Source: a virus. Taken from it: a DNA stretch of 27,876 nucleotides. The position numbers and the translations under genes were made by a program. The notes under the pieces were generated by a model that was not told where the DNA came from, made no database searches, and worked only from the letters and a program-made list of their open reading frames with translations. The stretch's first letter is position 1. Every line of letters starts with the position of its first letter. The stretch is from the IMG/VR virus record IMGVR_UViG_3300034198_002994, positions 1-27,876 of that record, one strand, 5' to 3'. Shown piece by piece: positions 1 through 27,876 of this stretch.

Positions 1-15
1 CCACAATTCGCTCAT
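1..15 (-). CDS. Start of a downstream gene, cut by the window edge
   Basis: Only the first five codons are visible (ATG AGC GAA TTG TGG, peptide MSELW). The ATG shares one base with the TGA of the upstream Nmad1 gene (TGATG), the same stop-start overlap used throughout this operon. That overlap is the only reason to call it a gene. Nothing can be said about function. Confidence 0.4.
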
Positions 16-467
16 CAGGTTTCACAATCCCACTCTCCATCCATCACAAGCAGCGCAATGACTGCATAGTTGGCTAGGTCAACAAACGAGTCACGAAGTG
101 ACTCATGTTCGGGTGAAGCGTTCTGGTCAATCAGGTGGTTTATACGCGCCAACTTGTCGTGCATACGAACACGCAACCCATTCAACGCGCCACCAGGGGC
201 GTCACTGATGTTACGCGGACCGTAGTCCTTGTGCTTGGACAGCAAAATGTCCTGCTGGTCAATGAACTTTCCTGCCACAGCACGCTCAAATGCAGGGGCA
301 AGTGCAACTTTTACAAGATGCTGCGGCTGACGTGTATCCCAATTCAAGCCCTGATTGGAGGGATGGAGATAGTAAGAATCCCATCGCTCTTGTTCACTGA
401 CAGGACTTTTAGCCCCAAGTTCGTAATCGTCGTAACGAGGTCTGTCCAATCCTTCTCCGTCACGCAC
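15..467 (-). CDS. Nmad1 / DUF1599-like nucleotide-modification-associated protein
   Basis: A 150-aa protein whose C-terminal two thirds match my memory of the DUF1599 family, also called nucleotide modification associated domain 1. Visible signatures are a LLSKHKDYGPRNI stretch near residue 76, a GGALNGLRVRMHDKLARI block near residue 92, and an HESLRDSFVDLANYAVIALL helix near the end. Family members occur in many phages and have been linked by gene context to nucleotide or base modification; the reaction is not settled. The start is GTG at 465-467, overlapping the preceding 44-aa gene by 8 bases, so translation is probably coupled. No earlier start is available without running deeply into the neighbour. 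Family assignment is fairly firm, function is not. Confidence 0.8.
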   Translation of the reverse strand: MRDGEGLDRPRYDDYELGAKSPVSEQERWDSYYLHPSNQGLNWDTRQPQHLVKVALAPAFERAVAGKFIDQQDILLSKHKDYGPRNISDAPGGALNGLRVRMHDKLARINHLIDQNASPEHESLRDSFVDLANYAVIALLVMDGEWDCET

Positions 468-594
468 CAGTTACCTCGCGAATCTCAAAGTGTGTAACCA
501 CACCGTTCTGGTTGACAAATGCCAAAGCAGACTCAACTACTTTCTCAACATCAACGTCCGTTTCAATGCCGATGACAATGCCGATGCGTTTCAT
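460..594 (-). CDS. Small hypothetical protein, 44 aa
   Basis: A short open frame starting MKRIGIVIGIETDVDVEKVV and ending EIREVTGA. Its ATG overlaps the TGA of the primase TOPRIM gene (ATGA at 591-594), and its TGA sits inside the first codons of the Nmad1 gene, so it fills the gap between the two exactly. The composition (alternating hydrophobic beta-like start, amphipathic middle, acidic) looks like a real folded microprotein. I do not recognise a family. The evidence for it being a gene is the overlap pattern and protein-like codon content. Confidence 0.65.
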   Translation of the reverse strand: MKRIGIVIGIETDVDVEKVVESALAFVNQNGVVTHFEIREVTGA

Positions 595-1217
595 ACTCCA
601 GCCCTCTTTCTGATTGCGTCTGGTCCTTCTGACAGGAACACTTCGTTTACATCCATGCCGTCAGGCATAGAAACCACAACCGCATTTTCTAGCGACTGTG
701 CAATACGTTTACCCCAATCGCGACCAGGTTGGTCGCCATCGCACAACAACACAATGCGCTCATAGTCAACAAGCACACGTGCGTAGTGGGGTTTCCATGC
801 GTTTGCGCCAGGAACGCCAAGCGCAGGGATGTTGCAGTTGGAGTGGGTGATAATGGTGTCCATCTCACCCTCACACAACGCAATGACATCAGAGTCAAGC
901 CCTAATGCCGTCACGTTATACAGGTGCCCTGTGGCACCTGAACGTGACATGTACTTCGGTTCCATGGGTCCAACGGCACGGAACCGAACGTCAACAGCAC
1001 CTGATGGTGTGTCGTAGGGGATGGCAAGGCGACCTGAGAACTGTTCGTCACCAACCACAGGTTCAGCGACGTAGCCGAGGCGGAACGTATGCGCTGCTTC
1101 CGCGCTGATTCCCCTTGCTGCGAGATACGGAAGCACCTGATGTACTTCTGCCTGATAGCGCGCTACTGCTGCTCCCAGTGATTGCCTCAATGTGCTTGAG
1201 AGCATCAACGTAACCAC
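591..1217 (-). CDS. DNA primase, TOPRIM (catalytic) part
   Basis: A 208-aa DnaG-type primase fragment. After a short linker come a helical segment, QVLPYLAARGISAEAAHTFRLGYV (about residues 27-50, key residues YLAARGI and FRLGY), a typical DnaG core block, and the TOPRIM motifs: CEGEMD at 115-120 (conserved glutamate) and LLCDGD at 157-162 (the DxD metal site). It would synthesise RNA primers for lagging-strand replication. The zinc-binding domain is absent here; it lies in the overlapping gene at 1063-1446. The GTG start shown is simply the first in frame and lies inside that gene. The true product could be a separate protein or the downstream half of a frameshift fusion. Confidence 0.85.
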   Translation of the reverse strand: MVTLMLSSTLRQSLGAAVARYQAEVHQVLPYLAARGISAEAAHTFRLGYVAEPVVGDEQFSGRLAIPYDTPSGAVDVRFRAVGPMEPKYMSRSGATGHLYNVTALGLDSDVIALCEGEMDTIITHSNCNIPALGVPGANAWKPHYARVLVDYERIVLLCDGDQPGRDWGKRIAQSLENAVVVSMPDGMDVNEVFLSEGPDAIRKRAGV

Positions 1218-1446
1218 ATCCTTCGTAATGTCTTACTACATCTATCGAATCGCCTGTGAAGCCACAGGCAAGGCAATGCACCCTGTCACCATCGAAAGTG
1301 ACACGACAGGAGGCATGCGAGTCGTCGTGGACTGCGCATTTGATTGACTGCCAACCTCCACGGTTATTTGGTAAGTGCCAGCCGTAATGTTCCAGAACGG
1401 CACGAATGTCGTTGCCCTCATTCGATGAGGTTGCAGAAGTTTTCAA
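1063..1446 (-). CDS. DNA primase, CHC2-type zinc-binding part
   Basis: A 127-aa protein with the N-terminal zinc ribbon of DnaG-like primases: C37, H40, C58 and C61 in CAVH...HCLACG, followed by GDSIDVVRHYEGCGYVDALKHI, the usual helix after the ribbon. The ribbon recognises template DNA at the start of primer synthesis. From about residue 91 the sequence becomes low-complexity and basic (GSSSSALSGRSTSG... ending PPRLRR) while the TOPRIM gene is read in another frame of the same bases. The last 155 bp are therefore shared. The start overlaps the end of the resolvase gene by 29 bp. A single indel, or a +1 ribosomal shift near 1170-1180, would join the two parts into a normal primase. Confidence 0.8.
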   Translation of the reverse strand: MKTSATSSNEGNDIRAVLEHYGWHLPNNRGGWQSIKCAVHDDSHASCRVTFDGDRVHCLACGFTGDSIDVVRHYEGCGYVDALKHIEAITGSSSSALSGRSTSGASVSRSKGNQRGSSAYVPPRLRR

Positions 1447-1771
1447 GTGACATCACCACATATGCCTTCTCAGTACCGCTGTTACGACGCTTGATAACAA
1501 CCACAGGGAAGAATGCGTGGGGTGATTGTTCTCTGTGTTTGGCATAGTTGGTGGCTTCAACGTCCGCTTCCTTTGACCAACCAGCAAGGTCAATGCGTGC
1601 CGCATTCTTCGCCTCAACCACGAAGCAGTGCGTTCCAGTTTCAAGGAAAACGTCACCTTCATCGTTGCGACCTGTCCGAGCAAGACGTTCTGCCTCGAAC
1701 TTCCTGCCACGCAGATACTTCACAAGGTCTGTTTCCCACTGTGCCCCTTTGCGCTTGTTGGCGGTGCTCAT
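1418..1771 (-). CDS. Holliday junction resolvase-like PD-(D/E)XK nuclease
   Basis: A 117-aa protein with the layout of archaeal-type or phage PD-(D/E)XK resolvases. It has a basic KRKGAQWETDLVKYL start with an early glutamate (E13), D40 in the EGDV turn, and E53-x-K55 in VVEAKN. The block ARIDLAGWSKEA follows, as in other small phage resolvases. It would cut branched DNA during recombination or before packaging. Its ATG overlaps the upstream microgene by ATGA (1768-1771). The length is normal for the fold. Related annotations such as RecB-like or VRR-NUC cannot be excluded from sequence alone. Confidence 0.75.
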   Translation of the reverse strand: MSTANKRKGAQWETDLVKYLRGRKFEAERLARTGRNDEGDVFLETGTHCFVVEAKNAARIDLAGWSKEADVEATNYAKHREQSPHAFFPVVVIKRRNSGTEKAYVVMSLENFCNLIE

Positions 1772-1869
1772 GTGTCATCGTCATCGCCCATGAGGGCGTC
1801 CTTCTCGGCATCCATGCGGTCTTTCCAGTACCGCTCATCATCAACTGGTTCAGGAAACATGACACTCAT
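1768..1869 (-). CDS. Tiny acidic hypothetical protein, 33 aa
   Basis: A very short frame reading MSVMFPEPVDDERYWKDR..., with an Asp-rich end (GDDDDT). Its stop overlaps the ATG of the resolvase gene (ATGA), and its ATG overlaps the stop of the 38-aa frame upstream (ATGA at 1866-1869). A GAGGG stretch lies about 7-11 bases upstream of the ATG. A start three codons later (ATG at 1858-1860) is also possible. No family recognised. Support comes from context and protein-like composition only. Confidence 0.5.
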   Translation of the reverse strand: MSVMFPEPVDDERYWKDRMDAEKDALMGDDDDT

Positions 1870-1982
1870 CCCTGTTCACCCTCTGCGGATTGTATAGTTT
1901 GACTTCTGAGGATTGCATAGTTCATCCCTGCTCGCTTTCCAACATACCCATTCAAATCGGGGTGATAATACCTAATTCCCAT
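1866..1982 (-). CDS. Possible small protein, 38 aa, at the repeat scar
   Basis: A frame starting MGIRYYHPDLNGYVGKRAG whose ATG overlaps the end of the PAPS-reductase-like gene and whose TGA overlaps the next start. It spans one copy of the 19-bp direct repeat, which encodes part of KRAGMNYA here, and it ends SAEGEQG, much like the 81-aa protein upstream of the cassette (GGEQG). It may be a genuine gene, or the remnant of a shorter reading frame (MNYAILRSQ...) that existed before the cassette arrived. Low confidence as an expressed gene. Confidence 0.35.
   Translation of the reverse strand: MGIRYYHPDLNGYVGKRAGMNYAILRSQTIQSAEGEQG
1915..1933. repeat. 19-bp direct repeat, copy 1
   Basis: The plus-strand sequence gcatagttcatccctgctc is identical to the copy at 2907-2925. 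The two copies flank the PAPS-reductase-like gene. On the coding strand the repeat covers a GGATGA stop-start junction followed by a second ATG. Confidence 0.9.
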
Positions 1983-2910
1983 AAGACGCCTCAATTTCGT
2001 CACCATTGCACGAAAACGGCGAACAAGTAAAAACCTCACCGTCAAACAAGTCACCTTTTGACATTGCTATCTCGGCCCTCGTTAACCTTTCAACCGGTGC
2101 CTCATCCAATGGCACTAACGAACGGTGCAAATAAAACTTCCCTCGCAACTCGTTGCCATTGGCTAAGGCTCGAGGGTTGCCGTTTCTTATCGCTTTATCA
2201 AACGCGACAGCATCTTCCCATTCATCAGGTTTTTCATTTTTCATAATTCGCCATTGGTCATTTCCATGAAAAGGACAACCGATGCAAGAAGATTTAGGAG
2301 TATTTCCAAAAGAAGTAGACGCTAGATAAGTTAAACAGTCTCCCCTACTCCATCCCATCTCTAACAAAGGAAAACGATGCTTAATGTAAGATACCTGCGA
2401 ATCTTTGGCTCTCTGAATTTCGTCTTTGCTAATGCCTATCCATTGTTCTAACTGTTGACCTTTTTTTACTCTTCCTACCTTGCCGTGTTCGTTTACTTCT
2501 GCACCTAATAACTCTCTAACTTTTCTAGTAATGGGTTTTATTTTATATTCCCTCGTGCATTCGCGCCTTGCCATGCCAGGCGACCCGTCAACATTTTTAA
2601 CAAACATCGGCATCGAGGCAAAACGGCTCTCGGGGTTTAATGCGTCGTTGCGGATGTTCCCCGCCGACACCCGATAAATTGGAATATTGGCTGGCTTGGC
2701 AATTTCTTCATCTAAGCGGTTCAGGTGTTTGTAAACGGAAGCAGGCTCCCATCCCGTATCGGAAAATATAGCCGCATCTAATTTAGGTATTTCACCCGCA
2801 GCGGAAAGCAGCAGAAGCGTAGTGGATTGCACTCCTGCCCCTAATGAAAGTATTTTCATCTTATCTCTAATAACTGTATCGGTTGAGATATTCTTTTTCA
2901 CGTTCCGCAT
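1972..2910 (-). CDS. PAPS reductase-like (adenine nucleotide alpha hydrolase) protein
   Basis: A 312-aa protein of the phosphoadenosine phosphosulfate reductase / ATP-pyrophosphatase fold. The PP-loop is LSLGAGVQSTTL (about residues 21-32). TGW and RECTREYK motifs follow, and the second half has a Cys-rich SSCIGCPFHGNDQW segment. Phage members are common; they are suspected to act in sulfur chemistry or nucleic-acid modification, without a fixed role. The longest start is ATG 2908-2910 inside the direct repeat; MKILSLGAG at residue 18 is how many relatives begin and has a weak purine-rich site upstream. The gene is clearly more AT-rich than its neighbours (about 35-45% GC in hand-counted lines against 50-55%). 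With the flanking 19-bp repeats this suggests recent acquisition. Confidence 0.85.
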   Translation of the reverse strand: MRNVKKNISTDTVIRDKMKILSLGAGVQSTTLLLLSAAGEIPKLDAAIFSDTGWEPASVYKHLNRLDEEIAKPANIPIYRVSAGNIRNDALNPESRFASMPMFVKNVDGSPGMARRECTREYKIKPITRKVRELLGAEVNEHGKVGRVKKGQQLEQWIGISKDEIQRAKDSQVSYIKHRFPLLEMGWSRGDCLTYLASTSFGNTPKSSCIGCPFHGNDQWRIMKNEKPDEWEDAVAFDKAIRNGNPRALANGNELRGKFYLHRSLVPLDEAPVERLTRAEIAMSKGDLFDGEVFTCSPFSCNGDEIEASYGN

Positions 2911-2925
2911 AGTTCATCCCTGCTC
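2907..2925. repeat. 19-bp direct repeat, copy 2
   Basis: A perfect copy of the repeat at 1915-1933. On the coding strand it contains the end of the 81-aa gene (EQG, TGA) and the longest start codon of the PAPS-reductase-like gene. The spacing between copies is 992 bp. Confidence 0.9.
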
Positions 2926-3159
2926 ACCACCGAGGTGAGGGAAGTCACACAACGTCTCAGGCGGCAAATACATCAACGTGTCTAAACCCTCTGTTACAGG
3001 GTCGCTCAGCGCAATCGTTGTCCCATAGCCCTTACGTGAGACAAGAACGTCATGGGAGATGAAGGTCAAAATGCCTGCACCAACCTCAAATTGGTCAATA
3101 ACTGCAATGGTTTTGCCAAGGTCGCTGTGGTTCAAGGAACCTATAGTTCGTGTTGTCAC
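2914..3159 (-). CDS. Hypothetical protein, 81 aa
   Basis: A small acidic-to-neutral protein (MTTRTIGSLNHSDLGKTIAV...) with a beta-rich look (short hydrophobic strands IAVIDQF, GILTFISH, VLVSRKGYG). It may form a small barrel. It begins with GTG, overlapping the helicase stop as GTGA (3156-3159), so it is probably translated together with the ATPase. It ends in GGEQG at the 19-bp repeat. I do not recognise a family. Its position suggests a replication-associated accessory protein, which is inference only. Confidence 0.7.
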   Translation of the reverse strand: MTTRTIGSLNHSDLGKTIAVIDQFEVGAGILTFISHDVLVSRKGYGTTIALSDPVTEGLDTLMYLPPETLCDFPHLGGEQG

Positions 3160-3944
3160 TGGTTCTCCATGTCTGCTAGGAACATGCTGCCTGGGTTGTA
3201 GTTCAACCAGATGGGGTTACTTCCACCTGGGGATGCGGGACCGTATCGGTTCTTCACTGGCGCCACTCCCATGAAGCCAGTAGTGTTATCGCTAGTGCCA
3301 ATAGTGAGAATGAGGGCAGGTGTTTGGGCTACCTTGCCGTGTAAAGACCGCATAGGTGGGCACGGGTCACCGTTCGCTGACTCGCTTGTGTGATGCAGCA
3401 CTAACACGGCTGCCTCTGTGTCTCGTGCCCACCATTTGAGTTCGCGCATCAAAGAACGAAGGCTTGACCACTCGTCACCAGAGTCGTGCGTTACGTCAAT
3501 GGCGTTGTCAATGACAATGAGTTCAGGGTCTGCACCAACAACCTCGCGGTAGGCGAGGATTTCTTCTTCGATGTCACGCAACGATGGTGCCGAGTCAAAA
3601 CACCATCGGATGTTTGCAGACTGTTTCAGCACGTCTGCTGCCCATTCACGGTCTGCGTCTAGGAAAGTCTCAACAGAAGATTGGTCACGACCTGTGAGCA
3701 TCGCCAGCAGGCGAAGACTCATGGTGTGTGGGTGGGTGTCGGCACTGAAGTACAACGTGCCGACCCCCGCCCTTGCCGCAATAGCCAGTGCCAATGTGGA
3801 CTTACCTGACCCTGGGGGACCAGCAATCATACTGACCTCCGCTTTGCGGATGTGTATTTGGCGACCTGCAAAGGAGTGGAAAACGGTGGGGACAACTGCA
3901 CCGCTCTCACTCGCTTTCAGCACCGCCCTTGACAGTGAACGCAT
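3156..3944 (-). CDS. DnaB/RecA-like helicase ATPase
   Basis: A 262-aa RecA-fold ATPase. Walker A is AGPPGSGKST (41-50) and Walker B is ELIVIDNAID (141-150). A VLVLHHTSE motif near 180-188 matches the H4 or sensor region of DnaB/RepA-type hexameric helicases, and an HGKVAQTPALILTI block follows. It lacks the N-terminal domain of full DnaB (about 450 aa), as do many compact phage replicative helicases. Likely role: unwinding DNA at the fork together with the split primase in the same operon. A RadA- or RecA-like recombination ATPase is the alternative. The ATG is 3 bases after the stop of the preceding membrane microgene. Confidence 0.8.
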   Translation of the reverse strand: MRSLSRAVLKASESGAVVPTVFHSFAGRQIHIRKAEVSMIAGPPGSGKSTLALAIAARAGVGTLYFSADTHPHTMSLRLLAMLTGRDQSSVETFLDADREWAADVLKQSANIRWCFDSAPSLRDIEEEILAYREVVGADPELIVIDNAIDVTHDSGDEWSSLRSLMRELKWWARDTEAAVLVLHHTSESANGDPCPPMRSLHGKVAQTPALILTIGTSDNTTGFMGVAPVKNRYGPASPGGSNPIWLNYNPGSMFLADMENQ

Positions 3945-3947
3945 CCG

Positions 3948-4052
3948 TTACCGTTTCCACCTGTTGCGTACGTTAGTGGCAATGAGGGCACCGATGAGCA
4001 GGGCATTCAGGAACGTTGAGAAGAATGCAAATGACCATACGGTTTCGTTCAC
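3948..4052 (-). CDS. Single-span membrane microprotein, 34 aa
   Basis: A short frame beginning MNETVWSFAFFSTFLNALL, with one clear hydrophobic helix (about residues 5-25) and a basic tail (NVRNRWKR). This predicts N-terminus out and C-terminus in. It starts with GTG that overlaps the TGA of the zinc-ribbon gene (GTGA at 4049-4052), and its TAA ends 3 bases before the helicase ATG, so it fits the operon exactly. No family recognised. Small membrane proteins in early phage operons can act in superinfection exclusion or host takeover, but nothing here shows that directly. Confidence 0.6.
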   Translation of the reverse strand: MNETVWSFAFFSTFLNALLIGALIATNVRNRWKR

Positions 4053-4456
4053 GAATTGGCTCGGAACTGGCACTGTGCTTCACGTGGCTGGGCGCAGGCG
4101 TAGAACGCCTTGTATGGCTTACCCGAGGTCTTGGAGATACCACCAGGCACCAGTTTTGCTGGGATTCCACACTCACACATAACATTTGATGCTTGCGGTG
4201 TAACAGAGACCTGCACTGCACGCTGCTCTGCTGGTGGTGCCATTCCTACAGCCTTAGCGACTACAGATACGGCACCGAATGACTGCTCTAGGGCAACGAT
4301 TGCTGGAACACGCTCGTTGAGTGCCTCAATAGCCTCATCCAGTTGGATGACGCCATCGGCGTAGATGTTAATGAGAGATTGCGCAGGGGTCTTGAGGTTG
4401 ATTTGGAACACGGTGTTGTCGTTTGCAGACACGATATTTCCCTTCTTAGGTGACAT
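4049..4456 (-). CDS. Zinc-ribbon DNA-binding-type protein, 135 aa
   Basis: The N-terminal half is helical and contains an IQLDEAIEALNERV stretch. The C-terminal quarter is a compact zinc-binding module: CECG (C94, C96), then GGISKTSGKPYKAFYAC (C121) and C129. This pattern (CxCG, SKxSGKPYxxFYxC, C) resembles GRF/topoisomerase-type zinc ribbons found in phage single-strand DNA-binding or recombination proteins. It lies between the Cas4-like nuclease and the helicase, consistent with a DNA-binding helper in replication or recombination. The ATG follows the upstream TAA by 2 bases, with no clear ribosome-binding site, so translation is probably coupled. Confidence 0.65.
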   Translation of the reverse strand: MSPKKGNIVSANDNTVFQINLKTPAQSLINIYADGVIQLDEAIEALNERVPAIVALEQSFGAVSVVAKAVGMAPPAEQRAVQVSVTPQASNVMCECGIPAKLVPGGISKTSGKPYKAFYACAQPREAQCQFRANS

Positions 4457-4458
4457 GT

Positions 4459-5307
4459 TTAGTTTAAGTCGCTTTCAAAACTGGGGGTTGCTGCTTGCGA
4501 ACTGTAAGCATAGCACTGAAGGTTCACCGAGCAACCGATGCACATGTTCGTGACATGTGGGATGAAGATTTCATGTTCAACAGCCTTGCGAAAGTCACGC
4601 ATCCAGCGACCAAGCATCTCCTTTGAGTAGCGGTCAAGTACGTTGCTATCGGGGACAGAGCCTGAACGTGCCATCCAGTAACCGCCGAACTGTGGGCGCA
4701 TACCGAATTGGATTTCCATTGCTGTTGCATACAAACCTAGTTGCAACGCTGACGGGGGAGTGGTTTTGCCTGTCTTGATGTCAATGATGTGCAAGGTGCC
4801 ATCGGGGTGTACGAATACACGGTCAATGTACGCCTTCACTTTAACATCACCAGGGAGTTCGAAGTCGGTAGCAACTTCGATGGCTGGGGTGCCGTTAGGC
4901 ATCTCCAGTAGTTGAAAGACGCTAAGTAAGCGCCAGTTTACGTACGACTCCACCATGACGTGACCGTTTACACGCCACCATGACTCGTCTTCCCCATTGG
5001 GGTACTCCTTGGTCTTGCGACCAGATGTTTTCCATGTTTCGTGCTCTGAGAGTTGTTTGTCAAACTCCTCATCAAAGTGAATGGTGCCTTGGGTAAGTGC
5101 TTCGTGGCTGTCAGCCCCATCAACTAGGGCATGGTCTACCCATTCGGTGGCTGTGTGAACAGCCGAACCACCTGCAAGCCAAAAGCCAGGTTCTGATGGA
5201 ACATTTTTGACACGTTCTAGGCGGAACCGTTCACCGCAATCCAAATACGACGTTAGTGATGAGTAGGACACATGGGCGCGTCCTGTCAAAACCTCAATGC
5301 TTGACAT
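4459..5307 (-). CDS. Cas4/RecB-like Fe-S exonuclease (PD-(D/E)XK)
   Basis: A 282-aa nuclease of the Cas4/AddB type. It has an N-terminal SYSSLTSYLDCGERFRLER with C24, H51 in the GSAVH motif, the catalytic core AYIDRV (D162) and HIIDIKTGK (D176, K178), a following ALQLGLYA helix, and a C-terminal CIGCSVNLQC with C256, C259 and C265. C24 plus these three form the usual four-cysteine iron-sulfur site. Likely role: 5'-3' resection for phage recombination or replication restart. Start ATG 5305-5307 has a strong AAAGGAG site 7-8 bases upstream even though the gene overlaps its neighbour by 14 bp. No CRISPR array or other cas gene is in the window. Confidence 0.85.
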   Translation of the reverse strand: MSSIEVLTGRAHVSYSSLTSYLDCGERFRLERVKNVPSEPGFWLAGGSAVHTATEWVDHALVDGADSHEALTQGTIHFDEEFDKQLSEHETWKTSGRKTKEYPNGEDESWWRVNGHVMVESYVNWRLLSVFQLLEMPNGTPAIEVATDFELPGDVKVKAYIDRVFVHPDGTLHIIDIKTGKTTPPSALQLGLYATAMEIQFGMRPQFGGYWMARSGSVPDSNVLDRYSKEMLGRWMRDFRKAVEHEIFIPHVTNMCIGCSVNLQCYAYSSQAATPSFESDLN

Positions 5308-5617
5308 TACTTTTACTCCTTTCAGTCAAATCAACAACAACAAGGGAGGGTTTTTCTTCTGGGAATGGTACCCACCAGACGGCTCCGCCGCTGGGTGTTT
5401 CTGCATATTCAATGTCGTCAAATGCGACGTCACGGTCACCTGATAATGCGGCGGCAACGGTCGCAAAATCCTGTTCACTAAACCCTGGCTCGCCAAGGAG
5501 CAGCATTCCCACGGTAACGTTGACACCAATGACTGATGACGTTGCGTTGATTTGCATGCGCTGAATGTAATGGTTTAAACCATCCGTGTATAGTGCGACA
5601 CGCCGATGGTATGTCAA
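5294..5617 (-). CDS. Hypothetical protein, first gene of the early operon
   Basis: A 107-aa (TTG start) or 87-aa (internal ATG, MQINATSSVIGVN...) protein. It has a beta-rich front, a helix (SEQDFATVAAALSG) and a GGAVWWVPFPEEKPSLVVVDL block. No family recognised. It is the first gene after the control region and overlaps the Cas4-like gene by 14 bp. Neither candidate start has an obvious ribosome-binding site, so the N-terminus is uncertain. The position suggests an early regulator or replication accessory, which is inference from order only. Confidence 0.65.
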   Translation of the reverse strand: MTYHRRVALYTDGLNHYIQRMQINATSSVIGVNVTVGMLLLGEPGFSEQDFATVAAALSGDRDVAFDDIEYAETPSGGAVWWVPFPEEKPSLVVVDLTERSKSNVKH

Positions 5618-5676
5618 GTTGCATTAGCCTCGGCGTTGAGTAAAGTGTCGGGTGGATGGGTGGGAGACGACAGCAC

Positions 5677-5701
5677 AAGCCCCGCCCTGAAGACGGGGCT
5701 T
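5677..5701 (-). promoter_or_regulatory. GC-rich leader hairpin
   Basis: Perfect 8-bp arms AAGCCCCG and CGGGGCTT with a 9-base loop, lying between the promoter-like box and the first early gene. Neither strand has a T-run after it, so it is better read as a 5'-UTR hairpin (RNA stability, attenuation or protein site) than as an intrinsic terminator. Confidence 0.6.
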
Positions 5702-5702
5702 G

Positions 5703-5734
5703 GTACTAGTACTGTTTGTACTAATTATTGTACT
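5703..5734. repeat. Four GTACT repeats with growing spacing
   Basis: GTACT starts at 5703, 5709, 5718 and 5730 (gaps of 6, 9 and 12 bases), read as AGTAC on the minus strand. The cluster overlaps the promoter-like TACAAT. It may be an operator or iteron cluster for a phage regulator or replication initiator. Confidence 0.55.
5727..5732 (-). promoter_or_regulatory. Candidate -10 box of the early operon promoter
   Basis: The minus strand reads TACAAT in an AT-rich stretch, upstream of the leftward replication genes and downstream of the late terminator. No good -35 hexamer is seen at 17 bp, so an extended or activator-dependent promoter is possible. Confidence 0.35.
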
Positions 5735-5740
5735 TTAAAT

Positions 5741-5759
5741 ATACGCGTTTTACGCGTAT
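5741..5759. repeat. 8-bp palindrome ATACGCGT / ACGCGTAT
   Basis: A perfect inverted repeat (5741-5748 and 5752-5759) with a 3-base TTT spacer, immediately upstream of the promoter-like box on the minus strand. The form suits a dimeric DNA-binding protein. The 5618-5925 gap contains no convincing gene; it holds this palindrome, the GTACT cluster, the leader hairpin and the terminator. Confidence 0.6.
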
Positions 5760-5866
5760 TGGTACATCTCATAAGTCTTGTGGTTCTCTGTCCACACACA
5801 TGAATCCGTCAACACTGTCAGGGTCATATGCAACTACAACCCCGCTAAATGGCTCCAGGACGCACG

Positions 5867-5903
5867 AAAAGCCCCCACCTAAGGCATATGCCCTAGATGG
5901 GGG
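5867..5903 (-). terminator. Intrinsic terminator of the late operon
   Basis: On the minus strand a long hairpin begins CCCCCATCTAGGGC and returns GCCTTAGGTGGGGG, with G-U pairs allowed, and is followed by CTTTT. It lies 23 bases past the stop of the 669-aa tail gene, so it ends leftward late transcription before the early control region. Confidence 0.8.
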
Positions 5904-5925
5904 TTATCGTGTCTTAGAAGCCGAT

Positions 5926-7935
5926 TTAGACGGTTCTAAGGGTAAGCATGCACAAACCACCTGAACCCGAGAAATTACGGGTAGGTGGGTTAAGTCGACT
6001 GAAAGACACTTCCTCAATGGTCACAGTGGTTGATTCGCCAGTAGAGAAGTCCTGCCACAGCAGGACACCTGACGACTGCTCCAAAGCCTCCAACGCCTGA
6101 AGGCGTTTCCACGCACCACCACGCTGCCCAACCTTCAAACCATTGTGGTCCTGCTCAAAATCAAACATCAGCAACGGCGCCTGAATCACACGCTGACGGC
6201 GAGGCAACGGGACAGCCCGAACCTGCCACCCATACAACACAGGTTGAAACGTGGGGTTAGCCTCATCACGGATGAAACGAAACGCCAACCAAATTTCCTT
6301 CACCTGCCCCTGGCAGATAGCCTCCAATGAAGCCAACATCTCCGTGTACGAACCATTCACCTGACCGACATACTGCCAAGTGCCAGTACTTGTCATGGAA
6401 GCATAAGCCTCAATGCGAGTAGCACCAGGACATGAAGCAACCATGCGCAAAGAACGCCACGCATTTGGCTCCAACGTATTGAAACGAAACTTACCCGTCT
6501 CAAGCCAACCAACAGCAGCACGAGAAGACGACTTCTCATACAAGCCGTAACCGTTAATCGTGAAATAAACGGTGCCGTAAATGTTCGTCGTTACCGACTG
6601 AACAGTGCCCGTTTGCGTTGTTACTAAATCGTTTGAGTACGCATAGCGACCATCAGGCAACTGAGCAGACAAATCAACCTTCATGATGCCACTGCCAGCA
6701 ACAGTGGCATTGTCACTGCCAGCAATGAAATCAACACTAGCCGCAGCCCCCGACAGCGTTGCATACAAAAACTTGTCATACCCCACCATGTCCGTCACTG
6801 ACGACGATGTTGTGATGAGCGCGCCAAGTGCCAAGGTTCCATCAGATTGAACCTGAGCAATACGCAAACCCTTATTCGTACCGATACCCACAAAAGAACC
6901 AAGGTACCCATACATGCTAGTGACAACCTCACCACGAGGCATGTCAAGAACTGGGACAGCCTTAGTGATGTCAACACTAGTGGTTGTGCCAGTCAACTTC
7001 AGTTGATACACCACAGACACATCATTGTTGTAGCCAGCCAAATACACAGATGTTGGAGACTCCGCCACATCAGCCCACTGCCAACCCACACTGAGAACAT
7101 CAGCGGGAAGAACCCGAGCAGGGTTAGCACCTGTGGTGCTTACACCAATGACAGCAGTAGTTGTTGCATTGGTAATTTCCCACACGTACACGCCACCAGT
7201 GAGCCAAAGTCTTCCCTTGGCAAACGTCAACGTCACATTGTCTGTCGCAGTCACATACGTACCAATGCCTGTCACCCAAGAAGTGCAATACCAGGACACA
7301 TCAACATTGGTTACCCAAACAGTCCATGTTGAACCATTCAATGTGGCAATCCAAACGTTGTACCCATCAGAAGCAACCGCTTTGATAGTTCCTGTGAAAC
7401 CCGTAACAGAGGTTGAGGTGGAAGAAACGCTGGTATCGTAAAGAAAACTGGCAGTAGTTCCGCTAGCAAGGAACACACCGTTGCTCACACCAACAGCAAG
7501 CACTTTCGTTGCAGATGCAGCCTGACGCAAACTTGCGTTGTAGTTCAGACCCAACTGACCCTTAGTCCACGGGTCAACACCAAATGAACGATTGAAACGG
7601 AACCTGGCAATAGCATCATTGGTTTCAACAGTCTCATACACTTTCTGACCTGAACCGTAATGATACGAAGAACCAGCCCGATACCACGTACCAGAGTCAA
7701 GTGACTGCTCACCAACATCACGCTCTTGGTCAACACGCCACTTGCGGAACTGCACAGTTTGACGCTGGTACGGGTATTTATCGGACGTGGCATAAATGAA
7801 TGGCAACCCACCAATAGCGCAATCGTATGCGGTAGTTGAAGGACTGTAATTTGCCGCACTGCGACCAATGAGGTCAAAGACCACACCCTTCAGGGAACTA
7901 TCAACAACAACATCACTGATTTTGACATCTGCCAC
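5926..7935 (-). CDS. Large tail / receptor-binding structural protein, 669 aa
   Basis: A long Ser/Thr/Gly-rich, beta-strand-rich protein with no membrane segments. The N-terminus (MADVKISDVVVDSSLKG...) is followed by many short repeats with VGVSNGVFLAS, AVASDGYNVWIAT and AKGRLWLTGGVYVWEI patterns that look like blades of a beta-propeller. A C-terminal domain (about residues 460-669) begins YGTVYFTINGYGLYEKSS and contains LEAICQGQVKEIWLAFRF. It most likely forms a tail tip, nozzle or host-binding part of a short tail. Start is GTG 7933-7935 with AGGT upstream. It is the last late gene and ends at the terminator at 5867-5903. The exact tail position is not determinable from sequence. Confidence 0.65.
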   Translation of the reverse strand: MADVKISDVVVDSSLKGVVFDLIGRSAANYSPSTTAYDCAIGGLPFIYATSDKYPYQRQTVQFRKWRVDQERDVGEQSLDSGTWYRAGSSYHYGSGQKVYETVETNDAIARFRFNRSFGVDPWTKGQLGLNYNASLRQAASATKVLAVGVSNGVFLASGTTASFLYDTSVSSTSTSVTGFTGTIKAVASDGYNVWIATLNGSTWTVWVTNVDVSWYCTSWVTGIGTYVTATDNVTLTFAKGRLWLTGGVYVWEITNATTTAVIGVSTTGANPARVLPADVLSVGWQWADVAESPTSVYLAGYNNDVSVVYQLKLTGTTTSVDITKAVPVLDMPRGEVVTSMYGYLGSFVGIGTNKGLRIAQVQSDGTLALGALITTSSSVTDMVGYDKFLYATLSGAAASVDFIAGSDNATVAGSGIMKVDLSAQLPDGRYAYSNDLVTTQTGTVQSVTTNIYGTVYFTINGYGLYEKSSSRAAVGWLETGKFRFNTLEPNAWRSLRMVASCPGATRIEAYASMTSTGTWQYVGQVNGSYTEMLASLEAICQGQVKEIWLAFRFIRDEANPTFQPVLYGWQVRAVPLPRRQRVIQAPLLMFDFEQDHNGLKVGQRGGAWKRLQALEALEQSSGVLLWQDFSTGESTTVTIEEVSFSRLNPPTRNFSGSGGLCMLTLRTV

Positions 7936-7955
7936 TGCTACCTACTTTCGTCTAC

Positions 7956-8183
7956 TTACCTTTGGCGCAACACAGACAACGGAACACCAGCGTTGATGAG
8001 GAAGTTGATTTCATCAGGGCGGCGACCTATAGAACGGGACACTGAATACAGTTGGTCCTCGGACTCGTCATACTGTTGAACCTGCACAGGCTGCTGATTG
8101 CGCCTGCGGTAAGGGTTGGGTGCTTTGAATCCGCCATTCCCAACGCCTTTAGATATTTTGGGGATTTGACCTGCGGTGGTCAC
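7956..8183 (-). CDS. Hypothetical small virion-associated protein, 75 aa
   Basis: A basic, disordered first half (KGVGNGGFKAPNPYRRRNQQPVQVQQ) and a short C-terminal helix-turn-helix-like end (RSIGRRPDEINFLINAGVPLSVLRQR). GTG start overlapping the upstream stop (GTGA at 8180-8183). It sits between a conserved small basic phage protein and the tail protein. No family recognised. Confidence 0.6.
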   Translation of the reverse strand: MTTAGQIPKISKGVGNGGFKAPNPYRRRNQQPVQVQQYDESEDQLYSVSRSIGRRPDEINFLINAGVPLSVLRQR

Positions 8184-8488
8184 TTGCCGCGAACTTTGTT
8201 CGCACGGCTAATAGTGGCAGCCTTCTTTCGTGCATCAGCCTTACTAGATGCACCCCATGCCTGCAACGACAAAAGTAAGCGAGTGGGGTCGCCATTCTTG
8301 TTACGTTCAGGACCAGGCATGTTGCCCATACGGGCAAGGAAAGAAGCCCTACGTGGATTGTTACCAGACTTCACTGGCGCTTTCAGGTTGTGACCTTGAG
8401 CCTTAGCCGAAGCACGACCTTGAGCGTTCAAACCACCATGAGGGTTCTGCCCCTCCTTGCGTTGCCACGCAGGAGTTTTGGAACTCAC
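8180..8488 (-). CDS. Small basic phage protein (DUF6321-like), 102 aa
   Basis: The protein starts PAWQRKEGQNPHGGLNAQGR after four residues and continues with a LKAPVKSG turn and SFLARMGNMPGP near residue 50, then a C-terminal basic helix. This motif order is known to me from small basic proteins in many tailed phages (annotated DUF6321 in some), of unknown function and probably virion- or DNA-associated. GTG start in a GTGA overlap with the 55-aa gene. Recognition is from memory of the motif, so the family name is tentative. Confidence 0.65.
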   Translation of the reverse strand: MSSKTPAWQRKEGQNPHGGLNAQGRASAKAQGHNLKAPVKSGNNPRRASFLARMGNMPGPERNKNGDPTRLLLSLQAWGASSKADARKKAATISRANKVRGK

Positions 8489-8652
8489 TTGCCGCCCATT
8501 TTGCGGTTAGCACCCCACGACTTACCTGACATTCTGGCGTTCAAGTTGTTGGCAATCTTTGTGTACTGCTTGCCAGTGTTCTTGGCATCTGCCTTTTTTG
8601 GCAAAGCCACAGACTTCGCCACAGACTTCTTAGCAACCTTCTTCATAGCCAT
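8485..8652 (-). CDS. Lys-rich small protein, 55 aa
   Basis: Reads MAMKKVAKKSVAKSVALPKK... and ends GKSWGANRKMGGK. About a quarter of residues are Lys or Arg, so it should bind nucleic acid or pack in the virion. Its ATG overlaps the TGA of the 65-aa gene (TGATG), and its TGA overlaps the next GTG (GTGA). A related MAMxKxxxKxTG flavour links it to the 65-aa neighbour, possibly by old duplication. Confidence 0.65.
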   Translation of the reverse strand: MAMKKVAKKSVAKSVALPKKADAKNTGKQYTKIANNLNARMSGKSWGANRKMGGK

Positions 8653-8849
8653 CACATACCCTTCTTCATAAAGTTTCCCTGAATTTTCTTGACAGGCTTA
8701 CCCTTCACAACACCAGTGTTCTTAGGCATTGGCTTGGTCGGACCAGCAGGAAGCGCCTTGTACTTACCCTTCGGAGGGGTGTTAGCAACAGGAGCCTTCT
8801 TGGGTGCGGGCTTTGGGAAGCCAGTGTTCTTTGGTTTAGGCATTGCCAC
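8652..8849 (-). CDS. Lys/Pro-rich small protein, 65 aa
   Basis: Almost entirely Lys, Pro, Gly and Ala (PKPKNTGFPKPAPKKAP...), ending NFMKKGM. The motif PKNTG occurs twice. It is predicted disordered and strongly basic, perhaps a DNA-condensing or capsid-internal peptide. GTG start at 8847-8849 with GAGGT 5 bases upstream; ATG two codons later is the alternative. Confidence 0.65.
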   Translation of the reverse strand: MAMPKPKNTGFPKPAPKKAPVANTPPKGKYKALPAGPTKPMPKNTGVVKGKPVKKIQGNFMKKGM

Positions 8850-8955
8850 GGTTTACCTCATCTTGTTTATCTAGTAGGCAGTCACAATCCGTGTGCGGAT
8901 TGGAACACTTGGAATGCAACCAAGTACCTTGGTCAGCACACCAAATCTCGGTCAC
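8836..8955 (-). CDS. Cys-rich microprotein, 39 aa
   Basis: Reads MTEIWCADQGTWLHSKCSN... with four Cys (C6, C17, C24, C26 in DCDC) and His residues, so a small metal-binding fold is possible. The GTG start overlaps the lysin stop (GTGA at 8952-8955), and its end overlaps the 65-aa gene by 14 bp. No ribosome-binding site is seen, consistent with coupling to the lysin. No family recognised. Confidence 0.5.
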   Translation of the reverse strand: MTEIWCADQGTWLHSKCSNPHTDCDCLLDKQDEVNRGNA

Positions 8956-9464
8956 TTTTTAGGTTTGACCGCAGGTGGGACTACATCACCAGCAACATAA
9001 CGAATATGCCACGGCTCGCTGTCATCCTCCCAAGAAAAACCAAACGACTGTGCATACTTCAACAGCCACACCAACCTGGCACCAGTTGCATCTTTGACAT
9101 CAACAGCCAAACCCCAACCATGGTTGCTAGTCCCAGGAACAGCAGCACCAGCCTTACCAGGCTTCAGCCACCACAGTTTTCTCATGTACTTCTTAGGCTT
9201 AGACATACGAAGCGTGTTGTCGTACCGCTTCAAGAACGTAATCTGCTGCACTTGCAGCGGACGGTACGTATCAGCAGCGCTGGTAGGTTCCAGCGTGATG
9301 CCATCCTTAGCGGCAGCAGCAACCATTGCCTTCCACGCCTTAGCAGCCGTGGAACACAACCTGCCGCCCTTGATAATGACCAATGGTGGATTACCTAGTT
9401 GACCGTTAGACATGCCATGCAGTTCCGCAGGCATCACCACGGGAGCAATAGGGTACTTCCTCAT
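8952..9464 (-). CDS. Endolysin, M15/VanY-type peptidase
   Basis: A 170-aa single-domain peptidoglycan peptidase. The visible family signature is ADTYRPLQVQ near residue 64, then TSNHGWGLAVDVKD (zinc ligands H115 and D122) and EPWHIRY (catalytic Glu 150, zinc ligand H153). It would cleave stem peptides of host peptidoglycan at lysis. There is no separate cell-wall-binding domain and no signal peptide, so release depends on the neighbouring holin. The ATG at 9462-9464 overlaps the holin TGA (TGATG); an in-frame TTG one codon upstream is less likely. Confidence 0.88.
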   Translation of the reverse strand: MRKYPIAPVVMPAELHGMSNGQLGNPPLVIIKGGRLCSTAAKAWKAMVAAAAKDGITLEPTSAADTYRPLQVQQITFLKRYDNTLRMSKPKKYMRKLWWLKPGKAGAAVPGTSNHGWGLAVDVKDATGARLVWLLKYAQSFGFSWEDDSEPWHIRYVAGDVVPPAVKPKK

Positions 9465-9700
9465 CAACTTGCTACCACCTGGTCAACAACACCTTCAGTA
9501 GTCAATGACGGACCCTCAGCCAAACCAACCTTCACCGAAGCAATGGATGTAAAAATTGAAAGGATTGCTGCAAAGGCTGCACCAGATGCAACCTTTGTCA
9601 AGTCGCCCCAGGCAACTAGGGAAGCAGCAGCAAAGAACTGTGCAAACGTCTTAAGTGCACGCTCGGCAACAGCCATCCAAAAGAACTTGTCGGTAATCAT
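9464..9700 (-). CDS. Holin, r1t type
   Basis: A 78-aa protein with the start seen in r1t-family holins (FFWMAVAERALKTFAQFFAA) and two hydrophobic segments (about residues 17-33 and 38-56). It would form lesions in the cytoplasmic membrane so that the lysin reaches the wall. It is directly upstream of the lysin and overlaps the 79-aa membrane gene by ATGA (9697-9700). Confidence 0.85.
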   Translation of the reverse strand: MITDKFFWMAVAERALKTFAQFFAAASLVAWGDLTKVASGAAFAAILSIFTSIASVKVGLAEGPSLTTEGVVDQVVAS

Positions 9701-9936
9701 GCAATTTCTCCTTTATTCATGTGGTATTTGATGTGTTCGGTTAGTCCTGTTTCAACGCGGTCTATTGCGTCTCGCAAAGACGAACCGTGATTGGGTTTCA
9801 TTTCTGCTTCCATGAAGTCAAGAACGTCAATAATTTTGTGAATCCTGCGATTAGCAGCCCATAGAATCCGCAGGAAGCCACCAACACCTGCAAGTGCTAC
9901 GGCATAGGTGGCGACAGTAGTGAGAAGTGGTGTCAT
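9697..9936 (-). CDS. Lysis-cassette membrane protein, 79 aa
   Basis: One N-terminal membrane helix (about residues 5-28, TVATYAVALAGVGGFLRILW), then a basic stop-transfer (NRRIHK) and a soluble helical tail with MKPNHGSSLRDAIDRVE. This tail motif recurs in actinophage lysis-cassette membrane proteins known to me (DUF2746-like). It may be a second holin-like or lysis-regulating protein. It is transcribed just before the holin. Confidence 0.7.
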   Translation of the reverse strand: MTPLLTTVATYAVALAGVGGFLRILWAANRRIHKIIDVLDFMEAEMKPNHGSSLRDAIDRVETGLTEHIKYHMNKGEIA

Positions 9937-9942
9937 GTCACA

Positions 9943-11043
9943 TTACGCTGCTTCGTAAGTAAGGTTGACGTGGATGTAATCACCTGAGGCAAGCGTTTTG
10001 CCTGTTTCGTTTGTAAACATTGCGGCAGTCACACTTTGAGAAGAGTCAATAAGAACTTTGTTGTTTCCAGTTGTATAAGAGTTTGGGTAACCAGCATTTG
10101 AACTGATGGCTGGCATAAGCATAGAAATTGTGGTTGTTCCTGCTGAGATGTAAGGCATCAAAGGGAAAAAACTTCCACTATTGTTAATGATGCCTGTGCC
10201 TGAGTACCTGTGGGTTGTGCCACCCCATGCTGCCACGGCAGTTACGGGGGCAACCAACGCCAACGCACCAGTGCCACCAGCACCAGTAAGAGGCAGAAGG
10301 GCGGAGTAATGAATCGTTTTACCAATGCGCATGTAACGGTACGACCATGTGTAACCAGTCCACCCAGTGCCAGAAGCAGCCTGCGTTCCAGACACCCATG
10401 CACCCGCAATGTCGTTGGAAGTGTTGCCACCAACAGTCAGTGTGATACCGCTACCAAACGCTGTTGTTGCAGTGCCATTGAATGTGGCACCAGCAGAAAA
10501 CGTTGGACTACCTGAAAAGGTAGGGGAGCCAGAGAACGTTCCACCAGCAATGGTTCCACTATTTGTCAACGTGGCACCAACTTTGATGCTGCTACCAGCA
10601 CCCAACGTTTTGTTTGTCAATTCCTGAGTAGTGCCCGTACCCACCACGCTGTAACCAGCACCAACACCATGCACATTTATAGCGTTCTGCGTGTAAACCC
10701 AAGAAGCAGGGTTCGTGGTATCCACTGATGAATACACGTGCCCAGATAACTCGTTGAAGTCGCGACCACTGGCAGCAAGGCGAACAGTTGCCTGGTTAGT
10801 TTGAGTGGAACCTGTCGTGCCGTCCACTCCACGAATGACCGTCCACGTGGTTCCAGCACCACCACCAGTAGAAGTAACATCCATCAACTCCTGCGATGTG
10901 GTGTCCTTAGCCACAACAATCGTAAAAGGAACTGAAGGAAACCCAGAATTGGATGTTACATAAATTGTTGTATCCGTGGCATTAGCAATACCCGCAGACA
11001 GTGTTGTGGAAGCAGCAACGCTGCTAAAGTTTCTACCAGCCAT
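9943..11043 (-). CDS. Fibre-like structural protein, 366 aa
   Basis: A Gly/Ser/Thr-rich beta-structured protein. The N-terminal domain (ASTTLSAGIANATDTTIYVT... VIRGVDGTTG) resembles virion-attachment domains. A central HGVGAGYSVVGTGTTQELTNKTL block leads into a short tandem repeat (FSGSPTFSGSPTFSAGATFNG, about residues 170-192) typical of a fibre shaft. The C-terminal half (from about residue 220) is a beta-rich domain that could be a receptor-binding knob. Start ATG has AAGGA upstream. It lies directly before the lysis genes. Confidence 0.75.
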   Translation of the reverse strand: MAGRNFSSVAASTTLSAGIANATDTTIYVTSNSGFPSVPFTIVVAKDTTSQELMDVTSTGGGAGTTWTVIRGVDGTTGSTQTNQATVRLAASGRDFNELSGHVYSSVDTTNPASWVYTQNAINVHGVGAGYSVVGTGTTQELTNKTLGAGSSIKVGATLTNSGTIAGGTFSGSPTFSGSPTFSAGATFNGTATTAFGSGITLTVGGNTSNDIAGAWVSGTQAASGTGWTGYTWSYRYMRIGKTIHYSALLPLTGAGGTGALALVAPVTAVAAWGGTTHRYSGTGIINNSGSFFPLMPYISAGTTTISMLMPAISSNAGYPNSYTTGNNKVLIDSSQSVTAAMFTNETGKTLASGDYIHVNLTYEAA

Positions 11044-11052
11044 AGCAAGTCC

Positions 11053-11958
11053 TTACATTGTGTAGTGCGAACGGAACGGGAAGAGATTGCCAAGCGTTTG
11101 CGCCTCGTCTGCGAGACGAGCCTGATACAACTGGAAGAAGAAACGACCTAGAGCAGTAGCCGAACCTGCGGGACGGTTGCCGTCAGCAAAGTCTGCTTCA
11201 GCAGCAGAACCTGCAAGGTGTGGTGCGTCAAGGAAAGGCACAAGCCTGTAGGCGGCGCCAAGGCGCACAACATCCTCAACGGAAGGCAAAAGCCCTGTCA
11301 CAGTGGTGAAGTCATCTGCATCAGCAGACAAGGTGGATGGTGCAGCCGTGTAAACAACCTGCATCGTTCGACCAGGAAGAATAGCGTCATACACCGACAA
11401 AGACGCACCAGACGCAAACGCACCCGTGTAAGCACCCTGGTCAACACGCCAACGACGAACAGGCAACCATTCCTTCGTTGGACCCACAGACTGCCACGAC
11501 ACCGACAACACCTTCTGCGCACCAGTCGGAAGGTTGTAAGCAGACCTTGCAGCCACGAACGTAATCTGTGTTTCCTTCACCGCAAACAATGTTGGGTACA
11601 CGGCATTGATGGTTTCGTTAATGGCACGCTGCACAGCAGCACGTGGAAATGTTGGTGCAACAGTCACACGAGCACCTAAAGCATGCGTTGCTGCCGTTGA
11701 ACCGCGAAAACCACGCCCGTAAGGGCTTGCCCCAGCACCAGCAATCGTGGCACCAGTAGTCGTGGTGCTGTCAATCCACACCAACTCGTTGTCAATCTCA
11801 GCAAGACCACGCGACAACGCAGACGCATCAGCCACCGAAATGGATGTTGCTGTTGTGCTAGCAAGGTCTGCTGTTAAATGCGTTGAAATATCCTGCGAAG
11901 CAGAATAGCCGGACAGGAACAGAATCGTTGAATCAACCAACTCTTTGTATGTGGACAT
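11053..11958 (-). CDS. Head-tail adaptor-like structural protein, 301 aa
   Basis: Starts MSTYKELVDSTILFLSGYS, followed by a beta-domain (SISVADASALSRGLAEIDNELVWIDS) also seen at the start of the fibre gene, then AVQRAINETINAVYPTLFAV, a helix as in phage adaptor or connector proteins. The C-terminus is helical (ALGRFFFQLYQARLADEA). The likely role is joining portal and tail in a short-tailed virion. I chose ATG 11956-11958 (AAGG 8 bases upstream) over the in-frame TTG two codons earlier. The adaptor assignment is tentative; structural nature is firmer. Confidence 0.6.
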   Translation of the reverse strand: MSTYKELVDSTILFLSGYSASQDISTHLTADLASTTATSISVADASALSRGLAEIDNELVWIDSTTTTGATIAGAGASPYGRGFRGSTAATHALGARVTVAPTFPRAAVQRAINETINAVYPTLFAVKETQITFVAARSAYNLPTGAQKVLSVSWQSVGPTKEWLPVRRWRVDQGAYTGAFASGASLSVYDAILPGRTMQVVYTAAPSTLSADADDFTTVTGLLPSVEDVVRLGAAYRLVPFLDAPHLAGSAAEADFADGNRPAGSATALGRFFFQLYQARLADEAQTLGNLFPFRSHYTM

Positions 11959-11970
11959 CAGCAACCTTGC

Positions 11971-12213
11971 CTAGTAGATGTAGTCGCCAAAGCCAGCAGC
12001 CGTTAGGTCTGCTGCCTCAGCAGTAGTGATGGTGTACTCAACGCCGCCTTTATAAAAACGGTCAGCATCAGAAAACTCAGACTCGGAAGGGAAACGTTGC
12101 TGGTACCACACGCCGCCAATGCGATACACAGACACACCGTTGATAATCTTCACCCACCACAGTTCAGTGCCTTCGGCACGGACGGCTTCAGTGGGACCAA
12201 AGAAGTTGGGCAT
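11971..12213 (-). CDS. Hypothetical structural-region protein, 80 aa
   Basis: A small protein (MPNFFGPTEAVRAEG...) with aromatic beta-strands (ELWWVKIINGVSVYRIGGVWYQQ) and an acidic end (TTAEAADLTAAGFGDYIY). It lies between two structural genes with only 1 and 6 bases of spacing. Possibly a head-completion or decoration protein; no family recognised. Confidence 0.65.
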   Translation of the reverse strand: MPNFFGPTEAVRAEGTELWWVKIINGVSVYRIGGVWYQQRFPSESEFSDADRFYKGGVEYTITTAEAADLTAAGFGDYIY

Positions 12214-12214
12214 G

Positions 12215-12577
12215 TCAGTTATCGACCTTAAATGCCACCCATGCTGAGACAGAACCAGCGGAGATACCAGTTAGTGCCAAACGAATCTGGTACGCACCAG
12301 GAACAGGATGGTAGTAGAAACAACGGTTCGATGACGCTGGAAGGTTTGTAGAGTTCAACGCAGGCTGCGTGCTATCACGAATCAGGCTGAACCAAACTGT
12401 TCCATCAAACGAATACTGCACGTCAACGTTGTGACCTGCGGTAAGGGCAGCAGTCGTGAAATACAAAGCAATGCCGTTCGTGGGTGAACAGTTTCTACTA
12501 ATTTCAGTAACTGTGCTGGTGGCTGCGCTTGCTTGCGCAGTAAAAACTTGTACAGGAGTCCCTTGATTAAAAGACAT
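12215..12577 (-). CDS. Beta-sandwich structural protein, 120 aa
   Basis: Thr/Ser-rich with alternating strands (VQVFTAQASAATSTVTEISRN, VDVQYSFDGTVWFSLI, GAYQIRLALTGISAG). The form fits a decoration, fibre-base or head-tail protein. ATG start; the spacing of 1 base to the next gene implies the same transcript. No precise family. Confidence 0.65.
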   Translation of the reverse strand: MSFNQGTPVQVFTAQASAATSTVTEISRNCSPTNGIALYFTTAALTAGHNVDVQYSFDGTVWFSLIRDSTQPALNSTNLPASSNRCFYYHPVPGAYQIRLALTGISAGSVSAWVAFKVDN

Positions 12578-12579
12578 GT

Positions 12580-12927
12580 TTACACCAATCCGTATTCTGC
12601 TGATTTAGTTGCTGTATCCTTTTGGAGCAGCATTGAGGTAGGTGGCATCGTTCCAGCGTCATACGGTTTCCCAATCACTTCCGAAACTTGCACAGCAGCC
12701 TCAATTTTTTCTTTCGTGGTCCCTTCGGGATGAATGCCATCGGCGCGAGCAGCGCGATACGCACCCAACTCCGAGTCCCACGCCTTGTGCGTGTAATGCC
12801 CCTTGTTGTAGTAAAAACCAGGGGACGACTCACCAGGGGCAACGTTTAAACGCGCAGCGCGCGCACACTCACCCCACGACTGGTGGTTCTTAGTTCTGCA
12901 ACCAGAACGGCATTTGTTCTCAACCAC
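12580..12927 (-). CDS. Conserved actinophage-type protein with Cys motif, 115 aa
   Basis: N-terminal KCRSGCRTKNHQSWGECARA has three Cys and a His, a likely metal site. Then comes a WDSELGAYRAARADGIHPEGT helix. I recall this combination from structural clusters of actinobacteriophages, with unknown function. GTG start overlapping the HNH stop by 1 base. Confident that it is a gene; function unknown. Confidence 0.7.
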   Translation of the reverse strand: MVENKCRSGCRTKNHQSWGECARAARLNVAPGESSPGFYYNKGHYTHKAWDSELGAYRAARADGIHPEGTTKEKIEAAVQVSEVIGKPYDAGTMPPTSMLLQKDTATKSAEYGLV

Positions 12928-13193
12928 TACTTCTTCTTCCTGTGCTGGTTGCCCTTGCCAATGTTCTTAGAAGCCTTCATAGCCTGAAGGTTCTTTACCC
13001 CACCGTGATTCTTGTTGTTGTCCTTATGGTCAACATGAGTTCCACGACCCAACGCCTTGCCTGTAGAACGCTCGTAATCAAGGCGAGCGGCATTGGTGGA
13101 TGTTGTTTTGCCACCCTTTTTGATGACATAAATCTTGCGACCATCATTTTGGGAACTGCCCTTGTAGGGTCCGTAGACCTTCTTGGCAGCCAT
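12927..13193 (-). CDS. Small HNH endonuclease-like protein
   Basis: An 88-aa, strongly basic protein with the HNH core THVDHKDNNKNHGGVKNLQAM (H53, D55, H56, N68). The preceding segment (RKIYVIKKGGKTTSTNAARLDYERSTGK) is the usual short beta-hairpin of such phage HNH proteins. It could be a free-standing homing nuclease or a nicking partner for packaging. It has no zinc-Cys pairs. ATG overlaps the upstream TGA (TGATG at 13191-13195). Confidence 0.75.
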   Translation of the reverse strand: MAAKKVYGPYKGSSQNDGRKIYVIKKGGKTTSTNAARLDYERSTGKALGRGTHVDHKDNNKNHGGVKNLQAMKASKNIGKGNQHRKKK

Positions 13194-13324
13194 CAGCGCT
13201 TACGCTTCTGACGGGAGTCAAGGAGCATATCCTTCTTGGAGCCTTCCTTTATCCCCTTCTTCTCCACATCACGTTTGCTAGATTCAAAGGGGGTCTTCTT
13301 AGCAGTTGCTCTCTTCATGCGCAT
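13193..13324 (-). CDS. Basic small protein, 43 aa
   Basis: Reads MRMKRATAKKTPFESSKRDV... ending LLDSRQKRKR, with charged repeats (KKGIKEGSKKD). ATG 13322-13324, with a second ATG two codons later. Its TGA overlaps the HNH start. It is similar in style to short basic virion-module proteins of other actinophages. No function assigned. Confidence 0.6.
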   Translation of the reverse strand: MRMKRATAKKTPFESSKRDVEKKGIKEGSKKDMLLDSRQKRKR

Positions 13325-13329
13325 ATTCC

Positions 13330-13698
13330 TTACGAAGTTGTGACATTGACAATGGCTGGGAAGCCATCACCAAAGTCGTTAGAAACCCACAAGTAGAAGG
13401 TGTAGGGAGTAGCGGTAGTCAAACCTGTCACAGTCAAACCGCTGTACTCACCCGCAGAAAATGTTGGGGATGAAGTGTATGCGTACTTTCCAGTAGTGAA
13501 ACTCAAACCGTAAACAGTTGATGCAATCCACACAGTTACAGACGATGAGCCTGAAAAGAAACCGCCTTCCTTCCAACGGAAGTCAACACTTGTGGCTGTC
13601 TTGTTGTAGACGTATGCGCCGTTAAGCGGCGTAGGTAAACCAGCATTTGCAACAAGTGCTCCATGCGGGACGCTCAAAGGTCCCCCCACGCCACGCAT
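13330..13698 (-). CDS. Fn3-like structural protein, 122 aa
   Basis: The C-terminal part (SGLTVTGLTTATPYTFYLWVSNDFGDG...) has the pattern of a fibronectin type III domain, preceded by a Ser/Gly beta region. Fn3/Ig modules are common on phage surfaces as weak binders. I chose ATG 13696-13698, which overlaps the upstream TGA (TGATG) and gives MRGVGGPLSVPHG; a longer start at 13725 adds MGCYRKPYL in another gene's end and looks artificial. Confidence 0.65.
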   Translation of the reverse strand: MRGVGGPLSVPHGALVANAGLPTPLNGAYVYNKTATSVDFRWKEGGFFSGSSSVTVWIASTVYGLSFTTGKYAYTSSPTFSAGEYSGLTVTGLTTATPYTFYLWVSNDFGDGFPAIVNVTTS

Positions 13699-14375
13699 CA
13701 GGTAAGGCTTCCGATAGCAGCCCATGTGTTTGCGGCACGCTTAAGCAATGTCAAACCCTGCCACTGTGCCTTGATGCTGCACGTAACAGCGGCTGTTGGG
13801 GAACCGTAGTTCAACGTGACACCACTGCTTGGTGTGATAGTTACACCGCCAACGCCAACACGGAAGATAGACACCTGTGTGCCGATAGGAAACGGAGCAA
13901 CCGCGTCAGTTGGGACAGTCACAACAGTTGCGGAAGCAGAGTTCATTTCAATGTTCTTACCCAAGTCACTTGCTGCTGGTGTTGCTGCGGCAAAAGCAAG
14001 TGTGTAGGAAGTTGTCTTCTGGGTGGTTGATACAAGAGATGTGGTGACCCCGCCGATGTCAAATTGGGGGATAGACAAGTTGGGGATGTTGGGCTGAATG
14101 TTCACGTTCTTACTTGAGTCAAGGGTGTACGTGGTTGGTCCATTGACCTCAACCCCTGAAAAAAGAATCGAAACAGAGTAAGACGTTTCAGGACCAAGGT
14201 AGTAAGTCTTGGTTGACGTAATTGCGTCAGGCATTGACACAGATGTGGCAAGTCCTGCGTCCGTGTAAACAGTCAAACTCACGGCATCAACGCGGGTGAT
14301 ATTGACAGTCACTGGGGCGTTCGCGGAAGCGGCGACAGTGATAACTCCACCACGACCAGTATTAGTAGACGGCAC
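13698..14375 (-). CDS. Fibre-knob / decoration-like protein, 225 aa
   Basis: The N-terminal two thirds are an Ig-like beta region (APVTVNITRVDAVSLTVYTD...). The C-terminal third (ASDLGKNIEMNSASATVVTVP... to ANTWAAIGSLT) matches a small beta-knob domain found at the ends of many phage tail and decoration proteins, with the usual FPIGTQVSIFRVGVGGVTI core. GTG start 14373-14375 with AAAGG upstream. It directly follows the capsid gene, so it may sit on the capsid or as a fibre. Its stop overlaps the Fn3-like gene. Confidence 0.7.
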   Translation of the reverse strand: MPSTNTGRGGVITVAASANAPVTVNITRVDAVSLTVYTDAGLATSVSMPDAITSTKTYYLGPETSYSVSILFSGVEVNGPTTYTLDSSKNVNIQPNIPNLSIPQFDIGGVTTSLVSTTQKTTSYTLAFAAATPAASDLGKNIEMNSASATVVTVPTDAVAPFPIGTQVSIFRVGVGGVTITPSSGVTLNYGSPTAAVTCSIKAQWQGLTLLKRAANTWAAIGSLT

Positions 14376-14437
14376 GAGTTTGACCTTTCATTTTGCGGTT
14401 GGTTTGCTGAGGGAAACTAAACAAGTAAAGAGTTGCT

Positions 14438-14467
14438 GTGAGGGCAGCCCGTAAGGACTGCCCCCAC
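14438..14467 (-). terminator. Strong hairpin after the major capsid gene
   Basis: Arms of 13 bases (GTGGGGGCAGTCC and GGGCTGCCCTCAC, with two G-U pairs) around a TTAC loop, 11 bases past the capsid stop. The following bases are only loosely T-rich (TCTTTACTTGTTT), so partial termination or protection of the capsid mRNA 3' end is more likely than complete termination. The gap 14376-14478 holds no gene. Confidence 0.6.
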
Positions 14468-14478
14468 AACAGGAAACA

Positions 14479-15459
14479 TCAGGTCTTGTTGATGCTTGAC
14501 GAGGATTCGATGCGGTACAGCGCAGACTCGCGGAAACGCGACCAACCGAGCATTCCGTGCCAACCCACAGGGCGGAAACGGTTCAAACGGTCAATGATGG
14601 GACCCATGACAAGGTGCGGTTCAATCGCCACAGCCTCAGCAATAGCCTGCTGGCCGCAGATGATGGTACGGAAGTTGCGTGCACTGGAAGCACCATCAGT
14701 TGCGTTGTACATACGTGGGGTTTCCACAAAGTACGCACCATTCACAACACCGATAACACCGTTGAGGATGTTGCCAACATTGTCCGAGGTGTACTTGCGG
14801 ATGTCCTCAAAGGAACCCTGAATCACACCGCCAGTGGTGCCAGCCTCAGCGCGAAGGTCGTGAGAAACCTCAGGGTGGATGTAACCCGCGTAGAGCGAGC
14901 CAAGGCGCGGCAGAGCGTTACCTGCACGCAACTTTGCAACAGCGCGACGAATGTTCGCGTTGGTGAGAAGGTCAGTACCAGCAATGGTTCCTGTACTGGT
15001 GGCAGCGCCTGCGTAAATCACGTTGGTACCTGCACGGGCAACAGCCATGATGAGAGCGTCAAGAGAGTCAGCCATGTTGTAGGCAACAATGTTTGCGATA
15101 GCGGGGTCGATGTCACTGAACGCAAGTTCAGCCAACTTCTTGGTTTCCAACACAACGTTGCCGTACTCCCTCAGAGTGACGGTCACGTTGGTGGTGTTGC
15201 TCAATGCGTTAGCGTCTGGGTCAACATTTTCATCAATGTATGTAGACACAGCAGCAAGGTCGGAGTAGATGTTAAACACCACAGACGAACCTGGCATTGC
15301 CTGCTGAACAGGACGCTTGTCCACAACAGAACGGAACAACGGTTGCGAGCGGAGAGCAAACTCCACATAGCGGTCATACGCCGACTGCACCAGGTTTGTA
15401 GGACCTGACGTAGTACTAGTCAGCGTACCCGCGCCAATAGCGGCGGGATAGGTAGACAT
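14479..15459 (-). CDS. Major capsid protein
   Basis: A 326-aa protein with the features of an HK97-fold capsid subunit of the N4-gp56-like type: N-terminal arm (LVQSAYDRYVEFALRSQPLFRSV), E-loop region with SVVFNIYSDLAAVSTYIDENVD, spine helix (SDIDPAIANIVAYNMADSLDALIM), and the P/A-domain segment AGYIHPEVSHDLRAEAG. It builds the icosahedral head. I place the start at ATG 15457-15459, with GGGGG 11 bases upstream, rather than four codons earlier. A TATAAA at 15495-15500 (minus) could be an extra promoter. It follows the scaffold gene and precedes the capsid-proximal hairpin. Confidence 0.88.
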   Translation of the reverse strand: MSTYPAAIGAGTLTSTTSGPTNLVQSAYDRYVEFALRSQPLFRSVVDKRPVQQAMPGSSVVFNIYSDLAAVSTYIDENVDPDANALSNTTNVTVTLREYGNVVLETKKLAELAFSDIDPAIANIVAYNMADSLDALIMAVARAGTNVIYAGAATSTGTIAGTDLLTNANIRRAVAKLRAGNALPRLGSLYAGYIHPEVSHDLRAEAGTTGGVIQGSFEDIRKYTSDNVGNILNGVIGVVNGAYFVETPRMYNATDGASSARNFRTIICGQQAIAEAVAIEPHLVMGPIIDRLNRFRPVGWHGMLGWSRFRESALYRIESSSSINKT

Positions 15460-15468
15460 GAGGCAAAA

Positions 15469-15487
15469 CACCCCCTTTCAAGGGATG
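15469..15487 (-). promoter_or_regulatory. Hairpin enclosing the capsid ribosome-binding site
   Basis: The minus strand reads CATCCC, loop TTGAAAG, GGGGTG: six pairs (one G-U) that bury the G-rich ribosome-binding site of the capsid gene. This could tune capsid translation or respond to translation of the upstream scaffold gene. Confidence 0.4.
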
Positions 15488-15504
15488 TAGAAGGTTTATA
15501 AGAG

Positions 15505-16041
15505 TTAGAAAGCAGAAGGACCACTCGGGTTACCGAACAACAATGTGTTCAGTTCTTCTGCCGATGACGCGGAAGCAATCAAAGACTGCAACTGTCCTGG
15601 GTCGCCTGCGTACGGGTTGCCTGCACTTGCAACCTGAGCGTTCGCCTGCATAGTGGCAATGTTCGGGTCCAACATTGCTGGTGTCGTAACACCAGGAATG
15701 CCACCCGTTTCTGCCTGTGCCGTTTCCTGTGCAACAGGAGGAGCACCGAAAACATCCCCGTACTCATCAACCCACTTGGCAATCGCTTCTTCCGAGTTTT
15801 CAACTGACTCTGGAATGAAAGATGCAATCTTGGGGTTTAGACCACGGGACTGAAGCACATCCTTGACCGAACGGTCACGAACCTGCTTCGACATGGAGGT
15901 AAGAGTCTCTTCCAGTTCCTTGATGCGGGCAGCCTTAGAACGGTCTGCTTTTCGCAACTCCTTGAACTGGCGAGAGTCCTGACCAGAATCCACGTCTTCA
16001 TCCTCGTCCCAATAGTTGTCGTCATATGTTTGAGTGCTCAT
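15505..16041 (-). CDS. Capsid scaffolding protein
   Basis: A 178-aa acidic, helical protein. It has a very acidic N-terminus (YDDNYWDEDEDVDSG), a charged coiled coil (about residues 25-55, FKELRKADRSKAARIKELEETL), a KDVLQSRGLNPKIASFIPE helix, and a flexible Ala/Gly/Pro-rich tail ending LNTLLFGNPSG. Size, charge and position just before the major capsid gene are typical of phage scaffolds, which guide prohead assembly and leave before DNA filling. The ATG has AAAGGGAGA 4-12 bases upstream. Its leader contains the tRNA-like element and two hairpins. Confidence 0.82.
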   Translation of the reverse strand: MSTQTYDDNYWDEDEDVDSGQDSRQFKELRKADRSKAARIKELEETLTSMSKQVRDRSVKDVLQSRGLNPKIASFIPESVENSEEAIAKWVDEYGDVFGAPPVAQETAQAETGGIPGVTTPAMLDPNIATMQANAQVASAGNPYAGDPGQLQSLIASASSAEELNTLLFGNPSGPSAF

Positions 16042-16094
16042 CGCTCTCCCTTTATCTGTGGTTTACACGCGACCCACGTAGCCAAACGGGGTAT

Positions 16095-16116
16095 CTGGTA
16101 CGGCTGTCGCTACCAG
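16095..16116 (-). ncRNA. Stem-loop in the scaffold leader
   Basis: Perfect 6-bp arms CTGGTA / TACCAG with a 10-base loop. It lies between the tRNA-like element and the scaffold start, so it is part of the same leader RNA. Confidence 0.4.
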
Positions 16117-16128
16117 TCTTTGATGCTC

Positions 16129-16151
16129 GTTCAGGGCTGGTCGGTCTGAAC
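16129..16151 (-). ncRNA. Stem-loop next to the tRNA-like element
   Basis: Perfect 6-bp arms GTTCAG / CTGAAC with an 11-base loop, starting 5 bases past the discriminator base of the tRNA-like element. It could delimit a processed 3' end. Confidence 0.4.
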
Positions 16152-16155
16152 GGAG

Positions 16156-16232
16156 TGGAGGCGCAGGGAATCGAACCCTGGTACCAGCAGTTGCACTTTG
16201 GCTTTACTGCTGGGCGATACCGAATCGCCCCC
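16156..16232 (-). tRNA. tRNA-like element or degenerate tRNA
   Basis: A 77-base unit between the 287-aa gene and the scaffold gene. The 3' half is canonical: T stem CAGGG/CCCTG with loop TTCGATT (16164-16180), acceptor strand CGCCTCC and discriminator A. The matching 5' acceptor strand GGGGGCG (16226-16232) pairs fully with one G-U. Between them there is no normal D stem or 7-base anticodon loop. Instead one 8-bp helix (CCAGCAGT / ACTGCTGG) closes a 14-base loop, and GGCGAT/ATCGCC can form a competing hairpin. TATCGCCCAGCAGTAAAGC resembles a tRNA-Gln D-arm region. CCA is not encoded. No anticodon can be assigned with confidence; a decayed tRNA or a tRNA mimic are both possible. Confidence 0.5.
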
Positions 16233-16238
16233 TGGTGG

Positions 16239-17102
16239 TTAGAAAGAATCCCCACCAAGACTTGTGTTGTTTACACCAGAAGAACCCGACCACCTGGCTG
16301 CCTCACGGGTGGCACGGTCACGAGACTTCAACAACTTTTCCCTGTCATTCTTCAACAGGGCGTCAATGTTGTCTGTTGCCTTGTAGGAAGCGTCTTTCTC
16401 AACACCTGCAAGACGTTCATCCTGAGCGTTCATGTCACCAATGGTGGCAAACTTGTCACGAATCTGAGTGGCATCCATTTGAGATGCAACAGTGTCTTGG
16501 GCGTACAACTCAGCCTGTTGCTGAGTCAACTGCAAATTAGCCGCAGTCTGGGCAGCACCAGCAATACGAACCGCCTGCACAGTGCGAGTAATCTCATCCC
16601 TAGACTTCTCAGGGTCAAGGACATACTTTGTCAACGTGTCCATGGGGACGCTGTACAAATCTTGCAATGCTTTACCCTCATCAGAGTTCGCCACAAACTC
16701 CTTCGCAGCAGCCACACGCCGAGCAACCTCAGTCGGTGCAATGTCCTTCAACATGAACTGACTGACATCTTCAGGGGTGTCATAAAATCCTGGAACACTT
16801 TTCAACGCATACTTGTACGACTTGTACATCGCCATGTAGTTTGCTTCGTTAACAACCAAAGGTGTGCCATCAGAGTTAGAAAAACCCTGCCTCTTCAACT
16901 GGTCAATGTTTGGAAAAATCCGCCTGTACGCATCGGTATTGCGCATATAGTCCATCAACTGGTCCGCATTCTTAGTGCGGTTACCTGCCTGATTTTTCCA
17001 ATAGGTTGCGTTCACTGCCAGACTCGACAAGTCGGCACCATCAACACCATACGAAGCCATTCGTGCAATGAACATGTCAACGGCATTCGATTTGTCACCC
17101 AT
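16239..17102 (-). CDS. Probable internal virion protein, 287 aa
   Basis: An almost wholly alpha-helical, charged protein without membrane segments. The N-terminal half has ATYWKNQAGNRTKNADQLMDYM and YMAMYKSYKYALKSVPGFYD. The C-terminal half is a long Gln/Ala-rich coiled coil (GAAQTAANLQLTQQQAELYAQ and onward) and ends in a Ser/Gly tail. It belongs to the block of helical proteins between portal and scaffold, and is probably packed in the head and ejected with DNA. Family not recognised. Five bases after the stop begins the tRNA-like element. Confidence 0.6.
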   Translation of the reverse strand: MGDKSNAVDMFIARMASYGVDGADLSSLAVNATYWKNQAGNRTKNADQLMDYMRNTDAYRRIFPNIDQLKRQGFSNSDGTPLVVNEANYMAMYKSYKYALKSVPGFYDTPEDVSQFMLKDIAPTEVARRVAAAKEFVANSDEGKALQDLYSVPMDTLTKYVLDPEKSRDEITRTVQAVRIAGAAQTAANLQLTQQQAELYAQDTVASQMDATQIRDKFATIGDMNAQDERLAGVEKDASYKATDNIDALLKNDREKLLKSRDRATREAARWSGSSGVNNTSLGGDSF

Positions 17103-18092
17103 TTACATGAACCCCATTCGTGTAAGCATGTCATTAGCCAACTGGCTGTACTCGTCATTAGCGTTCTGGGTCGTCAACCAGCGAGGGTCACCCTTCACCA
17201 TGTCATCAAACTCAGACAACGTGGTCTTAGCCTGCGTGCCGTCAGCCGTAGTCGAAATGAAACCCTTACCAAGTTTCATCAACGGGTCATCAAAAGTAAT
17301 CTGGTCCTCAGGAACCTCAAGCAAAGCAGCAGCATGCTTGCGGTACGCGGCTGTCGCCGTTGCCAACGTGTTCGTCAACGACAAATCCTTAGCAAAAGGC
17401 TCATACACAGTTTTGGCTGTGTTCAACACATCACCCATGACATGCACCACGTCCTCACCACCAGCAAGCCTGCGACGATAACCAGCCTCCTCAGAGGCTG
17501 AAAGAGTCACGCCCATGTCCTTGGCGTACTGAAGAAGTTGTGTTGATGCAGCAGTGTCAGAAAACGAGTTAGCGTCACCAAGAACATCAACCGAGTTGTT
17601 TAAATGTGTGTCTTTACCCTTGACTATCTTCTTGCCAACAACCACAGCATGACCAATGGCAGCCTGCTTCAACTGCTGGTCGTTGAAGCCGTACAGATAA
17701 GCGTTGCGTGTAAGCAAGTCAATCTGAGCGCTATTAAGATTTAAACCAGATTCGTTTAATGTGTTCTGAACTTCAATACGCTTCGTTGCCAAAGCGTTAT
17801 TAAACTCACCAGGGTTTTGGCGTTCCTGAACGAACCTGGCTTTGAACGTGGCATTGTTGGAACGCCACCAGTCAGAGTTCTCAATTTGCCTCTGGACGAC
17901 ATCAACGGGAAGAGGCTTCTTCGCGTTCTTGCCGCTAACCGCAGCAAGGATGAGGTTCTTCAACTCGGGAATTGCCAACATCGCTGTGTAACTGGCAGGA
18001 TACTTTGCCATAAACGAAGTAACAGATGCTGGAACCTTTGGCTTTTGCTTTGCTTTAGGTCTCGGTACAGGTTTCTTATCAACAACAGCCAC
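17103..18092 (-). CDS. Probable internal virion protein, 329 aa
   Basis: A basic N-terminus (KKPVPRPKAKQKPKVP) followed by helices. The middle has SDWWRSNNATFKARFVQERQNPGEF and LTRNAYLYGFNDQQLKQAAIGHAV; the C-terminal third has LATATAAYRKHAAALLEVPEDQI and EFDDMVKGDPRWLTTQNANDEY. A tryptophan followed by 'ratifying' repeats of helix-loop units recalls ejection proteins of short-tailed phages, but I do not recognise a named family. GTG start; the stop is directly followed by the ATG of the 287-aa gene. Confidence 0.6.
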   Translation of the reverse strand: MAVVDKKPVPRPKAKQKPKVPASVTSFMAKYPASYTAMLAIPELKNLILAAVSGKNAKKPLPVDVVQRQIENSDWWRSNNATFKARFVQERQNPGEFNNALATKRIEVQNTLNESGLNLNSAQIDLLTRNAYLYGFNDQQLKQAAIGHAVVVGKKIVKGKDTHLNNSVDVLGDANSFSDTAASTQLLQYAKDMGVTLSASEEAGYRRRLAGGEDVVHVMGDVLNTAKTVYEPFAKDLSLTNTLATATAAYRKHAAALLEVPEDQITFDDPLMKLGKGFISTTADGTQAKTTLSEFDDMVKGDPRWLTTQNANDEYSQLANDMLTRMGFM

Positions 18093-18097
18093 TTAAC

Positions 18098-18967
18098 TCA
18101 CGCACCCTTCAACATGTTCTCAAACATTTCCATATACGAGGTAGCAGTATTTGCAGCAGCCTCGTTATGCAAAGCCCCGCCCCAGATTTGGTCGTCCATG
18201 AACGCTTTGCGGTCAGCATCGGACACACCACCAGTCGTCTTAGACGACGATGTGCCCGTCAAGTTGTTCGTAGTGCTTGTTTGCATAGTTGGGTTCTTAG
18301 CCTCATAAGAACGCAACGCTGTACCCAATGCGCCAATCTCGGCATCAGTAGCATTGCGACCAAGAGCAGCCGTTAACACAGCCTGCGCAAGAGACTTAGC
18401 CGTCTCAGGCTTAGTGATGTTTTCTGCCGTGTAAGTGCTAGACGAAAAATTCGAAACATGTCCACCTAACGACGACTGCCCACTAGCAACAGCCTTGCCC
18501 CCGCTAGACATGTTCAGCAACGTCATGGGCGTGTAATACACGCCACTGCCAGCAAGTTCCATGCTCTTAATGCCAAGTTGTTTCCACGCATCAAACGCAT
18601 CCAAGTAGTTCATGCCACTCTTATTTGTCATCAACCCAGCGGCAACAGAACGCAAAACAAAATTGGCACGCCACTTAGGGTCAGTCCACTTCGTCGCAAA
18701 CTCTTGGTAATACTCCGTCATCCCGTTGTAGTAAATGGGGTCAAGGGAGTGATGTGCACGTTTGTTATACTTGAAAGGTGCTGGAGCCAAACCACTAAGA
18801 CTGCCGTTAGCAGTCGTACCCACCAACTGGTCCATCTTCGCTTGCAAGTCTGCTTGAGTTTCAGAAGCAGGAGTAGTCGGTTTGCTTTGCGCAGTGCCGC
18901 CACTTGGCGGCATGGTAATAGTTGGTGCTGGCTTCGGCGTTGGCTTTGTTTCGTTCCTAATTGGCAT
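18098..18967 (-). CDS. Probable internal virion protein, 289 aa
   Basis: A Pro/Thr/Ser-rich disordered N-terminus (ETKPTPKPAPTITMPPSGG, about residues 5-45), then helical segments with DPIYYNGMTEYYQEFATKW, NYLDAFDAWKQLGIKSMELAG, and TAALGRNATDAEIGALGTAL near residue 200, a short repeat-like helix pair. I chose ATG 18965-18967, which overlaps the end of the giant gene by 11 bp, because the 16 codons upstream merely read across that gene. It is likely a partner of the giant protein in the ejected complex; no family recognised. Confidence 0.6.
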   Translation of the reverse strand: MPIRNETKPTPKPAPTITMPPSGGTAQSKPTTPASETQADLQAKMDQLVGTTANGSLSGLAPAPFKYNKRAHHSLDPIYYNGMTEYYQEFATKWTDPKWRANFVLRSVAAGLMTNKSGMNYLDAFDAWKQLGIKSMELAGSGVYYTPMTLLNMSSGGKAVASGQSSLGGHVSNFSSSTYTAENITKPETAKSLAQAVLTAALGRNATDAEIGALGTALRSYEAKNPTMQTSTTNNLTGTSSSKTTGGVSDADRKAFMDDQIWGGALHNEAAANTATSYMEMFENMLKGA

Positions 18968-21900
18968 ACCTAGCCACCACCTTGTCGTTAGCGAAGTACT
19001 TGTCAAACCAGTCATTGAAGCCAGTAGAACGTAGTTTCAGGTCAGACAAAATTTGCAAGTATGGACCGTAAATGTCAGCGTTGTCTTGCGCTTCAGCACT
19101 AGGTGAACCGCCCTGTTGTTCACGCTCAAGCAAACGGTTGTTAAGTATGTTTCGCGTCTGAAGGAACACCGCAATGCTTTTCATCAAAGGGTCACTGCCG
19201 TGGTCCTTCATGAACACAGAATCAGTAGTCAACAATGTCTCAAAGTAATCAGCACGACGCTGATACTTTGTGCTGTCAGAACTGAAGTAATCGTTAGACC
19301 ATTCTTTGTTCGTAGCAGCAACCTCTTTGGCAAACATGGTCTTACGTTCGGTAACCCACCGAGCAACATTTGGGTTGTCTAACGAGTAACCCAAACTGCG
19401 AACCTGAGCCTCAAGCATGCTTGTGAACTTAGAGAACTGCACCCAACCAACTTGAGCCTTAGCCAAAGCCAAGTTTTCTTTCGAATCAGCCTTAGACCGA
19501 TACGTGTCAGCACCAGCAGCAGGACTGTTACTCATCTGCCACTGGTAGGCAGCCTGCGAGAACTTCGCTGGGTCATACGCGCCAAGCCCATAGTTTCCAA
19601 TGAAACCAACCACCTCAGGAATGTTGTGACCTGAAGCAAGCGAAGCAGATTCGTGATACCTCTGTAAATTGGCTGTCACCTCATTGCGAGCCTGTAAATG
19701 ACTAGGGTTGCTCGACTGTGGTGTTAACACAGCCCACGCCTCAGGGTGTGCCTGCAAGAACCTGTAGTCAGCCTCACCCTGTTGCGGGTAAGCCTTCTGC
19801 ATGCGACGCAACTCTTCAGCCAAATACGTCACATCGTTTGCGTAACTAATAGACACAGGCGAAGTCAAGTTGGTCAACGTCTTCAACATGAAATAAGATT
19901 TCGTCTTATTCATGACCTCATCATCAAGCGGAAGGTCTGGGCGCAAACCCTGCTCGTACTGAATCTGCTCATGCTTAGCAATCATGTTGTAGGCACTAAC
20001 AAAACGAGCATTGTTCATTGCATTTTGTACTGTGTAAACGTTGCGAATAGCCGAAGCCATGAACATGCCAGGACCATCCTCAGGCAACCCAGTCGGAAAC
20101 ACAAATTTCAAAAAATCTGCCTGTGACGGCTTGTTCTTCAAAAACTCATACAACGGTGCGGCAGCAAGTGGACCCAAGTCAGGTCGCAACGGGTTCCCCT
20201 GAAATACCACATCCATCGACTTCAATGGAACTCTACCAGCAAAGTTTTCAAGAACGTCACCAACAGGTCTCAAACCAGGGGTGTTCTTCAACATTTTGCT
20301 AGCAGTCTTTGTCAAGAACGAAGGAAGGACAATCCAATCCTTGTTCAAGTCAACATTGTTGAAGTTTTTGACACGGTTGCCCTGCGAATCAAAAATTGGC
20401 AAGTCAGTCAAGTGTTGCGAAATTAACTCCGAAGGAATGAGGAACCGTTCAGGCTTCCGCCACAAAAATCCTGACCAACGCCGCAACTGGTTATCCCAAG
20501 CGTTGTAGAACGGCGAAGCCAACACGACAAGGCGTGATGAACCAGCACCACTCCTTCGGTCAATGTTGAACAATGTTTGACGCACGTTCTCGTAGGCGTG
20601 TACACGACCCTGATTTGATAACTTGTTCATCTCGTCAATAGTCAAATCACGACCCAAATACTGGTGTGCTTGACCAATCTTCTCGTCCATGTACTGCTTG
20701 TAAAAACCGCGAGCCAACGGGTGGCGAGCCATGGTGTCTTCAGGAATAGAACCAAGGTGCCTGAAGAACCACCTGGTCGTTGACTGCCACACACCCCTGT
20801 TCATGCTTTCCCGACTAGCCTCATGACCAGTTGGGACGAGGCGACCAACAATCTTTGGCAAGTTGCCTTGCTGGTCAACAAACTTGTTTATCAAGAACGA
20901 TTCATTTGCTTGACCACTTGCCCAGGCATCACGAATGTCATTGGGAAGATACAGGCGCACTGACGAGTCAAGGTCGTGAATCTTCTTTTCCAAATCCCTG
21001 AACTGCCACGACATGTTCCGACGGTAGTCGGAACCTTCCTTCGTTCCCTTCAACCAATTAACTAACGATTCCTTTGACTCACCAGCCATCAAACGCTCAA
21101 CAAGTGGGTCAATGCGACCACTGGCAGAGTCACGGAAGTGATGGTTGAGGATGTTTGACCACGCCTCAAAGTAACGTGACTCCTGTGGCGTGATTTCACT
21201 AGAAACCATTGCTGACGGACCAGCCTGGTACGCCTTCTGGTAGCCAGACAGCGACTCAAACGAATCAGTTGATGACAACAACCTGTGCGTAATCTGACCC
21301 TCAGCAGTGTTGTTCTGATAGATACCAGGAACGAACACGCGACCAACCCCAGGAATATCCTTGTAGTAGCCATCCATGCCCGTGACACGCTTCTTGCCAA
21401 TCCGCTCCAACTGGTTTACACGTTGTTCATGTGCAGCAATCCGTAAACGCAACTGGTGCTCAGCATCCTTCTGCTTCTGTGCAAGTGAACGCAAAGCATC
21501 AGGCAAGTCGTTGCGAACCATCTCCCGCAACGTTTCCTTGTCATAGTCAGGGTGAACCATGCGGTTGTTCAAACCGTTCAATCCAGCATTTTGACGGTAA
21601 TTCTGGTAGAACTCCTTGCGCTCTGCGCGTGTGGCAGCCATTGTTCCCCAACGGAAAGTCCGAGACGTAACATCTGCGTCAGGAACAATCGGGTTCATGC
21701 CAGCGCGCAACTCACCCATGTAGTCATGCAAGTGGCGTTCAACAACATGCTTTGGCGCTGCTGCCGCAGATGCGGAGCGGGAGAAGAACTCAGGGAATGC
21801 AATAACAACATGACCACCATGAGCCTTGCGGTCAGCAAGTTCAATCTTTCCAACATTGTTCTCTTTGCCCCACTGTGACATGACCTGGCGAACCTCAGGG

Positions 21901-24900
21901 TCATCAAACTTCCTGTCACGCATCCACACACGCCACTCAGCGTTCGATGTGACACCTAAAGCATCACGCAACGACTGCGGGACATTGGTCCACAATTTGG
22001 CATCCTGCAAACCCCCATACACCAACACCTTCTTGGTAACAGGAACATCTGCTGCTTTGCGTGAACGAAACAAAGTACGTTCAACGTTCACCTTTGCCAA
22101 GGTTGCATCGTCAAGCATTTTCTCAAGGTCGGCTGGTTTCATAGTGCGCCAACCAGCAGCACCACGAGTCATCTGAACAACCTCGCCAGCATTGGCGCGG
22201 TCAAGTGCCTGTTGAATCATGGCGCGCTTACGCTCAACCATTTTTGCTGTTGACTTCAAGCCAGCGGGGGACAACTCGATAGGTCCGGCGGGGAGTTCCT
22301 TGAGGTTAATCTTGTTGGTGTTCTTGAAGATTGCCAGCACATCGTGATTTCTCTGCCGACCCCTGCCTGCGGTAGCAACTCCGCCAGTGTGAATCAAGCC
22401 GTCGTAGCCGTTTTCCTTCAATGCATCGCCAAGGGCTTTTGCTTGAAAACTATTAGTGCTGAGCGTGATTATCGCACGCTGTTCGTATCCCGCACTGCCG
22501 CCACCCGATTCTTCCTTCTTCACGGCTACGACGGTCTTCTTAAGACCGTCAACGAAGGCAGACTCAATCGAGTCAAAAGGCTCGGAGGGAACGTATTCGG
22601 CAATCCTCTCTTCGAGGATGCGAACATAACTGTTAAGAACCTCAGGAGCAACCTGAGCCAAGCCAGTTTTTTCCAGCATCGAATCACGGAGGTCAAGTAC
22701 TTTCGCCCTTTGACCATTCTTCAACGTGACACGGTAAACGGAACCTCCACCGTTCTTCCCGCTTGCATACTTCTTAGCAATTTGCGAACTGTCGGTGGCA
22801 AAGAAATCAGCAAAGAACCAGTTCTGGATTTGAAGTTCTTTACGGTCCGCAAGGGTGATTTTACCAGTAGAGGAAGAACCATGAAACATGCCCTCCGTGA
22901 ACAAACGCTCGCCAGCACCCTTTGGGTTGCGACCCATCAAGTTCAAGTTCTGCTCGTTAAAGTTCTCAATGCTGAAATAGTTATGGGCACGGTCAGCCCA
23001 CTGGTTAGCCATACCCTCGTTATGTGACATTGCAATAGGCTCAGTAACTTTTACCGAGTTAGCAGCATTAGGGGAACCATGAAATAACCAGTCACCCTCA
23101 TGCTCTGCACGCAACCGTGCAGCCAACTGCAACGTTTCCGTCTTATAGTCAAACCAAGCCAGAGCCTCAGCAGAAATTGGTGTGCCATTGGCAAGGTGGT
23201 TACGTATCTCACGCACAAAGTCAACGTCTTCAGGGTTCACGTGCACACCAGCGCGAGCCAATGAAGCAGAAACATGGTCCTCAACATTTTGCAACGCTTG
23301 CAAAACAGCAGACTGCTCGGACACTTTCTGCTGGCTAACCTTCAAATCTTCACGCACACCAGCCTTGACAAGCATGTTGTCAACCAAGTGACGTGAACCA
23401 ATGACACGGTTAGCAGTCCACGCCTTTAACGCATCACCACCAACAGTGGTCATAGACGTGAAAAACATTCCCGATGCAAGCATCGACAAGTATGCTTCGG
23501 TGATATTACGGATGGTGTAACCAAAACGCATTAACGCCGACACTTTGAACACGTCGTTGAAACGTGTAGCCCAATCAAGACCAGTGTTAACAGTTGTCGA
23601 GTACCACGCGTTAAGCGTACCAGCACCATGCCTTGAAACAGCGTTGTCAAGTTCACGCAAGTTTGGCAAAAACATGTCATTGGCTGATGTGCGTTCAAGA
23701 AGCGGGTCAGCAATAGAAACAGGCAGTCCATCCTCATTGAGAATGGAAATGAACCCGCGTTCCTGGAACTGTTTCAACCCTTGAGCAGTCTTCTTCCGAA
23801 ACTCGTTACGCAAATACTTTGCAGCATCAACCTTTAAGTCTGGGTGCTTTGCAAGAACCAAGTTCTCCATACGTTCCGTCAAACCGTTGACGACGGACTG
23901 CTTGTCACCAATGTGTTGCGCTTCCATGAAACGGTTCACCCAGGCGCGACCCTCACCAGTGGATGACAAGCGACCACCAAGAATACGGTCAGCATCAGCC
24001 ACATACGCTGAAATCTCTCGCATTGACTCGTTGCCGTAGTTCAAACGGGCAAGACCAGACGGGCGGAACGTGTGAAAGAAATCAACAGTGTTCTTGACAG
24101 CCTTGCTGGTTCTGTCAATGACAGCAATCGTTGGGTGCGAACTTGTGATTTGTTGATAAATGACATCAGGGTCTTCATACACTGAACGAACACCAGTAGC
24201 CGAAGCAGCACCCTGGCGAACTGGTGAAAACTTTTGGTCAGCGACCTCAGCAACTTTTCCAAACTTTGCAGCACGACGCGCTGCACGATTCATTGACAAG
24301 TTTTGCATGAACTCAGTTGGCGCAAAGTCAGTTGTCAATGCTGGTGCAGGGCTGCCCATGATTTCTTCAAGACCCTTGCGGTATGCGGCAGATGCTTGCG
24401 ACGTGGGAGCATCAACACTCTTCACATACTTGTCAATCATTGCACCATGCTGACGAAGAATTACATCATCGTTGACAAACGAACTAGGCAAACCGCTGTT
24501 GTCCATCATTGCCACACGCGATTCGCGTGAACCATTTGCAAGGTTGTCAAGAATGTACTGGTACTCGTCATCAACCACATGCTTCTGCGCTAAGCGCAGC
24601 ATTGTGGCAGTGTTGTCTGCCTCAGTTCCAGTCTTAGTGAGCAAACGAAAAACGTCAGCCACTTCTTCAGGTGTTGACGCTTGACCAAGCATGTACCCAG
24701 CAGTGGTTTGAACAGAACTGTCCACATTCCTGCGAACAATCTTGTGGTTTGCTGCGTACACGGAATCGTTGTCAGCAAACTCTTTCAAAGTTTTGTACAA
24801 GCCACCAGATTCTGTTTCAGTGGCTGTGTCTAACTTGCGCCCGTACTCCGACAACGTGGTGTAACCAGGGCGACGGAAACCAAGCAACTTGGGAACACTG

Positions 24901-25766
24901 CTTGCTGTTTCGGCAGCATCGCCAATAATTCCAGCATCGCGAAGAAGTTTTGGTCCTGTTAGGACGCGGCGAACCCCACCCATACCAAAGGAAGCATAAG
25001 TAAGAGGGTCGGTTGCAATGTCGTAAACAAGATTTTCAAACTTGTCCCCGCCCTCAAAAGGTGCATTGGAGTTTTCAAACCATGCTTTGCGAGCCTCAGG
25101 TTCCCACGGGTTGATGAGGCGGTGCTGCCGCTCAAAGTCAACTTTATCCGACCCAGCCTTTTGAACCTGGTCATAGCCAGCACCAACTCCAAGAGCAGAA
25201 GCAGCCCAACTTTCGCCCCAGTTCTTGATGCCATCCCAGATTTTTTCTGGTGTGTCAGTAATACCTGAAACAACGTTAAAAGGTGTATCGCCTGGGTTAC
25301 TGCCAGCAGAGTTTTTTACTGCTGATGACAACTCACCATAAGTAGGACTCTCAACACGGTCAGGGTGAATTACGCTGTCTAGCAACATGCGGTTGTAGTC
25401 GTTTTGCGACTGCCCTTGGCGGTGGAAACGGTCATACTCGCCAAGCGACAGCAACGCAACACCAGTGCGTTGAACAGGTGGGGCTACAACATTGTCAACA
25501 GCAGCAAACGCGTTAAGTCCTACTTTGATAGGTTGAAAAGCAAGTTCGCCTACAGCACCAACAGCAGAACCAAGTGAGTCACCAGCAGCACGCTCAGCAA
25601 GACTTACACTTCTTATCAAGTTATCAACAATGGGCTTGTTGTTACTGAACAGGCTGCCAAAATCGTGGATGGTATCACCAAGGTCTGACAAGCCACCCTT
25701 ACCGTGAAAACCTTTCCAAAACCATCTGTCGTGTGTCCACGAATCTAAAGAATCAAACCAACTCAA
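18957..25766 (-). CDS. Giant internal virion (polyvalent-type) protein with ADP-ribosyltransferase-like domain, 2269 aa
   Basis: One uninterrupted frame covering a quarter of the window. The N-terminal region is helical with NLVYDIATDPLTYASFGMGG. A hydrophobic helix pair (about 745-775) contains RFGYTIRNITEAYLSMLASGM. Residues about 890-1150 look like an ADP-ribosyltransferase of the kind found in phage polyvalent proteins: WLFHGSP (H896), MFHGSSS (H962), FFATDSSQIAKKYA (from F989), GGSVYRVTLKNG, YDGLIHTGG (Y1121) and HDVLAIF (H1141). Later come helical stretches and SPFYNAWDNQLRRW (about 1751-1764). No tape-measure repeats are seen. It starts with TTG overlapping the previous stop (TTGA). 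Probable role: carried in the head and injected to act on the host or to form the DNA channel. Structural location is inferred from position between portal and scaffold. Confidence 0.75.
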   Translation of the reverse strand: MSWFDSLDSWTHDRWFWKGFHGKGGLSDLGDTIHDFGSLFSNNKPIVDNLIRSVSLAERAAGDSLGSAVGAVGELAFQPIKVGLNAFAAVDNVVAPPVQRTGVALLSLGEYDRFHRQGQSQNDYNRMLLDSVIHPDRVESPTYGELSSAVKNSAGSNPGDTPFNVVSGITDTPEKIWDGIKNWGESWAASALGVGAGYDQVQKAGSDKVDFERQHRLINPWEPEARKAWFENSNAPFEGGDKFENLVYDIATDPLTYASFGMGGVRRVLTGPKLLRDAGIIGDAAETASSVPKLLGFRRPGYTTLSEYGRKLDTATETESGGLYKTLKEFADNDSVYAANHKIVRRNVDSSVQTTAGYMLGQASTPEEVADVFRLLTKTGTEADNTATMLRLAQKHVVDDEYQYILDNLANGSRESRVAMMDNSGLPSSFVNDDVILRQHGAMIDKYVKSVDAPTSQASAAYRKGLEEIMGSPAPALTTDFAPTEFMQNLSMNRAARRAAKFGKVAEVADQKFSPVRQGAASATGVRSVYEDPDVIYQQITSSHPTIAVIDRTSKAVKNTVDFFHTFRPSGLARLNYGNESMREISAYVADADRILGGRLSSTGEGRAWVNRFMEAQHIGDKQSVVNGLTERMENLVLAKHPDLKVDAAKYLRNEFRKKTAQGLKQFQERGFISILNEDGLPVSIADPLLERTSANDMFLPNLRELDNAVSRHGAGTLNAWYSTTVNTGLDWATRFNDVFKVSALMRFGYTIRNITEAYLSMLASGMFFTSMTTVGGDALKAWTANRVIGSRHLVDNMLVKAGVREDLKVSQQKVSEQSAVLQALQNVEDHVSASLARAGVHVNPEDVDFVREIRNHLANGTPISAEALAWFDYKTETLQLAARLRAEHEGDWLFHGSPNAANSVKVTEPIAMSHNEGMANQWADRAHNYFSIENFNEQNLNLMGRNPKGAGERLFTEGMFHGSSSTGKITLADRKELQIQNWFFADFFATDSSQIAKKYASGKNGGGSVYRVTLKNGQRAKVLDLRDSMLEKTGLAQVAPEVLNSYVRILEERIAEYVPSEPFDSIESAFVDGLKKTVVAVKKEESGGGSAGYEQRAIITLSTNSFQAKALGDALKENGYDGLIHTGGVATAGRGRQRNHDVLAIFKNTNKINLKELPAGPIELSPAGLKSTAKMVERKRAMIQQALDRANAGEVVQMTRGAAGWRTMKPADLEKMLDDATLAKVNVERTLFRSRKAADVPVTKKVLVYGGLQDAKLWTNVPQSLRDALGVTSNAEWRVWMRDRKFDDPEVRQVMSQWGKENNVGKIELADRKAHGGHVVIAFPEFFSRSASAAAAPKHVVERHLHDYMGELRAGMNPIVPDADVTSRTFRWGTMAATRAERKEFYQNYRQNAGLNGLNNRMVHPDYDKETLREMVRNDLPDALRSLAQKQKDAEHQLRLRIAAHEQRVNQLERIGKKRVTGMDGYYKDIPGVGRVFVPGIYQNNTAEGQITHRLLSSTDSFESLSGYQKAYQAGPSAMVSSEITPQESRYFEAWSNILNHHFRDSASGRIDPLVERLMAGESKESLVNWLKGTKEGSDYRRNMSWQFRDLEKKIHDLDSSVRLYLPNDIRDAWASGQANESFLINKFVDQQGNLPKIVGRLVPTGHEASRESMNRGVWQSTTRWFFRHLGSIPEDTMARHPLARGFYKQYMDEKIGQAHQYLGRDLTIDEMNKLSNQGRVHAYENVRQTLFNIDRRSGAGSSRLVVLASPFYNAWDNQLRRWSGFLWRKPERFLIPSELISQHLTDLPIFDSQGNRVKNFNNVDLNKDWIVLPSFLTKTASKMLKNTPGLRPVGDVLENFAGRVPLKSMDVVFQGNPLRPDLGPLAAAPLYEFLKNKPSQADFLKFVFPTGLPEDGPGMFMASAIRNVYTVQNAMNNARFVSAYNMIAKHEQIQYEQGLRPDLPLDDEVMNKTKSYFMLKTLTNLTSPVSISYANDVTYLAEELRRMQKAYPQQGEADYRFLQAHPEAWAVLTPQSSNPSHLQARNEVTANLQRYHESASLASGHNIPEVVGFIGNYGLGAYDPAKFSQAAYQWQMSNSPAAGADTYRSKADSKENLALAKAQVGWVQFSKFTSMLEAQVRSLGYSLDNPNVARWVTERKTMFAKEVAATNKEWSNDYFSSDSTKYQRRADYFETLLTTDSVFMKDHGSDPLMKSIAVFLQTRNILNNRLLEREQQGGSPSAEAQDNADIYGPYLQILSDLKLRSTGFNDWFDKYFANDKVVARYAN

Positions 25767-26215
25767 ATTGCACCACGCAGATACTGGATGGCGGCACGCG
25801 TAGAATCAGACACAGAAGGGTCGTCAGCAAACTTCAACAAAATTGGAAGCGCAGCGCGAAGCGTGCGCAACTGGTCAGGACTTTGCGCAGGCGGAAGCGC
25901 ACTCATGCCAGGACCAGCACCAATATCTGCACCTGCCGTTACAGGCTCATTAGGAAACTGTGTAGGTGCATTAAATGGGACAACCGATGAAGCGTTACCT
26001 GTCGCGCCTTGACCCTGTGGTGCTTGCGCCGCTGTACCGCTACTAGCCATCGGTGCCGATGTTTGAAGGTCATAGAAATCTTGACCTTCACCGTACGGAA
26101 GCCCAGACACATACTGTGCCCCCTGCTTCCCATCAGTACGCTTACTCATGGCACCAGGACCAGACACTGGTGCAGGATTGGAGGGTTTACGGTAGCCACC
26201 ACGACTGTCAGCCAT
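25763..26215 (-). CDS. Conserved actinophage structural-module protein, 150 aa
   Basis: The N-terminus RGGYRKPSNPAPVSGPGAMS followed by KRTDG, and a mid-part NAPTQFPNEPVTAGADIGAGPG, match a family I know from many actinobacteriophage genomes near the portal; its function is unknown. The middle is Gln/Gly/Pro-rich and disordered; the C-terminus is a short helical unit (LRTLRAALPILLKFADDPSVS). The ATG has a strong AGGAGGT site. It overlaps the giant gene by TTGA. Confidence 0.75.
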   Translation of the reverse strand: MADSRGGYRKPSNPAPVSGPGAMSKRTDGKQGAQYVSGLPYGEGQDFYDLQTSAPMASSGTAAQAPQGQGATGNASSVVPFNAPTQFPNEPVTAGADIGAGPGMSALPPAQSPDQLRTLRAALPILLKFADDPSVSDSTRAAIQYLRGAI

Positions 26216-26453
26216 CGTTACCTCCTAAAAGTTTTTCAAGGTCCGCTGCTGCGGATTTGCTTGCTTGTTGTTCTTGTTCATAGTTTGAGTGAGCAGCCGT
26301 GACTTCAAACAACACATCGAAGAAATCAAAAAATGCTGTAGCGATGTCCCGACACAGTGAGGCGAGGAGGCTTGCAACAGCACTGCGGTTAAGCGGTGGT
26401 GCAAACTCAACAGAGTGACCCTCGGTTTCAACTTCAAAATCGTTGTCGTCCAT
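26208..26453 (-). CDS. Hypothetical small protein, 81 aa
   Basis: An acidic N-terminus (MDDNDFEVETEGHSVEFAPP), a hydrophobic helix (SAVASLLASLCRDIATAFFDFFDVLFEV) and a charged C-terminus (YEQEQQASKSAAADLEKLLGG). I chose the ATG at 26451-26453 over the GTG before it. It overlaps the 150-aa gene by 8 bp. Possibly a portal- or head-associated helper; no family recognised. Confidence 0.6.
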   Translation of the reverse strand: MDDNDFEVETEGHSVEFAPPLNRSAVASLLASLCRDIATAFFDFFDVLFEVTAAHSNYEQEQQASKSAAADLEKLLGGNDG

Positions 26454-26477
26454 CACGGCTGCTCTCTCAATTAGTTT

Positions 26478-26624
26478 TTACTTTCCCCACTTAGCGTGCT
26501 GAGCCGTTGACTTGGTAGTGTTAGTTCCCTTTGTCGCACCAGGCTTGACGCCAAAAATGGTCTTTGCTGCTGGGGTCTTAGCAGTGCCCTTAGCGGTCAT
26601 GCTCTTTCCTGTGAATTTAGCCAT
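26478..26624 (-). CDS. Basic small protein, 48 aa
   Basis: Reads MAKFTGKSMTAKGTAKTPAAK... ending TAQHAKWGK, rich in Lys, Thr and Ala. The ATG has an excellent GGAGGTG site 9 bases upstream, shared in style with the other late genes. Spacing fits between the portal stop and the 81-aa gene. Similar in type to the other small Lys-rich proteins in this genome. No family. Confidence 0.7.
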   Translation of the reverse strand: MAKFTGKSMTAKGTAKTPAAKTIFGVKPGATKGTNTTKSTAQHAKWGK

Positions 26625-26642
26625 AGTTGTATTCACCTCCCG

Positions 26643-27875
26643 TCAAAGCCGATTGCGAACGGTTGCCCTAAAGGAAGGGTTACCTCCATTAGTCAAACCA
26701 GCCAACAACTCGTTCAAACCCTGAGGGGCTTGCTGTTGTGGACTTGCTTGACTTATAAGCCCAGCCGCGCCAGCAGGAGCCTGCTCAGGGGAGCCGCCCA
26801 TGCTGCTAGTTTCCGCACCTGGCATCTCAACTGGTGGCGCGGTGGGAACTTCGGGGGCAGGTTCAGGGGCGAAAGCCTTAGCAACAAGGTCTTCGATTTG
26901 GTCACCCTTTTGTCGTCCCTGGATGATGACACTCAACTTGCTAAGCATGGGGGTGGGGTCTTGACCAGCAGCAGCCATCTGGGGGATGGATGCAGCAACT
27001 TGAGCCAACGCTTGTTTAAGCGTGTCTCGCATTGTTTCAACGTCAATCTTTTGTTCTTCTTCAGTGGCGTTTAACGCGAAAGGCATTTGACGACGCAGGA
27101 AGTCACGAGAGATAAGTTGGTCTCCGCGTGCTTGTAAACCAAACACCAAAGCACGGTTGGGGTCCAACCCAGCCATAAGACCGTATTGAACATCAACCGT
27201 GTAATCACCTGCAATGTCACGCGATGCACGGTACCGAACCTCATACGGTGTACCGTCCTGCATGCCACGCATGGACTTCTCTGTGTCGCCAAAAACTTTT
27301 TCGTCAACCTCAAGGCATAGCCCAATAAGGTTGGTGAAAGCGCGAGCAAACATGGACTGTGCGGTGCGAATCTGAGTATCAAATCCAGACATCAACGCTT
27401 GCACACCACGACCTGTGACAATGGAACCGTCAACGCTGCCATTGCGCGCGTCTGGGTAACGTGACCCTGCGCGTAGTTCGTTGTCCAGTTCAGCCTGCTG
27501 CGCAAACGCAACCTGCGGAACCTCTAATGGAATGCGGCGAATCTTCTCAGGGGTTTGAGTGCGCAAAATTGCGTCCGACCCGAACGCTAATTCCTGCATG
27601 TCAAACGGAACCGCAATAGGTGCTTGAATGGACTTCTGTGCTGCTTCCAAAGCAAGCAGCGCAAAACGAGACTTGGCTACCTGTACAGAAAGTACATCAT
27701 CAAACTGACCGTGTGGTTCGTCATCAAGTCCTGGGCGTCGAAGGATTTCCACCATGCATTTGCCGATGACGTTTTTTGCTTGCGACAAAATAAGACCTTG
27801 GCGGTGCGGCAGGAACAACATGTCCACGTCTTTGTCGTGGTAACGCACAACCTCAACACTGGTTGCGTTGCGCAT
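26643..27875 (-). CDS. Portal protein, C-terminal part (start beyond the window)
   Basis: A 410-aa open part of a phage portal protein. Visible are DMLFLPHRQGLILSQAKNVIGK, a stem/helix region SVQVAKSRFALLALEAAQKS with AIAVPF-like residues, the clip-like RGVQALMSGFDTQIRTAQSMFARAFTNLIGLCLEVDEKVF helix (typical of actinophage portals), and a disordered Pro/Ala/Gln tail from about residue 335. Portals form the dodecameric DNA gate at one capsid vertex. The frame is still open at the right edge, so the N-terminal part lies outside. The shown first Met is an internal one. Confidence 0.8.
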   Translation of the reverse strand: MRNATSVEVVRYHDKDVDMLFLPHRQGLILSQAKNVIGKCMVEILRRPGLDDEPHGQFDDVLSVQVAKSRFALLALEAAQKSIQAPIAVPFDMQELAFGSDAILRTQTPEKIRRIPLEVPQVAFAQQAELDNELRAGSRYPDARNGSVDGSIVTGRGVQALMSGFDTQIRTAQSMFARAFTNLIGLCLEVDEKVFGDTEKSMRGMQDGTPYEVRYRASRDIAGDYTVDVQYGLMAGLDPNRALVFGLQARGDQLISRDFLRRQMPFALNATEEEQKIDVETMRDTLKQALAQVAASIPQMAAAGQDPTPMLSKLSVIIQGRQKGDQIEDLVAKAFAPEPAPEVPTAPPVEMPGAETSSMGGSPEQAPAGAAGLISQASPQQQAPQGLNELLAGLTNGGNPSFRATVRNRL

Positions 27876-27876
27876 A

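What the first reader, a model, noticed from the sequence alone, without database searches (positions are those of the whole stretch)
18957..25766. 2269-aa virion protein carrying an embedded ADP-ribosyltransferase-like domain
The sequence shows ART-like motifs (HGS, FFATD...KKYA, VYRVTL, YDG, HDVLAIF) in order within about residues 890-1150 of a giant protein encoded between portal and scaffold. Established knowledge: ART domains occur in polyvalent proteins of phages and plasmids that enter a new host together with DNA. Inference: this phage may inject a toxin-like modifier that alters host factors at the start of infection.
Basis: partly seen in the sequence, partly recalled or inferred. 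Interest (0 to 1): 0.68.

Follow-up and report, generated by a model that had tools for sequence, protein, structure and literature searches.

The report
ADP-ribosyltransferase domain in giant phage protein
A giant protein encoded among the capsid and tail genes of a virus of bacteria carries an inserted enzyme domain of the kind that tags proteins with ADP-ribose, and the same insertion recurs in related viruses, so it probably rides in the particle and acts when the virus enters a cell; the general theme is known, but this protein family and its altered active site are not described as such.

Summary
On the MINUS strand, window 25766-18957 encodes 2269 aa between portal and scaffold. Residues about 952-1160 are an ADP-ribosyltransferase (ART) domain: Pfam ART-PolyVal E=6e-5 (below its gathering score); an independently built viral ART profile gives 31 bits (best control 6.5), a subfamily profile 52 bits; AlphaFold2 with 23 sequences (pLDDT 71, pTM 0.70) matches ARTs, including an ART-like part of the cyanophage A4 pre-ejectosome (Z 11.5), diphtheria toxin (9.9) and MbcT (8.7). 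The domain lies in a 700-aa insertion after a conserved helix motif. Related giant proteins found through the ART alone (L230, L234, L295, fragment L292) carry it in the same slot, with the same gene order; the three full-length ones group with this protein in a core tree, and 38 other relatives lack it. The protein is otherwise PHROG 10618, an unannotated family of podoviruses (Beephvirinae gp9). The active site is atypical: His962 kept, Tyr replaced by Phe989, the acid replaced by Val1143 with an invariant His1141 two residues before (HxV, 57 of 59 subfamily members). Packaging, injection and catalysis are inferred, not shown. New variant of a known theme (polyvalent/virion ARTs).

The parts
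18957..25766 (-). giant virion-block protein, 2269 aa, TTG start, member of PHROG 10618 (gp9 of Beephvirinae)
   Evidence: (phrog_10618 E 1.2e-39 on the C-terminal part)
22287..22913 (-). ART domain, residues about 952-1160
21297..23399 (-). insertion slot, residues about 790-1490 (700 aa here; 103-266 aa in the 40 other cluster representatives)
23451..23555 (-). conserved helix motif just before the slot (residues 738-772, KVSALMRFGYTIRNITEAYLSMLASG)
23397..25766 (-). N-terminal core, residues 1-790
18975..21299 (-). C-terminal core, residues about 1490-2264, best conserved part of the family
   Evidence: core profile 627.7 bits
22881..22883 (-). His962, strand-1 His, invariant
22800..22802 (-). 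Phe989 at the strand-2 Tyr position
22380..22409 (-). GYDGLIHTGG, residues 1120-1129, subfamily signature
22338..22346 (-). His1141-Asp1142-Val1143, strand 5; Val stands where other ART-PolyVal domains mostly have Glu
26643..27875 (-). portal protein (truncated by contig end), phrog_104
   Evidence: 47% identical to the Dennebes portal
25763..26215 (-). 150-aa gene, homologue of Dennebes gp7 (phrog_8200)
18098..19015 (-). homologue of Dennebes gp10 (phrog_13037)
17103..18092 (-). homologue of Dennebes gp11/gp12 (annotated minor tail proteins)
16239..17102 (-). homologue of Dennebes gp13
15505..16041 (-). scaffold-position gene (phrog_7813)
   Evidence: position as in Dennebes
14479..15471 (-). 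major capsid protein (phrog_1357; PF13252)

Best explanation
This is a podovirus giant internal (ejection-type) virion protein whose helical core has acquired, in one clade, an ART domain inserted at a fixed slot. Most likely course: the protein is packaged near the portal, leaves the capsid with the DNA, its core helps DNA delivery, and the ART domain reaches the host cytoplasm and mono-ADP-ribosylates a host factor early in infection, as phage T4 Alt does. Shown here: the ART fold, the insertion, the recurrence in the same slot, and the conserved virion gene order. Inferred: packaging, ejection, catalysis, target.
For: ART identity: (the profile's top PDB matches are diphtheria toxin, tankyrases and PARPs, though weak, best E 0.0085). 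Insertion between conserved halves. Recurrence: a 10-residue ART pattern scanned over viral contigs returned loci whose giant ORFs proved to have the same core (L234 727 bits, L230 718, L295 428, L292 177) with the ART after the same helix motif. Synteny terL-portal-gp7-giant protein-gp10/gp11-12(-gp13-scaffold) in L234 and L295, and in L230 in part. ART carriers cluster with support 0.97; 0 of 38 others carry it. A Beephvirinae phage with this gene is a podovirus by electron microscopy (Abafar, PMC11536984). Structural precedent: cyanophage A4 pre-ejectosome chain, entry 9k3a residues 1421-1606, Z 11.5; the ART profiles also find Anabaena phage A-4L gp27 residues 1418-1600.
Against: No virion proteomics here. 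The core has no detectable homology to A-4L ejectosome proteins (0.4 bits) or to any informative solved structure, so 'ejection protein' rests on position and morphology. The catalytic acid is absent (Val1143) and the Tyr is Phe989, so the domain could be inactive. No target is known.
Confidence: 0.55

Rival explanations
1. The domain is an ART-fold pseudoenzyme with a structural or binding role inside the internal virion complex; it is not an injected enzyme.
For: Val at the acid position and Phe at the Tyr position; the A4 match lies in an ordered pre-ejectosome chain, so ART-like parts can be built into such an assembly; pseudo-ARTs such as PARP13 exist (PMC7955679).
Against: His962, the aromatic residue, YDG-x2-H-x-GG and HxV persist across very divergent sequences (18-28% identity between this ART and those of the ART-bearing relatives), and the relatives keep the Tyr; human PARPs listed as H-Y-I or H-Y-L are mono-ADP-ribosylating (PMC7955679).
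Confidence: 0.27
2. The domain acts against host defence: it modifies or consumes an NAD+/ADP-ribose-type defence component or a restriction factor as the DNA enters.
For: ARTs are the commonest protein-modifying domains in polyvalent proteins, proposed to act at entry (PMC5512222; PMC9503650).
Against: No direct evidence here for a defence target; it is one sub-case of the best explanation.
Confidence: 0.12
3. The similarity is chance motif order in a long helical protein; there is no ART.
For: The Pfam score is below the gathering cut-off and the single-sequence fold failed (pLDDT 32).
Confidence: 0.03

Closest known systems
ART-PolyVal (PF18760), ARTs of polyvalent proteins, prototype Roseovarius Plymouth podovirus 1 vRNAP (CBX87992.1)
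   Same: fold, HG[ST] strand 1, strand-2 aromatic-x-T, A..YA helix, YDG, strand 5; embedded in a giant protein of a phage
   Different: strand-5 acid replaced by Val with an invariant His two residues before; GG after YDG; the host protein is not an N4-type RNA polymerase but the PHROG 10618 family
Cyanophage A4 / Anabaena phage A-4L gp27 (pre-ejectosome, PDB 9k3a)
   Same: podovirus; ART-like part embedded in a large protein; best structural match of the domain
   Different: no detectable homology of the rest of the protein; different phage family (Saffermanviridae)
gp9 of Beephvirinae (Streptomyces podoviruses), PHROG 10618
   Same: homologous core, same gene order from portal to capsid
   Different: 1557-1696 aa in the Beephvirinae-like group, no ART; slot about 100-110 aa instead of 700
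Phage T4 Alt
   Same: model for a head-packaged, injected ART
   Different: R-S-E type ART in a separate protein; not of the same ART clade by the features listed in PMC5512222

Membership tests
ART superfamily | ART fold | tested here: met
   AlphaFold2 model pTM 0.70; VIA-align Z 11.5, 9.9, 8.7, 8.2 to ART-like A4 chain, diphtheria toxin, MbcT, NatT; BFVD prob 1.00 to ART-PolyVal proteins
ART-PolyVal (PF18760) | score above the curated gathering cut-off (31.2 bits) | tested here: not met
   best 24.2 bits, E 6.2e-5
Tox-ART-HYD2 clade (PMC5512222) | His in strand 1 | tested here: met
   His962, aligned with all members
Tox-ART-HYD2 clade (PMC5512222) | Tyr in strand 2 | tested here: not met
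   Phe989; Phe also in 2 of 23 aligned members of the wider family and in the prototype phage's domain
Tox-ART-HYD2 clade (PMC5512222) | acid (Asp; Glu in most aligned relatives) in strand 5 | tested here: not met
   Val1143 by alignment; subfamily has HxV in 57 of 59
PHROG 10618 / Beephvirinae gp9 family | homologous C-terminal core and gene position | tested here: met
   E 1.2e-39; synteny
Polyvalent proteins | several distinct effector domains in one virion-associated protein | tested here: inconclusive
   one effector domain found; rest of the insertion (1165-1480) unassigned
Podoviral ejection proteins | present in virion and ejected with DNA | not testable with these tools
   needs virion proteomics or cryo-EM

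The most novel reading that the evidence does not exclude
A distinct ART subfamily with an H-[Y/F]-V site and an invariant His at the -2 position is carried as cargo in a fixed slot of a podoviral ejection protein, delivering an unusual mono-ADP-ribosylation (or another NAD+ reaction) at the first step of infection.
Probability: 0.3. Interest if true: 0.72.

Novelty: new variant of a known kind. Interest (0 to 1): 0.52.

Why it matters
It assigns a testable activity and a cargo slot to a large uncharacterised protein family (PHROG 10618) of cultivable Streptomyces-phage type, whose ART-free relatives provide a natural control, and it points to an ART subfamily whose conserved His replaces the usual acid region. 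Together with the A4 pre-ejectosome it suggests that ART parts in podoviral internal proteins have arisen more than once, which bears on how short-tailed phages disarm or reprogram a cell at entry.

Tried and rejected
Single-sequence AlphaFold2 of residues 880-1176 was worthless (pLDDT 32). Close-relative scans with the whole protein or the ART segment found none; tblastn of the segment in phages found none and in plasmids only a chance hit. One collection pattern had a reading-frame error (6 instead of 7 N) and gave only 8 loci; repeated correctly. An alignment of half-domains misaligned and was dropped, as were alignments that mispaired the SVYRVTL strand. Profile matches of the core to AopB and plectin look like coiled-coil artefacts. 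A genome-contig scan with the family alignment found no cellular relative. PF18760 in 50 records of relatives: none at E<=1; that set did not include the ART carriers found later. Asp1142 was considered as the acid, but the alignment puts Val1143 there and Asp1142 is not conserved. The first HGS (896) as strand 1 was rejected because the profiles start at 960.

Full report
WHAT IS THERE. The frame is on the minus strand, window 25766 to 18957, 2269 residues, TTG start; the start overlaps the upstream stop as TTGA. Upstream are portal and a homologue of Dennebes gp7, downstream homologues of gp10, gp11/12 and gp13, then a scaffold-position gene and the major capsid protein.

THE PROTEIN FAMILY. 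By tblastn the C-terminal third matches gp9 of 26 Streptomyces phages at 21-23% identity; by profile it is PHROG 10618, function unknown (E 1.2e-39). A family search of IMG/VR gave 119 encoding relatives, 80 kept; full-length ones span about 1550 to 3175 aa. The Beephvirinae phage Abafar, whose gene is annotated only as hypothetical, is a podovirus by electron microscopy (PMC11536984).

THE INSERTION. In an E-INS-i alignment of 41 cluster representatives, residues about 1-200, 560-790 and 1480-2269 of this protein are shared by most members, while most of 800-1480 has almost no counterpart. Between the two flanking anchors this protein has 700 residues and the others 103-266. The N-terminal half is aligned less securely than the C-terminal half.

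IS IT AN ART? Pfam ART-PolyVal is the only general family found: E 0.0094 on the whole protein, 6.2e-5 on residues 954-1159, 6.5e-6 in a genome-scale search, always under the gathering score. To test this independently I collected viral ART domains by a DNA pattern for YHG[ST]...GxxY/F-x-T...A..YA (pattern modelled on the published prototype, Roseovarius Plymouth podovirus 1) and built a profile from 34 non-redundant sequences. It scores this protein at 31.2 bits (E 1.1e-7 for 10,000 sequences); 200 shuffles and all relatives reach at most 6.5 bits. A second pattern, GYDGxxHxGG, taken from this protein, retrieved a subfamily. A profile of 22 of these, aligned without this protein, gives 52.2 bits (E 4e-13 for 100,000 sequences); with the retrieval motif masked in this protein it still gives 23.7 bits, best shuffle 5.9. 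With a 23-row alignment (A9) AlphaFold2 gives pLDDT 70.7 and pTM 0.70. Foldseek in PDB is weak but puts the ART toxin MbcT first (E 0.041, prob 0.93); VIA-align gives Z 11.5 (160 residues, rmsd 3.2) to a cyanophage A4 pre-ejectosome chain, 9.9 to diphtheria toxin, 8.7 to MbcT, 8.2 to NatT, then cholix, ParT, PARPs and KptA. Among viral models the best are polyvalent and ART-PolyVal proteins (E 1e-5 to 1e-3, prob about 1.0). The prediction was helped by an alignment of ART sequences, so it is not fully independent of the profile evidence.

THE SAME CARGO IN THE SAME SLOT. When the ORFs of the ART loci were scanned with the core profile, several of them belonged to this very family: L234 (727 bits), L230 (718), L295 (428) and the fragment L292 (177). 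They were retrieved only through the ART motif. L230 also holds the sequence closest to this ART (phmmer E 3e-11 in an 82-sequence set). In the three full-length ones the ART follows the helix motif [LM][LM]R[LF]GYTxRN. L253 is a weaker case: its core match is marginal and its ART lies elsewhere. L234 and L295 have terL, portal, the gp7 homologue, the giant gene, gp10 and gp11/12 homologues in order; L230 agrees from the end of terL on. In a FastTree of the C-terminal core (midpoint root) the four ART carriers with that core group together (support 0.97), and the other 38 tips carry none. Relationships inside the ART group are unresolved (0.10), with long branches, so a single gain is likely but not proven.

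THE ACTIVE SITE. In the wider viral ART set the columns read His (strand 1), Tyr (21 of 23, otherwise Phe), and Glu in 15 of 23 at the strand-5 position. Here they are His962, Phe989 and Val1143; the subfamily keeps Tyr but has HxV at strand 5 in 57 of 59 distinct sequences, and this protein has His1141-Asp-Val1143. The published definition of ARTs of polyvalent proteins is H-Y-D (PMC5512222). Human PARPs with Ile, Leu or Tyr at the acid position are listed as mono-ADP-ribosylating, and PARP13, which lacks the His, as inactive (PMC7955679). So a mono-transferase is possible, but a pseudoenzyme is not excluded.

HOW IT PROBABLY WORKS. Podoviruses eject internal proteins with their DNA (established knowledge). 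Position in the head-tail gene block, podoviral relatives and the A4 precedent make this protein a candidate internal protein. In Anabaena phage A-4L the matching segment is in gp27, 1717 aa (ART profile hit 1418-1580, 17.9 bits); the rest of gp27 shows no homology to this family. That A-4L gp27 is the chain in 9k3a is inferred from the matching residue range. The A4 structure paper (doi 10.1073/pnas.2423403122, cited in PMC12810830) could not be read here. ARTs of polyvalent proteins were proposed to modify host proteins at entry (PMC5512222), and about 44% of phage ARTs sit in contexts suggesting head packaging, although only about 3% of podoviruses were found to encode ARTs (PMC9503650).

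VERDICT. The ART reading is right (confidence about 0.95 for the fold), delivery in the virion is likely (about 0.75), and catalysis on a host target is plausible (about 0.55 overall). It is a new variant of a known kind: an ART with an altered site in a fixed slot of an undescribed giant podoviral protein family.

Noticed in passing
L010:1863-10133, L077:297-9824: Two relatives have about 1740 and 1970 residues before the conserved helix motif, against about 640-740 in most, so other large additions sit in the N-terminal half; no Pfam family found in them.
   Followed up: partly
window 18957-25766(-), residues 968-976 and 1306-1314: The strings GKITLADRK and GKIELADRK recur inside the insertion, the second shortly before GGHVVIAF, which resembles an ART strand 5; possibly remains of a second domain, possibly chance.
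   Followed up: no
window 1-27876: No tRNA gene, whereas Beephvirinae carry a tRNA array between gp13 and scaffold.
   Followed up: no
window 1972-2910(-): 312-aa protein that reads like a PAPS-reductase-type ATP pyrophosphatase (SLGAGVQSTTLLLL...FSDTGWE); no Pfam match at E 0.001.
   Followed up: partly
window 8952-9467(-): VanY-type D-alanyl-D-alanine carboxypeptidase (PF02557, E 2.5e-14), probably the endolysin.
   Followed up: yes
L275, L283: Some giant viral ORFs (3235 and 3693 aa) show the YDGxxHxGG ART signature twice.
   Followed up: no
L012, L064, L077 and relatives: A second clade without ART has 220-266 residues in the slot, more than the 103-139 of the Beephvirinae-like group; unidentified.
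   Followed up: no
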